Shown in pieces: positions 1-64,000 of a stretch of 64,000 nt of DNA. The translations under genes and the position numbers were made by a program. Below the pieces are notes generated by a model. That model was not told where the DNA came from and searched no databases. It saw nothing but the letters and a program-made list of their open reading frames with translations. Within the stretch, counting starts at the first letter, position 1; every line of letters starts with the position of its first letter. Source of the stretch: Fulvivirgaceae bacterium JP3-4 (lineage in GTDB: Bacteria; Bacteroidota; Bacteroidia; Cytophagales; Cyclobacteriaceae); the NCBI GenBank assembly GCA_029309925.1, contig JARKND010000001.1, positions 1,116,001 through 1,180,000 on the forward strand. The letters run 5' to 3'.

Positions 1-696
1 AAAGTGATGGCGAATGCAGACTTCATGAAAGTCTATTTCATTCCGAAGCTTGAGTCGAAGCTTCAGTATTGTCTGAACAACTACAAATCAGGCGATCCGG
101 AAGTGAAAGAAAACGTGCGGAAGAACCTGGCGTTGATCCGTTACGAGATAGGACAGGAGCTTGAAGCTGTGGGTAAAGATAATTTCGCAACGCTGGACAT
201 GCTGGTTCCCGAAAAGTTTGATTCAGCTGTGTACCGTGATGTAGCGGCTTTTCAGGAGACACTCAAGGCGTTTTACGTAAAGCGATTCAACAATGCCGAT
301 CAGCAGAAGGAAAAAAAGATTTTTGAAATGACAAAAACTCCCGAGCTGGAAAAACAATTTGATGAGTTTCGCGAAACATACCACAATGAGACGATCACAG
401 AGCTTGTGAAGAATACTGCCGAGACCAACCGTATCATTGAGGTAGATGGAAAGCTCATTCAAAAGATTTATCCGATTTACAAAGATCCGGAGCCCGACCA
501 CATGGTGGATTTCAATGCGCAGTTTTACATGCCCTCTAAGCACTTTTTGCGAAGCAATGTTGATACGTTCTGGTTTAATACCGGTGTGATCTGGTCTATG
601 ACTTTGGTTCTGGCCGTCCTATTGTATTTTGATGTATTGCGAAGGATTATAGATGGTATTGGAAACCTGTCGAACCCGTTGAACAGAAGGATGTAG
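1..696 (+). CDS. C-terminal part of a large ABC-type membrane protein (5' end outside window)
   Basis: The frame is open from base 1, so this is the 3' end of a longer gene. The visible 231 residues are mostly charged and helical. One strong hydrophobic segment lies near residues 193-213, followed by a short tail with a YFDVLRR motif. This pattern resembles the C-terminus of the roughly 1000-residue ATP-binding-cassette/permease fusion proteins common in Cytophagales, but no Walker motifs are visible here. The family call therefore rests on recollection of that tail and is uncertain. The next gene starts 12 bases after the stop and is probably co-transcribed. Confidence 0.5.
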   Translation, partial: KVMANADFMKVYFIPKLESKLQYCLNNYKSGDPEVKENVRKNLALIRYEIGQELEAVGKDNFATLDMLVPEKFDSAVYRDVAAFQETLKAFYVKRFNNADQQKEKKIFEMTKTPELEKQFDEFRETYHNETITELVKNTAETNRIIEVDGKLIQKIYPIYKDPEPDHMVDFNAQFYMPSKHFLRSNVDTFWFNTGVIWSMTLVLAVLLYFDVLRRIIDGIGNLSNPLNRRM

Positions 697-708
697 GACT
701 CATCTGAA

Positions 709-1473
709 ATGTTTTTCTTTTTGTCAAAAACGCTTACTTATCTGGTAATGCCACTCACCATTGTGTGTGGTATGTTGATTTACGCGGCAATAACAAAGCA
801 TCAAAAGAGGAAGAAGATATTTTTCATTACGGGCCTGAGCCTGTTGCTGTTTTTTTCGAACGATTTTGTTGCCAATGAAGTAATGACCGCATGGGAAGTC
901 GAAGCAAAGCCAATTGCATCATTGAAGAAATATAAGCTCGGCATTGTTCTTACCGGAACGACTATGCACCGGTTTCCCGATGACCGCGTGTACTTTCTGA
1001 AAGGAGCTGATCGCGTAACACACACAGTCCAATTGTACAAGGAGGGGTTGATCAGCAAAATACTCATCAGTGGCGGATCCGGACGGTTGAGAGGAGAACC
1101 GGAGCCTGAAGCGAACAAGTACAGGAAAGTTATGTTGCTGATGGGCGTACCTGATGCTGACATCATTATTGAAAACGAAACGCGCAATACGCACGAGTCA
1201 GCGCTTGAAGTAAAAAAGATGCTGGATCAGCTAATGCTTCGCGGAAGCGATTGTTTAATCATCACATCGGCATTTCACATGAGGAGATCACTCGCATGTT
1301 ACCGAAAAGTTGGGCTTGAAATGGACAGCTTCGCAACGGATTTCTACACCTATCCACGAGACTATCATGTTGATGCATTTGTCGTTCCCCGTGTGGAGGC
1401 AATAGCGGTGTGGCATAAACTCGTGAAGGAGTGGGTTGGATTTGTTGCATACAAGGTTGCGGGGTACATTTGA
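709..1473 (+). CDS. YdcF/SanA-like DUF218 membrane protein
   Basis: This 254-residue protein has two N-terminal hydrophobic helices (about residues 5-22 and 36-53) and then an extracytoplasmic DUF218 domain. Family motifs are visible: GIVLTG at the first strand, ISGGSGR, ENETRNTHESA and ITSAFHMRRS. DUF218 proteins (ElyC, SanA, YdcF) are tied to envelope integrity and undecaprenyl-linked polysaccharide synthesis in other bacteria; the substrate here is unknown. The gene follows the ABC-type gene closely and ends at a bidirectional terminator. Confidence 0.85.
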   Translation: MFFFLSKTLTYLVMPLTIVCGMLIYAAITKHQKRKKIFFITGLSLLLFFSNDFVANEVMTAWEVEAKPIASLKKYKLGIVLTGTTMHRFPDDRVYFLKGADRVTHTVQLYKEGLISKILISGGSGRLRGEPEPEANKYRKVMLLMGVPDADIIIENETRNTHESALEVKKMLDQLMLRGSDCLIITSAFHMRRSLACYRKVGLEMDSFATDFYTYPRDYHVDAFVVPRVEAIAVWHKLVKEWVGFVAYKVAGYI

Positions 1474-1491
1474 TGTGTATGGAAGCAAATG

Positions 1492-1526
1492 AAAAAGGCA
1501 GCCTATACAAGACTGCCTTTTTTTAT
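1492..1526. terminator. Bidirectional rho-independent terminator
   Basis: The arms AAAGGCAG (1494-1501) and CTGCCTTT (1513-1520) form an 8-bp stem, with a T run after it on the plus strand and an A run before it. It separates the plus-strand DUF218 gene from the convergent minus-strand lipoprotein gene. Confidence 0.85.
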
Positions 1527-1544
1527 TGGTGTTATTCAGTTTTT

Positions 1545-3194
1545 TTAAGGAAGAGGCAAACCAGTGGCGCCTAGTTTCGCAAGGTTCACCTTTGGAACGG
1601 ATGCGCCAAATTTTGCATTGATTGCATCGATAAACATATTCGCTATAAAACCATAACCACGTGTGTTCGGATGCATACCATCTTCGGAATAGATTCCGGT
1701 AGGCGGATTAATATTCGGGGTTAGTGTAACGCCATTTGCAACAGCAGCCTTTGCTGTAACAAACGCTGTGAACGAAGCATCGATATCTGCCAAAGCGAGA
1801 CGTGTCGCGTTTGCAGCTGCAGCATTTTTAATAGTTGTATTGAAAGCCTGGCGCGCTGCTTCAATCGCTGCAATTTCAGATGGTATGAGCGCATACTGAT
1901 CTGCAAGAGGTACTGCCACTCCGCGAACTGACGAAGCGTTTCCTGGCACCGCTAATGTTCCCAACACACTTCCTGTTGCAAGAGGAATGATGTCTCCAAC
2001 TTTAGTCATTCGAACCTGTTCGTAAGGAACGAGTGCAGCCCGCTGTTCAGCTGTGATGGCACCCGCACCACGAAGAATGTCAAATTCATCGCCATAGTCA
2101 TTCAGTGTCTCATCTTCAATGACAAATCCATTCGCGCCTGCAGCGAAGGCAATCTTACGCGCGTTCACTTCCGCAACGGGGTAGTTAAATGGTGCACCTT
2201 TCAGCGCGTCAAGAATTGCGTTGTAGCCTGCATAGCCTGTGTTTGCAGCAGAAGCTGTTGCCGCATCCATCGTCACTGGGTTCCAGGCCACAGACGTGAA
2301 GTGAGGCATTACAAAAATGTTAGGGAAAGTAGCAATCACACCTTTTGATGTTGCGCTCGCGCCAAGCATCTGCCCAAGTGCAAAGTTGTATGTAGAATTG
2401 AATCCAACACCTACACCACCATCTGCAGGTGTCAAAGGTGCCTTGGTTGGATCACCACCAAAAGCCGCGTGTAACAGGAAGTCGTCCATACCCTGCCAGA
2501 ACATGAAGAAAGTTCCACCCTTTGACGCTGCGTCACCTAATATTGTTGATGAGCCAGGAGCAGAAGCAAATCTTGCATAGAAAGGACTAAATCCTAGCGC
2601 TGGGTTTGGTGCTGCCCAGTTTCCTGCAGCAGGCGTTAAAATCTGTCTTAAGAGAATTGCCTGCACTGCGAAGTTGTTGAGCGCTGCCTTGTCTCCCGAG
2701 TACATGAAGCCAGGGTTCAAAGTTGGATTTGGGATCGCCTCGTTTCCGGCAAGCTGTGGCGTTGGACGAGGAGGGGTGCCCTGTAATCTGAAACGTCCCA
2801 GCGTTGTAATGCTTGCTCCGTTTATGATTGGATTAGGCGTGATAAAAATGTTATAGCCATTTGTCGATCCTATAGTAGGCTGATTGAATGCGCCACCACC
2901 AACACACGCAAACTGATTGGCAAGCAACTTCGCAAGTGAATTGTCCTGGCCTTCCGTAAAGAGCGCTCCTGCTTGGAATCCCGCTGTGTAGGAACTTCCG
3001 AGCGCAATAAATTTGCTGAAGTTGGCCGAACCTGCCGTTGCACCATCAGGGCATGCAGGAGGTTCTTCACCCGGACAAATGATAGACGGGTCATCCGATG
3101 GACACGGTTCACCTGAATTGTCGACAAGCTCCTGTTCGCAGGAAACGCCAACAAAAAACAGGGAGACTAAGAGTAATTTATGTAATGCTTTCAT
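1545..3194 (-). CDS. SGNH/GDSL-like outer-membrane lipoprotein
   Basis: With the start at 3194 the protein has 549 residues and a lipoprotein signal ending in VGVSC (Cys19). An upstream in-frame ATG at 3221 would overlap the TonB receptor gene and bury the signal peptide, so the later start is preferred. Block I of the SGNH hydrolase fold reads GSSYTAG near residue 65, where GDS has become GSS. The C-terminal catalytic block DGMHPN (Asp505, His508) is present. The middle is rich in Ala, Asn and Gly. It lies 7 bases after the TonB receptor stop, so the two probably work together at the outer membrane, perhaps on a lipid or ester substrate (inference). Confidence 0.8.
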   Translation of the reverse strand: MKALHKLLLVSLFFVGVSCEQELVDNSGEPCPSDDPSIICPGEEPPACPDGATAGSANFSKFIALGSSYTAGFQAGALFTEGQDNSLAKLLANQFACVGGGAFNQPTIGSTNGYNIFITPNPIINGASITTLGRFRLQGTPPRPTPQLAGNEAIPNPTLNPGFMYSGDKAALNNFAVQAILLRQILTPAAGNWAAPNPALGFSPFYARFASAPGSSTILGDAASKGGTFFMFWQGMDDFLLHAAFGGDPTKAPLTPADGGVGVGFNSTYNFALGQMLGASATSKGVIATFPNIFVMPHFTSVAWNPVTMDAATASAANTGYAGYNAILDALKGAPFNYPVAEVNARKIAFAAGANGFVIEDETLNDYGDEFDILRGAGAITAEQRAALVPYEQVRMTKVGDIIPLATGSVLGTLAVPGNASSVRGVAVPLADQYALIPSEIAAIEAARQAFNTTIKNAAAANATRLALADIDASFTAFVTAKAAVANGVTLTPNINPPTGIYSEDGMHPNTRGYGFIANMFIDAINAKFGASVPKVNLAKLGATGLPLP

Positions 3195-3201
3195 GGATAT
3201 C

Positions 3202-5979
3202 TTAGTTAAAGAATTCGTCAAATGTTAGTGACAGGTAGTATTGCTGACCGATGAAAGGTCCGCCAAGGTTTGTTCTGTAGTCGCCACCTGCGAGGTTTGT
3301 TCCGCCAAGTTTGATCAATGTCTTGATCGAAGGAACCTTGTAAGTAAGCTGTGCATCGATCACACCAAATGCCGGCACTGTCCAGTCACCGAAGTCAGAT
3401 TGCCATAAAAATTCCTGCTGCCATCTGTAGTTGACGTTAAATCCAAACTTATCAGTGACCTTTCGGTTACTGATACCAACGTTGAATTTATTTTCAGGTG
3501 TGTTGAAACCTGCGCGGTACGTACTGCCTTCAATCGCTGGCTGGTCAAATGATGCGTAGTTGTAGCCAGCGTTAACAGTGTACCCTTTCAGGAATACGTA
3601 GCTCAAACCAAGTCCGACACCCATTGAAGTTACTTCAACTGGTGAATTCCTGTATGGTGAGAAAATTCTTCCTGCCGGAACCACCACACCCTGGTGCATC
3701 GTCTGCCTCTTCGAAGCAACATCGTCACCTCCAATGAAATCATTGTATTCAGTATAATAAGCGTTGAGGTCAAGGAGGAACACATTATTGAAGAGACCCT
3801 TATAACCGATTTCGTATGCTGTTAATCTTTCCGGCTTCACGTACTCAACGTAGTCTTCAACGAGGAGTGATGGGTCACCACCGGTTGGAGTTCCGTCAGG
3901 GCCATCGAGTCTTCCGCCTGAGGCGAGGTAACTTTCGTAAGACGCACGCGTGTAAGCGCCACCTTCGTGCACACCGTAGCGTGCAGCGTTAGATCTTGCG
4001 CTTCCCAGTAGCGTGTTTGTTCCCGCAGGGAAGTAGATAAACTGTGCCTGCGTATCCGGGTTTCTGAAACCTGTCTGGAACGATGCCCTGATATTATGAT
4101 TATTAGCTACCGTGTACACCGCTGATACGCGAGGCGTAATGCGGCCGTCAAAGTTTTCATTCTTGTCGTAGCGAAGTGAACCTGTCAGTTTCAATACATC
4201 GGCCAATGTTTTTGAAACCTGTGTATAGAAGCCGAATTCGTCAATGTTGATGCGCTGGAAATTCGTGCCATCGTCAGGCGCTTCATTGAAGATTGTTCCG
4301 TCTGAGAACAAGCTGTATCTTCTGAAATTTCCACCGATCTGGATCTCGGCAAACTTCACTTTTTCAGCAAAATTGTAGTTGAACTCTCCGTGATAGAGTC
4401 TTGAATTATCGATGAATTTTGCGCCTGCAGGATTGCGCTGGAAGTAATCGTTGCGAACTGCTTCTACAAGGTCTTTAAACTCCTGCGATGCTGGATCAGG
4501 TCTGGTTGCATCGGCCTGGCTGCGTGCCCATTCGTGGGCGGCTGCGTCATCGCCTGCCGGTACACCAAGGCCCATGAAATAACCTTGCTTCGCCAGCACG
4601 AAATTCTGACCGTAGGTTGGCGCCCATTGTGCAGCTGTCGGGCTGATTCGTTCGTTGACCAATCCGCCAAGCGCAGCCATGTTGTATGAATCACCCGCGT
4701 CTGTTGCCGTCACGTAGCCTCTGACAAAGAAATTATTGGAACGTAGTTCAACTTTGTGGAATTGCTGCGTGAAATTACGCAGTGCATATTTCTGTGAGCC
4801 CTGATACACAGAGCTACCTCCGCCAATCCGGTAATTATAGAGAGCTTCAAGTTTGTCTGTAACGCGGTAGTGAAGGGCGAGGTCACCTTTCATACTTTTC
4901 GCATCATAGTTGTCAACAAGATCTTCTTCTTTCCAACCTGTTCTTCTCAGGTCGAATGGAGCAATGCTGGGAACACCAACGTTGAAGGCGATCTGGTTTT
5001 CGTCACCATACAGGTTCACGCCATCGAAGTTCGGCTGGCCTGTCAGGTTCACCGTTGACTCCGGACGGTTTACATCCGTTGCATAGTCATTCGAGTGCCA
5101 GTCTTCTGCATCGAGCATCGAGAAGTTGATCTTGAATGCAAATTTGTTGTTGAAAGCCTTTGCGTAGCGTAGACCGAAGTTGTAAAACGGGTAAGACTCA
5201 CCCTGCGCTTCAGATGTCGTGATGCCCCCTTTCACTTGTGCGCTCAACCCCTGGTATTCGAATGGGCTTTTGCTTCTCATGATCAGGACACCGTTGAAGG
5301 CGTTTGGTCCGTACAGCGCAGAAGCTGTACCCGGAAGCAATTCCATGCTTTCCGCATCAAGCTCGCTGAGACCGACAATATTTCCGGTCGGGAAGTTCAG
5401 GAGCGGAGCCTGCGTATCCATTCCGTCAACCATTTGCACGAATCTCACGTTGGCGATCGTAGCGAAGCCGCGCGTGTTGATCTGTGGAAAGTTTAGGCTG
5501 CTCGAAGTGAACTGAACACCTTTCACATTGGCCAGCGCATCGTAAAATTCCGGAGCCGGAGTCTGTTGAATACTGATGAGATCGACTTTTTCAACCGTCA
5601 CTGGTGAGCGGAGAATGTTCTCCTCGAAGCGTGAAGCTGAAACCACAATCTCCTGTCCGAGCATGGTTTGCTCCTCCAGTGAAATGGCAAGCCCGGTTGT
5701 GTTTTGATCCGTGATGGCTACCTCAGTTGAGCGATACCCTACAAATGAAAAGACGAGGGTCAATGGGGGAGAGGCTGATACTTTCAGGGAAAATTCGCCA
5801 TCGGTGTCGCTGATCGTTCCGATGACCTGCCCCTTCACAACGATGCTTACTCCCGCGAGTGTTTCGGAAGTTCCGGCATCAGTTACTTTTCCCGTGATGG
5901 TTGTTTGCGCATATAGTTCTGTCATCGACAGAAACAAGCACAATATTACCGCCAGCGAGCTTTTGTAAAACTTGTTCAT
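3202..5979 (-). CDS. TonB-dependent outer-membrane receptor with carboxypeptidase-like N-terminal domain
   Basis: A 925-residue protein with a signal peptide ending LYAQ. A CarboxypepD_reg-like beta domain (about residues 27-110, TGKVTDAGTSETLAGVSI) is followed by a plug domain with INTRGFATIANVRFVQMVDG and ALYGPNAFNGVLI, then a long beta-barrel ending in an aromatic-rich strand with terminal FFN. It imports an unidentified large or scarce nutrient using TonB energy. No SusD partner is adjacent; the partner is a GDSL-like lipoprotein. The length suits a TonB receptor rather than full-size SusC. Confidence 0.93.
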   Translation of the reverse strand: MNKFYKSSLAVILCLFLSMTELYAQTTITGKVTDAGTSETLAGVSIVVKGQVIGTISDTDGEFSLKVSASPPLTLVFSFVGYRSTEVAITDQNTTGLAISLEEQTMLGQEIVVSASRFEENILRSPVTVEKVDLISIQQTPAPEFYDALANVKGVQFTSSSLNFPQINTRGFATIANVRFVQMVDGMDTQAPLLNFPTGNIVGLSELDAESMELLPGTASALYGPNAFNGVLIMRSKSPFEYQGLSAQVKGGITTSEAQGESYPFYNFGLRYAKAFNNKFAFKINFSMLDAEDWHSNDYATDVNRPESTVNLTGQPNFDGVNLYGDENQIAFNVGVPSIAPFDLRRTGWKEEDLVDNYDAKSMKGDLALHYRVTDKLEALYNYRIGGGSSVYQGSQKYALRNFTQQFHKVELRSNNFFVRGYVTATDAGDSYNMAALGGLVNERISPTAAQWAPTYGQNFVLAKQGYFMGLGVPAGDDAAAHEWARSQADATRPDPASQEFKDLVEAVRNDYFQRNPAGAKFIDNSRLYHGEFNYNFAEKVKFAEIQIGGNFRRYSLFSDGTIFNEAPDDGTNFQRINIDEFGFYTQVSKTLADVLKLTGSLRYDKNENFDGRITPRVSAVYTVANNHNIRASFQTGFRNPDTQAQFIYFPAGTNTLLGSARSNAARYGVHEGGAYTRASYESYLASGGRLDGPDGTPTGGDPSLLVEDYVEYVKPERLTAYEIGYKGLFNNVFLLDLNAYYTEYNDFIGGDDVASKRQTMHQGVVVPAGRIFSPYRNSPVEVTSMGVGLGLSYVFLKGYTVNAGYNYASFDQPAIEGSTYRAGFNTPENKFNVGISNRKVTDKFGFNVNYRWQQEFLWQSDFGDWTVPAFGVIDAQLTYKVPSIKTLIKLGGTNLAGGDYRTNLGGPFIGQQYYLSLTFDEFFN

Positions 5980-6120
5980 AAGTTCTTTTGCTAATAGTGA
6001 GTTTAAGATTGGATTAGTGCAAGGATATTCTGCATACCGAGCATTTTCTAATCGTAAAATACTAAATTTTACAAAAACCTAAAGAAATGGGCTGGAAAAA
6101 CGTTTGCAGTGACCCTGAAA

Positions 6121-6453
6121 TCAGGTATTCTCTTTCTGCAAATGCTTTACTAATCGTTCACACAGCGCATTGGTTTCGTTTGACATTACTTCGTCACCAG
6201 TTGAGGTGAGCATGCTTTGCGCGAGGCCTCCGAGGCAGTCTATATAGAAGCGTTTCATTTCATTCACCGGCATATCTTTGGTCCACAGGTCGATGCGAAG
6301 CGTGTTCTTTTGCTTCTCATCCCAAAGGGCTACACTGATCGATTTTGTTTCCGACATCTTTGGATCGGGCTTGTCTGTGGCATCCCAAAGGATCTTCTCG
6401 GGAACGTTGTTAGCATCGAGTTCTACGGTAAACGTAATGGTTGATTTTTTCAT
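6121..6453 (-). CDS. gldC: Gliding motility protein GldC
   Basis: A 110-residue soluble protein recognised by the GldC pattern: NVPEKILWDATD near the N-terminus, then LRIDLWTKDMPVNEMK in the middle and TGDEVM near the C-terminus. GldC is required for or supports gliding and type IX secretion in Bacteroidota; its molecular role is poorly defined and it has no signal peptide. It is the last gene of the minus-strand run starting at ftsX and follows the nucleotidyltransferase gene by 8 bases. The usual neighbour gldB is not in the window. Confidence 0.93.
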   Translation of the reverse strand: MKKSTITFTVELDANNVPEKILWDATDKPDPKMSETKSISVALWDEKQKNTLRIDLWTKDMPVNEMKRFYIDCLGGLAQSMLTSTGDEVMSNETNALCERLVKHLQKENT

Positions 6454-6461
6454 GGGGCAAT

Positions 6462-6947
6462 TTACGAATCCCTCGCTTTTTGACTCAGAATTTTTTGAAG
6501 GACCTCGACATCGTAGGCATCCAAATGGGCTTTCTCGCCCGAACGGTTGAGACTTTGTTTGTTTTTGATCAGATCACGGATGTTAATAATTCTGATTTTT
6601 TCACCTGAAAATTCAATGGTTGCTGCGTTTCGATACGCGATCTCGAAGTCAATCCCAGGCGTTGAGTTCAGGATATCCACAGCATCGGGTTCGAGGCCGA
6701 ACGACAATACTAATTCCTTTTCAAATTCTTCAGGATTAATTTCAGGAAGCGAGAGACCAATACTTTTTAACGCGTCAATAAGTCGTTTCCCGTTTAGCTG
6801 AGTGGGCTCGATCAGAATGTCGAGATCACCGGTATTCCGCCTTACTCCGTGAAAAATCGCAGCGTAGCCACCGATAATGATAAATTTTACTCCGTGAAGT
6901 GCAAGCGACTTGATTAATCGTATATGATCTTCACTGTTTGTACTCAC
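6462..6947 (-). CDS. Nucleotidyltransferase-fold protein (MNT/DUF6036-like)
   Basis: A 161-residue protein with the pol-beta-like nucleotidyltransferase core: VKFIIIGGYAAIFHGVRR and then TGDLDILIEP, giving the G-G...DxD metal-binding pair. It begins with GTG, and this GTGA overlaps the stop of the preceding small gene by 3 bases, which indicates translational coupling. Proteins of this type occur as the antitoxin or enzyme half of toxin-antitoxin or abortive-infection pairs, but also as orphan genes. The actual nucleotide target is unknown. Confidence 0.8.
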   Translation of the reverse strand: MSTNSEDHIRLIKSLALHGVKFIIIGGYAAIFHGVRRNTGDLDILIEPTQLNGKRLIDALKSIGLSLPEINPEEFEKELVLSFGLEPDAVDILNSTPGIDFEIAYRNAATIEFSGEKIRIINIRDLIKNKQSLNRSGEKAHLDAYDVEVLQKILSQKARDS

Positions 6948-7120
6948 GATCTCCTCACTGTTACGACTTTCCCTTTAAACGAATAATCCACACCTGCTTT
7001 ACGCATTCTTAGGCGAATCTGGTAGGCTTGCTCCCAACGTTCAAGTGGAGTCAACCTCAGGAAGGCTTGATCTTTTTCGCGCTGTTCTTTGTCAAATGTA
7101 GTTTTAACAACATTGGCCAT
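6944..7120 (-). CDS. Small basic protein coupled to nucleotidyltransferase
   Basis: The ATG at 7120 gives 58 residues, beginning MANVVKTTFDKEQ. A TTG nine codons further upstream is less likely. The protein is charged and probably helical, with a conserved-looking LTPLERWEQAYQIRLRMR segment and a basic C-terminal tail. Its stop overlaps the GTG start of the nucleotidyltransferase gene. I do not know a function. The tight 2-gene arrangement suggests a partner or specificity subunit (inference). Confidence 0.65.
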   Translation of the reverse strand: MANVVKTTFDKEQREKDQAFLRLTPLERWEQAYQIRLRMRKAGVDYSFKGKVVTVRRS

Positions 7121-7147
7121 AGCCAAAGATACAAAACACTGTGGCAA

Positions 7148-9097
7148 TTATGAATGCTTAGCAAGCCGGATAAAAAACTCCATTGACCCCGGGTTCTTTA
7201 ACGCCCCCGCATTCACCACCTTCTTCGGATCTTTGCCCATCAGCACTTTTTTGACGGGTGTTTCCGTCTTCTTGCCACTGATCGTGTATGGAATATCCGG
7301 TGCCGTGATGATCTCGTCAGGCACGTGGCGTGGCGTGTATTCGCTTCGGATGGTCTGATTGATTTTCTTTTTGATGTCGTCCGTCAGCGTTATTCCCTCC
7401 TGCATCACAACAAACAAAGGCATCCAGAATTCGCCCCCTTCTTTTTCGATGCAGATGATAAGACTGTCCTTTACCTCGGTCACTTTGTCTACCGCCCGAT
7501 AGATCTCACTGGTGCCGATGCGTATTCCTCCGCGGTTCAACGTAGCATCTGAGCGACCATAAATCACAACACCGTGCCGCGGAGTAATTTTTATCCAGTC
7601 GCCATGACGCCAGATGCCGGGATACATTTCGAAATAACTTTCTTCGTATCGCTTGAAATCGGCATCATTCCAGAACGCAACCGGCATCGAGGGCATAGGC
7701 TTCGTGATGACCATTTCGCCAACCTCACCGATGATGGCATGCCCTTCTTCATCAAATGCTTCGAGTTTGCACCCGAGTGCGCGGCATTGTATTTCACCTG
7801 CGTACACAGGCCACGTTGGCATTCCCCCGACAAACGCGCTGCACACATCGGTGCCACCGCTCATCGAAGTAAGCCAGAGGTCCGCCTTCACATTTTTGTA
7901 AATCCAGTCGAAGCCTTCAGGGGGAAGGGTGCTGCCTGTTGATCCGATCGAGCGAAGAGATTTTAAATTATTTTGCGAAGGCTTTATCTCTGCTTTCATG
8001 TTTGCCAAAATGAAACCTGCGCTTGTTCCGAAGTGATGGATGTTTGCTTCTTCGATGAACTGCCAGAGAACATTCAGGTCGGGATAACCGGGACTGCCGT
8101 CATACAGCACCATCGTTCCGCCTGCCAGCAGGCCTCCATGAATGTAGTTCCACATCATCCATCCTGTTGTGGTATACCAGAAGCAATTTTCTCCTTCTTT
8201 AAAATCATTGTGGAATGTTCCGTATTTGAATTGCTCGAGCAGGATTCCGCCATGGGAATGCATGATGGCTTTGGGAAGCCCCGTGGTACCTGATGAATAT
8301 AAGACCCACATCGGGTGTGCAAAAGGGACACGTATAAATTTCAATGCTGCGGAAGTTCTGCGTGCGACATCTTTCCAGAGATAGGTATTCTTTGTGCTGT
8401 CATCAATTTTACCCGCCACAACGATGACAACCTGAATACTCGGTATTGCCCTTAGCAGTTCATTGATCACCTCGCGTTTGTCAAACTTTTTTCCTCCATA
8501 GTGATACTCATCCACCGCAATCAGGACCTTCGGCTCGATCTGGGCGAAACGGTCGATCACCGCATTGGTCCCAAAGTCCGGGGAACAGCTTGACCATATC
8601 GCCCCGATTGAATTGGCAGCAAGAAATGATACGGTAGCCTCCGGGATGCAAGGAAGGTATCCAACGATGCGATCACCGGTCGTTATTCCCTGATCAACCA
8701 GGAATTGTTGGACAGATGCCACTTGCATCTCGAGTTCTTTCCAGCTTATTTTTTGAAGGGGAGAATGTTCAGACTTAAAAATGATGGCGGGCTGTGAATT
8801 ACTTTTCCTATGGAAAATATGTTCGGCATAATTGAGGCGGATCCCGTCAAACCATTTTGTACGAGGCATCGCATCATTGCTGACTACCTCCGAAAATTGT
8901 CCATCATAACGGATCTGGAAAAATTCCAGCAGCGTCTGCCAGAAGACCTCAGTTTTGTCGACTGACCACTTCCACAATTGCTCGTAGCCTGAGAAGGAGA
9001 GACCGTGTCGTTGTCTCAGCCATTCAGTATATCCGGTAACGTTTGCATTTTTCCTGAATGCGTCTGAAGGTGACCAAAGCAATTTTGGTGTGTCCAT
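7148..9097 (-). CDS. aacS: Acetoacetyl-CoA synthetase
   Basis: A 649-residue ANL-superfamily ligase that activates acetoacetate to acetoacetyl-CoA using ATP, feeding ketone bodies or polyhydroxybutyrate intermediates into lipid metabolism. The N-terminus has the AacS/ACS-type cap region (LLWSPSDAFRK, KWFDGIRLNYAEHIF). The AMP-binding P-loop reads VLYSSGTTGLPKAIM near residue 270. The C-terminal part has YGRSDATLNRGGIRIG and the catalytic lysine region YTISGKKTETPVKK. The length is typical. It lies 8 bases downstream of ribF in the same direction. Confidence 0.93.
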   Translation of the reverse strand: MDTPKLLWSPSDAFRKNANVTGYTEWLRQRHGLSFSGYEQLWKWSVDKTEVFWQTLLEFFQIRYDGQFSEVVSNDAMPRTKWFDGIRLNYAEHIFHRKSNSQPAIIFKSEHSPLQKISWKELEMQVASVQQFLVDQGITTGDRIVGYLPCIPEATVSFLAANSIGAIWSSCSPDFGTNAVIDRFAQIEPKVLIAVDEYHYGGKKFDKREVINELLRAIPSIQVVIVVAGKIDDSTKNTYLWKDVARRTSAALKFIRVPFAHPMWVLYSSGTTGLPKAIMHSHGGILLEQFKYGTFHNDFKEGENCFWYTTTGWMMWNYIHGGLLAGGTMVLYDGSPGYPDLNVLWQFIEEANIHHFGTSAGFILANMKAEIKPSQNNLKSLRSIGSTGSTLPPEGFDWIYKNVKADLWLTSMSGGTDVCSAFVGGMPTWPVYAGEIQCRALGCKLEAFDEEGHAIIGEVGEMVITKPMPSMPVAFWNDADFKRYEESYFEMYPGIWRHGDWIKITPRHGVVIYGRSDATLNRGGIRIGTSEIYRAVDKVTEVKDSLIICIEKEGGEFWMPLFVVMQEGITLTDDIKKKINQTIRSEYTPRHVPDEIITAPDIPYTISGKKTETPVKKVLMGKDPKKVVNAGALKNPGSMEFFIRLAKHS

Positions 9098-9105
9098 CGG
9101 AAAGT

Positions 9106-10044
9106 CTATTTCTTTAATTTCTCAAGAATCGAATGAGCGGCAATCTTGTCGAGGGTGATCTGTTCTCTGAGTGCCTCGAGATCACTTAACTTTTTATCAC
9201 CACGAATCAGCTTGTAAAATTTTACAGTGAGGGATTCGCCATAGATGTCCCGGCTGAAGTCGAAGATATTTACTTCGATGTTTTGTTTGGTGCCATTGAT
9301 CGTGGGGCGGTTGCCGATGTAAAGCATGCCCCCGTATTCCTTGTGTTCGTGGACCACAGTGACGGCATAAATTCCGTCCATCGGAATGAGTTTGTGCTTT
9401 ACTTCAATTTCAAGATTGGCAGTAGGGTAGCCCATCATCCTTCCAAGTTTGTCTCCGGCCACAACCCTCCCGGTAAGCGCATAGGGTTTTCCGAGGAAGT
9501 GTGTTGCCGTTTCAATATCACCTTCTTCAAGCGCCTTGCGGATTTTTGTAGAGCTTACACCAACGTGGTCGACATCCTGCCTTGGAATCTCCTCCACTTC
9601 GAAACCGTATTTCGGTCCGTTGAGCTTGAGCTGTTCAAAACTACCTTCCCGGTTTTTACCGAAATGATGGTCGTAGCCTATGACAAGCTTTTTTGTTCCG
9701 ATGGTGTCGACAAGAATGTTTTTGATGAACTGCTCGGAGCTAAGCTGTGAAAACTCCTTTGTGAACGGAATGCGGATCAGGTGGTGGATTCCCTGTTCGC
9801 GAAGCAATTCCGCTTTTTCTTCAAAGGTGTTCAGTACTTTCAGCGAGTTGTCTTCCGGATGCAACACGAGCCGGGGATGCGGCCAGAATGTGATGACCAC
9901 CGTCTCTCCATTATTTCTTGCTGCAATTTCCCGGACGCGATCGAAGATCTTCTGATGGCCCACGTGGACGCCATCAAATGTGCCGCTCGTGACGACTGCA
10001 AAATCTAACCTGGCAAAATCTTCAATTCCGTGGTAGATCTTCAT
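9106..10044 (-). CDS. ribF: Bifunctional riboflavin kinase/FAD synthetase
   Basis: A 312-residue cytoplasmic enzyme that phosphorylates riboflavin to FMN and adenylylates FMN to FAD. The N-terminal nucleotidyltransferase domain has SGTFDGVHVGHQKIFD, and the C-terminal flavokinase domain has GDKLGRMMGYPTANLE and a late MLYIGNRPTI strand. The start codon overlaps the truB stop by 4 bases (ATGA). Linkage of truB and ribF is widespread in bacteria. Confidence 0.96.
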   Translation of the reverse strand: MKIYHGIEDFARLDFAVVTSGTFDGVHVGHQKIFDRVREIAARNNGETVVITFWPHPRLVLHPEDNSLKVLNTFEEKAELLREQGIHHLIRIPFTKEFSQLSSEQFIKNILVDTIGTKKLVIGYDHHFGKNREGSFEQLKLNGPKYGFEVEEIPRQDVDHVGVSSTKIRKALEEGDIETATHFLGKPYALTGRVVAGDKLGRMMGYPTANLEIEVKHKLIPMDGIYAVTVVHEHKEYGGMLYIGNRPTINGTKQNIEVNIFDFSRDIYGESLTVKFYKLIRGDKKLSDLEALREQITLDKIAAHSILEKLKK

Positions 10045-10697
10045 GGTTGCACCTGATCAATAGAAATGGCATCCGACAGCAAATAAGGCCCGATGCGTGT
10101 CCGGCAAAGATGTGAAAGATAGGCACCTACTCCAAGCGCTTCGCCAAAATCGCGCGCCATACTCCGGATGTATGTGCCCTTTGAGCAAACAATCCTGAAC
10201 GAGACCTCAGCGCCATTAAATGCTGTGATATCAAAAACGAGAACGTCAACCTCGCGCGGTTGAAGCGCTACTTCTTTTCCCTGACGTGCAAATTTGTAAG
10301 CACGCTTGCCGCCAATCTTGATGGCAGAATGCAAGGGTGGGAGCTGGCTGATTTTCCCGGTAAGGCTTTTCGATGCCTTTGTGAGATCGTGTTCCGTTAT
10401 ATGTGTAATGTTCTTCGCTTCGCTGACTTCTGTTTCTAGGTCGAAGGAAGGCGTTGTCTGACCGATGACGAATTTTCCTGTATACTCTTTTTCAAGACCC
10501 ATGAATTCCTCAATGCGCTTCGTCATTTTTCCTGTGCAGATGATCAGTAGTCCGGTGGCAAGCGGATCAAGGGTTCCGGCATGACCGATCTTTTTCATTT
10601 TTAGTTTGTAGCGAAGCTTATTAACCACATCGAAAGACGTCCATTCGTATGGCTTGTCGATCAGGAGAACGCGGTCAACTTGCGGCTGCTCTTCCAT
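10041..10697 (-). CDS. truB: tRNA pseudouridine(55) synthase TruB
   Basis: A 218-residue enzyme that isomerises U55 in the T loop of tRNAs. The catalytic motif GHAGTLDPLATGLLIICTGK contains the nucleophilic Asp. The KIGHAG and KGTYIRSMARDFG motifs are also present. The protein is short and lacks a C-terminal PUA domain, as is usual in Bacteroidota. The start overlaps the uppP stop by one base (TAATG). Confidence 0.96.
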   Translation of the reverse strand: MEEQPQVDRVLLIDKPYEWTSFDVVNKLRYKLKMKKIGHAGTLDPLATGLLIICTGKMTKRIEEFMGLEKEYTGKFVIGQTTPSFDLETEVSEAKNITHITEHDLTKASKSLTGKISQLPPLHSAIKIGGKRAYKFARQGKEVALQPREVDVLVFDITAFNGAEVSFRIVCSKGTYIRSMARDFGEALGVGAYLSHLCRTRIGPYLLSDAISIDQVQP

Positions 10698-11488
10698 TAA
10701 ACGATTGAAAGTTCAACGCCAAGGTAGTAAAGAATCAGAATCACAACTCCGACAATAATGCGGTAATAGCCGAAGATGGCGAATCCGTGTTTTGTGAGAA
10801 AGCTTATAAAGGATTTAATAGCAATCATCGCTACGATGAACGCTACAACGTTTCCAACGATCAGCGCTGTGATCTCCGTTTCACCAAATGTCCCGCCTCC
10901 CGAATAGAATTTGTACATCGCGAGGCACGTTGCTGCGAACATGGTTGGTACAGCAAGGAAGAAGGAGAATTCTGCTGCCGCTTTTTTTGTCAGTTTTTGT
11001 GATAGGCCACCAATTATTGTTGCAGCCGAGCGCGAAACTCCCGGTATCATCGCGATCACCTGGAAGAAACCGATCTTGAATGCTTTCGGATAAGTAACCT
11101 CTTCGTCTGTTGCTCTTTCTGTCTTGAAGATCTTGTCCATGAAGAGGAAGAATATACCACCGGCCACAAGCATGTAGGCTACGACATCCACACGCTCGAG
11201 AAGCGCTTCAATGTAGTCGTTGAATAAGAGGCCGAATACTGCCGCAGGGATAAAAGCCACAAATAGCTTAAGATAAAAATTCACCGTCTGAAAAAATCGC
11301 TTCCAGTAAAGCACGATAACGGACAGGATTGCCCCAAACTGGATTGCTACCGTAAACATTTTTGTAAACGGATCCTGCGCAATGCCCATCAGCGATGAAC
11401 CGATGATCATGTGTCCCGTAGAGGAGATAGGCAAAAATTCTGTGATGCCCTCGATAATGGCGAGGACTATGGCTTCGAGTATCGACAT
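10697..11488 (-). CDS. uppP: Undecaprenyl-diphosphatase (bacitracin resistance family)
   Basis: A 263-residue polytopic membrane enzyme that dephosphorylates undecaprenyl pyrophosphate so the lipid carrier can be reused in peptidoglycan and O-antigen synthesis. Signature motifs are [15 protein letters not shown] near residue 13 and [15 protein letters not shown] near residue 148. About eight hydrophobic helices are visible. It is translationally coupled to truB and preceded by a heptad palindrome that fills the gap to the DUF3098 gene. Confidence 0.96.
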
Positions 11489-11495
11489 TCCAAGG

Positions 11496-11590
11496 ATTTA
11501 AGATTTTAGATTTAAGATTTTAGATTGTGTGTGAAAGTTTCGAAATGAGTGGATCCTCAAATCTTAAATCTAAAATCTCAAATTTTAAAT
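11496..11590. repeat. Heptad-periodic inverted repeat (ATTTTAG words)
   Basis: The left arm (11496-11525) is a tandem run of the 7-base words ATTTAAG and ATTTTAG. The right arm (11558-11590), read on the other strand, is built from ATTTAAA, ATTTGAG, ATTTTAG and ATTTAAG. The two can pair over about 25 bases around a 32-base loop. The element fills the gap between DUF3098 and uppP and touches the DUF3098 stop. It belongs to a set of at least seven such elements in the window. Confidence 0.85.
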
Positions 11591-11790
11591 TATTTTGTAG
11601 GGTTGTGAAGGATCGCGTAGATCTCAATGATGAAACCGGCCATCACAATAACGGGTCCAAGGGTGAGCCCGAGGAATCCGAAGCCGTGGGGTTGGTTGTC
11701 GAGTGACATGATCGTGAATCCTGCAACAAGCGTGATGATCCCGATGATCATCCACTGGTAATTTTTGCGGCCAAAAGGAAGTTTATCCAT
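11590..11790 (-). CDS. DUF3098 small membrane protein
   Basis: A 66-residue protein with two transmembrane helices (about residues 13-30 and 42-60) and a short LPFGRKNYQWM N-terminus. DUF3098 proteins are found next to ftsX in many Bacteroidota; their function is unknown. The gene starts 11 bases after the ftsX stop and is very likely co-transcribed with it. Its stop codon lies at the edge of the heptad palindrome. Confidence 0.88.
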   Translation of the reverse strand: MDKLPFGRKNYQWMIIGIITLVAGFTIMSLDNQPHGFGFLGLTLGPVIVMAGFIIEIYAILHNPTK

Positions 11791-11801
11791 AACGTAGAAT
11801 T

Positions 11802-12686
11802 TCAGTAAAGTTGATCCAATGACATTTTGAGGTATTTGCGAATCGAGAAGAACGTGCTGATTACCGCAACGATCACCCCAATCAATATCAGTAAAATTAA
11901 TAACACATAGAATTGATCTTCATTGTGCAGAAGATTCAGGTCAATGATCTTATTCCGCGCATAATCCGACATGGCCCACATCAAAAGCGATGCAATCAGC
12001 CCGCTTAAAACTCCGTACCCGGCAGCACGCACGATAAAAGGTCGTTGTATAAACCAGTTCGTTGCGCCCACGAGTTGCATGCTCCGGATGAGAAATCGCT
12101 GAGAGAACAACGCAAGCCTTAACGTGTTATTGATAAGCAGTACGACAGTGACAAGCAGAACTACAATGAGGCCACCGAGAAAGAAGCCGATTTTGACAAC
12201 ATTATCGTTGACCGATTCGATCAGGCCCTCCACGTAGTAAACCTGGAACACGCCATTCATTTTCTGAATATCCGTTTTGATTTTTTCAAGCTGCGCTTTA
12301 GTATGGTAGGCAGGATCAATGGTCACGAGGTAAGCATCTTTCAACGGGTTCTCGCCAATAAACTTGATGAAGTCTTCGCCTGTTTCTGCTATAAAGTTTT
12401 TAGCGGCCTGCTCTTTGGAAACGTACGTGACCGCTTTCGCTGCCTGCTTGGAAGTAAATTGCTGGGAGAGCAATTTATTTTCAATCTGCAGTCGCTGGTT
12501 TTCCGTCAGATTTGACTTGAGATACACCTGGAGGCGGATGTTTTCGCGTACTTGTTTTTCAAGCTGTTGCGAATAAATGACGAGGAGTCCAAAAAGGCCC
12601 ACCACGAACAACGCGAGGGTCACGCTCACCACGACACCTACGGCCGGATAGCCACCCAGTTTCTTTTTACGTCTATTTTGCTCCAT
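11802..12686 (-). CDS. ftsX: Cell-division ABC transporter permease FtsX
   Basis: A 294-residue membrane protein with a basic cytoplasmic N-terminus, one helix (about residues 17-36), an extracytoplasmic domain of about 120 residues containing IRLQVYLKSNLTENQ, and three C-terminal helices in the FtsX/MacB permease domain (VVLLVTVVLLINNTLRLALFS, then helices near 225 and 260). With FtsE it is expected to control cell-wall hydrolases at division. ftsE is not adjacent, as is normal in this phylum. Confidence 0.93.
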   Translation of the reverse strand: MEQNRRKKKLGGYPAVGVVVSVTLALFVVGLFGLLVIYSQQLEKQVRENIRLQVYLKSNLTENQRLQIENKLLSQQFTSKQAAKAVTYVSKEQAAKNFIAETGEDFIKFIGENPLKDAYLVTIDPAYHTKAQLEKIKTDIQKMNGVFQVYYVEGLIESVNDNVVKIGFFLGGLIVVLLVTVVLLINNTLRLALFSQRFLIRSMQLVGATNWFIQRPFIVRAAGYGVLSGLIASLLMWAMSDYARNKIIDLNLLHNEDQFYVLLILLILIGVIVAVISTFFSIRKYLKMSLDQLY

Positions 12687-12881
12687 CCTAAAGCGCGAAT
12701 TTAAGGAAAAAAACCAAATGCGTCCCGATAGCTTTGGACCGCGAGGATGCTATGTTCTTGTTCCCGGTTCGAATTAATAAAAGGTTTTTATTCAAAGACC
12801 AATGCACAGTTGAGATAACGCAAGGAGCGCACCGAGAAATGCGCGACCCGCGGGCGCTCACACTGGAGGAATTGTGGGAAA
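12687..12881. other. Intergenic region without recognised gene
   Basis: About 195 bases between the ftsX start and the terminator of the anti-sigma operon. It should hold the ftsX promoter on the minus strand. A plus-strand ORF through it has no recognisable family and is judged spurious. A GGTTCGAAT sequence at 12766-12774 resembles a tRNA T-loop but no cloverleaf surrounds it. Confidence 0.5.
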
Positions 12882-12914
12882 GAAAAAGCCCCTCCTGCGT
12901 GAACAGTCGGGGCC
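12882..12914 (-). terminator. Rho-independent terminator of the anti-sigma operon
   Basis: On the minus strand the arms GCCCC and GGGGC (12888-12892 with 12909-12913) close a stem-loop that is followed by TTTTTC. It lies 20 bases past the anti-sigma stop. Confidence 0.7.
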
Positions 12915-12933
12915 AAAAAAACCGAACTTCGAC

Positions 12934-13812
12934 CTATTTATTCCTGTACTCCTTGAGTTTGCCAACTAACTCAGCATCCTGAATGGCGGTGAGAGGTTTA
13001 AGGGAAGTGTTATTATCTTTCAACAAGTAAAATTGTTCTTTGTAGAATAAGAACAATGTACGCTTTTCTTCTGTGAAGAATTCCATGATCTCGTAGACGT
13101 CTTTCTCAAACGGTCCATAGAGGAAGAGCTTGCCATCTTTGAACTGATAATGGAAACTATATTTCTTATTGCTGGTATCGATCTCAACTTCTACTGATGG
13201 CGTTACGCTTTCGTGGCTGTTAGCCAGTTGTTCGTGTACCTGTTCGGTATTGTTTTCTTCAAGCTCTTTAGACGGATCATACACCTCGATCTTTTGCGCA
13301 GGATCTGCCGGAACTGTTTTCTTTCCTGGCTTTGGTGGAGTAACCGGTTTGCGCTCGGATGAAGATTCCTGCGAAGAAACAACTGGCGAATCTTCGTGCG
13401 TTGCATCTGTGGGTTTCTCCTCTTCTTCTTTTTCTGTCGTTATCGGGGCTTCGCTCTTGTCAGGCGCTGTCGTTTCTGTGTTTGGCTCTACAACTTCATC
13501 AACATTTTTGTTGTCGACATACAGGTAAACTCCTGTGGCAATGAGGCCGGCAACGGCCACCCACAATGCCACCTTGGTGCCAACTGCGACACCGGTTGTC
13601 TGACCTGCAGGTACAGGGATATTGTTCAGCATTCCTTTGAGTTCGGAGATGCGTGCTTTTTTAATAGCGGAAACCATTTCCTGCTGAATCTCCAATTCTG
13701 CCCGCAGCTCCTGATCAGCATTGATCTTTTGTTCAAACGCAGCACGTGATTTTTCATCCATGCGGTTGCCCAGGTAGTCGTCCAATAATTCTAAATCGCG
13801 TTCTGCTGCCAT
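12934..13812 (-). CDS. Probable single-pass anti-sigma factor
   Basis: A 292-residue protein. The N-terminal 60 residues (LELLDDYLGNRMDEKSRAAFE) look like the cytoplasmic sigma-binding helical domain of Bacteroidota anti-sigma factors. A single transmembrane helix lies near residues 80-100 (VALWVAVAGLIATGVYLYV). A low-complexity acidic and proline-rich linker (about 108-185) leads to a small C-terminal extracytoplasmic beta domain. It has no zinc motif. The gene starts 5 bases after the stop of the ECF sigma gene, so the pair is almost certainly co-expressed and the protein probably sequesters that sigma factor. Confidence 0.75.
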   Translation of the reverse strand: MAAERDLELLDDYLGNRMDEKSRAAFEQKINADQELRAELEIQQEMVSAIKKARISELKGMLNNIPVPAGQTTGVAVGTKVALWVAVAGLIATGVYLYVDNKNVDEVVEPNTETTAPDKSEAPITTEKEEEEKPTDATHEDSPVVSSQESSSERKPVTPPKPGKKTVPADPAQKIEVYDPSKELEENNTEQVHEQLANSHESVTPSVEVEIDTSNKKYSFHYQFKDGKLFLYGPFEKDVYEIMEFFTEEKRTLFLFYKEQFYLLKDNNTSLKPLTAIQDAELVGKLKEYRNK

Positions 13813-13817
13813 TGCTC

Positions 13818-14357
13818 TTAATCTAAAAAGTCCCGCTCAGAATACTGAGCCTTTACTAGTTCATCAAGTTTCTTTTTGCACTTGTATTTTTTTGTTTTTG
13901 CAGTATCGGTGTTAGCAAATCCTAACTTTTCAGCGATGTCCTGCATAGACATTTCTTCAAAATAGTAGTACATCAAAACCTTCTTACAGGTGTCACCCAG
14001 CTGGTCCATACAACGGGCGATTATTTTTTCTTTTTCAGCGCTATCCATATCGGTGGTTACCGCTGTATCTTTTTCTTCGTTACTAAGTCTCTTCTTTCTG
14101 TCCAATTCCTTCCGCCAAAGGTTCTGGCAGATACTATAGATATAGGTACTGATCTTCGAAGTAAGGACGAGGTTGCCCGATGTAGCTTTCTGCCAGAAAA
14201 CGATCAGGGCATCCTGATAAATATCCCGTGCCTCCTCTTCCGTTCCACTATTTGTGATAACCAGCTTGGTCATCATTCGATAGTATTTCTTGTACAGGAA
14301 CTCAAGAGCTTTCTCGTCACCACGCTGGATGCGCTCGAATATCTCTTTTTCGTTCAT
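13818..14357 (-). CDS. ECF-type RNA polymerase sigma factor
   Basis: With the ATG at 14357 the protein has 179 residues (MNEKEIFERI); an ATG at 14381 would add eight residues. Sigma region 2 is recognisable (EKALEFLYKKYYRMM and ARDIYQDALIVFWQKA), as is region 4 (CKKVLMYYYFEEMSMQDIAEKLG, helix-turn-helix). It should direct RNA polymerase to a stress or envelope regulon and be controlled by the adjacent membrane anti-sigma factor. No iron or SusC receptor gene is adjacent, so it is not an obvious FecI type. Confidence 0.9.
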   Translation of the reverse strand: MNEKEIFERIQRGDEKALEFLYKKYYRMMTKLVITNSGTEEEARDIYQDALIVFWQKATSGNLVLTSKISTYIYSICQNLWRKELDRKKRLSNEEKDTAVTTDMDSAEKEKIIARCMDQLGDTCKKVLMYYYFEEMSMQDIAEKLGFANTDTAKTKKYKCKKKLDELVKAQYSERDFLD

Positions 14358-14456
14358 GGATGAGCTCGACCTGAATACCATTATTGAATCTCTTTGTAAC
14401 CTCGTTTGTTACGATAAATTGTCGCTTTGTCGATTAATACATGCGTTTGTCCGGAC

Positions 14457-14879
14457 CTACTGCGCTTTCTTCCATGACTGCGTCCGGAAAAACGGTCCCC
14501 AATAGCCCCTAACCTTAAGTTCACTTCCTTCAACCCATAGTTTACATTTATATACTTTGCCGTTTTCAGGGTCTAAAATGTCGCCATGGGCGTACTCATC
14601 TCCCGATTTCCTCATATCACGGATGATTTCCATCCCGATGATCTTTTTCTTGTAGCGAGGATCATCACTTTCACACTCATCGCAGACAGGGTCGGGGTCT
14701 TCATCTGGTCCGCGGAATAGCTTGGTTACCTTTCCAAAATACTTTCCACTTTTTTCAAAAATCTCAACAACGGATTTTTCTTTACCTGAGTTATCATCTA
14801 TAGTGGTCCACTTGCCGACAATGGACTGTCCATTGACGAGGAAGGGAACCAGTGTCAGTAGCGCGATGAGAGTCTTCAT
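14457..14879 (-). CDS. DUF2147 periplasmic protein
   Basis: A 140-residue protein with a signal peptide ending LVNGQ and a lipocalin-like DUF2147 domain: IVGKWTTIDDNSGKEKSVVEI at the start, GMEIIRDMR in the middle, and a late GDILDPENGKVYKCKLWV strand followed by VRGYWGPFFRTQSW. It contains a CDECES pair of cysteines. The function of the family is unknown; members are small exported beta-barrels. It has its own spacing upstream of the sigma gene (99 bases) and may be independently transcribed. Confidence 0.88.
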   Translation of the reverse strand: MKTLIALLTLVPFLVNGQSIVGKWTTIDDNSGKEKSVVEIFEKSGKYFGKVTKLFRGPDEDPDPVCDECESDDPRYKKKIIGMEIIRDMRKSGDEYAHGDILDPENGKVYKCKLWVEGSELKVRGYWGPFFRTQSWKKAQ

Positions 14880-14905
14880 ACTTTGATCAGCTTAGTCAAA
14901 AATAG

Positions 14906-14933
14906 AAAAAGCCCCGTAAAGGGGCTCTTTTTT
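14906..14933. terminator. Bidirectional rho-independent terminator
   Basis: The arms AGCCCC (14910-14915) and GGGGCT (14921-14926) enclose GTAAA. A T run follows on the plus strand (14928-14933) and another on the minus strand (14906-14910). On the minus strand it ends the pyrophosphatase transcript just after its stop. Confidence 0.88.
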
Positions 14934-14951
14934 GATATGTTATTTCAACTA

Positions 14952-17138
14952 TTACTGGGCAACTTTAGCCTGTTCCGCAGCAACTACCTCGGTTTTCGGG
15001 CCTTTCAGCTCGCGATTCTCAGTGGTTGAATGATCTTTTTCTGAGATGTGTGGCGCAATAATCAGCGCCACAATTGACGTCAGCTTAATTAGGATATTCA
15101 TTGAAGGACCGGAAGTGTCCTTGAATGGATCGCCCACGGTATCACCCGTAACCGATGCCTTGTGAGGCTCTGACTTTTTATAGTACGTCTGTCCGTTGAT
15201 CTCAACACCTTTTTCAAATGACTTCTTTGCATTGTCCCACGCGCCACCGGCATTTGACTGGAACATACCCATCAATACACCTGACACGGTAACCCCAGCA
15301 AGCAAACCACCAAGCACTTCCGGACCGAAGGTGAATCCGACAATTACCGGAGCAATGAGCGCAATAGCACCCGGAGCAATCATTTCCCGGATGGAAGCCT
15401 TGGTCGAGATGGCCACGCACTTTTCGTACTCAGGCTTTGCCTTGTATTCCATGATGCCCGGAATTTCGCGGAACTGGCGTCTTACTTCATTTACCATATC
15501 CATTGCAGCACGACCCACCGCTGCAATTGCAAGTGAAGAGAAGATGAAAGGAATCATTCCACCTATGAACAGGCCGGCAAGCACCGGAGCTTTGTAGATG
15601 TCAATGGCACTGATGCCTGAGATACCAACGAATGCTGCAAATAACGCAAGTGAGGTCAATGCAGCGGAAGCGATAGCGAACCCTTTTCCGGTTGCTGCAG
15701 TCGTGTTTCCGACAGCATCAAGGTTGTCCGTGCGATGACGAACTTCTTCAGGCAACTGACTCATTTCAGCAATACCCCCTGCGTTGTCAGCGATTGGTCC
15801 GAAGGCGTCAATTGCCAGCTGCATGGCTGTGGTTGCCATCATACCTGCTGCTGCAATAGCAACACCGTAAAGTCCAGCGACCTCGTATGATCCAATGATA
15901 CCACCAGCAAGCACAAGGATCGGCAGCACTGTAGATTCCATACCTACTGACAAACCACCGATGATATTGGTAGCGTGTCCGGTTCCCGACTGACGGATGA
16001 TCGACAACACCGGGCGCTTGCCCATTGCGGTGTAGTATTCGGTGATCATACTCATCAACGTACCCACTACCAGACCGATAATGATGGCGATGAACACATC
16101 ATTCGAAGTGAATTCAACACCGCGGTGAATCATGGTTTCCGGGAGCAGATATTTTACAGCGAAGTATGAAGCAATGGCAGTCATGATAATGGATGACCAG
16201 TTGCCGATATTCAAAGCGCGCTGTACGCTGTCAGTTTCATTTTTAATTCTAACGAACCAGGTTGCAACGATTGAGAAGATGAGTCCGAGACCAGCGATCA
16301 GCATCGGAAGAAGGATGGGGGACAAACCTCCGAAGTTGTCTGATGATGCATCAATCTCCTGGCCGAGCACCATGGTCGCAAGGATGGTCGCCACATATGA
16401 GCCAAACAAGTCAGCACCCATACCTGCAACGTCACCTACGTTATCGCCTACGTTATCGGCAATTGTTGCAGGGTTGCGAACGTCATCTTCAGGAATTCCC
16501 GCCTCAACTTTACCTACGAGGTCAGCGCCAACGTCAGCCGCTTTCGTGTAAATACCACCACCCACACGGGCAAACAACGCAATGGATTCTGCACCAAGTG
16601 AGAAACCTGCGAGTACTTCGATCGCACGCTTCATTTCGAGACCAGTAATGGCCGCACCTTCAGGAACAAAAAGCTTAAAGAACACAATGAACAATCCACC
16701 AAGACCCAGCACAGCAATCCCTGCCACACCGATACCCATTACAGAGCCACCGGTGAAAGAAACTTTTAGCGCTTTTGCAAGACTTGTTCGGGCTGCATGT
16801 GTTGTACGCACATTCGCCTTGGTAGCGATCTTCATCCCGATGTAACCTGCCAGTGCCGACAGCACCGCACCGATGAGGAACGCTATTGCGATCACAGGGT
16901 GAGAGTCCTCAACCAGCGTACCTGACCATCCGAGAAGGATCGCTGCGATAACAGCGAAATATGCTAAAACTTTCCATTCGGCTTTGAGGAAGGCCATTGC
17001 GCCACTGGCGATATATCCGGCAAGTTCCTGCATTTTTGCATCTCCGGCATCCTGCTTGGACACCCAGGCCGACTTAATGGCCATGGCAATTAGCCCAACT
17101 ACACCGAGCGCGGGGATCAGATAAAGAATACTATTCAT
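14952..17138 (-). CDS. hppA: Membrane-bound, ion-pumping pyrophosphatase (K+-dependent type)
   Basis: A 728-residue protein with about 16 transmembrane helices that couples pyrophosphate hydrolysis to pumping of H+ and/or Na+ across the inner membrane. The pyrophosphate site is shown by [19 protein letters not shown] and [18 protein letters not shown]. The segment [12 protein letters not shown] carries Ala where K+-independent enzymes carry Lys, so the enzyme should require K+. K+-dependent members include both Na+ and H+ pumps, so the transported ion cannot be settled from this alone. It stands alone with its own terminator. Confidence 0.95.
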
Positions 17139-17175
17139 GTGTTGATTATTTTATAAGAAATCGTTGGTTCCCAGT

Positions 17176-17208
17176 TAAAAAAACCATTGCCGGGCAGGAA
17201 ATGGTTTT
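17176..17208 (-). terminator. Rho-independent terminator downstream of the thioesterase operon
   Basis: On the minus strand the 9-bp stem AAAACCATT/AATGGTTTT (17200-17208 with 17180-17188) is followed by more T residues (run 17177-17183). It lies about 70 bases past the stop of the unknown gene at 17281. Confidence 0.75.
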
Positions 17209-17280
17209 AAAAGTTGCGCAAAGATATAATAAGTCCGAATACAGCCAAAAAAGGTCTCATTTTAAGAATTTGGACGAAAA

Positions 17281-17655
17281 TCAGGCGCCAAACATGCCCT
17301 TCAGTGCCACCCACAGACTTTTTTTCTTTGCATCATCGAGCGCTCCTAATTCATCGGCTTTGATAACTGAAAAACCTTGTGCCTGCACATGCTCGTAGGC
17401 ATTGACATCAGCCTGGGTGCCGAAGAGAAGAATTCGCGGGGCTGCGAAATCCTGCAGTTCCTTCGAGCTCACCTGATCGCGGTGAATGATTCGCGCGGAA
17501 GCCAGGTTAACCTTTACCGATCCGAGGATCTTTGCCAACAGAGCTTTATGGTCATCCGTCATGGAGTCCCATGTTTTGTTGACAATGATGGTCACCGATG
17601 GAGGAATAGTGTAGAGTTCCTCGTTAAAGAGGTGTGCGAATGGCGAGCTGCTCAC
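17281..17655 (-). CDS. Uncharacterised small cytoplasmic protein
   Basis: A 124-residue protein without signal peptide or membrane segment. Visible features are a beta-rich SVTIIVNKTWDSMTDDHKALLAKILGS-type start region, PRILLFGT in the middle and a C-terminal helix ending ALKGMFGA. I do not recognise a family. It is translationally coupled to the thioesterase gene by a 4-base ATGA overlap, and the pair ends at the terminator at 17176-17208. Confidence 0.7.
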   Translation of the reverse strand: MSSSPFAHLFNEELYTIPPSVTIIVNKTWDSMTDDHKALLAKILGSVKVNLASARIIHRDQVSSKELQDFAAPRILLFGTQADVNAYEHVQAQGFSVIKADELGALDDAKKKSLWVALKGMFGA

Positions 17656-18188
17656 GACTGTGCTTCTTTAATATCGAAGATTGACTTAAGTTCGTTAGCC
17701 TCCTGGGGTTTCATTCTTCCGGACAGGATGAGACGAAGTTGTCTGCGTCTAAGGGCACCGTCATACAGCGCCCGTTCTTCGTCAGTCTCCGGTTCAACTT
17801 CAGGTACATCAATCGGCTGATTGTTATGATCCACTGCCACGAATGTGAAGTAAGCGCTGTTGCTTTCTATCTTCTTCGCTTGCGGAATATTTTCTGCGCT
17901 CACATCGATGCGCACTTCCATGGAAGAGTTAAAAGCACGCGTGACTTTTGCTTTTAACGTAACAACATTCCCCAGCTGGATTGGATGACGAAATGAAATG
18001 TTGTCCACCGATGCTGTCACCACGATACTATTCGAGTGGCGCTGCGCTGCGATGGCGGAAACGATATCCATCCAGTGCATCAGTCTTCCGCCCATGAGGT
18101 TGTTCAGTGTGTTGGTATCGTTTGGCAGAACCAGTTCGGTCATCGAGACGAATGATTCGCGGGGGTATTTCTTTTTCTTCAAGGACAT
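17652..18188 (-). CDS. Hotdog-fold acyl-CoA thioesterase
   Basis: A 178-residue protein of the YciA/BACH thioesterase type, which hydrolyses acyl-CoA to free acid and CoA. The hotdog signature is clear: TLNNLMGGRLMHWMDIVSAIAAQRHS (catalytic Asp within the GG...D motif), then DNISFRHPIQLGNVVTLKAKV. A C-terminal acidic and Arg-rich tail extends past the fold. It overlaps the next gene by 4 bases. Confidence 0.9.
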   Translation of the reverse strand: MSLKKKKYPRESFVSMTELVLPNDTNTLNNLMGGRLMHWMDIVSAIAAQRHSNSIVVTASVDNISFRHPIQLGNVVTLKAKVTRAFNSSMEVRIDVSAENIPQAKKIESNSAYFTFVAVDHNNQPIDVPEVEPETDEERALYDGALRRRQLRLILSGRMKPQEANELKSIFDIKEAQS

Positions 18189-18190
18189 AA

Positions 18191-18311
18191 GTTTTGTGTT
18201 CCAGGTTTCGTGTTTCGTGTTCCGGGTTTAGAGTTGCGGGTTGCGCTTCGATTAATGCGTATCGTCATCTGAAAACGGAAACACGGAACTCGAAACACTG
18301 AACACGGAATT
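18191..18311. repeat. Heptad-periodic inverted repeat (GTTTCGT words)
   Basis: The left arm (18191-18246) divides into 7-base words beginning with GTT: GTTTTGT, GTTCCAG, GTTTCGT twice, GTTCCGG, GTTTAGA, GTTGCGG. The right arm (18271-18311), read on the opposite strand, contains GTTCAGT, GTTTCGA, GTTCCGT and GTTTCCG. The arms pair imperfectly around about 25 bases. It sits directly upstream of the thioesterase start and about 100 bases before the threonine leader. Confidence 0.85.
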
Positions 18312-18414
18312 GTATTTCCAACGATTGCAACCGGCTACTAACCGTTAGTTCGCACAAAAATCATAAAAAATACTTTGCAAACAACTCTATCATTTCATTA
18401 TTTCGAACAGTAAC
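18312..18414 (+). promoter_or_regulatory. Presumed promoter region of the threonine operon
   Basis: About 100 bases between the heptad repeat and the leader peptide. A TTTG at 18374-18377 is followed 21 bases later by TATTTCGA, a poor match to the Bacteroidota -7 box, so the exact promoter is uncertain. The divergent thioesterase transcript probably also starts in the 18189-18400 interval. Confidence 0.3.
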
Positions 18415-18522
18415 ATGAACGCGAGCCAAAACATAGCACACCTTTCAGCTGCACCTTCGTTGGTGACTGTGGCTACTTCGTTCATTCCCGCTACAACTAC
18501 AACTACAATTATTACGGGGTAA
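18415..18522 (+). CDS. thrL: Threonine-operon leader peptide
   Basis: A 35-codon reading frame (ATG at 18415, TAA at 18520) ends in ATTTTTIITG. Seven of the last 15 codons encode threonine or isoleucine in a row (ACA ACT ACA ACT ACA ATT ATT, then ACG). It lies about 100 bases upstream of thrA. This matches the design of leader peptides whose ribosome stalling controls transcription attenuation of threonine operons. The symbol thrL is used by analogy only; the peptide has no sequence similarity to the enteric one beyond the Thr/Ile run. Confidence 0.75.
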   Translation: MNASQNIAHLSAAPSLVTVATSFIPATTTTTIITG

Positions 18523-18551
18523 CCCGTGTTCATTTTTTACCCCAACCCGTG
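18514..18551 (+). promoter_or_regulatory. Candidate attenuator structures of the threonine operon
   Basis: ACGGG (18514-18518) can pair with CCCGT (18523-18527) around GTAA, followed by a TTTTTT run (18532-18537). Alternatively GGGGTAA can pair with TTACCCC across the T run, and a second CCCGT copy (18547-18551, within the repeated AACCCGTGT) offers a further partner. The mutually exclusive pairings overlap the leader stop codon. Which form terminates is not decided from sequence alone. Confidence 0.55.
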
Positions 18552-18624
18552 TCTGCATATGTTCATTTCAAGGAGGTGAGCAGGATCAGATCAACTTTTT
18601 CAAACACGACTTACTCAATCAAAA

Positions 18625-21072
18625 ATGAAAATTCTAAAATTCGGTGGTTCGTCAGTGGCGACACCGCAGCGTATACAGTCTGTCATCGAAATCCTCAAGC
18701 CTTATCTGAAGGAGGAAGTTGCTATCGTTTTTTCAGCATTCGGTGGCGTAACAGATCAGCTTATCCAGATCTCGAAACTTGCTCTTGAAGGAAACCACGA
18801 GTACAAGAGCAAGCTCGAGCAACTTCAGAAGCGCCATCTCGATGTGGTGCGGGAGCTGGTCAGCGTGCAGCGGCAGAGCAGTATTCTCGCCCAGGTGAAG
18901 ATCAAGGTGAATGAACTGGAAGATGTTCTTCATGGCGTATACCTTGTGAAAGAAAGAACGCCACGGACACTTGACTACATCATGAGCTTCGGAGAGCGCT
19001 TGTCTGCCTATATCATTGCAGAAGTTATGCGCGACCAGGCGCTGGCTGTTGAATATCTCGATGCGCGCACGGTGATCCGCACTGACAGTAATTATGGTCA
19101 TGCGAAAGTAGACTATGCAATCACCAACAAGCAGATTGCAGATCATTTCAGACATCATCAGGATGTTCAGATCATTACAGGGTTTATCGCGACAGCGGAA
19201 AACGGAGAGACCACTACGCTTGGACGCAGCGGATCTGATTACACGGCCGCAATTTTTGCTGGCGCGCTTCATGCAAAAGACCTGGAGATATGGACGGATG
19301 TTGACGGAATGATGACGGCAGACCCACGACTGGTGAAGAAAGCATTCACGGTTCCGGAAATGAGCTATGAGGAGGCTATGGAACTTTCACATTTCGGTGC
19401 CAAAGTGATTTTTCCTGCGACCATGCAACCCGCGATGATCAATCGCATTCCCATCTGGATCAAAAATACTTTCAACCCAACCTTTAAAGGAACGAAGATT
19501 CATGCAGATGCCAGCAATGGTAAGCTGATCAAGGGCATCTCGTCTATGAGTGGCATCAGCCTGCTAAATGTGCAGGGAAGTGGCCTTCTTGGCGTAGTAG
19601 GATTTTCCATGCGTCTGTTTGCAACACTCGCGCGTGAAAAGGTGAATGTTATTCTCATCAGCCAGGCATCTTCTGAACACTCCATATGCATTGCTGTCGA
19701 CAGTCATTATGCACAGGCTGCAAAAGTTGCTATCGACCGTGAATTCCAGAACGAGATCAGAAATGAAGAAGTCGATGAGGTAATGGTCGAGCAGGACCTT
19801 GCGATTGTAGCGGTAGTAGGTGATGGCATGAAGCAAAGTCCGGGAACGAGCGGGAGGATGTTTGCAGCGCTTGGAAAAAATGGCGTGAACGTTTCTGCGA
19901 TCGCACAGGGATCTTCCGAACGAAATATTTCTGCAGTTGTTCGGCAGCAGGATGTAGGGAAGGCGTTGCAGGCACTGCATGAAGCCTTTTTCCTGTCAGA
20001 CCGGAAATTGTTAAATCTCTTCCTTGTCGGTACGGGGCTGATCGGCAACGCGCTGATCAATATGGTAAACGAGCAGTTCTCGAAACTTGCTGAGGATAAT
20101 CTACTTGAAGTGAATGTGGTTGGCATTGCCAACAGCAAGAAGATGCTTTTTAATGAAGACGGGCTCAATCTGAAAACCTGCCTTGCAGAAATGAAAGAAA
20201 AAGGTGAAAGCATGAAGATGTCCTCGTATGTTGACAGGATGCTTGCGCTCAACCTTCCGAACAGCATTTTTGTGGATTGTACATCAAGTGAGGAAGTGAC
20301 CGACTGTTATGAAGCGATTCTGTCGGGTAATATTTCAGTAGTCACTCCAAACAAGAAAGCCAATTCAGGTTCGCAGCAGAAATACAATACGCTTCGCAAA
20401 ACAGCGATGAGACGTGGCGCGAAATTTCTTTATGAGACGAACGTGGGAGCAGGACTTCCTGTAATCAATACGCTGAACGATTTGCTGCTCAGCGGTGACA
20501 AAGTGTTCAGCATCGAAGGTGTGTTAAGTGGAACGTTGAATTTCATCTTCAGCAATTTCACCGAGGGGAAAAAATTCAGTGAGGTAGTGAAGGAGGCGAA
20601 AGCCAAAGGGTATACGGAGCCTGATCCGCGCGATGATCTCAGTGGGATGGATGTGGCGCGAAAGATCCTCATACTTTCACGCGAAACCGGATTGAATCTT
20701 GAACTGGGCGACATCAAAGTTGAGAACCTTGTGCCCGCAGATTGTCAGGGCGACATTTCTGTTGATCAGTTTTTCAAGAATCTCGAGAAACACGATGCAG
20801 CATTTGAAAAGCTCCGCGCGAAGGCTTGTGCAAACCAGGAGAAACTGAGATACAAAGCAGTTTTAAAAGATGGTGAAGTGAAAGTCGAGCTTGGTTCTGT
20901 AAAGGATCAGCATCCGTTTTATAGTTTATCGGGAAGCGATAACATCATCCTGCTGACAACCGAACGCTACCATGAACGGCCAATGGTGATCCGCGGGCCT
21001 GGTGCTGGTGCTGCCGTGACCGCTGCGGGAGTTTTTGCCGATGTAATTCGTATTGGACACTATGCAAAATAG
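18625..21072 (+). CDS. thrA: Bifunctional aspartate kinase/homoserine dehydrogenase I
   Basis: An 815-residue fusion enzyme of the aspartate pathway. The aspartokinase part begins with KILKFGGSSVATPQRI and has GRSGSDYTAAIFAGAL; two ACT-type regulatory modules lie at about residues 310-455. The homoserine dehydrogenase part begins near 463 with the nucleotide-binding FLVGTGLIGNALI, then VTPNKKANSG and DPRDDLSGMDVARK (catalytic Asp/Lys region). It phosphorylates aspartate and reduces aspartate semialdehyde to homoserine. It is first in a thrABC operon. A strong SD-like AAGGAGGTGA lies unusually far upstream (18570-18579). Confidence 0.96.
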   Translation: MKILKFGGSSVATPQRIQSVIEILKPYLKEEVAIVFSAFGGVTDQLIQISKLALEGNHEYKSKLEQLQKRHLDVVRELVSVQRQSSILAQVKIKVNELEDVLHGVYLVKERTPRTLDYIMSFGERLSAYIIAEVMRDQALAVEYLDARTVIRTDSNYGHAKVDYAITNKQIADHFRHHQDVQIITGFIATAENGETTTLGRSGSDYTAAIFAGALHAKDLEIWTDVDGMMTADPRLVKKAFTVPEMSYEEAMELSHFGAKVIFPATMQPAMINRIPIWIKNTFNPTFKGTKIHADASNGKLIKGISSMSGISLLNVQGSGLLGVVGFSMRLFATLAREKVNVILISQASSEHSICIAVDSHYAQAAKVAIDREFQNEIRNEEVDEVMVEQDLAIVAVVGDGMKQSPGTSGRMFAALGKNGVNVSAIAQGSSERNISAVVRQQDVGKALQALHEAFFLSDRKLLNLFLVGTGLIGNALINMVNEQFSKLAEDNLLEVNVVGIANSKKMLFNEDGLNLKTCLAEMKEKGESMKMSSYVDRMLALNLPNSIFVDCTSSEEVTDCYEAILSGNISVVTPNKKANSGSQQKYNTLRKTAMRRGAKFLYETNVGAGLPVINTLNDLLLSGDKVFSIEGVLSGTLNFIFSNFTEGKKFSEVVKEAKAKGYTEPDPRDDLSGMDVARKILILSRETGLNLELGDIKVENLVPADCQGDISVDQFFKNLEKHDAAFEKLRAKACANQEKLRYKAVLKDGEVKVELGSVKDQHPFYSLSGSDNIILLTTERYHERPMVIRGPGAGAAVTAAGVFADVIRIGHYAK

Positions 21073-21078
21073 CCTCAG

Positions 21079-21111
21079 GCTTTTGGCGAATGCGCTGTCT
21101 TTGCCAAAAGC
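21079..21111 (+). repeat. Intercistronic hairpin between thrA and thrB
   Basis: Perfect 9-base arms GCTTTTGGC (21079-21087) and GCCAAAAGC (21103-21111) lie just after the thrA stop with a 15-base loop. There is no T run, so it is more likely an mRNA-processing or stability hairpin than a terminator. Confidence 0.6.
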
Positions 21112-21190
21112 CAATCGCTAACAGGCAATAGCCTGGAATTGACGCGTATCCAAGAAATAAGATGATGAACCCAATAACCACCGACAAGTT

Positions 21191-22120
21191 GTGAAGACCA
21201 TAAAAGCTTTTGCGCCTGCTACTGTTGCCAATGTTTCCTGCGGCTTTGATGTTTTTGGATTTGCTGTTGAACAGCCTGGTGATGAAGTGACGCTTACGCT
21301 TACAAAAACTCCGGGCGTGAGGATGACCAAAATTGAAGGTGACGGAGGCAGACTTCCGCTTGAAGCCGAAAAGAACACGGCAGGTGTGGCGGTTATCTCT
21401 TTTCTGAAGTCGATTGATAGTGATGCGGGAGTGGAGATCTTTCTGAAAAAAAATTTACCGCTTGGGAGCGGGATGGGTTCGAGCGCTGCGAGTGCTGCTG
21501 CGGCCCTTGCCGGGATCAACCATCTTCTTGGTGAGCCTTTATCGAGGAGGGAGCTTTTGCCTTTTGCGATGGAGTCAGAACGGATTGCCTGCGGCTCTGC
21601 GCATGCCGACAACGTTGCACCATCACTGCTTGGCGGCTTCGTGCTGATCAGAGGCTATGAGCCGCTTGACGTGGTTTCAATTCCCACCCCTGACAATTTG
21701 TTTTGTACCCTTGTACATCCCCATCTCGAACTGAAGACGCAGGACTCGCGCCAGGTGCTGCGTTCAACCATACCGTTGAAAGATGCAATCACACAATGGG
21801 GAAATATTGCCGGACTCATTGCCGGGCTCATGAAACCTGACTTTGGCCTGATCGGCAGGTCGCTCAAGGATGTTGTGGCAGAGCCCATCCGGTCACTACT
21901 CATTCCCGGCTTCGATGTTATTAAAGAAAAGGCTGTGGAATCAGGAGCGCTGGGTTGTGGAATTTCCGGATCCGGTCCAACAATTTTCGCGCTAAGCACC
22001 GAAAAGGAAACTGCGCTGAGAACTGGCAAAGCAATTCAGCAGGAATTCAAAAAACTAAAGCTTGAAAGCGAAGTCTACATCTCGCGAATCAATTCAACAG
22101 GCGCAAAAGTTATCTCATGA
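21191..22120 (+). CDS. thrB: Homoserine kinase
   Basis: A 309-residue GHMP-family kinase that phosphorylates homoserine, the third dedicated step to threonine. The start is GTG at 21191 (then AAG ACC ATA). The N-terminus reads KTIKAFAPATVANVSCGFDV, the ATP loop is LPLGSGMGSSAASAAAALAG near residue 90, and the GCGISGSGPTIFALS motif is near 255. It lies 118 bases after thrA, with a hairpin in the gap, and 41 bases before thrC. Confidence 0.96.
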   Translation: MKTIKAFAPATVANVSCGFDVFGFAVEQPGDEVTLTLTKTPGVRMTKIEGDGGRLPLEAEKNTAGVAVISFLKSIDSDAGVEIFLKKNLPLGSGMGSSAASAAAALAGINHLLGEPLSRRELLPFAMESERIACGSAHADNVAPSLLGGFVLIRGYEPLDVVSIPTPDNLFCTLVHPHLELKTQDSRQVLRSTIPLKDAITQWGNIAGLIAGLMKPDFGLIGRSLKDVVAEPIRSLLIPGFDVIKEKAVESGALGCGISGSGPTIFALSTEKETALRTGKAIQQEFKKLKLESEVYISRINSTGAKVIS

Positions 22121-22152
22121 CCATTGCATTCCCAATGCCCAATTTCTAATTC
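22121..22152. repeat. Single-arm heptad repeat between thrB and thrC
   Basis: Read on the minus strand, the gap contains the 7-base words GGAATTA, GAAATTG, GGCATTG and GGAATGC in tandem. No full opposite arm is present. It resembles one arm of the inverted heptad elements elsewhere in the window. Confidence 0.55.
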
Positions 22153-22161
22153 CCGACCACA

Positions 22162-23472
22162 ATGATCCTTTACAGCACCAGAAATAAATCACACCGGGTT
22201 ACATTGAAAGATGCCGTGATCCGCGGGCTTGCTCCTGACAATGGACTTTACATGCCAACGGAAATCAAACCACTTCCTGAAAAGTTTTTTAAATCCCTTC
22301 CCGAAAAATCGTTTAGCGAAATCTCGTTTCAAGTTGCCAGTCATTTGATCGGGGATTCATTACCGGTAACGGAATTAAAAAGGATTATCGATCATACGAT
22401 TCAGTTCGATGCGCCACTGGTTGAAGTTGAAAGCAGTGTATATGCACTTGAATTGTTTCACGGGCCGACACTGGCATTTAAAGATTTTGGCGCGCGCTTT
22501 ATGTCGCAGCTGCTGGGCTACTTTGCGCGTGAGGAGAAAAAAGAAATCGTGATATTGGCAGCAACGTCAGGAGACACAGGCAGTGCTGTTGCGAACGGAT
22601 TCCTTGGTGTGAAGGGAACGCGTGTAGTAGTTTTATATCCCAAAGGGAAAGTGAGTGTTATCCAGGAAAAGCAATTCACAACGCTGGGACAAAACATCAC
22701 CGCAATTGAAGTCGATGGTACGTTTGACGACTGCCAGACACTTGTCAAAAAGGCTTTTCAGGATGAAGAACTCCGTGCCGAATTTTTTCTTACTTCGGCC
22801 AACTCGATTAACATAGCACGGCTTATTCCTCAATCCTTTTATTACTTCTATGCATTCAGCAGGCTGATGCACCTCAAAAAGCCTGTCGTGTTCTCCGTAC
22901 CCAGCGGCAATTTTGGAAACTTGACAGGTGGGCTGCTGGCGAAACGCATGGGCCTCGACATCGCCCACTTTGTTGTGTCTACCAATAAAAATGATGTGGT
23001 TCCCGAATACCTTCAAACAAAAAAATTCAATCCTCGCCCATCAGTTCAGACTATAAGCAACGCAATGGATGTTGGCAATCCGAGCAACTTCGAGCGCATT
23101 CTAGAAATCTTCGACAATGATTTTGAGGCGTTAAGCAATGCGGTTTCTGGCTTCTGCATTTCTGACGATGAGACACGCAACGTAATGAAACAGGTTGAAC
23201 GGGAAACGAACTATATACTCGATCCCCATGGAGCAGTTGCTTACGCAGGTCTTAAAAAATATTTGAAAGGTAAAGATCAGGTCGGTGTTTTCCTCGAGAC
23301 CGCCCATCCGGCAAAATTCCTTGAGGTAGTGGAGGAAACGCTCGGAAGAAAACTGACTCTGCCCGACAAACTCGCTGACTTCCTGCGGAGAGAAAAAAAA
23401 TCGCTGCGATCAAGTGCGGACTTTGCCGCTATTAAAAAACTTTTAGTCAACACGCTCAGCGTTGCCGATTAG
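22162..23472 (+). CDS. thrC: Threonine synthase
   Basis: A 436-residue PLP enzyme converting O-phosphohomoserine to threonine. The N-terminus has YSTRNKSHRVTLKDAVIRGL and APDNGLYMP, the PLP lysine lies in HGPTLAFKDFGARFM near residue 108, and the phosphate loop is ATSGDTGSAVANGF. It ends the thrABC operon. Its last 30 bases overlap the convergent minus-strand membrane protein gene. Confidence 0.96.
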   Translation: MILYSTRNKSHRVTLKDAVIRGLAPDNGLYMPTEIKPLPEKFFKSLPEKSFSEISFQVASHLIGDSLPVTELKRIIDHTIQFDAPLVEVESSVYALELFHGPTLAFKDFGARFMSQLLGYFAREEKKEIVILAATSGDTGSAVANGFLGVKGTRVVVLYPKGKVSVIQEKQFTTLGQNITAIEVDGTFDDCQTLVKKAFQDEELRAEFFLTSANSINIARLIPQSFYYFYAFSRLMHLKKPVVFSVPSGNFGNLTGGLLAKRMGLDIAHFVVSTNKNDVVPEYLQTKKFNPRPSVQTISNAMDVGNPSNFERILEIFDNDFEALSNAVSGFCISDDETRNVMKQVERETNYILDPHGAVAYAGLKKYLKGKDQVGVFLETAHPAKFLEVVEETLGRKLTLPDKLADFLRREKKSLRSSADFAAIKKLLVNTLSVAD

Positions 23473-24615
23473 TTTGTGTTTCACAAACGCCCACATTTTT
23501 GCTGCGCCTCCGGCCGCGAGTACAACAACCGCTGGCTCCATCGGAATGTAAAATCTGTTATCCCAATCTACTGTTGAAAAACCGATAAGGAGGCAATTGA
23601 TAGCGATTGTTGACAGACAGAAGATTGCAATATCACGCCTCAAAATCGTCCGAAGGCCAATGACAGCCCACCAATATACTGCGATGAGAAAGGTAATCGT
23701 CACTGCGTTGTGAAGCAGGGAATAGTAGGGACGAATACCAGACATCAGATAAAAGATTTTTAGGGACGCTGCTTTCGCGAAGTGCCCGGGGTTATGATAG
23801 ATAAAATCAGCAATCTTCATTACCGCATTGGCCGATGTGTCAGGCGCAATGAGTCCGTCCGTTGGTAATCGCAGGCTTTCGAAGTACAGGGGTCGGCCTT
23901 CGATGGAGTCCATATAGGTGATGATATTCCCCCTGACATACTGTTCTGTAAAATCCCAGATGGAAAACATCACGATGCCTCCTGCTGCTAAAAATGCAAA
24001 CAGTGCCGTCAGAACTCCAAACCTGAACAACGGCCTGGCGCGCAAAGATTCCCGGTAACGGTAGAGCCAAAAAATGGTGACGCTGATAATGCTGATCACT
24101 CCGGTTGGCCGCGTCAGCAGAGAAGCAATGCAGAGTATTATCAATGTAAAAAAATCACGCTTGCCGTCTTTAAAGAAAGTCAGGTGATACAACAAGAAGC
24201 AGAGCAGGCTGCAGGCGAGAGACTCCGTCATCAATGCGGTGTTCCATTGAATGTTGTCCCACCAGAGCGTGTAGATCAGCGCAGCGCACAGGCCAGCGCT
24301 GCGTGCGTTGTATGCGCGTGCTGCAATTTTATAAAGCGCTAGTGCGGCAAAGAAGGAAATTGCAGACTGCAGGAACAAAAATACAGTGAGACTGCTGTCG
24401 GCTTTCTCAAGAATTCCGACAAGCAAAATTGGAATAATGTAAAACGTGTAGCCGGGCCGTGGGAGTGGGGCATTTTCCACGAGTTCCTGTCCCATGTCGC
24501 GATAGCCACGCGAGTCAAAGAGATCAGCCCGCAATCCGGGATATTGAAAAAGTATGCTGTGGATGACAATCCAGACGCAGACGATGAGCGCTATATCTTT
24601 TTTTTCCGGAGACAT
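23443..24615 (-). CDS. GT-C-type (family 39-like) membrane glycosyltransferase
   Basis: A polytopic protein of about 390 residues with roughly ten hydrophobic helices. The first extracytoplasmic loop has ADLFDSRGYRDMGQELVE, an acidic loop typical of GT-C and ArnT/PMT-like enzymes that use lipid-linked sugars. The start at 24615 forms a TGATG overlap with the pcm stop and is preferred over the ATG at 24627. The 3' end overlaps thrC by 30 bases in convergent orientation. Donor and acceptor are unknown. Confidence 0.7.
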   Translation of the reverse strand: MSPEKKDIALIVCVWIVIHSILFQYPGLRADLFDSRGYRDMGQELVENAPLPRPGYTFYIIPILLVGILEKADSSLTVFLFLQSAISFFAALALYKIAARAYNARSAGLCAALIYTLWWDNIQWNTALMTESLACSLLCFLLYHLTFFKDGKRDFFTLIILCIASLLTRPTGVISIISVTIFWLYRYRESLRARPLFRFGVLTALFAFLAAGGIVMFSIWDFTEQYVRGNIITYMDSIEGRPLYFESLRLPTDGLIAPDTSANAVMKIADFIYHNPGHFAKAASLKIFYLMSGIRPYYSLLHNAVTITFLIAVYWWAVIGLRTILRRDIAIFCLSTIAINCLLIGFSTVDWDNRFYIPMEPAVVVLAAGGAAKMWAFVKHKLIGNAERVD

Positions 24616-25265
24616 CAGGATTTCCATCCCTGCTCGCCCAAGAGCGGAACAAACGCGAAATTCGCAAACTCTTCTTTTTGAAGCTTATCGCCTGTTTTCC
24701 GGATTCTAAGCATCCGTTGCGATTCACGGTCACCTACCGGGATTATCAGAATACCGCCATCTGCCAGCTGGTCGGTTAAGGCTTTGGGGATGACAGGGGC
24801 GCCAGCCGTGACGATAATTTTATTAAAAGGGGCCTTTGCCGGCAGGCCTTTCGAACCATCCCCATAGAAAAAGTACGGATTATACCCGATTTGGGGCAAA
24901 AACGACTTTGTCTGTTCGAAAAGGACCCGATTGTACTCTATTGTATATACACGGGCTCCGAGTTCAACAAGTATGCAGGCCTGATATCCCGAGCCAGTGC
25001 CGATTTCAAGCACCTTGTCGCCCGGCCGGATTTCGAGCTTTTCGGATTGGAATGCAACAGTATACGGTTGGCTGATCGTCTGGCCTTCTCCGATCGGAAA
25101 AGCTTTGTCCTGATAAGCGTGCTCAAGAAGGGCGTTTTCAAAGAAAAAATGTCTCGGAACCTTCGCAATGGCCGCTAAAACACGGGCGTCAGAGATGCCC
25201 TTTTTTTCGAGCATTTTAACCAGTTTATTGCGCAATCCCCGCTGCTTATAATTATCCTCTAACAT
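24615..25265 (-). CDS. pcm: Protein-L-isoaspartate O-methyltransferase
   Basis: A SAM-dependent repair enzyme that methylates isoaspartyl residues in damaged proteins. The ATG at 25265 (MLEDNYKQRGLRNKLV) gives about 216 residues, the family length; an earlier ATG at 25301 adds 12 residues not typical of Pcm. Motifs: GQTISQPYTVAFQ, VLEIGTGSGYQACIL (SAM site) and KIIVTAGAPVIPKAL. The stop overlaps the start of the GT-C gene by one base. Confidence 0.93.
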   Translation of the reverse strand: MLEDNYKQRGLRNKLVKMLEKKGISDARVLAAIAKVPRHFFFENALLEHAYQDKAFPIGEGQTISQPYTVAFQSEKLEIRPGDKVLEIGTGSGYQACILVELGARVYTIEYNRVLFEQTKSFLPQIGYNPYFFYGDGSKGLPAKAPFNKIIVTAGAPVIPKALTDQLADGGILIIPVGDRESQRMLRIRKTGDKLQKEEFANFAFVPLLGEQGWKS

Positions 25266-25349
25266 GCAATTTTGGCACAAAAAAGCCATTTTTTCAGGCA
25301 TAACAAAGTTTGAGAAATTCTTTAGGAAAATTCGAACCGATGCCGTTAC

Positions 25350-25490
25350 TTTAAAGTCCTCTCCGCACAGTGATTCAGCTTTTTGCCATAGCGTTTTCCT
25401 GTGTAACCTGCTCCTGACAGTAGAGAGGAGAAATCCTAAAAACTACTGCAAGGGCAGGTATAGGAGGGAAGTTTCGACTTCCCTTTTTTT
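25350..25490 (+). ncRNA. Candidate structured small RNA with terminator
   Basis: The 251-base gap between pcm and the phosphotriesterase gene has no good coding frame, but a plus-strand terminator (25466-25490) that no plus-strand gene explains. Upstream of it, nested arms pair: TCCT with AGGA, CCTGC with GCAGG, CAGTAG with CTACTG, and AGGA with TCCT around a GAAA tetraloop, forming one long bulged hairpin at about 25397-25466. The 5' end is a guess; a weak TACTTTAA box lies at 25347-25354. The shape is compatible with a 6S-type RNA but this is not established. Confidence 0.45.
25466..25490 (+). terminator. Strong rho-independent terminator with TTCG loop
   Basis: The arms GGGAAGT (25466-25472) and ACTTCCC (25477-25483) enclose a TTCG tetraloop and are followed by seven T residues. 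It points along the plus strand, where no protein gene precedes it. Confidence 0.88.
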
Positions 25491-25516
25491 ATGTCCGAAA
25501 ATTCGCATTCCCCGAC

Positions 25517-26548
25517 TTACTTCTTCAGCCTTCTGACCGCCACAGTAAATGCGTTTCGTGGATTCTGATGTATCAGATTTTTGATTTCAACATCGGTGAG
25601 GTTTCGTTGCTCCAGCTGAGGGATAAGTTTCTTAAACAGAGTGGTGAAACTCCGGAAGTTTCCGCCACCTGGTTTGCCAGGCTCGAACCATCCGGCATCG
25701 TGCGAGATGAGCAGGCGATGAAGGCAATTTTCCTTTTTCATAAACTCAACGTGGTCTGCGTAAGCGCTTGCGTTCTCATCGTTCAAACCATCGAGACTTA
25801 CCCACGCACCATCTTTCACGGCCTTTACAAAAAAACTTCTGTCAGTTTCATTTTGCGCATGAACCCAAATGAATGCTGAGGGATCTATCTTTCCTCTCTT
25901 CAGCATTTCAATCTGTTCCATCGCTGGAATTGCGGGACCCGTGTGCGAAGCGATCGTCAATCCGGTTTTGACATGCGTGATGATCGCTGCCTGAATTAAT
26001 TTTTTTGAGATGTCGGTCAGCGGTCCGGGATTCACACTCGTCTTTATAAAGCCAGGCTTGATTCCGGTTTTGTCGATGCCAAATTTCCATTCATTGATCC
26101 ACCGGTTAGCCAGCGCGTCAGCAGTTTCAGTGAAGGCATGGTCAGGGAGAAATTTGTTGTCCGAACCTCCATAGTAACCGGTGTTGGTAATGATATTGAT
26201 TTGAGCGGTGGAAGATAATTTCTCCAGCAGCACCACATCCCTGCCAAGGTAGTTTGGTGTGCAGTCGATCAGTGTATTGCATCCGGCAACTCTGGCTTCA
26301 TCGAGATAAGGGAGAACCTTGTCCATTACCTCGTCTCTGTTCCACCGTTCATTGTTGATGAGTTTAGCACCGATGAAATCGACAAGGATGTGTTCATGCG
26401 GGAGTGTGTTTCCGATCGATGCCGGGTCAACAGGGCCGCGAACGGTCATAATAATTGGTGATTTTCCCTGCGCTGGGTGTCGAAATGAGCTCGCGGTGGC
26501 GGCAAGTACGGGTAAAGTAAAAAGGAATTGTCTACGGGTCTGTCGCAT
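25517..26548 (-). CDS. Exported phosphotriesterase-family hydrolase
   Basis: A 343-residue TIM-barrel metal hydrolase of the phosphotriesterase-related family (lactonase/PTE-like). A Tat signal is visible at the N-terminus (TRRQFLFTLPVLAATASS). Metal ligands: LPHEHILVDF (His-X-His), the bridging lysine in GFIKTSVNPG, then ASHTG, VHAQNE and the late ISHDAG aspartate. The natural substrate is unknown; related proteins hydrolyse lactones or phosphoesters. It is monocistronic as far as visible, divergent from the HYC_CC_PP gene. Confidence 0.88.
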   Translation of the reverse strand: MRQTRRQFLFTLPVLAATASSFRHPAQGKSPIIMTVRGPVDPASIGNTLPHEHILVDFIGAKLINNERWNRDEVMDKVLPYLDEARVAGCNTLIDCTPNYLGRDVVLLEKLSSTAQINIITNTGYYGGSDNKFLPDHAFTETADALANRWINEWKFGIDKTGIKPGFIKTSVNPGPLTDISKKLIQAAIITHVKTGLTIASHTGPAIPAMEQIEMLKRGKIDPSAFIWVHAQNETDRSFFVKAVKDGAWVSLDGLNDENASAYADHVEFMKKENCLHRLLISHDAGWFEPGKPGGGNFRSFTTLFKKLIPQLEQRNLTDVEIKNLIHQNPRNAFTVAVRRLKK

Positions 26549-26589
26549 GATATTACCGGTTCAAACTTTATTTCTAATTTTTTCGTTAG

Positions 26590-26597
26590 TATCTTTG
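26590..26597 (+). promoter_or_regulatory. Candidate -7 promoter box TATCTTTG
   Basis: TATCTTTG matches the Bacteroidota TANNTTTG -7 consensus exactly. It lies about 30 bases upstream of the preferred GTG start of the HYC_CC_PP gene. The corresponding -33 element is weak. Confidence 0.4.
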
Positions 26598-26626
26598 TGG
26601 TCGTGAAAAGAGTCGCAAACAAATCG

Positions 26627-27046
26627 GTGAAGATCGCAACCAGGGCAATGGCTATTGTTCTTGTCGCGCTTTACGTTTTGTTTTCGGTCGGTGTAATCAA
26701 AGCTACACATTTTTGCATGGGGCGTGAAGCCTCCGTTCGGTTCTTCAGCGCAGAAGCCGCCAAATGCCCGTGCAGTTTGTATTCAGCAGAAAAATCTTCC
26801 TGCTGTGACGACCATCACGAGCTGCTTCGCATTGACGATGAGCAAAAAACAATCTCGACCTTGTCAGCTCCTCTTCCCATCTGGAAGGTTGAACGTATTT
26901 TCACTGAACGACTCCTCACATTCAGCGTGGTTTCATTAAATCAGCCTGTCGAACAGCCTTCGAAGGCTCCTCCTAAAATTCCAATCTGGAAAGCTACCAG
27001 CTGTTACGTTTTCTACGATGGTTCCGACAGTGATCTGCATAGCTGA
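26627..27046 (+). CDS. HYC_CC_PP family protein
   Basis: The reading frame is open from 26528, but that start would lie inside the divergent Tat gene. The GTG at 26627 (VKIATRAMAIVLVALYVLF) gives a normal signal peptide and follows a TATCTTTG box; alternatives are GTG 26603 and ATG 26648. The mature protein has the family hallmarks HFC (after the signal), CPCS, SCCDDHHE and a C-terminal KAPPK. These small exported Cys/His proteins occur next to metal receptors, so metal binding is likely. It precedes the HMA protein gene by 43 bases. Confidence 0.75.
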   Translation: MKIATRAMAIVLVALYVLFSVGVIKATHFCMGREASVRFFSAEAAKCPCSLYSAEKSSCCDDHHELLRIDDEQKTISTLSAPLPIWKVERIFTERLLTFSVVSLNQPVEQPSKAPPKIPIWKATSCYVFYDGSDSDLHS

Positions 27047-27089
27047 TCATTCGTCAATTTTTTTTTCCCTCGATAAAAATTAATTAAAC

Positions 27090-27470
27090 ATGAAAACTAA
27101 CATCATAACCATATTTGCATTTTTGTTTGTAGCCGTTGTTTCTCACACATCTTTTGCGCAGGGAAAGACTGTAAAGGCTAATATTAAAGTTTTTGGTAAC
27201 TGCGGAATGTGCAAAGAGCGCATCGAGACAGCACTTGACCAGGGAGGCGTTAAGCTTGCCAGCTGGGATACAAAAACAAAGAACCTGGAAGTTGTATACA
27301 ATTCGAAAAAGATCACTGAACAGCAGATCCATGAGCTGATCGCGGGTGTCGGGCACGATACTGACAAGGTGAAGGCGAAGAACGAAGTATACGCAAAGCT
27401 TCCTTTCTGCTGCCTGTATCGCGACCACGATCACAGTGGTATGAAAGACGACAAGCATAGCAACCATTAA
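27090..27470 (+). CDS. Secreted heavy-metal-associated (HMA) domain protein
   Basis: A 126-residue protein with a signal peptide ending TSFAQ and one HMA ferredoxin-like domain. The metal site is GNCGMCKERIE (Cys38, Cys41). The tail has CC and a His/Asp-rich run (RDHDHSGMKDDKHSNH), suggesting Cu+ or Zn2+ binding in the periplasm. It is 5 bases upstream of the TonB receptor gene and probably delivers to or receives metal from it. Confidence 0.9.
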   Translation: MKTNIITIFAFLFVAVVSHTSFAQGKTVKANIKVFGNCGMCKERIETALDQGGVKLASWDTKTKNLEVVYNSKKITEQQIHELIAGVGHDTDKVKAKNEVYAKLPFCCLYRDHDHSGMKDDKHSNH

Positions 27471-27475
27471 TCTTT

Positions 27476-29770
27476 ATGAGAATGCTTATGAGACACATTG
27501 CCGTAACCGCGGCAATGTTATTGGTCGTTGCCGTCAGCGCCCGAGCTCAGCAGCTTATGGGGCTGGTGGTTCAAAAAAATTCAGATAACGTTGATGAGGC
27601 TGTTGTAGGGGCGAACGTCCATTGGCTCGGAAAGAGCGATGGTGTGATCACCGGAAGCAATGGGATCTTTATGATCGATCGGGCCGAAGGTTTTGACAAA
27701 CTTGTTGTAAGCTTCATTGGACTGAAATCTGATACGCTCACGATCACCAATCAAACCAACGTAAAGATCGAACTCAAACCCACAGTACTGAGGGAAGTTA
27801 CTATTGAAGGATGGAAGCCGGCAACGGGAATCGATCAAACGCGAGGTATCAATACACAGGTGATGCTGGAGAAAGAATTGTTCAAGGCAGCCTGCTGTAA
27901 TCTGTCTGAGAGTTTCGAAACAAATCCCTCAGTTGATGTGGCCTTTACCGATGCGCTGACTGGTACAAGACAGATTCAAATGCTGGGACTTGCGGGCCCC
28001 AACACCATGATCTCGATCGAAAACATGCCGGGCGTTCGCGGCCTTGCATCGAGTCAGGGGATCCAGCTCATCCCGGGTACCTGGATCAATTCCATTGAAG
28101 TGACAAAAGGTGTCGGGCCTGTTGTGAATGGATACGAAAGCATTGCGGGGCAGATCAACGTTGAGCTGAAGAAGCCTCAGGAAAGTGAGAAGTTGTATGT
28201 CAATGGTTATGTAAACCAATCGGGTAGGAGCGAACTGAACGTCAACACAACACTGATGGCGGGCAAGAAGTGGGCAACAACATTTTTGCTTCATGGAAGT
28301 GCACGCCCGTTCATGATGGATCAGAACAATGATTCATTTCTTGATTTTCCTACCGGGAATCAGATCAACGCGGTTAATCGCTGGGTATTCAACAGCGGCA
28401 CCGGCTGGCTTGGGCAGTTCGGAATAAAGGTGCTGCGTGACGATAAGCTTGGCGGACAGGTTGACTATGAGCCGATGGACAAGTTCACGATGATGCGGTA
28501 TGGATTAGAGATCAACACCAGGCGCACCGAGTTGTGGGGAAAACTTGGCTATCAGTTTCCCATGAAGCCTTTCAAGAGCATAGGGCTTCAGTTGTCAGCG
28601 AGTCAGCATGACCATGACAGCTACTACGGATTTATGGCGCATACCGCGCTCGAAAAATCCGGCTACGCCAATCTGATCTATCAGTCGATCATCGGTTCTA
28701 CGCAGCATAAGTTCAAAACCGGATTGAGTTTCCTTTATGACAATTACGATGAGCGGCTTTTGTCCGGCATGGGCATGATGCATGTTGTTCAGAACGATGG
28801 TACCATGCAGATGGAAAACGTGCTCAATTTCGACCGCGTTGAGAAAGTACCGGGTGCATTCTTAGAATACACTTACGATTATCTCAGCAAAGTGGTGATC
28901 ATTGCAGGAGCGCGAGTTGACTATCACAATCTTTTTGGAACGATTTTCACACCGCGACTGCACACTTTGTTTAACATGACGCCAACGACCGCCCTTCGTT
29001 TGTCGGCAGGCAAGGGTACACGCGTTGCCAACGTGCTGATCGAAAACACAGGTGTGCTCGCGTCTTCAAGAGAGTTCGTTTTCTCGGGATTTCAATCGAC
29101 TCATGCATACGGTTTCAAACCAGATGTCGCCTGGAATTATGGTGCGAACTTCACGCAGGATTTTACGCTTGATTACCGACCGGGAACAGTCACGCTTGAT
29201 TACTTCTACACCGATTTTAAAAACCAGGTGGTGCTTGATTTCGATGAGTCAGCGCGAGAGGCAAATTTTTTCGGGTTGAAGGGAAAATCGTATTCGCACA
29301 GCCTTCAGGCGCAGGTAGACTATCAGCTGATGAGGAGGTTCGATGTGCGACTGGCGTACCGCTACCTCGATGTTAAGACCGACTATCTGTCTGCGATGCT
29401 GGAACGTCCGTTGATTTCAAAACAACGCGCTTTCATCAACCTCGCTTACGAGACGAAGAGCAAATGGAAGTTTGATTACACCGTTCAGTGGTTGGGCGAA
29501 CAGCGCATTCCCGACACGTCTGAAAATCCTGCGGGATATCAGCTGCCAGAATATTCACCAGCATATATCCTGATGAACGCGCAGGTGACCAAAGATTTGA
29601 AGTCCCGTTGGAGTGTTTATGTGGGAGTTGAGAACCTTAACAACTACACGCTGACGAATCCGATCATCAGTTCATCCGAACCTTTCAGTCCGTACTTTGA
29701 TTCGTCACTGGTATGGGGACCGATCTTCGGACGCATGGCCTATGGGGGATTCAGGTATCGTGTGAAATAA
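27476..29770 (+). CDS. TonB-dependent receptor, probably for copper or another metal complex
   Basis: A 764-residue outer-membrane receptor with a signal peptide ending SARAQ. It has a carboxypeptidase-like N-terminal domain (about 27-105), a plug with QIQMLGLAGPNTMISIENMPG and a VGPVVNGYESIAGQINVEL segment, and a barrel ending in YRVK. ACCNLSESFETNPS near residue 140 is a hallmark of receptors linked to HMA proteins in Bacteroidota. The operon context (HYC_CC_PP, HMA) supports metal uptake or sensing. A second ATG at 27488 is a possible start. Confidence 0.9.
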   Translation: MRMLMRHIAVTAAMLLVVAVSARAQQLMGLVVQKNSDNVDEAVVGANVHWLGKSDGVITGSNGIFMIDRAEGFDKLVVSFIGLKSDTLTITNQTNVKIELKPTVLREVTIEGWKPATGIDQTRGINTQVMLEKELFKAACCNLSESFETNPSVDVAFTDALTGTRQIQMLGLAGPNTMISIENMPGVRGLASSQGIQLIPGTWINSIEVTKGVGPVVNGYESIAGQINVELKKPQESEKLYVNGYVNQSGRSELNVNTTLMAGKKWATTFLLHGSARPFMMDQNNDSFLDFPTGNQINAVNRWVFNSGTGWLGQFGIKVLRDDKLGGQVDYEPMDKFTMMRYGLEINTRRTELWGKLGYQFPMKPFKSIGLQLSASQHDHDSYYGFMAHTALEKSGYANLIYQSIIGSTQHKFKTGLSFLYDNYDERLLSGMGMMHVVQNDGTMQMENVLNFDRVEKVPGAFLEYTYDYLSKVVIIAGARVDYHNLFGTIFTPRLHTLFNMTPTTALRLSAGKGTRVANVLIENTGVLASSREFVFSGFQSTHAYGFKPDVAWNYGANFTQDFTLDYRPGTVTLDYFYTDFKNQVVLDFDESAREANFFGLKGKSYSHSLQAQVDYQLMRRFDVRLAYRYLDVKTDYLSAMLERPLISKQRAFINLAYETKSKWKFDYTVQWLGEQRIPDTSENPAGYQLPEYSPAYILMNAQVTKDLKSRWSVYVGVENLNNYTLTNPIISSSEPFSPYFDSSLVWGPIFGRMAYGGFRYRVK

Positions 29771-29772
29771 TT

Positions 29773-29816
29773 AGCATCTGGCTGTTGCCTATGGCCAACA
29801 GCCAGGTGCTGGTTTT
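29773..29816. terminator. Long terminator hairpin between convergent genes
   Basis: A 15-base stem (AGCATCTGGCTGTTG at 29773-29787 with CAACAGCCAGGTGCT at 29796-29810, including one G-T pair) is followed by GGTTTT on the plus strand. It fills the gap between the TonB receptor and the CHAT gene and can serve both. Confidence 0.75.
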
Positions 29817-32487
29817 AATACCCGATCAAAATAAAGGGCGCCCAATAGAAAGGCGCAGAATACTTTTCATTTTGCATAAGGGCAAGCTTTGCCCCGCGGA
29901 GGCTGGCGGCATATCCGGCTGAGGGATTTTCAAGAAGTCGCTGGTAAAATGTTTTCATCAATTCCGAAGTCGACTCATCTGCAACGCTCCAGAATGAAAC
30001 GATAATACTTTTTGCTCCGGCATAAACAAGCGCCCGTGACAAACCGATTACACCTTCTCCTTTAGAAATCTTTCCAAGTCCTGTCTGGCATGCGGAGAGC
30101 GTGACCAGGTCAGCATTCATCTCAAGGTTGTAGATCTCGCCTGCAAACAGGTTTCCATCTTCGGCTTCCGAACTGCTCTGCAAAAATATCCGTGATAACT
30201 CCGGTGAATTCTCATCAACAACACCATGGGTCGCAAAGTGTATCAGGCTGTATTCTTTCAGTGGCGTTGATTTGATCGCATGTTCATTGGCATCCAATCC
30301 TGTAAACATTTTGGCTGCAATATTTTTGGAATCGAAAAGTGACGTTATTGTTTTCACTTCCGACTCGGTTCCCGGCAGTGCATTGAGATTATCTTTAGCA
30401 GGGAACGTTATAGGGGCACAAAGAAAGATCGAAGGACTTTTCGATGCGGCCTGTTTCGTCTTCTGGAGCAGAAGGCCTGCAGAAAATTCATACCTGACCG
30501 ATTTGCTTTTCATCAGGTATTCTGCGTCAAAAGATTCGGTGTCTTTGATTTTTTTCGTGGTTAAAGCTTCGAACGGAATAATGCCTAATCTTCCGGTTGG
30601 TACGACTACCAGGTCGGTAATAGAATTAGGAATTTTCGGAAGGAGCAGACGCGATAAAGTATTCGATGCTTTGGAATAAGCGGAGGCCGCGCTGAAGTAA
30701 ATTCCGTTTCTCAACCCCGTTATGTTTTTGTCGAAATCCTGAGGAAGGAGATGATCTGTTACAGCGAACTTTCGCTTTGAAATCTGAAAAATATAGATGC
30801 GATTGTTTTCTTCATCGATGAAGTAACTAAGCAACGCAGTCTTGTCATCGAGCAGGTTCTGAATCTGCTGTATCGAAGGAGAAGCTGCATTGTACTTCAG
30901 GTTGAAGTAGGACGGGTATTCTTTTTCAAGATTGCTGACGAATGCTTCGTATGTTCTGTTGAGTGCGTACGAGGTCTCGCGCAAATACTTTTCTTCTTCC
31001 GGATCGGGTTTTTGCGCCAGCTTCTGGCCGGTGAGTGCAATTGCTGATTTCAGCGTTTTTTCTTCTTCAAGAAGATTTGCCGGAATTCCCGCGAAGGATT
31101 TTGCATCCGCATCGGAAATCGCCTCCAGCAAAACCGCAGATTTGCTTTTTTCTGCGAAATAAAATGCTTGTTCGAGAAGTGGCTTCTTTTTGAAAGCCAC
31201 TGCAGCAGCTTCGTAGGCCGTCCTCACGCCATCGGCATACACTTCAGTTGCAATCGCGCCAAGCGCCATCTTATCTGCTTCGTTATTGCTGTGCTGTCGC
31301 AGTCGATCAATCAGTGAATCGCAGCGTTGCAGCACGTTAAGTGATGTCAGCAGGTCCGACATCTTCAGCGATTTCCCAAAGTGGCGTGACTCGAACGCTT
31401 TTGCTTTGAATAGCAGGGAGTAGAGCAGCACGCGACCGATGTAATAATTCTCAAGTTTGGGATTGACGAAGATGTCTTTGTTGTCGAAGTTTTGAACGTT
31501 GCTGCAGAGAGCCTCCTGGAAGTACCCGAGCGCCCGATCGTACTTTGAATTCGTCAGCTCAAGGTATCCATAGTCGTTAAGCACCTGTGCGATGTCTGGG
31601 TGTTTGGCGCCATAGCTTTGGCGATACATTTCAAGCGCCCGCTGATAGTAACCCCGCGCAGCTTCAGTGTTTCCCATCTGCGAATAGGTCTGTCCAAGGC
31701 TGTGCAATACAAACGCTTTTGCCTGGTGCGGTCCGCTGTGAATCTTTTCCCAGACTTTTAATGAACTCTCGAAATTATTGACGGCATCACCGAAGAGTTC
31801 CAGCTTACGATAAACAAAACCAATGTTGGAATTGATCTGCGCAATTTTCGCGTGTTCTCCGCCATGTAGTTTTTCATAGATTGCCAAAGCCTTTTCATAG
31901 TAGTCAAGCGCCCTGTCATTGTCAACGTCAGCATAGACGAGGCCGAGATCGTTGTATGAGGCAGCAATTAATTCATGATCACCTTTCAGAAGTCCTTCAC
32001 GAATTGTCAGGGACATGCGAAGTTGTTCATCAGCCTGCGTTGTCTTTCCCGTAAATTTATAGACTTGTCCCAGGTAGGCAAGTGCCTGTGCATTCTCTAA
32101 TGTGTTCTGCCTGCCTGCGTTTTCAAATTCGTGGAGTGAAGCCTGCAGCGATTCCAGCGCGAGGTCGTTCCTTCCCTGATAAACATAAAGCAGGCCGAGG
32201 TTTGATTTTGTGACCGCTTTTGTAAATGGGCTTCCCTGATCACCAACTTCTTTTAAAAGATTTGAAGCTTCATTCAATTTCCCGAGACGTGTCAGGGCTT
32301 CGGCTTTTTTATTGGTGAGGATCAGTTTTTCATCGGCTGAAAGTGTAGCCATCGGGTTGTCGGCAAGGGCAATTACCTTGTCATACTCAGAGTTGACCAG
32401 AAGCAGATCAGCCTTTTCAAGAACGGTCTGAGCGGGCAAAGGCCTCACGATCGCCAGAAGAAAAAACAGTGGCAGAAATTTTCTCAT
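29815..32487 (-). CDS. Exported TPR-CHAT domain protein
   Basis: An 890-residue protein with a signal peptide ending PLPAQ. An array of about seven or eight tetratricopeptide repeats (about 25-330) includes ALDYYEKALAIYEKLHG and similar units. The C-terminal CHAT caspase-like domain (about 600-890) keeps the catalytic pair: His in IHFATHGVVDE and Cys in VTLSACQTGLGK. CHAT proteases cleave specific partner proteins; well-studied ones are cytoplasmic defence effectors, whereas this one appears exported. Its gene begins 2 bases after the outer-membrane barrel gene, implying a joint role. Confidence 0.9.
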   Translation of the reverse strand: MRKFLPLFFLLAIVRPLPAQTVLEKADLLLVNSEYDKVIALADNPMATLSADEKLILTNKKAEALTRLGKLNEASNLLKEVGDQGSPFTKAVTKSNLGLLYVYQGRNDLALESLQASLHEFENAGRQNTLENAQALAYLGQVYKFTGKTTQADEQLRMSLTIREGLLKGDHELIAASYNDLGLVYADVDNDRALDYYEKALAIYEKLHGGEHAKIAQINSNIGFVYRKLELFGDAVNNFESSLKVWEKIHSGPHQAKAFVLHSLGQTYSQMGNTEAARGYYQRALEMYRQSYGAKHPDIAQVLNDYGYLELTNSKYDRALGYFQEALCSNVQNFDNKDIFVNPKLENYYIGRVLLYSLLFKAKAFESRHFGKSLKMSDLLTSLNVLQRCDSLIDRLRQHSNNEADKMALGAIATEVYADGVRTAYEAAAVAFKKKPLLEQAFYFAEKSKSAVLLEAISDADAKSFAGIPANLLEEEKTLKSAIALTGQKLAQKPDPEEEKYLRETSYALNRTYEAFVSNLEKEYPSYFNLKYNAASPSIQQIQNLLDDKTALLSYFIDEENNRIYIFQISKRKFAVTDHLLPQDFDKNITGLRNGIYFSAASAYSKASNTLSRLLLPKIPNSITDLVVVPTGRLGIIPFEALTTKKIKDTESFDAEYLMKSKSVRYEFSAGLLLQKTKQAASKSPSIFLCAPITFPAKDNLNALPGTESEVKTITSLFDSKNIAAKMFTGLDANEHAIKSTPLKEYSLIHFATHGVVDENSPELSRIFLQSSSEAEDGNLFAGEIYNLEMNADLVTLSACQTGLGKISKGEGVIGLSRALVYAGAKSIIVSFWSVADESTSELMKTFYQRLLENPSAGYAASLRGAKLALMQNEKYSAPFYWAPFILIGY

Positions 32488-32489
32488 GG

Positions 32490-33419
32490 CTAAAAGCGAT
32501 AAACGTAAGACATTGAAGTGACTAGTTCGCGGGTCAAACCGTCAGGATTAAAGTCGCGTTGAACAATTTTATGTCCGATGAGAGCCTTGATGCCGGATCG
32601 CACATTAAAATTATAGCCTCCAGTAAGAATGCCTGACAGCGCCAGGCCTTGCGCGTCATCTCTTTTCACGACAACAGTCCCCGGCATGATCTCATCGCGT
32701 GTGATCCTGTAGATGGGAAGCAGACCCAATGAAAAATTGAATCGTGAGAACCTGAAGTTGCGCTCCACACGAAGCATGACATCTGTGCCGCGTTTGAGAT
32801 AGCGTGCCTGGTTGTACCGATCTACGTATTCCTTCTCGGGATGATCTTCCCACCTGCTCCAGGCGAATTCGTTATCGTTTTTGTTCAACGGAACCTGGAT
32901 ACCAGTTGCGAGCAGCCATCGTTTCGTAATGAATGATACGCCTGCGATCGCATCATATGTTCCAAGACTTGTTTGATAATACATCGGAAGAGGTCTTCCA
33001 TCGACTGACTTATCCGAGCCGTTTGTCGGGATCTTTGTTCCAAGTGAAAAATTCACATCATACTTTTCTTTCGTGACCAGGTTTTTTGTGAAACACAGCG
33101 AGATATCTCCGAGGCCTGAGGTGTTGGCAAGTCTTCCAGTCACAAACTGATACGGTAACTTCACCTGAAAAGAAGTTCGCGAATTCAATCCGAAATTCAT
33201 ATCGGCAGTCACCACGTGAATCACCGGGGTAAGTGTTGTTGTGCCGCGATAAAAACTCAGCTCCATGGAGCGTAGCGTGAGTCGGATTTTTTTATTGAAA
33301 GGTTGGTCCGGTTTCATCGCACCCATAGTGCAGAAACCTGCATCGCTGCAGCCCTGGCTAAATGCATGAACAGAAAGGAGAAAGACAAACGTGCAAAGAA
33401 GGCCGCAACACTTTCTCAT
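32490..33419 (-). CDS. Outer-membrane beta-barrel protein
   Basis: A 309-residue protein with a signal peptide (ending AFSQ) and alternating beta-strands through its length. TSGLGDISLCFTKNL resembles the transporter/MetA-pathway-type barrels, and the C-terminus ends MSYVYRF, an outer-membrane assembly signal. The mature N-terminus has CSDAGFCTMG, a Cys pair. Function unknown. It precedes the CHAT protease gene by 2 bases in one operon. Confidence 0.75.
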   Translation of the reverse strand: MRKCCGLLCTFVFLLSVHAFSQGCSDAGFCTMGAMKPDQPFNKKIRLTLRSMELSFYRGTTTLTPVIHVVTADMNFGLNSRTSFQVKLPYQFVTGRLANTSGLGDISLCFTKNLVTKEKYDVNFSLGTKIPTNGSDKSVDGRPLPMYYQTSLGTYDAIAGVSFITKRWLLATGIQVPLNKNDNEFAWSRWEDHPEKEYVDRYNQARYLKRGTDVMLRVERNFRFSRFNFSLGLLPIYRITRDEIMPGTVVVKRDDAQGLALSGILTGGYNFNVRSGIKALIGHKIVQRDFNPDGLTRELVTSMSYVYRF

Positions 33420-33527
33420 GGGGAATTTGGTTAGTACAGCTAAGATAAGATTATTTCCAGCTGTTTCAACGGTACCGTTGCTGGAAAGTTAGGCAGGGGG
33501 TTCCCCTGTCGCAGATGTTGTTACGGG

Positions 33528-33641
33528 GATGTGTTAATGTGCTAAAGTGGTAATGTGTTAATGTGTTAATGTTTCCTGGCTCATCCGAAGATTGCGTAGC
33601 CGCAACATTAGCACATTAACACATAAACACCTTAACACATC
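33528..33641. repeat. Octad-periodic inverted repeat (GTGTTAAT words)
   Basis: The left arm (33528-33573) reads as 8-base words GTGTTAAT, GTGCTAAA, GTGGTAAT, GTGTTAAT, GTGTTAAT. The right arm (33604-33641), read on the other strand, gives GTGTTAAG, GTGTTTAT, GTGTTAAT, GTGCTAAT. The intervening 30 bases are unrelated. It begins just after the M23 peptidase stop (minus strand) and is the only 8-base version seen. Confidence 0.88.
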
Positions 33642-33642
33642 T

Positions 33643-34623
33643 TTACATTCCCAACGATTGGTTCTCGGTAGACGCGAGTTCGAGGATCTTCTCGTATTCG
33701 GCCGGTGTAAGGTCGTTGAAGAAATAGTGGACGGGATTTACCTGTTCACCGTTGATCAGTACTTCGTAATGCAGGTGAGGGGCCGTTGACATACCTGTGT
33801 TACCAACGTAGCCGATGAGGTCACCGCGCTTCAGGTTCTGCCCGGTGCGCACGGCAAATTCGTGCATGTGCGCATAGCGGGTGCGGTAGCCAAAGCCATG
33901 ATCGACTTCCACCATCTTTCCATATCCGCTGAACTTTACATCAACCAGTGCGACCTTTCCATCAGCAGTGGCATAAATTGGCGTTCCGATCTCGGCAGCA
34001 AAGTCAATTCCAGCGTGCATCTTCTTTACTTTGTACACCGGGTGAATCCGGTTTCCAAAACCAGAGGCAAGCGCTATCAACTGTTTGTTTGCGATCGGCT
34101 GAATTGCGGGAATCGCAGCCAGCATTTTTTCCTTGTTGTCGGCCATCGTCACCACTTCATCCTGTGATTTCGATTCGATATAAAGTTTTCTGCGAAGCTT
34201 ATCTACTTTTTCGTGAAGACCGATCACCAGTTCATCGTGCTCGATATCTTTTTCGCGAATGTCGGCATAGCGGTCTGCACCACCCACACCGGCATCACGC
34301 ACAGATTTTTCAATAGGTTCTGCACCGAGAACTACACGGTAAATATTGTCATCGCGGTTTTCAATGTTGTTGAGAATTGCGCTTAACTTTTCAACATCGG
34401 TGTTAAGCTTGTCGTAATAGAATTCGAGTTCCTTTACTTCGTTTCGTAAGATCAGTTCCTTAGGTGATTCGAAGTAACTGCTGTACAAGAACATCAGGCC
34501 CACAGCCATGATCAGGGTTAGCGTCAGAATGCCGAGCGCGTTGAGGACCACATCGCTCTTTTTCGTCCGCACGCGTTCGTACTTGCAGGTCTCGGTGTCG
34601 TAATAATATTTAATCCGTGCCAT
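33643..34623 (-). CDS. M23 family membrane-anchored endopeptidase
   Basis: A 326-residue protein with one N-terminal transmembrane helix (about residues 27-48), a coiled-coil stalk (about 55-170) and a C-terminal LytM/M23 domain. Zinc ligands are visible in MHAGIDFAA and APHLHYEV. It is expected to cut peptide cross-links of peptidoglycan in the periplasm or act as a scaffold during growth or division. It is last in the trhO-mogA-M23 run, 14 bases after the mogA-like gene. Confidence 0.93.
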   Translation of the reverse strand: MARIKYYYDTETCKYERVRTKKSDVVLNALGILTLTLIMAVGLMFLYSSYFESPKELILRNEVKELEFYYDKLNTDVEKLSAILNNIENRDDNIYRVVLGAEPIEKSVRDAGVGGADRYADIREKDIEHDELVIGLHEKVDKLRRKLYIESKSQDEVVTMADNKEKMLAAIPAIQPIANKQLIALASGFGNRIHPVYKVKKMHAGIDFAAEIGTPIYATADGKVALVDVKFSGYGKMVEVDHGFGYRTRYAHMHEFAVRTGQNLKRGDLIGYVGNTGMSTAPHLHYEVLINGEQVNPVHYFFNDLTPAEYEKILELASTENQSLGM

Positions 34624-34637
34624 ACCTTTTGTTCGAT

Positions 34638-35165
34638 TTAAGCGGTTTTAGGCCTGAATGCCTTCATCACGTTTTCGTTGCATTCGATGAAAGGCCCTTC
34701 TAAAAGATCTATGCAGTACGGAATTGCCGGGAACACCGCATCAAGACACTCGCGAATTGATTTTGGTTTACCTGGCAAATTCACAATCAGTGTTTTATTT
34801 CTAATCCCTGCTGTTTGTCTTGAAAGGATAGCTGTTGGCACGTACATAAGACTTCTTGCACGCATCAGTTCACCGAACCCCGGCATCATCTTATCGCATA
34901 CAGCCTCCGTTGCCTCTGGAGTCACATCCCGCTCTGCAGGTCCGGTACCGCCTGAAGTGATGATCAGGCAACACTCTTTTTCGTCAGCCATCGAAATCAT
35001 TGTTTGCTCAATGATTGACTGCTCATCAGGTACCACTGCGTATTCCTTTTCCCACGGACTCTTAAGGTACTCATTCAGGGTTTCAGCAATTGTTATGCCC
35101 GGTGTATCCGGGTAAATTCCCTTGCTGGCCCTGTCTGATATATTAATAATTCCTATCCGGATCAT
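34638..35165 (-). CDS. mogA: Molybdopterin adenylyltransferase (MogA-like)
   Basis: A 175-residue MoCF-fold protein that adenylylates molybdopterin before metal insertion. It has IGIINISDRASKG at the N-terminus, LIITSGGTGPAERDVTPEAT in the middle and NLPGKPKSIRECLDAVFPAI towards the C-terminus, the last being characteristic of MogA over MoaB. It lies 16 bases after trhO. No other molybdenum-cofactor gene is adjacent. Confidence 0.9.
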   Translation of the reverse strand: MIRIGIINISDRASKGIYPDTPGITIAETLNEYLKSPWEKEYAVVPDEQSIIEQTMISMADEKECCLIITSGGTGPAERDVTPEATEAVCDKMMPGFGELMRARSLMYVPTAILSRQTAGIRNKTLIVNLPGKPKSIRECLDAVFPAIPYCIDLLEGPFIECNENVMKAFRPKTA

Positions 35166-35181
35166 TCTCGATCGTATTGCA

Positions 35182-36237
35182 TCAAACCCCGGAAGAAGAA
35201 TGATTATGCGTCTCTGTGGGCCGCCCTTTCAGCGTGCGACCCTTTTTAAAAACCTGTCGACCTTTGTTCACACCCTGGCGAATTTCGCGTTGTTTCTCCA
35301 CAGGCAATGTGATAATCTCTTTACATTCTGTGGAACAACATCCATCATATTTTGCCGCACATTCTGAACATTGAATAAATAACAGGTGGCACCCGTCATT
35401 CTTGCAGTTTGTGTGGTCATCACATGGCTTTCCACATTGGTGACAGGTTGCGATGATGTCATCTGTGATTCGTTCGCCAAGACGTTCGTCAAACACGAAG
35501 TTTTTGCCGATGAATTTATTTTCAAGTCCCTGTGCTTTCACTTCCTGCGCATACTTGATGATGCCCCCTTCGAGTTGAAAGACGTTCTTGAATCCGATGT
35601 GCTTCATCCAGGCACTTGCCTTCTCGCAGCGAATGCCGCCTGTGCAATACATCAGTAGGTTCTTGTCTTTCTGTTCCTTCATGATGTCTTCCACGATCTG
35701 GAGCTCCTCGCGGAACGTATCCACATCGGGGCAGATGGCATTTCTAAAATGCCCGACTTCGCTCTCATAGTGATTGCGCATGTCAACGATGATCGTATTG
35801 GGGTCATCAGCGAGCGCATTGAATTCTTGTGCGTTGACATGGACACCCTTCTTCGTTACATCGAATGTGCTGTCGTCCAGACCATCGGCCACAATCTTCT
35901 TGCGCACCAGAATTTTCAGCTTGAAAAACGACTTACCATTATCTTCAACGGCAATGTTCAGGCGAACACCGTTCAGAAAATCGATCCCGTAAAGGTATTT
36001 TCTGAAAGCGTCAAGGTTTGCCTCGGGTGCGCTGATCTGCGCGTTTATACCCTCGTTTGCTACATAAATACGACCTAATACCCCAAGCTTTTCGAGATTC
36101 AGAAAGAGCTCGTCTCTTAGCTTCTGGGGATCGGAAATCTGATGGTATTGGTAAAATGAGATGGTTATTCTCTTCTCCTGGGCGCCACGCATCTTCTCCT
36201 TGAGAATACGGCCCTCTATCCGGTTGTGTAATGGCAT
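35182..36237 (-). CDS. trhO: tRNA uridine(34) hydroxylase (TrhO, UPF0176 rhodanese)
   Basis: A 351-residue protein with an N-terminal ferredoxin-like UPF0176 domain (GRIYVANEGINAQIS) and a rhodanese domain with the active-site Cys in MYCTGGIRCEKASAWM. The C-terminus has the Cys-rich cluster CHQCGKPCDDHTNCKNDGC and CSECAAKYDGCC seen in long TrhO proteins, a likely zinc site. TrhO hydroxylates U34 of certain tRNAs on the way to wobble modifications. Confidence 0.93.
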   Translation of the reverse strand: MPLHNRIEGRILKEKMRGAQEKRITISFYQYHQISDPQKLRDELFLNLEKLGVLGRIYVANEGINAQISAPEANLDAFRKYLYGIDFLNGVRLNIAVEDNGKSFFKLKILVRKKIVADGLDDSTFDVTKKGVHVNAQEFNALADDPNTIIVDMRNHYESEVGHFRNAICPDVDTFREELQIVEDIMKEQKDKNLLMYCTGGIRCEKASAWMKHIGFKNVFQLEGGIIKYAQEVKAQGLENKFIGKNFVFDERLGERITDDIIATCHQCGKPCDDHTNCKNDGCHLLFIQCSECAAKYDGCCSTECKEIITLPVEKQREIRQGVNKGRQVFKKGRTLKGRPTETHNHSSSGV

Positions 36238-36507
36238 AAAGCGCTGATTAATTGCAGGTTAATCGAGTTCTTCTGTGGTTGTAAACCTCAAAGATACGAA
36301 GAATTTGCTACCCCTCCTAGCCTCCCCCAAGGGGGACTCGGCAGCTACAACGCTCACAACTGCATTCAAAATGCGTCTTGCGCTAAATGCCATCGAACGT
36401 ACATCTCAAGGTTTTCAAATATTTGCTCGTTCTTCACCGCGAGGTGCAAGGCGCATGCTCCGATTCGGAGTAACGGGAAAAGCTCAGTGCGATTTCCACG
36501 CGGAATA
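36238..36507. other. Intergenic region flanking the higBA locus, with a small GC-rich hairpin
   Basis: About 270 bases between the trhO start and higA end. TCCCCC (36323-36328) and GGGGGA (36331-36336) form a tight hairpin. A plus-strand ORF of 112 codons crosses it but enters higA antisense and matches nothing I recognise. I see no RNA gene. Confidence 0.4.
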
Positions 36508-36897
36508 CTACTTAACTTCGATCAGCTTATATGGTCTGTTGAATGCTTCTTGCGAAACTTTGAAGTATTCGGAGAGCGTTCGGATATTTGCTTTAGAAAG
36601 ACCTTTCTTATAATTCAAGATATCAGACACCAGGCCCTTCCCGACATGAAGTATCTCAGTTAAATCCTTTGCCTTCAGGTTTTTTCCGGACATTAGCGAC
36701 TTTAGCAGCTCGATGGGATCCTGATTATCAAATGTGTTGTGGTCTTCGTCCCATTGTTCGATCAATAATGTTAACAGATCGATTTCGTCTTTCATCTCTT
36801 TGTTCTTGGGATAGGCATCAACTAACCTTTCAAGAATTTTTGTGTACTCTTTGTATTGTGTCTTCGATTTGATCACTCTAAACTTCAGCGCCACCAT
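36508..36897 (-). CDS. higA: HigA-type antitoxin with C-terminal helix-turn-helix
   Basis: A 129-residue protein. The N-terminal half is helical (YTKILERLVDAYPKNKEMKDE), and the C-terminal half is an XRE helix-turn-helix (LKAKDLTEILHVGKGLVSDILN). The layout is that of HigA antitoxins that neutralise HigB mRNA interferases and repress their own operon. The reading frame is intact although the preceding toxin gene is frameshifted. It starts 2 bases after the higB stop. Confidence 0.85.
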   Translation of the reverse strand: MVALKFRVIKSKTQYKEYTKILERLVDAYPKNKEMKDEIDLLTLLIEQWDEDHNTFDNQDPIELLKSLMSGKNLKAKDLTEILHVGKGLVSDILNYKKGLSKANIRTLSEYFKVSQEAFNRPYKLIEVK

Positions 36898-36899
36898 AC

Positions 36900-37231
36900 C
36901 TAATAGTCTGTTATTGTATATTGTTTATTTCCGTTGCACAGGTTGCTATATTCCGCATGCGTTCCAATCCATAAAACAAATAAGTGAACCTGCTTTTCGC
37001 CAAATACATATTTGCAGATCATCCTGTAGTTGTTTCCGCCAATATTAAAGACAACACGATTACTTCGTTTTCCCAGTAGATCGGCCGAGCCAAATGTTTG
37101 CCTGATATCGGACGGCAAGTTCCAGTCAGCATATTTATTGCTGAAAGCCAACTTGCAAATGAAGGCCGACTGCGCACCTGGTTTTTTGCGTAGTCTTCGA
37201 TTGTTTCTCTTTTAATTAGGCGAATTCTCAT
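36900..37231 (-). pseudogene. higB: HigB-type toxin gene with a -1 frameshift
   Basis: The ATG at 37231 begins MRIRLIKRETIEDYAKN, and the frame runs through SFASWLSA before being lost. The remaining KYADWNLPSDIRQTFGSADLL, VFNIGGNNYRMI and the C-terminal YSNL region continue in the next frame. Together they form a full HigB-like mRNA interferase of about 110 residues. One A is missing from the minus-strand sequence ATAAAT at about 37134-37136; restoring it gives ATA AAA TAT and joins the frames. The site is not a classical slippery heptamer, so a disabled toxin is more likely than programmed frameshifting. Confidence 0.75.
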
Positions 37232-37253
37232 GGCAATATACGAGCAAAGTTGC

Positions 37254-37278
37254 AATAGTTCACAAAAAGTGAACTATT
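37254..37278. promoter_or_regulatory. Palindromic operator of the higBA operon
   Basis: Perfect 10-base arms AATAGTTCAC (37254-37263) and GTGAACTATT (37269-37278) are separated by AAAAA. They lie 23 bases upstream of the higB start, where a HigA dimer would autorepress. Confidence 0.75.
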
Positions 37279-37509
37279 AGTTTCAGCTGCTGATTCGGTT
37301 CTTCATCGAACTAGTTTTTACAGCAGCGAAAAGATAGGAAGCGACAAGCGCGGAGCAATATTCGACACTCGGAATTCAGGTTCCCCGGTGCTAGCGGTCT
37401 ACTTCGCCCTCAGTTTTCAAGGTGTACGAAAGTTCCCTTTCTTTTTTGGTAATGTCCTCTAGATATCACCTTGCTCTTTAGCGCCCGCGCGGGGGACGTT
37501 AGGAGGGGT
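37279..37509. other. Intergenic region upstream of higBA, nothing recognised
   Basis: About 230 bases between the operator and the end of the zinc-ribbon protein gene. No coding frame, RNA or clear terminator is recognised. With 36238-36507 it may mark the borders of a small inserted patch carrying the toxin-antitoxin genes (inference). Confidence 0.35.
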
Positions 37510-38127
37510 TTACTTCTTTTTCAAATCACCGCGCAACAAAGCGTTGTATTCTTTACAGGTGAGCATTCCGTGCTCGTCACAGTAGGGGCACGTTTTGTAT
37601 TCGTTCCCAAACGCACCGCGTTTCACAATGACATGCTCGCCTTTGCAGACCGGGCAGCTTACCTTGTTCGTTGGTCCGCAGTCAATCTCGTAGTTGTTTG
37701 AAAGCAGTTCTCCGGCTCGTTTCGTTTCGTTGCTTTTTTCCTTTACATACTCGGCTTCGGCCCGTTGCAACACTGCGATCGCATCGTTGTAATATTGTCC
37801 GCCTGTTCCTTTCAGCTGGATGTATTTGTTCAGCCAGTCGATGCTTTGTTTGAACTTCAGGAGGTAGTATGAATTCTTTCCAAAATAATAGGTGAGATCT
37901 GAGGGAACACTGCGCACATTGTCAAGCACGAATCTGAATTTCTGATCTGCAAGTTCGTACTGAGCGTTGTCCATGTAGTAAACACCCGAATCCAGCTGAC
38001 GCATTACCTCTGCGCGCCTGCGTTGTTCTTCCTGGCGCAAAAACTCCTGCGTGCGCTCATTCTGCTGCGCAAAAGACGCTGCACAGATCAACAGAAAAGC
38101 CGGGACAAAAAATATTCTTACACTCAT
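37510..38127 (-). CDS. Secreted TPR-like protein with C-terminal zinc ribbon
   Basis: The ATG at 38127 overlaps the ACMSD stop by 4 bases (ATGA) and gives 205 residues with a signal peptide ending ASFAQ; an ATG at 38157 is less likely. The middle has TPR-like helices (YMDNAQYELADQKFRFVLDN). The C-terminus has a DnaJ-like zinc-ribbon arrangement: SCPVCKGEH, then KTCPYCDEHG and LTCKEY. The role is unknown. A Cys-rich zinc ribbon in an exported protein is unusual for the oxidising periplasm. Confidence 0.7.
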   Translation of the reverse strand: MSVRIFFVPAFLLICAASFAQQNERTQEFLRQEEQRRRAEVMRQLDSGVYYMDNAQYELADQKFRFVLDNVRSVPSDLTYYFGKNSYYLLKFKQSIDWLNKYIQLKGTGGQYYNDAIAVLQRAEAEYVKEKSNETKRAGELLSNNYEIDCGPTNKVSCPVCKGEHVIVKRGAFGNEYKTCPYCDEHGMLTCKEYNALLRGDLKKK

Positions 38128-39131
38128 GAGAATCTTTCCAACGGTACGTTTAACCATTCTAATGCGGACCGGTAAAAAATGTTTTCAACAACGTTCTTTT
38201 CCAGGCCCATTTCTTCAATGAATTTTCCGATCTCAAGATCGCCAAGCGGGAATGGATAGTCCGTTCCCAATGTGATCTTTTCTGACCCGATCAACTTGAT
38301 GACATACTCAAGCATCATTGGATCGTGCGTTGCACTATCAACCCAAAAATGTTTGAGGTAGTTGCGCGGGCTCACATTATTGTCGATCGCAACCAGGTCG
38401 GGCCTGCAATCGAAACCATGCTGAATCCTGCCAAGCGTAGGCAGAAACGATCCGCCCGCATGCGCAAAGTTGACGCGCAACTTGGGAAGACGTTCAAAAA
38501 CTCCGCCAAAAATCATTGAGCAGATTGCACGCGAAGTTTCAGCAGGCATTCCAACAAGCCAGGGTAGCCAGTAACGCTGCATGTTCTTTTCACCCATCAT
38601 ATTCCAGGGATGAACGAGAACGGCCATACTTAATTTTTCACACGCCTCGAAAATCGGAAAAAATCTTTCCTCATTGAGGTTAAGATCGTTGACGTTTGAG
38701 CCGATCTGAACGCCCTGCAGTCCGATCTGTTTGCAACGTTCAAGCTCTTGAATTGCCAGCTCGGTGTCCTGCATCGGGATCGTAGCAAGTCCAAGATAGT
38801 GCTTCGGATGCTTTACAAGCAGATCAGCAAGATGGTCGTTGAGATATTTTGAAAGTTCGAGGCAATCGAGCGGACGCGCCCAGTATGAAAACATTACAGG
38901 GATGGTACACACCACCTGCACCTGCGTATGAAATTTTTCGTATTCCTTTATTCTCAGATCAGGATTCCAGGCATTTTCCTTGATTTCCCGGAAGAACTGA
39001 TTGCCGCGCATCATTTTAGCGTAGCCCTTCTTATGATGCTGCAGGTAGATGAAATCCCCATAGCCGAATTTCTCACTCCAGTTCGGTAATTTTTTAGGAA
39101 GAATATGCGTGTGGGAGTCAATTTTCAGCAT
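38124..39131 (-). CDS. 2-amino-3-carboxymuconate-6-semialdehyde decarboxylase (ACMSD)
   Basis: A 335-residue amidohydrolase-fold decarboxylase of the kynurenine/tryptophan degradation route; it diverts ACMS from quinolinate to 2-aminomuconate semialdehyde. The match to animal ACMSD is close: DSHTHILPK (zinc His pair), QHHKKGYAKM, TIPVMFSYWARP, HPWNMMGEKNMQRYWLPWLV and LGTDYPFPLGDLE. No other kynurenine-pathway gene is adjacent. It overlaps the zinc-ribbon protein gene. Confidence 0.92.
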   Translation of the reverse strand: MLKIDSHTHILPKKLPNWSEKFGYGDFIYLQHHKKGYAKMMRGNQFFREIKENAWNPDLRIKEYEKFHTQVQVVCTIPVMFSYWARPLDCLELSKYLNDHLADLLVKHPKHYLGLATIPMQDTELAIQELERCKQIGLQGVQIGSNVNDLNLNEERFFPIFEACEKLSMAVLVHPWNMMGEKNMQRYWLPWLVGMPAETSRAICSMIFGGVFERLPKLRVNFAHAGGSFLPTLGRIQHGFDCRPDLVAIDNNVSPRNYLKHFWVDSATHDPMMLEYVIKLIGSEKITLGTDYPFPLGDLEIGKFIEEMGLEKNVVENIFYRSALEWLNVPLERFS

Positions 39132-39220
39132 TAGCGGCCAATCAATCCGGGAAAGATCGGGAAAAATCCCCGTTCTTCAAATGTGGGTGGAAGGTGTCCT
39201 TATCTCAAGCAAATCTAAAA

Positions 39221-39269
39221 GTTTCAGGTTACAGGTCATGCCTCTAACCTGTGACCTGCAACCTGAAAC
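39221..39269. repeat. Heptad-periodic inverted repeat (GTTTCAG words)
   Basis: The left arm (39221-39240) reads GTTTCAG, GTTACAG, GTCATGC. The right arm (39245-39269), read on the other strand, gives GTTTCAG, GTTGCAG, GTCACAG, GTTA. The arms pair closely around a few bases. The element lies just past the stop of the downstream Gfo/Idh/MocA gene and may act as its terminator. Confidence 0.88.
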
Positions 39270-39272
39270 AAT

Positions 39273-40697
39273 CTAGAGGCTCCATCCTTCCCGATACTCC
39301 CGCTTCACAAACTGGTTTGCTTCATCGAAGTTCGTGATCTTCATATTTTTTGCATCCCACAAAAGCTTCTTACGACCGGGGAATCCTTCACCATTAGGAC
39401 CGCGCATCGCGTAGCTTCGAAGCGCGAGGTTACCCATGATAACTGCTTCCGTAAAAGGTCCTGCGTAATCGAATGGTGAGCTGAGCTGCATTTTGCCATA
39501 GCCAGCTTTGCATGCGTCAACCCATTGCGTGTAGTGACCATCCGGGCCTCCTGGTACGCGTGTCTGCGTCTGTTTCGGCAACTTGATGTCTTTCATACGT
39601 GACGTTGGAAGCAGGACAGGAGAGGTGTTGTAGTTACCCATCAGTTTTCCTTTCGTGCCTTCAAAGATGTATCCGCCATCCCAGTCACCCATCTGTTCAT
39701 TTGGAAGCAATTCATCCGGGCGTTTTGGCAGCAATCCACCATCCATCCAGGTGAGGTTGATATTTCCTTTTCCATCTTTGCGCAGGAACTTGAGGTGAAT
39801 AATTGACGATGCAGGACAACTTTCATCGTAGTGTGCCTGATCGAAAAATCCCTGCCATTCGGTTGTTGTGCTGCATTCGACTTCAGAAGGGAAATCGATC
39901 GGCAGAATTCTGAAAGCGGCATCCATCACGTGGCAGCCCATGTCACCGAGCGCACCTGTTCCGAAATTCCACCACCCTCTCCAGTTGAAAGGAAGGTAGG
40001 CAGGATTGTAGTCGATCGGTTTTGCAGGGCCCAGCCACAGGTCCCAGTCGAGTTCCTTTGGAATTTCATGTTTTCCGGTTGGCGTAGGAACACCCTGCGG
40101 CCACACCGGACGGTTTGTCCATGCGAGAACATTTTTTACATCGCCAATCAGTCCTGCATCAACCATCTCTTTGGCGAGTCTAACGTGGTCGGCAGACGCA
40201 AACTGATTTCCCATTTGTGTCACAACCTTGTTTTTCTTTGCAGTCTCTGCCAGCATCCGTGCTTCGAAGATCGACCATGTCAGAGGTTTCTGAACGTATA
40301 CATGCTTGCCGCGATTCATGGCAGCCATTGCCGCCACTGCGTGCGTATGGTCAGGTGTTGAGATGGTAACGGCATCGATTCCCTTTGCTTCCTTATCGAG
40401 CATCTCTCTGAAATCCTTGTAGTATTTCGCTTCAGGAAAATTCTTTTTCGAATCAACAGCCATGCGATCATCCACGTCACAGAGGAAGACAACGCGTGCC
40501 GCTGGATTTTTTGCAACCCCCGTCAGGTCACTTGTCCCTTTTCCTCCGACACCGATCCCGGCAATGTATACTGTATCGCTCGGAGGGATGTAGCCTTTTC
40601 CTCCGAGCACAAAGCGTGGAAGAATGGTAAATGCTGCACCCGCTACAGCTGCGTTCTGAATAAATTTCCTTCGTGATACATTCTTGCTGGTAGACAT
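39273..40697 (-). CDS. Exported Gfo/Idh/MocA-family oxidoreductase (copy 2)
   Basis: A 474-residue protein with a Tat-type signal (SRRKFIQNAAVAGAAFTILP). The Rossmann domain has VYIAGIGVGGKGTSDL, then VVFLCDVDD and DAVTISTPDHTHA. GKHVYVQKPLTWSIFEARML carries the conserved EKP-like lysine, and the C-terminal dimerisation and sugar-binding domain has FNWRGWWNFGTGALGDMGCHVMD. Tat-exported members of this type in Bacteroidota include GH109-like glycosidases and sugar dehydrogenases, so hydrolysis or redox of a glycan is possible. It is a paralogue of the gene upstream, separated by a terminator. Confidence 0.88.
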   Translation of the reverse strand: MSTSKNVSRRKFIQNAAVAGAAFTILPRFVLGGKGYIPPSDTVYIAGIGVGGKGTSDLTGVAKNPAARVVFLCDVDDRMAVDSKKNFPEAKYYKDFREMLDKEAKGIDAVTISTPDHTHAVAAMAAMNRGKHVYVQKPLTWSIFEARMLAETAKKNKVVTQMGNQFASADHVRLAKEMVDAGLIGDVKNVLAWTNRPVWPQGVPTPTGKHEIPKELDWDLWLGPAKPIDYNPAYLPFNWRGWWNFGTGALGDMGCHVMDAAFRILPIDFPSEVECSTTTEWQGFFDQAHYDESCPASSIIHLKFLRKDGKGNINLTWMDGGLLPKRPDELLPNEQMGDWDGGYIFEGTKGKLMGNYNTSPVLLPTSRMKDIKLPKQTQTRVPGGPDGHYTQWVDACKAGYGKMQLSSPFDYAGPFTEAVIMGNLALRSYAMRGPNGEGFPGRKKLLWDAKNMKITNFDEANQFVKREYREGWSL

Positions 40698-40747
40698 GAC
40701 GTTTTAATGTTTAGTCTTTAAATGTAGAAATGAAAAAAGACAGTTCA

Positions 40748-40782
40748 TAAAAAAAGGCCACCGTTTTGGCAGCCTTTGTTTT
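40748..40782 (-). terminator. Rho-independent terminator after Gfo/Idh/MocA copy 1
   Basis: On the minus strand AAAGGCTGCC pairs imperfectly with GGTGGCCTTT and is followed by a run of seven T residues. It begins directly after the stop of the gene at 40783. Confidence 0.8.
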
Positions 40783-42270
40783 TTATTTTCCGAGTGTCCA
40801 GCCTTGCCGGTACTCTCGTTTCACAAATTGATTTGCGGCATCGAAGTTTGTGATCTTCATGTTCTCACCATCCCACATCAGCTTGATATTTCTTCCCGGA
40901 TAATCAAACTGAGGAGCAGGATTCGGATTGCTTTCTGTAGGTTTCACTTCTCGTGGTGTGCGGATATCGTAGCTTCGTATTGCCAGGTTACCCATGAGCA
41001 CCGTTTCCGTCAATGGTCCTGCAATTTCGAAAGGTGAACTCACTTCCATTTTGCCGTAACCCGCAAGACATGCCTCCACCCACTGGGCGTAGTGGCCCTC
41101 AGCACTGCCAGGCACACGCTTGATGGTTTCAGGAACTTTTGTTTCTGCCGTCTTTGACGTTGGCAACAACTGCGGATTGGCACCATACGTTGCGCACATC
41201 ATTTTTCCCTTGGTTCCGATGAAAATCACTCCGTTGCCACCATCACCCATGCGTTCATTCGGCCCGAGTTCTTCAGGACGCTCCGGCTGAATTCCACCAT
41301 CCATCCAGTGCATCTTCACAGGACTTTTCCCGTTCTGTCCAGGGAATGTCAAAATGATGTAAGAAGAAGGAGGACAGCTGTCAGGGAAATAGCCGCGTTT
41401 GAATTCGTCAACATATACGCTACCGACACTTGCTGTTACGTCAGTTGGATATTTCAGTCCGAGCACACGGAACGGAGGCTCAATGATATGGCATCCCATG
41501 TCACCGAGTGCGCCTGTTCCATAATCCCACCATCCACGCCAGTTGAAAGGAACAATCTTTTCGACATAATCTTTATAGGGGGCGGTTCCGAGCCACAGAT
41601 CCCAGTCGAGTTCTTTTGGTACTTCGGCTTTTTTGTCGGACCACGGAATTCCCTGTGGCCAGATTGGTCTGTTCGTCCAGCAGTAAACCGTGTGAACATC
41701 TCCAATGACTCCTGCCTTGTACCAATCCATCAACTGACGAACACCATCACCAGATGCTCCCTGGTTTCCCATCTGGGTTACGACCTTGTATTTTTTTGCA
41801 GCTTCGGTTAGGATGCGAGCTTCATAGATGTCGTGCGTCAAGGGTTTCTGAACATATACGTGCTTTCCCAGCTGCATTGCTGCGAGGGCCTGTACTGCGT
41901 GGTTATGGTCAGGGGTTGACACAGATACTGCATCGATGTGCTTGTGCTCTTTATCGAGCATCTGGCGGAAGTCTTTATAATACTTTGCCTTCGGGAATGC
42001 GGCAACTGATTTTGCAGCCCTGCGATCATCAACATCGCACAGGTAACTGATTGTTGCTTTGCCGCTTTTCGCGAAGCTCGCGATATCGCTTTCGCCTTTT
42101 CCACCTACACCGATACCAGCGATGTACAATGTATCACTGGGAGCGCGGTATCCATTTCCAAGAACAAATCTGGGAACTATGGTAAACGCAGCTGCGGCCA
42201 ATCCTGCATTCTTCAAAAATTTCCGCCTCGAGTTTTCTGCAGGCGCGATCGAATTCTTCTTTACTGGCAT
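40783..42270 (-). CDS. Exported Gfo/Idh/MocA-family oxidoreductase (copy 1)
   Basis: A 495-residue paralogue of the downstream protein. It has a Tat-type signal (SRRKFLKNAGLAAAAFTIVP), LYIAGIGVGGKGESDIASF, DAVSVSTPDHNHAV and KHVYVQKPLTHDIYEARILT, and a C-terminal domain with VPFNWRGWWDYGTGALGDMGCHI. It differs by insertions near the C-terminus (TPREVKPTESNPNPAPQ). It lies 34 bases after the gluconate-dehydrogenase-subunit-3-like gene and is probably its operon partner, acting on the same periplasmic sugar. Confidence 0.88.
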   Translation of the reverse strand: MPVKKNSIAPAENSRRKFLKNAGLAAAAFTIVPRFVLGNGYRAPSDTLYIAGIGVGGKGESDIASFAKSGKATISYLCDVDDRRAAKSVAAFPKAKYYKDFRQMLDKEHKHIDAVSVSTPDHNHAVQALAAMQLGKHVYVQKPLTHDIYEARILTEAAKKYKVVTQMGNQGASGDGVRQLMDWYKAGVIGDVHTVYCWTNRPIWPQGIPWSDKKAEVPKELDWDLWLGTAPYKDYVEKIVPFNWRGWWDYGTGALGDMGCHIIEPPFRVLGLKYPTDVTASVGSVYVDEFKRGYFPDSCPPSSYIILTFPGQNGKSPVKMHWMDGGIQPERPEELGPNERMGDGGNGVIFIGTKGKMMCATYGANPQLLPTSKTAETKVPETIKRVPGSAEGHYAQWVEACLAGYGKMEVSSPFEIAGPLTETVLMGNLAIRSYDIRTPREVKPTESNPNPAPQFDYPGRNIKLMWDGENMKITNFDAANQFVKREYRQGWTLGK

Positions 42271-42304
42271 GTCAAAAGGTTTGATTGATTGGAAAACAAG
42301 TTTA

Positions 42305-42964
42305 TCAGGCGTTGAATTTCACAGCAATGTCGAGGGTGCGCTGATCATATTTTACACCGTATTGGTCGAGCACCTCCTGTGGTACGCCATCCCATTGATT
42401 TGGTTTGTTGCCTTCATAACCGAGGTCAGCGATTCCGATTTTGCTTGTGAAGAAGCCACATGCAGTCAGGTCGCGCATCGTGTTAAAGAAATTTACACCA
42501 GGTTGCATTTCAGGTTTAGCGCGCTCAGGGTAGGCGATCTCTTCAACCATTTCAATCTGTTTATCTGAAGGAAGGGATGCAAAGTCGCCATCGTATCTGC
42601 GCATGCACTGAAGATCGAGCCACTTGATTCCACCACGGATCGGAGTTTGATATCGCGGCATGTCTTTCACGATAAATTCGATAAAGTCGGGAACACCGGC
42701 CTCCGATGCGCTTCCCGAGACGTCATCTTTTGGAATGATGATATCAGCGAGCACAGTGATGGTTTTCATCTCGTGCTCATCGAAAAATTTTTCAGATGCA
42801 AGTTTGTTCTCGCGGATCAGTTCTTCCTTCGTGCGATCGATGGTAAACTTATTCTCAACTGGTCCTGCAGCCGCGCTTTCTTTTGGTCCGCAAGATTGTT
42901 GTATAAGTAAACCGGCTCCGGCTGTGCCGAGCGCGAGCGATTTTAAATATTTTCTTCTGTCCAT
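42305..42964 (-). CDS. Gluconate 2-dehydrogenase subunit 3 family protein
   Basis: The ATG at 42964 (MDRRKYLKSLALGTAGAGLL) gives 219 residues with a Tat-type leader followed by a possible lipobox-like QQSC. EMKTITVLADIIIPKDDVSGSASEAGVPDFIEF is the subunit-3 core. Small subunits of this family are co-exported with GMC flavoproteins, providing the Tat signal, in gluconate and glucoside 3-dehydrogenases. It lies directly downstream of the GMC gene with a heptad palindrome filling the gap. Confidence 0.88.
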   Translation of the reverse strand: MDRRKYLKSLALGTAGAGLLIQQSCGPKESAAAGPVENKFTIDRTKEELIRENKLASEKFFDEHEMKTITVLADIIIPKDDVSGSASEAGVPDFIEFIVKDMPRYQTPIRGGIKWLDLQCMRRYDGDFASLPSDKQIEMVEEIAYPERAKPEMQPGVNFFNTMRDLTACGFFTSKIGIADLGYEGNKPNQWDGVPQEVLDQYGVKYDQRTLDIAVKFNA

Positions 42965-42973
42965 AAAATGATG

Positions 42974-43060
42974 GTTCAAAGTTCAAGGTTCAAAATTCAA
43001 AGTTCGAGGTTCAAGGTTAACGCGGGAATCCTGCTAACCTTGAACCTTGAACCTTGAATT
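42974..43060. repeat. Heptad-periodic inverted repeat (GTTCAAG words)
   Basis: The left arm (42974-43020) has GTTCAAA, GTTCAAG, GTTCAAA, ATTCAAA, GTTCGAG, GTTCAAG, GTTA. The right arm (43035-43060), read on the other strand, gives GTTCAAG, GTTCAAG, GTTA. The innermost GTTCAAGGTTA pairs perfectly around about 14 bases. The element fills the whole gap between the GMC stop and the subunit-3 start inside one operon. Confidence 0.9.
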
Positions 43061-44804
43061 AAATATTTTGTTTTTTAAGTTCGTCAATCATGTACTCAGA
43101 TGCGCGCATGGAAAGGGCGAGTATCGTCCACGTTGGATTCTTGTCTGCCTGAGAAACGAATGGTGCGCCATCAACGACAAACAGGTTCTTGCAATCATGC
43201 GCCTGGTTGAATTTGTTGAGTGCGGATTTTTTCTTGTCGTCACCCATGCGAGCCGTTCCAACTTCGTGAATGATACGACCTGGTGCTTCGAGGCCGTAGT
43301 CGTTATCAGCCGAACCCTGACCCCACGTAACAACGCCACCCATCTTGTCGATGATTTCTGCGAACGTTTCTTTCATGTGCTTCGCCTGTTTCACTTCGTA
43401 GTCGCTCCAATTGTAATGGAAGCGCAGGACGGGAATTCCATATTTATCAACTACGTTGGGATCTATTTCGCAGTAGTTGTCTTCGCGCGCGATTGCTTCA
43501 CCGCGTCCGGCCATGCCAAAGGTTGCACCGTAGAAGTAGCGGTAGTCATCTTTCAGTGAAGCGCCATATCCGCCAGCAGGTTTTTGCTTTCCATCGCGGC
43601 CCGGATATTTGCCGTTGGTGTTCTGCATTCCGAAACCGAAACCGTAGCCCGGCATTCCCATGCCACCCCAGTACTCGATGTGATAACCGCGAGGGAAATC
43701 AAGTTTCTTGTTGTCGAGCCACCACGGTGTGTATACGTGCATGCCGCCAACACCGTCTTCGTTGTAGCGCTTGCGTCCCACGAGCTTCGGAAGAATACCG
43801 CCCATTGATGCACCAGTTGAATCGTGAAGATATTTACCGACAACGTTGCTTGAGTTGCCGACTCCGTTCGGATGTTGCTTCGACTTTGAATTGAGCATAA
43901 GGCGAGCAGATTCACAGGCACTTGCAGCGAGCACAACGATTTTCGCATTCACAACATACTCCTGCATGTCATCTTTGCTGACGTATGATACACCTGTTGC
44001 AAGTCCTTCATCATTCGTAAGAACTTCGCGCGCCATGGCATTAGCGATCACATCAACATTTCCGGTCTCCATCGCTGGCTTGACAAGAACTGAAGATGAA
44101 GAAAAGTCTGCGTACACCTGGCAACCGCGGTTACACTGTGAGCAGTAGAAACATCCACCGCGTTTGCTGTTGTTTTCAAGCGGTTTGGTGAGGATAGACA
44201 ACCTCGAAGGAATTACAGGGATACCAATGGATGTTGCTGCATCCTTGATGAAGAGTTCGTGCAATCTTGGTTTTGGCGGAGGAAGAAAAATTCCATCCGG
44301 TTCATTTGGCAGATTTTCAACTGAACCGAAAACACCAATGAGCTTATCAACTTTGTCGTAGTATGGAGCAACGTCTTCGTAGCTGATAGGCCAGTCATCA
44401 CCGAGGCCATCGATGCTTTTGTGCTTGAAATCTTTTGGACCGAAGCGCAGCGAGATACGTCCCCAGTGGTTTGTTCTTCCACCGAGCATCCTTGCGCGGA
44501 ACCAGTCGAACTTTGTTCCGTCTTTCTTTGTGTAAGGCTCGCCATCCAGTTCCCATCCGCCATAGGCTGCATCGAAATCACCGAAGTGACGAAGCGGAGT
44601 GCTCGCACCTCTTCGTGGAGATTCGTAAGGCCATTTAAGCTGCGTTACATTTTTTGCAGGATCATACATCGGTCCTGCTTCGAGCAGCAACACTTTCACG
44701 CCAGCATTTGCCAACGTATAGGCTGCCATTCCACCGCCAGCACCGGAACCCACGATGCACACGTCATACTGCTTTGAAGATTTTTTAATTTGTAATTGGG
44801 GCAT
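43059..44804 (-). CDS. GMC-family FAD-dependent sugar oxidoreductase
   Basis: The ATG at 44804 (MPQLQIKK) gives 581 residues; an upstream in-frame extension of 55 codons reads through non-coding sequence and is rejected. FAD binding is shown by [22 protein letters not shown]. Four cysteines, Cys218, Cys221, Cys224 and Cys228 ([14 protein letters not shown]), resemble the Fe-S site of FAD-dependent glucose dehydrogenase. The catalytic region has [13 protein letters not shown] and [11 protein letters not shown]. With its neighbours it fits a periplasmic glucoside 3-dehydrogenase; the protein has no signal of its own, so it would be carried out by the Tat leader of the subunit-3 partner. Confidence 0.88.
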
Positions 44805-44937
44805 AGGTCTATGTTCTGATAAAAAAGTAAGGATGCCCAATGTACATCTTCTGATAAATACTTCACAGTAATCGATTGCGTTGTTTGGATTTATTTTACG
44901 CGAACGATTGCAATAAATTTTGAAAGGAAATGTGTTG

Positions 44938-45195
44938 TTACTTCTTTTTTGGGACCGGATCGTATCCATGCGTACCCCACGGATGACAGCGGGCTATTCG
45001 CTTCGTACCCAACCAGACGCCTTTGATTACGCCCCATTCCTGAATCGCTTCAACTGTATAATGCGAACATGATGGTGTGTGTCTGCAGTGCACACCAAGT
45101 AATGGAGAAAGTGTGATTTGATAAAGTCGGATGGGCAATATGAAAAGTTTTTTCAGCAACGTATTAGCTTTCAATTGAATAGGTGATCTCTCCAT
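44938..45195 (-). CDS. yidD: Membrane protein insertion efficiency factor YidD
   Basis: An ATG at 45195 gives 85 residues; ATGs at 45204 and 45237 are possible but lie deeper inside cysS. The family core is clear: [18 protein letters not shown], then [39 protein letters not shown]. YidD is a small inner-membrane-associated protein that assists YidC-dependent insertion. The gene overlaps the 3' end of cysS by about 30 bases. Confidence 0.9.
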
Positions 45196-46675
45196 CTTTG
45201 CCATCCTTGAGCTGAACGCCTGCCTGCTTGAGGTCATCCCGGATCCTATCGGACAAGGAGTAATTGCGATCAGTCTTGGCTTTTTTGCGGAGATCGATCA
45301 GCACATTGATAACATCTTTCAGCAATGCATCGTTCTGTGCCGATTCTTCCTGCAAACCTAGAATGTCTTCCATAAAGCCGATGTATGTGCTTTTGAACTT
45401 TTCGAAGGTGTCGTTGCTGATTCTGCTCAGTTGAATATTTCCCGACTTGATGTCGTTGATGCGCGAGGACATTTCAAACAGCACGGCCAGCGTTTTTGCT
45501 GTGTTGAAATCATCACTCATGTTGATAAAACACTCATCCACCATGCGGTTCAGCTCTTTTTCGAGCTGTGCATCGCCAACGGTAGCGCCAGGCGCAGCAC
45601 TAAAGCCCTTAACCAGTTTAAGTGCATTTGCCAGTTTCCTGAAACCTTTTTCGGCAGCGTTGAGTGCTTCGTTCGAAAAGTCAAGGGTGCTCGAGTAGTG
45701 TGATTGCAGCATAAAGAAGCGCACGGTGGAAGGGGAGTAGCCCTTCTCGAGCAGCTTATGATTTCCGGAAAACAATTCTGACGGCAGAAAAGAATTTCCC
45801 AGGGACTTACTCATTTTTTGGCCGTTCACGGTGAGCATGTTTGAATGGAGCCAGTATTTCACGGGAGGTTTTCCATTTGCTCCCGTAGCTTGTGCAATCT
45901 CGCATTCATGATGCGGGAATTTGAGGTCGAGACCGCCACCATGGATGTCAAATGTTTCACCGAGATATTTCGTGCTCATGACTGTACATTCGATATGCCA
46001 GCCCGGAAATCCTTCACCCCACGGTGAGGGCCAGCGCATAATGTGTGCTGGTGATGCTTTTTTCCATAGTGCGAAATCGATCTTCTCGCGCTTTTCGTCC
46101 TGGCTGTCGAGGTCACGACCGCTTTCCATCAGCTCTTCGATCTTACGTCCTGATAAAATGCCGTAGTGGTGTGACTGATGATACTTCTTTACATCGAAAT
46201 AAACAGAGCCGTTCACTTCGTAGGCGAGGCCTTTGTCAATCAACCGTTGTGTAATTTCAATTTGTTCTACGATGTGACCTGTCGCTGTTGGTTCAATGCT
46301 GGGAGGAAGGATATTAAACTGTCGCATCACGGTGTGAAAATCTTCCGTGTACTGCTTCACGATCTCCATCGGTTCGAGTTGTTCGAGCCGGGCTTTCTTT
46401 GCGATCTTGTCTTCGCCTTCGTCAACATCGCCTTCAAGATGACCGACATCAGTGATATTCCGAACATACCGGACCTTGTACCCGAGGTATCTGAAGTATC
46501 TGGCGACCGTGTCGAAGGTCATGAACGTACGGGCATTTCCGAGATGTACATTACTGTATACTGTGGGACCGCAGACATACATTCCAACTTTTCCCGGATA
46601 GAGAGGAGTGAAGACTTCTTTCTTGCCTGAGAGCGAATTTGTCAATGAGACGGGATACTGATCAAAAAGTGCCAT
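45164..46675 (-). CDS. cysS: Cysteinyl-tRNA synthetase
   Basis: The ATG at 46675 ([10 protein letters not shown]) gives 503 residues; the upstream ATG at 46711 adds twelve unlikely codons. Class I synthetase motifs: [16 protein letters not shown] (zinc Cys and HIGH-like), [10 protein letters not shown] and [10 protein letters not shown] (KMSKS). The C-terminal anticodon-binding part ends with [17 protein letters not shown]. It charges tRNA-Cys. It is transcribed with yidD. Confidence 0.97.
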
Positions 46676-46800
46676 AATAAAGGGGCCAAAATACGCATTT
46701 CTAGTATACAAGAGGCGTCAAAAAAAATCGAAAAGAAACCCTGTTTAAATCCAGTGTTGCCGCACACGCCAAAACGGTCGTTAGGCTGCGTGTAATTTCG

Positions 46801-46861
46801 CACACGCTTGTGGGAACGCTTTCACTAACGTCACCACAAACGTTTGTGGAAACGATTTCTG
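46801..46861. promoter_or_regulatory. Tandem LacI-type operators upstream of susCD
   Basis: CCACAAACGTTTGTGG (46834-46849) is a perfect 16-base palindrome with the AACGTT centre typical of LacI-family operators. Related sites follow or precede it: CACACGCTTGTG (46801-46812), GTGGGAACGCTTTCAC (46810-46825) and GTGGAAACGATTTCTG (46846-46861). They form two tandem copies of one composite block, just upstream of the promoter. Confidence 0.6.
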
Positions 46862-46879
46862 AACATTTTTTGGCCTTTT

Positions 46880-46912
46880 TTTGATATACCATTTGCAGAA
46901 TCTTTACATTCG
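46880..46912 (+). promoter_or_regulatory. Candidate promoter of the susCD operon
   Basis: A TTTG -33 element (46880-46883) is followed after 21 bases by TACATTCG (46905-46912), one mismatch from the TANNTTTG -7 consensus. The LacI-type operators end 18 bases upstream. Confidence 0.5.
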
Positions 46913-46994
46913 AGAAGTCCACAATCCCGAATTATCTTCTGTGTTGTGGGCACATAAGGAAATAATGTAAACCTTAACCCAAACCATTTTATTT

Positions 46995-49900
46995 ATGAAA
47001 AAACTCTACTGTAGTTTGAGCGTAGCATGTGTTTTTCTGCTGCTCATAACAGTGCCTGCCTTCGCGCAGCAAACAGTAAGCGGAACAGTGCTTGATGACA
47101 CAGGCCAGCCATTACCGGGCGTTTCCGTGATCGAAAAGGGAACCACTAACGGTACGACCACGAGTGTGGATGGCAAGTACTCGCTTAGTGTTTCGCAAGG
47201 CGCTTCCACCCTTGTTTTTACCTTCATTGGTTTTAAAAGTCAGGAGGCATCAATCAATAACCGTTCAACGATAGACATTACTCTCGAAGCCGATGTCACG
47301 GCTCTGGAAGAAGTTGTCGTAACAGGTTATACAATCGAAAACCGCAGAGACATCGTTGCAGCGGTTTCCACGGTGAAGGCAAAAGACCTTACCGTAGTTC
47401 CTTCCGGAAACGTGGAGCAGCAGCTTCAGGGACGCGTTCCTGGTGTTACTGTAATCACCAACGGTCAGCCTGGTACTGCGAGTATTATTCGCGTGCGTGG
47501 TTTCGGTGCGTTTGGCGGTAACAACCCACTCTACATCGTTGACGGACTTCCTTTCTTCAACATTGATTTCCTTAACCCGGACGATATTGATGTAACTACC
47601 GTGTTGAAAGACGCAAGCGCTGCCTCTATTTACGGTGCACGTGCATCAAACGGTGTGATCGTTATTACAACGAAAAAAGGATCTGAGAAAAAGTTGAGCA
47701 TTGCCTATGACGGCATGTTCGGATTCACCGATCCTGGCAAAGGACAGGAAATGATGAATCCTACGGATTTTGCCGAATGGACCTGGAATGCACAACGCAA
47801 CACCCAGCGCTTCTCTGGCAATCCTCCAACATTTACTCACCCACAGTTCGGAACAGGCACATCTCCTGTAATGCCGGAGTACCTGTTGGTAGGTACTGCA
47901 ACCGGAGTGACCGGTGGTGTAAACCTTGACGCAGAACGCGCCAACTACAACGTGACGGATTTTAGCCGCCCGATCTACCAGGTTGTAAGAGCCAATCAGG
48001 CTGGAACTGACTGGTATGATGAAATTACACGGACTGCTCCGATAATGAGAAACTCGCTTTCATTCAGAGGTGCTGGTGAAAATTCACGCTACTATATAGG
48101 CCTGGGTATGCAGGATCAGGCAGGTATCCTGTTGCATCAGCATTTCAAGCGTTATACAATGCGCTTCAACACTGAATTTGACGTCTTAAAAAATCTGCGC
48201 ATCGGAGAAAACATTCAGGCAACCTACCGCCAGGTGAGACTTCTCCAGGGTGGTGCTGGTGGTGCCGGTGTATCCGATGATGAAAACGATATCCTTCAGG
48301 CATTCCGTATGCCGTCAATTATTCCGGTGTATGACGAGTTTGGTGGGTATGCAGGTACACGTGCCGGTGGTTTCAACAACCCGCGCAACCCGGTTGCCAA
48401 CCTCGACCGTCAGAAAGACAACAGAGGCTTCGGTGCTGGTGCTTTCGGTAACGTCTATGTAGAATTCGAGCCAATTGAAAACCTCACTTTGCGTTCGAGC
48501 ATTGGTGGTAGCTTCGGATCGTCTTACTTCTGGAGCTATTTCGGAAGACAGTATGAAAACTCCGAGAACAATGCTGCTGTGACTTATGGTGAGGGAGCAT
48601 CCCAGTTCTTTGCATGGACGTTTACAAACACTTTGGCTTACAGAAAATCATTCGGAGACCACAACGTGTCATTATTGTTAGGCCAGGAAGCTCTGGATGA
48701 TGGAACTGGCAGAAACATTAACGGTAACGGTTTGGATCCATTCACTGAAGACCGTGACTTCGTAACCTTGAATACAACTACTGCTGGCGCGACAAGAACT
48801 GTAGGCAGTAACTACTTTAAAGGCAGCCGATACTCCTCAGTGTTCGGAAAAATTGACTACAATCTCAAGTCTAAATACTACGTGAGTGCTGTTGTCCGGA
48901 GAGACGGTGCATCCCGTTTCGCTGAGGCAAATCGCTTTGGTATCTTCCCTGCATTCAGCTTGGGATGGAGATTGTCAGAAGAGTCATTCATGAATGGTAT
49001 TGCGTGGATGGACGACTTCAAAATCCGTGGGGGATGGGGTGTGATGGGTAACTCTATCAACGTAAGCCCTAACAACCAGTTCAGTTTGTTTGGAACAAGT
49101 GTAGGAGCATCTTCTTATCCAATCAACAACGGTGGTGCTGCTGAAGGTTATTATCGTACACGAATTGGAAACCCAGAAGCAAAGTGGGAAAGAGCGATCA
49201 CTTCAAACATCGGTTTTGATGGAACAATTCTAGATGGAAAAGTAGATATCATCTTAGACTACTGGACAAAGAACACTGATGATCTGATCTTCACAGTGCC
49301 AATCACTGTGATGAATGGTATCAACGCTGCAGCTCCGGCTGTAAACATTGGTAAAATGCTTAACAGAGGATTGGATGTTCAGGTAATTACAAGAGGAAAC
49401 ATCACATCAGAGATCGGATACGAACTGACAGTTAATGGCGCGTGGCTGAAGAACGAGATCAAGGAGATTGCTCCTGGCATCACTTACCTCACCACTGAAA
49501 ACCCTGCTTATCGTGGAATCGAGCCTATCCGCAACCAGGTGGGCAAGCCCATATCTTCTTTCTTTGGCTACAAGACAGTCGGCCTGTGGCGTGATGATGC
49601 AGAGGTGGCAGCTGCGGATGCAGCGGATGGAAACTCAGCTACTGCATTCCAGTCTGGCGCAGCTCCTGGCCGATTTAAGTTTGCCGATATCAACAATGAC
49701 GGTGTGATAACCACCGCAGACAGAACTTACCTTGGAGACCCTGTGCCGGACTTCACGGGTGGTTTGAATTTCAAGATCACGTACAAAGGACTTGAAGTGC
49801 AGAGCTACATGTTCCTGCAAACAGGAAATGAGATCTACAACGTTTCAAAGTGGTTCACAGATTTCTATCCTTCATTTGCCGGTGCCGCGATCAGCGAACG

Positions 49901-50249
49901 CGTAAAAGAATCATGGACACCTGAGAATCCAAATGCGTCCATACCGATCTTTGAAAACGTATCGAACTTCTCAACGAATACACAATCAAACTCATTCTAT
50001 GTTGAGGACGGATCGTACTTCAGGATGCAGAATATCTCCGTTGCATACAACCTGCCAACATCTTTGGTGTCTCGCTGGAAGATGGAGAAGTTCAGAGTAT
50101 TTGCGGGGTTGAACAACGTGTTCACCATCTCAGGATATGAAGGGTTGGATCCTAGCGTGGGTGGAGATGCCGATACGCGCTTTGGAATCGACTTGGGTAA
50201 CTACCCTATAACAAGAAGCTTTACTGCGGGTATAAACCTCGGATTCTAA
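46995..50249 (+). CDS. SusC/RagA family TonB-linked outer-membrane protein
   Basis: A 1084-residue protein with a signal peptide ending AFAQQ. A carboxypeptidase-like domain (about 25-110, QTVSGTVLDDTGQPLPGVSV) leads to the SusC plug motif EEVVVTGYTIENRRDI, a plug with IIRVRGFGAFGGNNPLYIVDG and ASIYGARASNGVIVITTKKG, and a barrel ending TAGINLGF. It forms the TonB-driven import channel of a SusCD pair. The SusD partner follows by 27 bases. No glycoside hydrolase is adjacent, so the substrate is unknown. Confidence 0.97.
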   Translation: MKKLYCSLSVACVFLLLITVPAFAQQTVSGTVLDDTGQPLPGVSVIEKGTTNGTTTSVDGKYSLSVSQGASTLVFTFIGFKSQEASINNRSTIDITLEADVTALEEVVVTGYTIENRRDIVAAVSTVKAKDLTVVPSGNVEQQLQGRVPGVTVITNGQPGTASIIRVRGFGAFGGNNPLYIVDGLPFFNIDFLNPDDIDVTTVLKDASAASIYGARASNGVIVITTKKGSEKKLSIAYDGMFGFTDPGKGQEMMNPTDFAEWTWNAQRNTQRFSGNPPTFTHPQFGTGTSPVMPEYLLVGTATGVTGGVNLDAERANYNVTDFSRPIYQVVRANQAGTDWYDEITRTAPIMRNSLSFRGAGENSRYYIGLGMQDQAGILLHQHFKRYTMRFNTEFDVLKNLRIGENIQATYRQVRLLQGGAGGAGVSDDENDILQAFRMPSIIPVYDEFGGYAGTRAGGFNNPRNPVANLDRQKDNRGFGAGAFGNVYVEFEPIENLTLRSSIGGSFGSSYFWSYFGRQYENSENNAAVTYGEGASQFFAWTFTNTLAYRKSFGDHNVSLLLGQEALDDGTGRNINGNGLDPFTEDRDFVTLNTTTAGATRTVGSNYFKGSRYSSVFGKIDYNLKSKYYVSAVVRRDGASRFAEANRFGIFPAFSLGWRLSEESFMNGIAWMDDFKIRGGWGVMGNSINVSPNNQFSLFGTSVGASSYPINNGGAAEGYYRTRIGNPEAKWERAITSNIGFDGTILDGKVDIILDYWTKNTDDLIFTVPITVMNGINAAAPAVNIGKMLNRGLDVQVITRGNITSEIGYELTVNGAWLKNEIKEIAPGITYLTTENPAYRGIEPIRNQVGKPISSFFGYKTVGLWRDDAEVAAADAADGNSATAFQSGAAPGRFKFADINNDGVITTADRTYLGDPVPDFTGGLNFKITYKGLEVQSYMFLQTGNEIYNVSKWFTDFYPSFAGAAISERVKESWTPENPNASIPIFENVSNFSTNTQSNSFYVEDGSYFRMQNISVAYNLPTSLVSRWKMEKFRVFAGLNNVFTISGYEGLDPSVGGDADTRFGIDLGNYPITRSFTAGINLGF

Positions 50250-50276
50250 TTGAACACTACTAGAAAAAATAGAAAT

Positions 50277-51995
50277 ATGAAAAATACAAAAAGGATATTA
50301 GTTACGATACTAACGCTGTCCATAGCTATTTCCTGTGACGAAAGCTTCCTGGATGTGAAGCCAACGGCTTCTATCACAGAAAGTCAGCTGACGTCACAAA
50401 AAGGCTTGGAAGGTGCCCTGATTGGCGCTTACAGTATGCTCTCAGGTAGAGGCGGCTTCTATGCCGGTGCAACTAACTGGCTTTGGGGAAGTATTCTTGG
50501 TGGCGAAGCTAACAAGGGAACGAACTCCGGAGACCAGTCTCAGGCAAACGAGATTCAAGCGTACAATTCGCAAGCTACAAACTCGTCTGTTCTTGAAAAG
50601 TATCAGACGTTGTATGAAGGTATCGCGCGTGTGAATGCATTGCTGCGAATCTTGCCGAATGCTCAGCCAACTGTGTCAGCTGCTGCAAAAGCACGCATCG
50701 AAGGAGAAGCAAAGTTCCTCCGCGCATTCTACTACTTCGAATTGAAAAAGTTGTATAACAACACGCCTTATGTCGATGAGACCGTAGACTATGGAAAAGG
50801 AATTGAAAAGGTTGCCAACAACCAGGACCTCTGGCCGAAGATCGAAGCAGATCTCACGGTAGCAATTGCTAACCTGCCTGCAACGCATACCGCAGCAGTT
50901 GGTAGAGCTAACGTCTGGGCTGCGAAGGCTTATATGGCAAAAGTGTTGCTGTATCAGAAGAAATATGCAGCGGCTAAAGTTTTGTTTGATGATGTGATTG
51001 CCAACGGTGTTACCTCAAACGGAGTGAAGTATGATCTGGTGCCGACTTATGGAAGCTTGTTCCGCATTGCTTCAGACGTTAATTCTGAAGTGGTATTTGC
51101 AATTCAGTCTTCTGCAGGTACTGGCACAATCAATAACGCCAACCCTGATTTTGCACTGAACTTCCCGTACAACGGGGGTCCTGCAGGTTGCTGCGGATTT
51201 TTCCAGCCTAGCTTTGAACTGGCAAACTCATTCCGTGTGGATGGTGCCGGTCTTCCATTGCTCGATGGTTCATACAACACCGGTGCAAACCAGTTGAAAA
51301 CTGACCAGGGTGTTGCTGCTACTGCAGCCTTTACACCGGATGCAGGTCCTGTTGATCCACGTCTCGACCATTCAGTAGGCCGAAGAGGCATTCCGTATCT
51401 TGATCATGGAAACCACCCTGGAGTGGCCTGGATCCGCGATCAGAATTACGGTGGACCTTATGCGCCAAAGAAATTTATCTGGAGTAAGGCTGAAGAAGGA
51501 AGCGGTGTAGACAAGAGTTCATGGACTCCTGGCTATACGGCCCTCAACTTCCCGCTCATGCGCTTTGCGGATGTTCTCCTCATGGCTGCTGAAGTCGAAG
51601 TAGAGCTTAACAACCTGGGCCAGGCGCTTACTTATGTTAACCGTGTTAGAGCAAGAGCGGCTAACCCAGCCGGCTTTGTTGCCGGAAGCCCAACAACTTA
51701 CAATGTTCAGCCATATCCAAGCTTCCCTTCACAGGCATATGCACGTGATGCGGTAAGAATGGAGCGCAAGCTCGAGCTTTCAGGTGAAGGCCACAGATTC
51801 TTTGACCTCGTGCGTTGGGGCATCGCTGATGCAACGCTTGATGCTTACCTCGCATACGAATCCGCTAAGGTTTCTGCTACGCCATTCTCTGGAGCTACGT
51901 TTACCGCTGGTAAGTCAGAGTATCTGCCGATCCCTCAGCGCGAGATTGACTTGCTTGGCAAGGATGTTCTCGTCCAGAATCCTGGTTATAACTAA
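50277..51995 (+). CDS. RagB/SusD family nutrient-binding lipoprotein
   Basis: The ATG at 50277 (MKNTKRILVTILTLSIAISC) gives 572 residues with a lipobox AISC; a TTG at 50250 is rejected. SusD features: SFLDVKPTASITESQL after the Cys, KAKFLRAFYYF-type helix with LKKLYNNTPYVDE, a TPR-like first half, and a C-terminal NRVRARA and RMERKLELSGEGHRFFDLVRWG segment. It is the surface lid of the SusC channel and binds the imported nutrient. A strong terminator follows. Confidence 0.97.
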   Translation: MKNTKRILVTILTLSIAISCDESFLDVKPTASITESQLTSQKGLEGALIGAYSMLSGRGGFYAGATNWLWGSILGGEANKGTNSGDQSQANEIQAYNSQATNSSVLEKYQTLYEGIARVNALLRILPNAQPTVSAAAKARIEGEAKFLRAFYYFELKKLYNNTPYVDETVDYGKGIEKVANNQDLWPKIEADLTVAIANLPATHTAAVGRANVWAAKAYMAKVLLYQKKYAAAKVLFDDVIANGVTSNGVKYDLVPTYGSLFRIASDVNSEVVFAIQSSAGTGTINNANPDFALNFPYNGGPAGCCGFFQPSFELANSFRVDGAGLPLLDGSYNTGANQLKTDQGVAATAAFTPDAGPVDPRLDHSVGRRGIPYLDHGNHPGVAWIRDQNYGGPYAPKKFIWSKAEEGSGVDKSSWTPGYTALNFPLMRFADVLLMAAEVEVELNNLGQALTYVNRVRARAANPAGFVAGSPTTYNVQPYPSFPSQAYARDAVRMERKLELSGEGHRFFDLVRWGIADATLDAYLAYESAKVSATPFSGATFTAGKSEYLPIPQREIDLLGKDVLVQNPGYN

Positions 51996-52016
51996 TCGTT
52001 GATTTAGTAATTACTT

Positions 52017-52051
52017 CAAGGGCCAATTGTTAAATTGGCCCTTGCTTTTTT
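52017..52051 (+). terminator. Rho-independent terminator after susD
   Basis: A perfect 12-bp stem (CAAGGGCCAATT at 52017-52028 with its complement at 52033-52044, loop GTTA) is followed by CTTTTTT. The next gene starts only 7 bases later, so some read-through or a promoter inside this region is needed to express it. Confidence 0.88.
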
Positions 52052-52057
52052 ACCCCT

Positions 52058-55000
52058 ATGCTAAGACGCGCGCTATTCTTCCTGCTTGCGGCATCAGTCT
52101 TTGTTTGCTGCCAGCAAAAATCAAAAACACTTTTTACAAGACTGTCGTCCGATGACACAGGCATCACGTTCAGGAACGACCTCAAAGAAAACGATTCGCT
52201 GAACATTCTTACCCTTGAATACATTTACAATGGAGCTGGTGTTGCTGCAGCAGATTTCAATAATGATGGCCTTACCGATCTTTTCTTTACAGGCAACCAG
52301 GTTTCTCCCAAACTGTACCTGAACAAAGGTAATTTTGAATTTGAAGACGTTTCGGAACAGGCAGGTCTTGCGAACCTTACGAAATGGTATTCAGGTGTTG
52401 CAGCTGCGGACCTGAATGCGGATGGATTTACTGACCTGTACGTGTGCGCCACGATAAATGATGATTCCACAGCGCGCAAAAATGTGCTACTCATCAACCA
52501 GGGTGTAGGCGATGGTGTTCCTTCATTCAGGGATGAGGCTGCCTCTTACGGTCTTGACTTTGACGGCTACAGCACCAACGCTGCGTTTATCGACTACGAT
52601 AACGATGGAGACCTTGATGTCTACATCATTACGAACACAATTCAGGCCGGCATCCCAACGTCATACAGAAACAAAATGAACGATGGAACGAACATCAACA
52701 CAGACCGGTTGTTTCGCAACAATGGCGACAAAACTTTTTCTGATGTATCGGGAGAAGCCGGGATTGTTCATGAAGGATACGGACTCGGACTTGCCATCTG
52801 CGATATCAACCTGGATGGATGGCAGGACATCTACGTAAGCAACGACTACATCACCAACGATCTGTTGTACATCAACAACAAGAACGGAACTTTTACAAAC
52901 GCAATTGACTCCCTCATCAAGCATCAGTCGCAGTTTTCAATGGGTAACGATGTGGCTGATATGAATAACGATGCCCTTCCTGACATCGTTACACTCGATA
53001 TGCTTCCCGAAAAAAATCTCCGCAGGAAAACGGTGATTCATGCGCCTAATTACTCAACATACATCAACAATGAACGTTACGGCTATGCGCACCAGTATAC
53101 CCGCAACATGCTCCAGCTGAACAACGGCAACGGAACGTTTAGTGAGATCGGGCAGTTGAGCGGTGTACACCAGACCGAATGGAGCTGGTCACCCTTGCTC
53201 GCAGATTTCAACAACGATGGTTATCGCGACCTGATCATTACAAATGGCTTCCCCCGGGATATTACCGACAAGGATTTTGCAAACTTCAGGAGCGATCCTG
53301 GCGGAGCGCTTGCGTCAAATGAAATACTGCTTGACTCTGTTCCGGTGGTGAAAATTCCCAACTATGCATTTGTCAATAACAAAGACCTGACATTTAAAGA
53401 CGTAACATCAGCGTGGGGCCTGGAGGATCCTTCATTTTCTTACGGAGCCGCTTTCGCGGATTTTGATAATGACGGAGATCTCGATTATGTGATAAACAAC
53501 ATCAATGATGAAGCATTCGTCTATCGCAACAATCTGATGGAATCGAATAAAGATTCAGGCGTGAATTTCCTGCGTCTGAAATTGACAGGCCCGCAGAATA
53601 ATCTCCAGGCACTGGGAGCAAAGGTTACGCTATACAGTCAGGGGAATTTACAGTATCATGACCATTCGCTTTTCCGCGGATATCTATCTACGGTTGAAAA
53701 TGTAATTCACTTTGGATTGGGATCGCAGACAAGGGTTGATTCTGTCGTTGTCAGGTGGCCGGACGGTAACGTTAGTGTATTGAAAACGCCTGCAATTAAT
53801 CAGGTTATCACACTCGATCACAAACAAAGCAAGACTGGTACTGCCAAGCAGCCTGCAGAGACACCGCGCACCTTTAAAGAGATTGCTGGCGCGCTCCAAA
53901 TCAATTATAAGCATGCCGAACAGGACATGATTGATTTCAATATTCAGCGTACCATACCGCACAAATTTTCGCAGGCGGGGCCGGGACTCGCTGTGGGTGA
54001 TGCAAACGGGGATGGCCTGGATGATTTTTATGTCGGAGGGTCGTCAACGTTTAACGGAGTACTGTGGACGCAGACGAAGAAAGGAACATTTACCGCACGC
54101 GAAGTCGTTAAGTCAACCACAAAGCTTGAAGAAGACAGGGGCGCTTTGTTTTTTGATGCCGATGGCGATGGTGATCAGGATCTCTACGTGGTGAGCGGTA
54201 GCTTTGAATTTCGTGCTGGCTCTGCCGAGTATCAGGACCGCCTGTATTTCAACGATGGCCGCGGAAATTTTGCTTTGAATGCGCAGGCGCTGCCAAACAC
54301 AACTGCCAGTGGATCGTGTGTACGCGCAGCTGATTTCGACCGTGATGGAGATCTTGATTTGTTTGTCGGAGGTCGCGTGGTTCCGGCAGCATACCCGATG
54401 CCCGCGCAAAGTTATCTTCTCGTCAACGAAGGAGGGAAGTTTTCAGATAAGACCAACGAACTCGCGCCAGATCTGGGTCTGGCAGGCATGGTCACAGATG
54501 CATTATGGACCGATGTGAACAATGATGGAAAATCAGATTTGCTTGTGATTGGAGAATTTATGGCGCCAACCATTTTTCTCAACTCCGAGGGGCGCCTGAT
54601 CAAAGCACCAAATGATGAACTCCAGAAGAATCGAGGGTGGTGGAATTCCATCACAAGCGGGGATTACGATTCGGATGGCGATATCGACTATGTACTCGGA
54701 AATCTCGGAGCGAACAACTTTTACAAAGCGTCACCGTCTACACCTTTGCGTGTTTATGCGAAAGACCTCGATGAAAACAACTCAGTTGACGCTGTGCTCA
54801 CGTGTTACCTGAAGGCTGAATCGGGTGAGATGAAAGAGTTTCCTGTGCATTTTCTCGATGAGCTGAACAGCCAAAGTCCGAAGTTCAGAAGACGGTTTGC
54901 CTACTATAAAAAATATGGTGTTGCCGATTTAGAACGGACACTGACTCCTGAAGAACGCAAAGACGCACTGATCCTTGACGCGACAAACATGTCAACGTCA

Positions 55001-55567
55001 ATGTTGGAAAACCTGGGTGACGGAAAGTTCAGGGTGACAGCACTGCCTGTCCTTGCACAAACGGCACCCGTCAATGGAATTGTTTCAGAAGACATCGACA
55101 GCGATGGTGACCTCGATTTGCTGCTGATCGGAAACGACTACGGGAATGAAGTATTCACAGGCCGACATGATGCATTCAACGGTCTTGTGCTTACTAATGA
55201 TGGCGATGGAAAGTTCGCTCCGCTGCCTCTGACAAAAAGTGGTTTCGTGGTTCGCGGTGATGGCAAAGCACTTTCGAAAATTGTAGCCGGCAATAAGACG
55301 GTCTTTCTTGCGAGCCAGAACAGAGATAGCCTGAAGGCTTACGAGTCGACCTTGAATTCGAGCCGTACGATTTTTAAGCCTGAAGCGGATGACATTTCAT
55401 GTGAGTTTACATTGGCGAATGGCAAAAAGTCGAAGGTTGAGTTGTATTGGGGGGCTGGGTATCTTGCGCAGTCTACGCGTCAGATGCAATGGCCTGCCAA
55501 TGTAAAGGCAGCCCGGATGCGCAACGTCAGGGGCGAAGTGCGAGAGATAAAGCCAGCTAATTTCTAA
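52058..55567 (+). CDS. FG-GAP/VCBS repeat lipoprotein with ASPIC/UnbV domain
   Basis: A 1169-residue protein with a lipoprotein-like signal ending VFVCC. At least ten FG-GAP/VCBS beta-propeller repeats with Ca2+-binding DxDxDGxxD loops are visible: ADFNNDGLTDLF, DYDNDGDLDVYI, DANGDGLDDFYVG, DFDRDGDLDLF, DSDGDIDYVL. A central ASPIC/UnbV module (about 490-590) has LGAKVTLYS and VIHFGLGSQTRVDSVVVRWPDG. Such CRTAC1-like proteins often follow SusCD genes in Cytophagales and may bind ligands at the cell surface. It overlaps the next convergent gene by 11 bases. Confidence 0.9.
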   Translation: MLRRALFFLLAASVFVCCQQKSKTLFTRLSSDDTGITFRNDLKENDSLNILTLEYIYNGAGVAAADFNNDGLTDLFFTGNQVSPKLYLNKGNFEFEDVSEQAGLANLTKWYSGVAAADLNADGFTDLYVCATINDDSTARKNVLLINQGVGDGVPSFRDEAASYGLDFDGYSTNAAFIDYDNDGDLDVYIITNTIQAGIPTSYRNKMNDGTNINTDRLFRNNGDKTFSDVSGEAGIVHEGYGLGLAICDINLDGWQDIYVSNDYITNDLLYINNKNGTFTNAIDSLIKHQSQFSMGNDVADMNNDALPDIVTLDMLPEKNLRRKTVIHAPNYSTYINNERYGYAHQYTRNMLQLNNGNGTFSEIGQLSGVHQTEWSWSPLLADFNNDGYRDLIITNGFPRDITDKDFANFRSDPGGALASNEILLDSVPVVKIPNYAFVNNKDLTFKDVTSAWGLEDPSFSYGAAFADFDNDGDLDYVINNINDEAFVYRNNLMESNKDSGVNFLRLKLTGPQNNLQALGAKVTLYSQGNLQYHDHSLFRGYLSTVENVIHFGLGSQTRVDSVVVRWPDGNVSVLKTPAINQVITLDHKQSKTGTAKQPAETPRTFKEIAGALQINYKHAEQDMIDFNIQRTIPHKFSQAGPGLAVGDANGDGLDDFYVGGSSTFNGVLWTQTKKGTFTAREVVKSTTKLEEDRGALFFDADGDGDQDLYVVSGSFEFRAGSAEYQDRLYFNDGRGNFALNAQALPNTTASGSCVRAADFDRDGDLDLFVGGRVVPAAYPMPAQSYLLVNEGGKFSDKTNELAPDLGLAGMVTDALWTDVNNDGKSDLLVIGEFMAPTIFLNSEGRLIKAPNDELQKNRGWWNSITSGDYDSDGDIDYVLGNLGANNFYKASPSTPLRVYAKDLDENNSVDAVLTCYLKAESGEMKEFPVHFLDELNSQSPKFRRRFAYYKKYGVADLERTLTPEERKDALILDATNMSTSMLENLGDGKFRVTALPVLAQTAPVNGIVSEDIDSDGDLDLLLIGNDYGNEVFTGRHDAFNGLVLTNDGDGKFAPLPLTKSGFVVRGDGKALSKIVAGNKTVFLASQNRDSLKAYESTLNSSRTIFKPEADDISCEFTLANGKKSKVELYWGAGYLAQSTRQMQWPANVKAARMRNVRGEVREIKPANF

Positions 55568-56036
55568 GCGGGAATACAGTCTTCAGTTTTTCGTGCACCA
55601 TCTGGAGATTCACCTGTGATGCATTATTAGAAGTCATTTTGATGGAGGTGCTCTTCAGGCGATCAAGGTCTGTCAGGAAACCTATCACAATATTGTCAAC
55701 CACAACAGCGACCTGCTGGTTGGGGAAGGCAATTGCAACGCCTTTCAGCTTTGTCAATCCCTGTTCCGTTACCACGAGGCTGAAGTAGGGTTGATTACCG
55801 AGGTCCAGACGCATGGCCGTGATGTGTGAAACGTCTTCAAGTTTAAGGATTGGTTGGGCTACAAGACAGATCTTTTTCTTATCGAAGTTTTCAAGTTTCT
55901 GGGCGCATTGTTTTCTGCTGTTCGCAGTCATGTAAACACCAAACGTTGATGCCTGGGCGTGCGCGGTCCATGGAAGCGAGGAAAAGGCAACCATTAGCAC
56001 AAGCACTTGTTTTCCTATTGGTGCAATCAGCGCCAT
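55557..56036 (-). CDS. Exported protein resembling a stand-alone SecD periplasmic head domain
   Basis: A 159-residue protein with a signal peptide ending AHAQ. The mature part, with VAQPILKLEDVSHITAM, GLTKLKGVAIAFPNQQVAVVVDN and a late TSIKMTS segment, resembles the P1-head domain of SecD (P.l...di...a, then a g.qlAivvdg strand). No membrane segments follow, so it is not a translocase subunit. Similar orphan domains occur in Bacteroidota; the function is unknown. Its start is close to the DUF72 stop (12 bases). Confidence 0.6.
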   Translation of the reverse strand: MALIAPIGKQVLVLMVAFSSLPWTAHAQASTFGVYMTANSRKQCAQKLENFDKKKICLVAQPILKLEDVSHITAMRLDLGNQPYFSLVVTEQGLTKLKGVAIAFPNQQVAVVVDNIVIGFLTDLDRLKSTSIKMTSNNASQVNLQMVHEKLKTVFPLRN

Positions 56037-56048
56037 ATGAGGAGATGT

Positions 56049-56939
56049 TTAGTTCAAAAACTGCGGCTCCGGAATTTCCAGTGAACAAACTTTATTGAGT
56101 CGTTGAATCACGTATTTGCTCAATTCGGGTGAATGAATTTCTTCGTGCTGGTGCATAAAGAAATATGCGCGTTCCAGCCCCTGATCCGCCCACCGTTTAA
56201 TGCGGTCAACCCAGGCATCAACGCGCGTGTAGTCGGTGGGATGCAATCCGTTTCCAACAAAGCGGATGAATGCCTGCGGGAGCGTGAGGCGCATGTGAAC
56301 ACAGTCTCTGCGGCCAGAGGCATCCGTAATAACAGATCCGGCTTTAGCCTGTTCGAAAATATCGAAAATCTTTGTGAAAGCCTCCTGATCCTTAAACCAG
56401 TCAGCGTGGCGAAGCTCTACAAACACCTTAAAATCTTTCGGCAGTGATTCAAGAAATTGCGCTATCGTGTCCGTTGTTTTCGGGCCCATGGCGGGATGTG
56501 CCATTAGAAACGAAGGTCCCAGTGTTTCGCCAAAACCGGAGATACCATCGAGGAAACGGTCTGTCATTTCTTTTGCATCCTTCAGGCGCCTGAGGTGCGT
56601 GATCTTGTCGGAGAATTTCGGGCAGAATTCAAAGCCAGGTCCTACTTTACTTTTCCAGCTGGCCGTCTGTGTTTTCGAGGGGAGTTTGTAGAACGTTGCG
56701 TTTAGCTCAATGGTGTTGAAAAACTTTGCGTAATGCGAAAGAAAGTCAGCTTCTTTCGTTCCTTTAGGATAAATTTTTCCAACCCAGTCTTTCCGGCCCC
56801 ACTTTGCGCAGCCCACGAAAACCTGTAGGTCTTTTTTTTTCTTTTGGCTTGTCAGTAATGACGTAGTCTCAGGTTTGTCAGGCGGCAGTCCAAAGTCAAC
56901 CGCCTCGATTTCCTCCTGCGTAACTTTTCCGAATTCCAT
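56049..56939 (-). CDS. DUF72 (YecE-like) TIM-barrel protein
   Basis: A 296-residue cytoplasmic protein of the DUF72 family. Motifs: VFVGCAKWGRKDWVGKIYPKG, NTIELNATFYKLP, FEFCPKFSDKITHLRRL, and FVELRHADWF, with the late AYFFMHQHEE region. No catalytic function is established for the family. A short charged N-terminal segment (FGLPPDKPETTSLLTSQKKKK) precedes the barrel. It begins 37 bases before a heptad palindrome. Confidence 0.9.
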   Translation of the reverse strand: MEFGKVTQEEIEAVDFGLPPDKPETTSLLTSQKKKKDLQVFVGCAKWGRKDWVGKIYPKGTKEADFLSHYAKFFNTIELNATFYKLPSKTQTASWKSKVGPGFEFCPKFSDKITHLRRLKDAKEMTDRFLDGISGFGETLGPSFLMAHPAMGPKTTDTIAQFLESLPKDFKVFVELRHADWFKDQEAFTKIFDIFEQAKAGSVITDASGRRDCVHMRLTLPQAFIRFVGNGLHPTDYTRVDAWVDRIKRWADQGLERAYFFMHQHEEIHSPELSKYVIQRLNKVCSLEIPEPQFLN

Positions 56940-56978
56940 AGATGGAAAGATACGAAGGAATACGCGGAAGTTGGCGAA

Positions 56979-57017
56979 GGTTCAGCGTTCAAAGTTGTAA
57001 GGTTTGAACGCTGAACC
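56979..57017. repeat. Heptad-periodic inverted repeat (GTTCAGC words)
   Basis: GGTTCAGCGTTCAAA (56979-56993) and its exact complement (57003-57017) form a perfect 15-bp hairpin around 9 bases. Each arm consists of two 7-base words, GTTCAGC and GTTCAAA. It lies just after the DUF1579-like gene (minus strand). Confidence 0.88.
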
Positions 57018-57023
57018 AGAATC

Positions 57024-57569
57024 TTACTCAGTCTTTTTCAGATTCATTTCGAAGAATTTATTCCAGGTATTTCCATCGGCCGAAAACTCACCGATTTCAT
57101 TCCATGTTTTATTGTCGGGGTCAAGTTTGATTGAGTAACGTGTCTTCCCGCGATTGGGAATATCGAATCCCCACTGGAATGTATTTTCGCCAGTCACGGT
57201 AAACCATGCGTCAGAGCTACGGCCATCTTTCAGGTGTGTCCGGAATTTATATTGTCCCGACCCCTGATCGTAGGAGAGAAGCGCCAAAGCGTGATGAACG
57301 ACAGCTTCCTGTTTTGTTTGAGGGTTGATTGCCTTGCCCACGCCTTCCACGAGGTAAACCATCCCATCAAGTTTTGCCTCGATCTTTTCATCGACCGTAG
57401 ATTTTTTTGGTTCGCCAGGTCCCATCTGCATCCAGCCTTCACCCTGCCATCGGCCAACCCAGCCGGCAAATACTTTCATCTTTTCTTTGTTGCCGAGTTC
57501 GGGCTGCGCGTCAGCATTCTGAATGATCGAGCAGACAATGAGCATCGGCAGAAACATTAAATTTTTCAT
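57024..57569 (-). CDS. DUF1579-like exported lipocalin-type protein
   Basis: A 181-residue protein with a signal peptide ending ADAQ. The domain has VGRWQGEGWMQMGPGEPKKS near residue 38, VVHHALALLSYDQGSGQYKF in the middle, and a late TWNEIGEFSADGNTW strand, as in DUF1579-type barrels. The function is unknown. It is the third gene of the operon with the winged-helix regulator (22 bases between them). Confidence 0.75.
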   Translation of the reverse strand: MKNLMFLPMLIVCSIIQNADAQPELGNKEKMKVFAGWVGRWQGEGWMQMGPGEPKKSTVDEKIEAKLDGMVYLVEGVGKAINPQTKQEAVVHHALALLSYDQGSGQYKFRTHLKDGRSSDAWFTVTGENTFQWGFDIPNRGKTRYSIKLDPDNKTWNEIGEFSADGNTWNKFFEMNLKKTE

Positions 57570-57591
57570 AGCGGTGTATTTAGGTTAGAAT

Positions 57592-57876
57592 TTATTTGTT
57601 GATGTATTGCTTGAGGGTGTTGACATAATCTTCAAAGGCCTTGATGCCCCTGGGCGTGACTTTACAGGTAGTCAGCGGTTTTTTTCCTTTGAATGATTTT
57701 TCAACACTGATGTAGCCAGCCTCCGAGAGTTTGTCAATCTGTACGCTGAGGTTACCCGCAGTGCTGTTGGTTTTCTCTTTCAGGAAAGTAAACTCAGCAC
57801 TCTCGAGCGACATCAGCAGCGACATGATGGCAAGCCGCAACTGGGAATGTAAGAGTGGATCGAGATCTTTAAACAT
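57592..57876 (-). CDS. Winged-helix transcriptional regulator
   Basis: A 94-residue one-domain regulator with MarR/PadR-like winged helix: LHSQLRLAIMSLLM, FLKEKTNSTAGNLSVQIDKLSEAGYISVEKSF (recognition helix) and KVTPRGIKAFEDYVNTLKQY. It lies between a membrane protein gene (2 bases upstream) and the DUF1579-like gene. The operator palindromes at 58544-58565 are the obvious candidate site for autoregulation. It has no ligand domain. Confidence 0.88.
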   Translation of the reverse strand: MFKDLDPLLHSQLRLAIMSLLMSLESAEFTFLKEKTNSTAGNLSVQIDKLSEAGYISVEKSFKGKKPLTTCKVTPRGIKAFEDYVNTLKQYINK

Positions 57877-57878
57877 TG

Positions 57879-58445
57879 TTATTCTTTCATTTTCAGCAGG
57901 TAGCCAGGTACGATGTATCCGCAGAGGATCGCCACTGCTCCGATCAGCGGTTGTGTTTCATGTGGTGTAAGAAAGCAGATGATGCCAAACACCCAGAACG
58001 ACATTCCACCGAACACGAGTGGCCTGAACCGGATCACTATCCCGCTAAGGAAAGTAGGAATGCTACTGATGGTGAGGATGACCGGGTTCAGCTGGTAATT
58101 GATCTTGCTCCCGAAGGCAACAAGCGTAAAGATCGTAATACCAAAGGTGAGCCATAGCCACATCGATACCGTATCGAGGTGTGTTGTTTTGCGCTGTGCT
58201 TTGCCCTGGCGGTAGCCACGCACCATCGAAATGATCCACGCGGGGATTGTGATGACCCATACAACGTAGAAATACTCGTAATTCATTTTTTGCAGCACGT
58301 ACATGCCAAGGTTTGCCACAATGACAACCCAACCCCAGAGCAGAAAATAGAATCCGTTGCGCATCATGTTGCCTTTTGCCTCTGCGATCATGCGTGTGAT
58401 GATGTCAAGGCTTTCCTGTGCGGTCATTGCGTTTTCCTCTTTCAT
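57879..58445 (-). CDS. Polytopic membrane protein co-operonic with winged-helix regulator
   Basis: A 188-residue protein with an N-terminal helix (AQESLDIITRMIAEAKGNM) and five hydrophobic segments (about residues 31-50, 57-77, 95-115, 123-140 and 147-180). There is no enzymatic motif. Small membrane proteins of this type are often encoded with a one-domain winged-helix regulator in Bacteroidota; their role is unknown. It is the first gene after the divergent operator. Confidence 0.8.
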   Translation of the reverse strand: MKEENAMTAQESLDIITRMIAEAKGNMMRNGFYFLLWGWVVIVANLGMYVLQKMNYEYFYVVWVITIPAWIISMVRGYRQGKAQRKTTHLDTVSMWLWLTFGITIFTLVAFGSKINYQLNPVILTISSIPTFLSGIVIRFRPLVFGGMSFWVFGIICFLTPHETQPLIGAVAILCGYIVPGYLLKMKE

Positions 58446-58543
58446 ATTTGATTAGATGTTTGTGTTCGTGTGAATTCGATATGGTATTTGCCACGCTATT
58501 TCAATGCTTTCGAGCCCTCCACAGTGGTTCAACGCAATAAATG

Positions 58544-58565
58544 TAAACTAGTTTATATTATAAAC
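58544..58565. promoter_or_regulatory. Overlapping palindromes in the divergent regulator/ribE promoter region
   Basis: TAAACTAGTTTA (58544-58555) is a perfect 12-base palindrome. GTTTATA and TATAAAC (58551-58557 and 58559-58565) form a second, overlapping one with a single central T. They lie about 100 bases upstream of the membrane-protein start and 41 bases upstream of ribE. The block is a candidate binding site for the winged-helix regulator. Confidence 0.5.
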
Positions 58566-58606
58566 CAAAATATTTTAAAATCCTGTTTTTTACGCTAATT
58601 TGGGCC

Positions 58607-59191
58607 ATGTTTACTGGAATTATCGAGTCTGTTGGCCGGGTTACTGAACTCGTTCAGGAAGGGACAAACCTTCATATGATGGTTGAAAGCGAGATCAGCA
58701 ATCAGCTAAAAGTTGATCAGAGCGTTTCGCATGACGGGGTTTGCCTGACGGTGACAAAGGTTGAAGGAAATGCGCACTGGGTCACGGCTGTTGACGAGAC
58801 GATACGGAAATCGAACTTCAGCGCGCTTGCACGAAACAAGAAGTTCAACTTAGAGCGATGCATGCTGAACAATGGCAGATTTGATGGTCACATTGTTCAA
58901 GGCCATGTTGATCAAACTGGGATTGTAAAAAAAATTGAAGATCAGCAGGGCAGCTGGCTGTTTCATTTCGACTATGATCCGTTGCTCAATAATGTGACGG
59001 TAGAGAAGGGTTCGATCGCGGTGAATGGTGTGAGCCTCACATGTTTCAACTCAGGGCCGTCATCCTTTACGGTAGCCATCATACCGTATACATACCACAA
59101 CACGAACTTTCATAACCTCAAACAAGGCGATAGCGTAAACCTTGAATTTGATATCATCGGGAAATACGTGAAGCGGTTGCTGGGTAAGTAA
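58607..59191 (+). CDS. ribE: Riboflavin synthase alpha chain
   Basis: A 194-residue enzyme that dismutates two 6,7-dimethyl-8-ribityllumazine to riboflavin. The two lumazine-binding repeats are visible: MFTGIIESVGRVTEL with SVSHDGVCLTV, then GHIVQGHVDQTG with GSIAVNGVSLT. It is monocistronic, divergent from the regulator operon. It complements ribF elsewhere in the window. Confidence 0.96.
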   Translation: MFTGIIESVGRVTELVQEGTNLHMMVESEISNQLKVDQSVSHDGVCLTVTKVEGNAHWVTAVDETIRKSNFSALARNKKFNLERCMLNNGRFDGHIVQGHVDQTGIVKKIEDQQGSWLFHFDYDPLLNNVTVEKGSIAVNGVSLTCFNSGPSSFTVAIIPYTYHNTNFHNLKQGDSVNLEFDIIGKYVKRLLGK

Positions 59192-59197
59192 GGCTGG

Positions 59198-59773
59198 CTA
59201 CAATACAGGTTTGTCAATCACGACTGAGATCTTTCGATACAGTACATAGCAACCGATAGCGCAGGCAACACCAACGAGACCTCCCACCAGAATATCTCCG
59301 GGATAATGCACACCTAAATAGATTCTTGAATAGGCCACCAGTAATGCCCAGGCGAACATCCATCCCACCTTGCGTGTCTGCTGGCGGAATAGAAGAAAGA
59401 CAAACATCGCAAGCCCAAACGTATTGGCTGCATGACTCGATGCAAAGCCGAACCTGCCACCGCGGTAGTTGTCAACAATGTGAACCATCGCGGCAAGTTC
59501 AGGATCGTGTGTTGGTCTTAACCTGCCGAAAAAAGGTTTCATTACAGAACTCGTAATCTGATCAGCGAGCAGGATGGTCAGCGCAATGCATACAAAGATC
59601 AAGAGAGCGCGCTTGCCGTGAATTCTGAAGATATGATAAGCGATAAACAGATACAACGGAATCCAGACGAGGGTATTGGTGACGAACATCATCACCGCGT
59701 CAAGCCATTCCGCATGGTAGGAGTTCAGTTCAAGAAAAAGATTTTTGTCGAGCTCTAGAAAGAAATCAATCAT
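59198..59773 (-). CDS. PAP2-family phosphatase
   Basis: A 191-residue membrane protein with about five helices and the three PAP2 motifs: KPFFGRLRP, SSHAANTFG (usual PSGH is replaced by SSHA) and SRIYLGVHYPGD. It probably dephosphorylates a lipid phosphate such as undecaprenyl pyrophosphate or a phosphatidate. The start overlaps the histidine-kinase gene stop by 4 bases. Confidence 0.92.
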   Translation of the reverse strand: MIDFFLELDKNLFLELNSYHAEWLDAVMMFVTNTLVWIPLYLFIAYHIFRIHGKRALLIFVCIALTILLADQITSSVMKPFFGRLRPTHDPELAAMVHIVDNYRGGRFGFASSHAANTFGLAMFVFLLFRQQTRKVGWMFAWALLVAYSRIYLGVHYPGDILVGGLVGVACAIGCYVLYRKISVVIDKPVL

Positions 59774-61743
59774 ACGGAAGTTCGTGTTGCGGCTTTTTCG
59801 TTTTCACGCTGAATCCAGTCGACCGCTTCATTAAAGGTAGAAAAGTATTCCTGAACGATGCCAAGCTTCAGCAAAGTTTCGCTGATGCCGGCCATGTATT
59901 GCTTTGCATTTTCATCAGGAACACCTGGCCGGATAGCTGCAATTCTGCGAAGTCCGTACTGGGCAGCTTCCGGCATAATATCATGGAACATCCACAACTG
60001 ATCTTCTCGGGCAATGTAGCCTTGTTCTGAAAGATCGGCAATGTAGTTTGGCGTGCTGTAGACTTTCACAAACTCGAGACATTTCCGAAAGACGCTGCGA
60101 TACTGGTTGCTCGATACCGGACCTTTCCATATGACACCTGTGGAATTGATTCGGGCATCAAAAAAGATGCGGGCGTGTGGTTCCTGGTAAAGAATTTGTC
60201 GCTCCACGTTGGCAGGCTGATCGAGCATGACTTTGAACGTGGTCCATTGGTTGATTTCGCTTTGCACTTCTACACTTCCGCCAAGCGCTTCTGCCTGTAG
60301 CTTCACCAGGTATAAACCAAGTCCCTTTCCCTCGGTGTGATAATGGAATCGTTTATATAGTTTAAAGAGATTCTGCTTATGACTGTTCATGTCAATGCCC
60401 AGGCCATTGTCACTCACAACGAGAATATAATTTCTTCCAACATCGGATGAAATTTGAATTTCCGGCCTTCGCGTATGGGCGCGATACTTGATGGCATTGC
60501 TGATGAGATTGTAAAGAATGCTATGGACCATGGGGCGAACCGAATAGATCTCAGGGCATTTCTTGAAATCTGTCTTGATCTGCACATCGTGTGCTTCAAG
60601 ATCTTTTTTAAATCCTTTGACAATATCCGCGACTTCAGCCTCAAGGCTGATCTTCTGCCGGATATGAAAAATATCGTGGCGGATGTCGATGATCTTGCTC
60701 AGGTCCGTAATAATATTGTCCAGTCGTTTTACGGATGTCCTGACGTGTTCATGGATATCCTGATTTTCTTTCGAGAGGCCGGCTGTGTCAATCAGACTGA
60801 TCAATCCCATCAGACTCGCTACGGGTCCGCGCAGGTTGTGCGAGACAGTATATGAAAACTGACGAAGCTCGTTGTTGTGTTTAATTAGCTCGGAGTTTGT
60901 TTCCGTCAGGTCTTTGTTTATTCCGACCAATTCCGAAGAGAGGTTGATGTTTTGATGGACGAGCATATTTTTTTGCTCTTCGATCACTTCGTATGCCTCC
61001 TGCAGCTTGTTCTGACTCTGATTGAGATTTTCAGTTTGCGCCAGGATCTCGGCATTCTGTGATTCGATCTCCGTATTCTTTTCGATGAGGTCTTCGTTCG
61101 TCTGGTTGAGTTCGTGGATCAGCTGTGCTGCGCGTTCTTCGCTGTCTTCCGAGATCCACTTGAGAAACATGACCGCTCCCATCATGATTCCATATGTGAT
61201 CAGGATCACAACGTTTGTGAATGCGTAATTGGTTTCCTTCAGAATATGTTGCCGATATGGTACGCCAAAATATTCGTGAAGCGGGTCGTGCCCTATCAGG
61301 ATCAGGAACGTGATAAGAATTGTCGAAATCAGCAGAATTCGTTCACGGAAGGAAAAGAATATACAGGGGAACACACACGCTGCGAGAATAATAAAGCGAA
61401 AAGTAAAGTAATCGAGTTCTTCCTGGTAGTCGTAATAAATGATCTTCGCGTAAATCGAGATAGACATCGCGACAACCGGTATCAGCAACGTGAGAAAGAC
61501 ACGGCTGATGAGCGACAGGTTAAAGTAGTTAAGAACAATTGTTGCCAGGCACAAAATGCTGGCTCCCACGATTGCCCCCGTGACAATTCCCCAGCCGTAC
61601 CATGCGTGATAGGCAAAAAAGAGAACAGTGCCGAGACAAAATATAATTAAACTGACGATATTCGAAAGCAGAATACTTCTCCGTTGAAAAGGTCTGTGGG
61701 CGAAATGAACACCTGTAAAGGCTAGCTTGCGCAAAAAAGACAT
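59770..61743 (-). CDS. Membrane sensor histidine kinase with extra C-terminal domain
   Basis: A 657-residue protein. The N-terminus has about six to seven hydrophobic helices (residues 24-195), followed by a long coiled coil (about 200-295). The phosphoacceptor box is FSYTVSHNLRGPVASL (His302). The ATPase domain shows NLISNAIKYRAH, DNGLGIDMN and GKGLGLYLVKLQA. After it, residues 525-657 form a further alpha/beta domain (ARIFFDARINSTGVIW, QLWMFHDIMP) resembling small STAS/SpoIIAA-like proteins. No response regulator is adjacent. Confidence 0.9.
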   Translation of the reverse strand: MSFLRKLAFTGVHFAHRPFQRRSILLSNIVSLIIFCLGTVLFFAYHAWYGWGIVTGAIVGASILCLATIVLNYFNLSLISRVFLTLLIPVVAMSISIYAKIIYYDYQEELDYFTFRFIILAACVFPCIFFSFRERILLISTILITFLILIGHDPLHEYFGVPYRQHILKETNYAFTNVVILITYGIMMGAVMFLKWISEDSEERAAQLIHELNQTNEDLIEKNTEIESQNAEILAQTENLNQSQNKLQEAYEVIEEQKNMLVHQNINLSSELVGINKDLTETNSELIKHNNELRQFSYTVSHNLRGPVASLMGLISLIDTAGLSKENQDIHEHVRTSVKRLDNIITDLSKIIDIRHDIFHIRQKISLEAEVADIVKGFKKDLEAHDVQIKTDFKKCPEIYSVRPMVHSILYNLISNAIKYRAHTRRPEIQISSDVGRNYILVVSDNGLGIDMNSHKQNLFKLYKRFHYHTEGKGLGLYLVKLQAEALGGSVEVQSEINQWTTFKVMLDQPANVERQILYQEPHARIFFDARINSTGVIWKGPVSSNQYRSVFRKCLEFVKVYSTPNYIADLSEQGYIAREDQLWMFHDIMPEAAQYGLRRIAAIRPGVPDENAKQYMAGISETLLKLGIVQEYFSTFNEAVDWIQRENEKAATRTSV

Positions 61744-61818
61744 TCGTGACAGGGGACGGAATAAGTCGGTAAATCCCTCAAATTTAATTAATTATAGCTA
61801 AATCGCCTTGCCAATTTC

Positions 61819-62736
61819 ATGAAGTTTCAGCAGCAACCGCACACATTGTTAATGGTCCGTCCAAAACGTTTTGCGTTCAATCCGCAGACCGCTAGTTCAA
61901 ATGCATTTCAGGTGGCGTCAGTTGCAGATGAAAGTTTGGCGTTGGATGAATTCGACAAAATGGTTGACTTGCTCAAGGCGCACGAGGTTGCAGTTGAAGT
62001 TGTCGATGATACTGCGGAGCCGATAAAGCCCGATGCCATATTTCCAAACAACTGGCTTTCGCTTCATGAGACTGGCCAGGTGATTCTTTATCCGATGATG
62101 GCAGAAAATCGCAGGCATGAGCGAAGGGCTGATGTGCTGGATCAGCTGCGTGCGAAATTTCAGATAACCGATGTCATTGATCTTTCGGCTCACGAACGGA
62201 ATGGAGTATTTCTCGAGGGTACCGGAAGCATCGTGTTTGATCATGGCAATCGAGTGGCTTATGCGTGTCGTTCTCCGCGAACCAGCGAAGTTTTGCTCAT
62301 GGAGGTTTGCAAAATGATCCAGTACAAGCCCGTTGTTTTTGATGCAGTCGATGAAGGCGGTAAGGAAATTTACCACACCAACGTTCTAATGAGTGTGGGA
62401 GAAAAATTTGCGGTTGTCTGTCTTGACGCCATCACAAAAGATGAAGATCAGGAAGTTGTGCTCGCCAGGCTATCGGATACAAATCATAAAGTTATTTCGA
62501 TCAGTTATCAGCAGATGAAATCGTTCGCTGGAAATATTCTTGAAGTTAGCACCACCTCTAGGGAAAATCTTGTGCTGATGTCGGCAACGGCATTTAACGC
62601 GTTGTTGCCGGGGCAGCTGAATGCGATCACACAGTTTTCAGATGTGCTGCCTTTGCCTGTTCCCACGATCGAGAAGATTGGTGGAGGCAGTGTTCGGTGC
62701 ATGGTCGCTGGAATCCATTTACCCATGCGAAAATAG
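61819..62736 (+). CDS. ctlX: Citrulline utilisation hydrolase CtlX (arginine deiminase fold)
   Basis: A 305-residue guanidine/ureido-modifying enzyme of the deiminase/amidinotransferase fold. Substrate-binding and catalytic motifs: MVRPKRFAFN, DAIFPNNW, GVFLEGTGS, YHTNVLMS (His186) and GGSVRCMVAGIHLP (Cys294). CtlX is assigned to citrulline breakdown in bacteria. It stands alone in this window, upstream of the flavoprotein gene by 69 bases. Confidence 0.88.
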   Translation: MKFQQQPHTLLMVRPKRFAFNPQTASSNAFQVASVADESLALDEFDKMVDLLKAHEVAVEVVDDTAEPIKPDAIFPNNWLSLHETGQVILYPMMAENRRHERRADVLDQLRAKFQITDVIDLSAHERNGVFLEGTGSIVFDHGNRVAYACRSPRTSEVLLMEVCKMIQYKPVVFDAVDEGGKEIYHTNVLMSVGEKFAVVCLDAITKDEDQEVVLARLSDTNHKVISISYQQMKSFAGNILEVSTTSRENLVLMSATAFNALLPGQLNAITQFSDVLPLPVPTIEKIGGGSVRCMVAGIHLPMRK

Positions 62737-62805
62737 GATTCAAAGCTGTTGAAATCGCTTTAAAAAAGTTGTAACTAGTCAGTAGAAACCCCATTGTCTT
62801 GGCTT

Positions 62806-64000
62806 ATGGAGAAATATGATCTGGTCGTGATTGGTGCAGGACCATCCGGCTACGCGGCAGCCATGCGCGCCCTTGATTTCAAAAAACGAACTTTACTGAT
62901 AGAGAAAAACCGCGTTGGTGGAGCAGGTGTTACCAATGGTGCGCTCTCTTCAAAAACCTGGTGGGAACTCTCACGAGAGGCTGCGGCCTTCAAAAAAAAT
63001 CTGAAGCGTTTCAACCTTCAGGCTCCCGTCTACAACTATAAAGAAATCCAGGAAGAAGTGAAGAAGGCTGTTGCAGAGCGAAAGGCAATGCTGGAGGATC
63101 ACATGCGCCAGATGCAGGATTCCCGCCATGCTCATTTGCTTACGTTCAAGCAGGGTACTGCGCGGCTCGTGTCGCAGCATGAGATCGAAATTTCGCATGG
63201 CGCAAAACGCGAACGCGTGTATGCCGAGAATATCATCCTGGCAACCGGTAGCCGTCCGCGTTATTTACCCGAGTTGCCCATCGATGAAAAAATTGTGATG
63301 ACCAGTGACGGCATTGAACAGATGGAAAATTTCCCGGAGAGCCTGGTGATTGTTGGTGCCGGGGTGATTGGTTGTGAATATGCAACAATATTCTCCGGCT
63401 TCGGTCAGACCAAGGTTCACCTGATCGACAAAGGCGATCGCATTCTTCCATTCGAAGATGAGGATATCGTTCGCGTTGTTGAGCGGAATATGGAGAACAG
63501 CGGCATACTGATCCATAGAAACTCGCGGCTTGTAAGAATGGAGATCAAGAACGGAAGGGTGGAGTATGAGCTTGAATACAATGACGGAGGAAAGGAAATC
63601 TTCAACGTAGAGAAAGCGCTGGTTGCTGTGGGCCGCACACCAAACTACGAAGAACTGTGGGATGATGCCGTTGCGATCAATATCAGCAAGCGCGGCATTG
63701 AAGACAACGATACACAAACCAACGTCTCAAATATTTACGCGGTAGGCGATATCACTTCTGATATTTCACTGGTGAACGTAGGAGAGCTCGAGGGCCGCTA
63801 TGCGGTTGAAAAGATCTTTGGCAGCCCGCTGAGAAAATTAATGTACGAGAACATCAGCACCATCATGTTTCTCAATCCTGAGGTTGCCGGTGTCGGCCTG
63901 AATGAGATCAGCGCGCGCGAAAAAAATATCGATTACAAAGTTGTCACACTGGATTACAGTTGTATTCCACGCGCAATCGCAAAACGAAATACCCAGGGAT
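62806..64000 (+). CDS. Lipoamide-dehydrogenase-like FAD/NAD(P) oxidoreductase without redox cysteines (3' end outside window)
   Basis: The ATG at 62806 opens a frame running off the window (398 residues visible). FAD and NAD(P) binding: VVIGAGPSGYAAAMRA, TGSRPRYLPELP and VIVGAGVIGCEYATIFSG, later YAVGDITSD and ISTIMFLNPEVAGVG. In lipoamide dehydrogenases the site reads GGTCLNVGCIPSK; here the aligned stretch is GGAGVTNGALSSK, so both cysteines are replaced (Gly41 and Ala46). It cannot perform disulfide chemistry and may be a transhydrogenase- or diaphorase-type enzyme. Confidence 0.85.
   Translation, partial: MEKYDLVVIGAGPSGYAAAMRALDFKKRTLLIEKNRVGGAGVTNGALSSKTWWELSREAAAFKKNLKRFNLQAPVYNYKEIQEEVKKAVAERKAMLEDHMRQMQDSRHAHLLTFKQGTARLVSQHEIEISHGAKRERVYAENIILATGSRPRYLPELPIDEKIVMTSDGIEQMENFPESLVIVGAGVIGCEYATIFSGFGQTKVHLIDKGDRILPFEDEDIVRVVERNMENSGILIHRNSRLVRMEIKNGRVEYELEYNDGGKEIFNVEKALVAVGRTPNYEELWDDAVAINISKRGIEDNDTQTNVSNIYAVGDITSDISLVNVGELEGRYAVEKIFGSPLRKLMYENISTIMFLNPEVAGVGLNEISAREKNIDYKVVTLDYSCIPRAIAKRNTQG

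Follow-up and report, generated by a model that had tools for sequence, protein, structure and literature searches.

The thrABC operon in the window, by which we mean the whole 64-kb stretch of DNA analysed here, is preceded by what is almost certainly a threonine-sensing leader. It belongs to a conserved module whose predicted parts are a codon run, a hairpin built around the leader stop codon, a spacer of about 10 nt, the motif CATATNGCCC or a variant of it, and a second hairpin. Very probably, the module is an amino-acid-sensing leader that works without a conserved intrinsic terminator. We read it not as the classical attenuator that a first-pass annotation of this DNA had described, but as a variant of ribosome-controlled attenuation, apparently real and conserved, for which an off-switch can be proposed. 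The account that we favor as a whole, a threonine-responsive leader-peptide attenuator that lacks a terminator and would rely on Rho, has in our estimate a probability of roughly 0.45.

RNA-level control of amino-acid synthesis seems little described in the Bacteroidota, which live in guts, soils and seas. The module would add a compact element, common to threonine and histidine operons, that does without a part thought to be essential, and it suggests a simple rule for which amino acids could use such an element. If the Rho reading is true, the codon run would be sensor and termination site at once, a design that we did not find in the literature covered.

The leader locus in the window

The host genome, of 5.8 Mb, belongs to the family Cyclobacteriaceae. 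The predicted leader peptide is encoded by an ORF of 35 codons on the forward strand (18415..18522; MNASQNIAHLSAAPSLVTVATSFIPATTTTTIITG), which ends in five threonine codons, two isoleucine codons, a threonine, a glycine and the stop codon; the first-pass annotation had recognized this Thr/Ile leader and its codon run, and had overlooked the glycine before the stop. The regulatory codon run (18493..18516, forward strand) comprises the five threonine codons (18493-18507) followed by the two isoleucines and the last threonine. It is C-rich, is the stretch that we propose as a rut site, and contains five ACN codons in a row, which occur nowhere else in the 64-kb window in any frame of either strand. 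The first hairpin, H1 (18514..18527, forward strand; ACGGG-GTAA-CCCGT), holds in its loop the TAA (18520-18522) that ends the leader, a placement that had been correctly reported as an unusual geometry, and that turns out to be the most conserved feature of the module.

On the 3´ side of H1 lies a run of six T residues (18533-18538), which overlaps a degenerate copy of the motif, TTTACCCC (18536..18543, forward strand), placed by eye against the relatives about 9 nt 3´ of H1, where these carry the conserved CATATNGCCC or CATACCCC. The motif is weak in the window species, and the T-run belongs to this drift of the motif. Two copies of AACCCGTGT (18521-18529 and 18544-18552) flank this region, and the second hairpin, H2 (18560..18582, forward strand; TGTTCATTTC-AAG-GAGGTGAGCA), follows with no U-run after it. 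Predicted folding of the RNA from 18505 to 18610 gave a z score of -2.06 against dinucleotide shuffles, 5 of 200 shuffles being equally good. The loop region of H2 reads CCAGGAG, CCAGGAAG or AAGGAG in many of the closest relatives (L002-L005, L031-L039 and L057-L065), and AAGGAGGTGA in the window (18570-18579); it resembles a Shine-Dalgarno site tens of nucleotides 5´ of thrA, which is odd because, to our knowledge, Bacteroidota hardly use such sites.

Bacteroidota promoters have the consensus TTTG / TAnnTTTG, and reading the sequence for it yields a predicted promoter at 18374..18405 on the forward strand (TTTG at 18374-18377 and TATTTCG at 18399-18405). This prediction would place the transcription start only a few bases from the leader ATG. 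The -7 match is imperfect. The stretch is also present upstream in four relatives (L002, L003, L004 and L005), and a scan for E. coli-type promoters found none. Upstream of the promoter, the intergenic sequence from 18198 to 18312 is rich in CGTGTTTCGTGTTCC-like words and their complement, in which a repeat finder reported no repeat of at least 14 nt.

Downstream, Pfam matches confirmed the complete thrA-thrB-thrC operon that the leader had been said to precede, all three genes lying on the forward strand. The gene thrA (18625..21072; AA_kinase, ACT, NAD_binding_3 and Homoserine_dh) starts 102 nt after the leader stop and encodes a bifunctional aspartokinase-homoserine dehydrogenase. It is followed by thrB (21191..22120), a GHMP-family kinase in the position of homoserine kinase, and by thrC (22162..23472), a threonine synthase (Thr_synth_N, PALP and THR4_C). 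Across the whole 64-kb window, no Rfam covariance model, those of Thr_leader and His_leader included, reached its gathering score.

Conservation before thrA and hisG

Conservation in relatives had been named beforehand as the observation on which the annotation would stand or fall, and it was found. The thrA upstream regions of 134 loci were used, made up of the top of the match lists and 80 hand-chosen loci, such that only part of the close ThrA matches was fetched; 133 could be oriented, L134 being dropped because its thrA start was not recognized. A Thr/Ile-rich ORF that ends in ACGGGN-stop or a near form, together with a stop-codon hairpin, is present in 92 of the 133, the leader of the window being one of them (the leader of L081 was placed by hand). 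All 92 fall within the 99 fetched loci with the closest ThrA (L001-L013 and L031-L116), and the seven of these without the leader form are L055, L056, L060, L066, L067, L083 and L115, the first two of which still show, by eye, a hairpin-like sequence with a shifted frame or stop. The last 12 codons of the 92 leaders hold a mean of 5.2 threonines, and of 7.6 threonines and isoleucines taken together (minimum 4). It is hardly credible that this is a Thr-rich ORF and a hairpin thrown together by chance, with no regulation, given that 92 of the 99 close relatives fetched conserve it and that it recurs in other families and in his operons, as described below.

Among the loci with ThrA of at most 55 per cent identity (L014-L030 and L117-L133), the ACGGGN-stop leader form is absent. 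Three of them (L019, L024 and L125) have a classical thr attenuator with a U-run, and four (L023, L025, L029 and L133) have the stop-in-hairpin geometry with other stem sequences. No such leader was seen at 30 more distant loci (L182, L185-L204 and L206-L214; mostly Dyadobacter, Runella, Telluribacter and Spirosoma). A search for the exact thr H1 pattern, too narrow to recover even the H1 of the window, gave matches in 2 of 395 genomes: G153, which is in the window's family, and G612; the match in G612 (L423), from another family of the phylum, is to the exact thr hairpin sequence.

A stop-spanning hairpin of -3.5 kcal/mol or lower can be predicted in 89 of the 92 thr leaders (median -7.6). 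The distance from H1 to the motif is 8-13 nt in 70 of the 92, with a peak at 10; 17 gave no distance, and five are outliers at 4, 6, 22, 29 and 31 nt. The spacer between the two is G-poor. Of the stems that the first-pass annotation expected to be conserved and to covary, H1 is indeed widespread, but it shows almost no covariation within the 92 because it is nearly invariant there. By eye, its pairing is reduced in nine leaders (L006, L040, L042, L045, L049, L050, L052, L053 and L054). Eight of these, L006, L040, L042, L045, L049, L052, L053 and L054, are members of one genus, g18, and have the thr hairpin in the weaker form GGGGTAGCNCCC with a drifting motif; this is perhaps a stage of loss, and L046, L048 and L051 of the same genus keep the hairpin intact.

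For H2, the 55-nt segment that holds it folds better than shuffles on average (mean z -1.39; 58 of 92 below -1 and 3 of 92 above 0). The native hairpin also beats the average chimera made with the 3´ half from other species in 73 of the 84 leaders used out of 92, in a test whose split point comes from the native fold and thus favors the native sequence. In the his alignment, four of six pairs in H2 are changed on both sides, and 87.7 per cent of cells are paired, compared with 84.6 in shuffles and 44-55 when the alignment is slid; counts of pair changes in this alignment showed no excess over the slid controls. We consider the apparent covariation in H2 to be moderate. The call of H2 is very weak in some thr relatives (L046, L057-L063 and L065).

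Beyond the close relatives, 53 ThrA matches were obtained among 247 class-level genomes, and 38 upstream regions were fetched in addition to that of G021. The class-level and remaining loci yielded 32 Thr/Ile-rich thrA leaders outside the 92, nine of which have a stop-spanning hairpin of -6 kcal/mol or lower, with stems that include ACCCC/GGGGT, AACCCC/GGGGTT, CAACCC/GGGTTG and CATGCCC/GGGGCATG. CATA[TC] or TATAT stands 8-11 nt after the hairpin in eight of these nine, compared with one of the other 23 (p 7e-6, related rows being counted separately and the -6 cut having been chosen after the energies were seen). With the -3.5 cut, the counts are 8 of 10 and 1 of 22 (p 4e-5). L025 and L029 are near copies of each other, as are L447 and L451, and L133 comes from the window's own family. 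Three further leaders (L448, L452 and L453) look similar by eye, with the stop just behind the hairpin, and some members of the class, such as L433 and L441, have classical thr attenuators with U-runs. That the stems are unrelated is the best evidence that H1 is under selection as a structure.

The same arrangement occurs before histidine operons. We found hisG in 23 of 29 relatives and in 122 of 128 family members, and read 90 of the upstream regions. A strict pattern, which asks for TTCCTC(N)-stop at the end of a His-rich leader and for the motif no more than 45 nt away, identified the module in 23 of the 90, most of which read ..HHSS-stop with an ATTCCTC(C)-stop-(G)GAGGAA hairpin, about 10 nt, CATATCGCCC and H2. 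The stem of this hairpin (ATTCCTCC-TAA-GGAGGAAT) is unrelated to the thr stem, and the spacing from stop to motif is similar in thr and his leaders. In a test free of the pattern, 84 his leaders with at least three histidines in twelve codons were considered, and 46 of them gave a stop-spanning hairpin at or below -3.5 kcal/mol; the motif was found 5-14 nt behind the hairpin in 26 of the 46 and in 4 of the 38 others (Fisher p 1e-5, with related rows counted separately). The motif is nevertheless present in three of the remaining 20 leaders with a strong hairpin, L325, L331 and L341, to which the test had not assigned it. A covariance model of the his module gave matches in 3 genomes out of 345 from the phylum, each of them in the window's family; the lack of matches elsewhere says little, since 12 candidates were scored in each genome listed. 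Searching for the stop, spacer and ATATNGCCC as a pattern gave 36 matches in the window's own genome, compared with 29 in a reversed control; a similar pattern gave 71 in eight relatives, compared with 17 in the control, with the known thr and his sites among them.

The window genome itself has a classical his leader: its hisG (L223), which lies about 7 kb past the right end of the window, is preceded by an HHHHH leader with a GACAGGC-TTTTTT terminator, a classical form with GACAGGCTTTTTT that is also seen in G017 (Chryseolinea) and in Chryseosolibacter indicus. Both types of attenuator would thus coexist in one cell.

The search for an intrinsic terminator

The leaders of the E. coli thr, his and trp operons are ribosome-mediated amino-acid attenuators. 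The annotated element was likened to these, and the comparison fits in part: the Thr/Ile leader peptide is present, coupled transcription and translation are presumably shared, and so possibly is a polymerase pause at a hairpin. The thr module differs in placing the stop codon in the loop of the first hairpin and in having neither a conserved U-run terminator nor a consistent antiterminator/terminator pair; the intrinsic terminator of the Gammaproteobacterial kind is the part of the claim that the comparison does not support. In a classical attenuator, H1 with the T-run at 18533-18538, or else H2, would terminate transcription, and pairing of GGGG with CCCC, or between the two CCCGT copies, would prevent this. 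We consider this quite unlikely for the reasons given below, although a scan did call H1 with TTCATTTTTT a terminator-like site, GGGGTAA can pair with TTACCCC in the window, and relatives outside the module have classical U-run thr attenuators, as listed above.

A strict terminator, defined by at least six pairs, at least four GC pairs and at least six T residues in 8 nt, is present in 9 of the 92 thr-module leaders, the window's own H1 being among the nine, in 4 of 23 his-module leaders and in none of the nine class-level stop-hairpin leaders. The corresponding numbers are 14 of 20 for HHHH-type his leaders, a set picked by HHHH and the lack of a match to the module pattern, irrespective of U-runs; 14 of 19 for trp leaders, which are mostly classical and come mostly from thr-module genomes (19 of 20 loci, L417 being excluded); and 9 of 23 for the other class-level thr leaders. 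The ilv leaders picked by eye have U-runs and gave strict terminators in 6 of 8, serving as a positive control only, since the eight were chosen from 22 ilvD upstream regions for showing a U-run leader; one of the eight (L248, genome G003) comes from a thr-module genome. By this measure, a predicted intrinsic terminator is absent as a conserved feature of the thr module.

The candidate parts fared no better one by one. H1 with its T-run was rejected as a conserved terminator: a T-run of at least five shortly after the stop is found in 5 of the 92 thr leaders, a run of six in the window only, and the site in the window is at chance level, with one found and 0.6 expected from shuffles. After H1, 3.2 of 8 residues are T, equally in thr (89) and his (26) leaders. 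H2 was rejected as a terminator because the 8 nt after it hold a mean of 2.75 T residues, which is background. The T-run and the doubled AACCCGTGT pointed out in the first-pass annotation are thus real in the window and poorly conserved elsewhere; two CCCGT copies occur in 6 of the 92, and the doubled sequence was rejected as a conserved antiterminator. A chain of four segments pairing as 1:2, 2:3 and 3:4 (GGGG, GCCCC, AAGG and GGACC) is suggestive by eye in some thr leaders and inconsistent, and was dropped because his leaders carry the motif with an unrelated H1. Pairing of GGG in the 5´ arm of H1 with CCC in the motif also looks possible by eye in thr leaders, and flanking changes preserve it inconsistently. 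The his-module leaders share the geometry of the thr leaders, and there the 5´ arm of H1 is rich in C, so that GCCC of the motif cannot pair with it. The direction of the response also argues against a classical arrangement: with ample threonine, a ribosome at the leader stop would open any terminator placed over that codon, and a biosynthetic operon would then respond with the wrong sign.

Sites that resemble terminators by a looser definition are more common, with 37 of 92 in the thr module and 12 of 23 in the his module; a single mononucleotide shuffle of the thr leaders gave 4 of 92. This excess may leave room for weak intrinsic termination, most of all in the window species, where H1 could itself terminate weakly because the motif is degenerate and six T residues follow the hairpin.

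Control could instead act after transcription, if a stalled ribosome altered access to the thrA start or to a cleavage site at CATATNGCCC between H1 and H2. A conserved and presumably single-stranded motif between two hairpins does resemble a processing site, and about a quarter of the pairing predicted for the thrA start region involves the H2 region. Nevertheless, we regard this possibility as very unlikely. In predicted folds, the thrA start pairs little with H1 and is on average no more paired than the remainder of the leader, being more open in 64 of the 92, so that sequestration of the thrA start was rejected. The 92 leader stops lie 70-239 nt from thrA (median 93.5), which is too far for simple re-initiation.

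A possible Rho-based off-switch and its relation to known leaders

Sequence comparison supports the leader, the codon run, the stop-codon hairpin, the spacing, the motif, H2, a C-over-G bias and the lack of a conserved U-run terminator, and a mechanism that uses these parts can be sketched, although we give the Rho and occlusion steps in themselves somewhat less than even credence. Ribosomes would translate the leader directly behind RNA polymerase, which H1 and CATATNGCCC some 10 nt further on, acting as a hairpin-type pause site, would hold within reach. The C-rich, G-poor RNA that starts with the codon run and continues past it would be a loading site for Rho. Under a shortage of threonyl-tRNA, and perhaps of isoleucyl-tRNA, the ribosome would stall on the codon run and cover this site, Rho could not load, and thrABC would be transcribed. 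When threonyl-tRNA is plentiful, the ribosome would enter H1, meet the stop codon in the loop and depart, and this normal termination would leave the codon run bare, allowing Rho to load and to stop the paused polymerase. With the run hidden by a stalled ribosome, the response would have the right sign.

Several observations point toward Rho. Both amino acids have codons with much C and little G (Thr, ACN; His, CAY), and the 70-nt stretch with the largest C-over-G excess begins on the codon run, at a median of 34 nt 5´ of the leader stop across the 92 leaders. Its excess has a mean of 14.2, compared with 4.0 in an upstream control, and is higher in 85 of the 92; over the 90 nt that follow the stop, the C/G ratio is 2.0, compared with 1.0 upstream. 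Module his leaders are also richer in YC dinucleotides than a set of his leaders picked by their U-run (15.6 and 9.7 per 100 nt, p 9e-7), a comparison that is partly circular because the selecting pattern includes TTCCTC and the motif. Between the same sets, the C-over-G excess differs slightly (13.7 and 10.9, p 0.046) and the G content does not differ significantly (p 0.14). ACC makes up 52 per cent of the threonine codons in the run and 38 per cent of those in thrA, a small shift, the comparison covering 37 of the 92 loci with 143 leader codons. A rho gene is present in the genome (TIGR00767, 673 bits). Rho sites are poorly predicted by C-over-G bias, and threonine and histidine codons are C-rich in any case.

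The decision between Rho loading and its exclusion by a ribosome on a short ORF has precedents in tnaC and mgtL of Enterobacteriaceae, which are Rho-dependent leader peptides. TnaC senses free tryptophan through arrest of the nascent chain at the stop codon; in the thr module, the signal would instead be a codon run and starvation. The closest idea comes from cysteine leaders of Actinobacteria, for which the lack of terminators and the presence of polypyrimidine motifs led to a proposal of Rho-dependent attenuation (Seliverstov et al. 2005, PMC1262725); the portion of that paper considered here describes no stop-codon hairpin and calls the Rho motifs not conserved. The Bacteroidota module, by contrast, shows conservation of the hairpin, the spacing and the motif alike. 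Polycysteine leaderless ORFs of mycobacteria have reportedly been treated by Canestrari and co-workers in 2020.

Within the phylum, clues to leader-peptide attenuation upstream of amino-acid operons are noted for Flavobacterium psychrophilum, including a 5´ element of hisG that is conserved in Flavobacteriaceae and has no Rfam match (PMC9723704); the main text of that study contains neither "threonine" nor "thrA", and the portion drawn on here describes no architecture. In Bacteroides thetaiotaomicron, long 5´ UTRs with short ORFs have been called "reminiscent of leader peptides" (PMC7366714, in the portion considered). Across the parts of the literature covered on Bacteroidota and Flavobacteria leaders, Rho-dependent leader peptides and polycysteine, we found no element that joins a stop in a hairpin to the motif; Lopatovskaya et al. 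2010 is likely relevant and lies outside that scope. It is conceivable, if on balance doubtful, that the module represents a separate class of Bacteroidota attenuator, in which the stop would be built into a pause hairpin, the codon run itself would be the Rho-loading site and stalling would cover the rut. Such a class might, with the same reservation, be limited to codons of the Thr and His type, with Trp and others keeping intrinsic terminators, and would involve no re-folding of the RNA.

The pause signal could also act without Rho, if H1 held polymerase at CATATNG until the ribosome reached the stop codon some 20 nt behind. Whether the polymerase meets a terminating or a stalled ribosome would then decide its fate, directly or through a factor like NusG or NusA. 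Such coupling is favored by the spacing of stop, hairpin and motif, which is similar in thr and his leaders, unrelated though these are, and is seen again at class level. The E. coli pause consensus is G-10 Y-1 G+1, and a 10-nt spacer has been used for hisL-like hairpins (PMC9291695, in the portion considered), which compares with the peak of 10 nt from hairpin to CATAT seen here. In the his alignment, the invariant G of the motif is preceded by C or T, which resembles Y-1 G+1 at a putative pause position, whereas in thr leaders both the base after CATAT and the following G vary. Pausing alone would provide no obvious off-switch, and its simplest version has the wrong sign, so that we think this idea unlikely and prefer the reading in which Rho acts on the paused polymerase.

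A related pattern is visible in trp leaders. The trpE upstream regions of L399, L402, L404, L405, L408, L412 and L414 have WWW leaders, mostly with classical terminators, and carry CTATTGCC or a similar sequence. In several of these terminator-bearing leaders, CTATTGCC stands, by eye, about 10 nt after a short hairpin, a position that would also fit pause coupling and that suggests an RNA polymerase pause signal, possibly general in the family.
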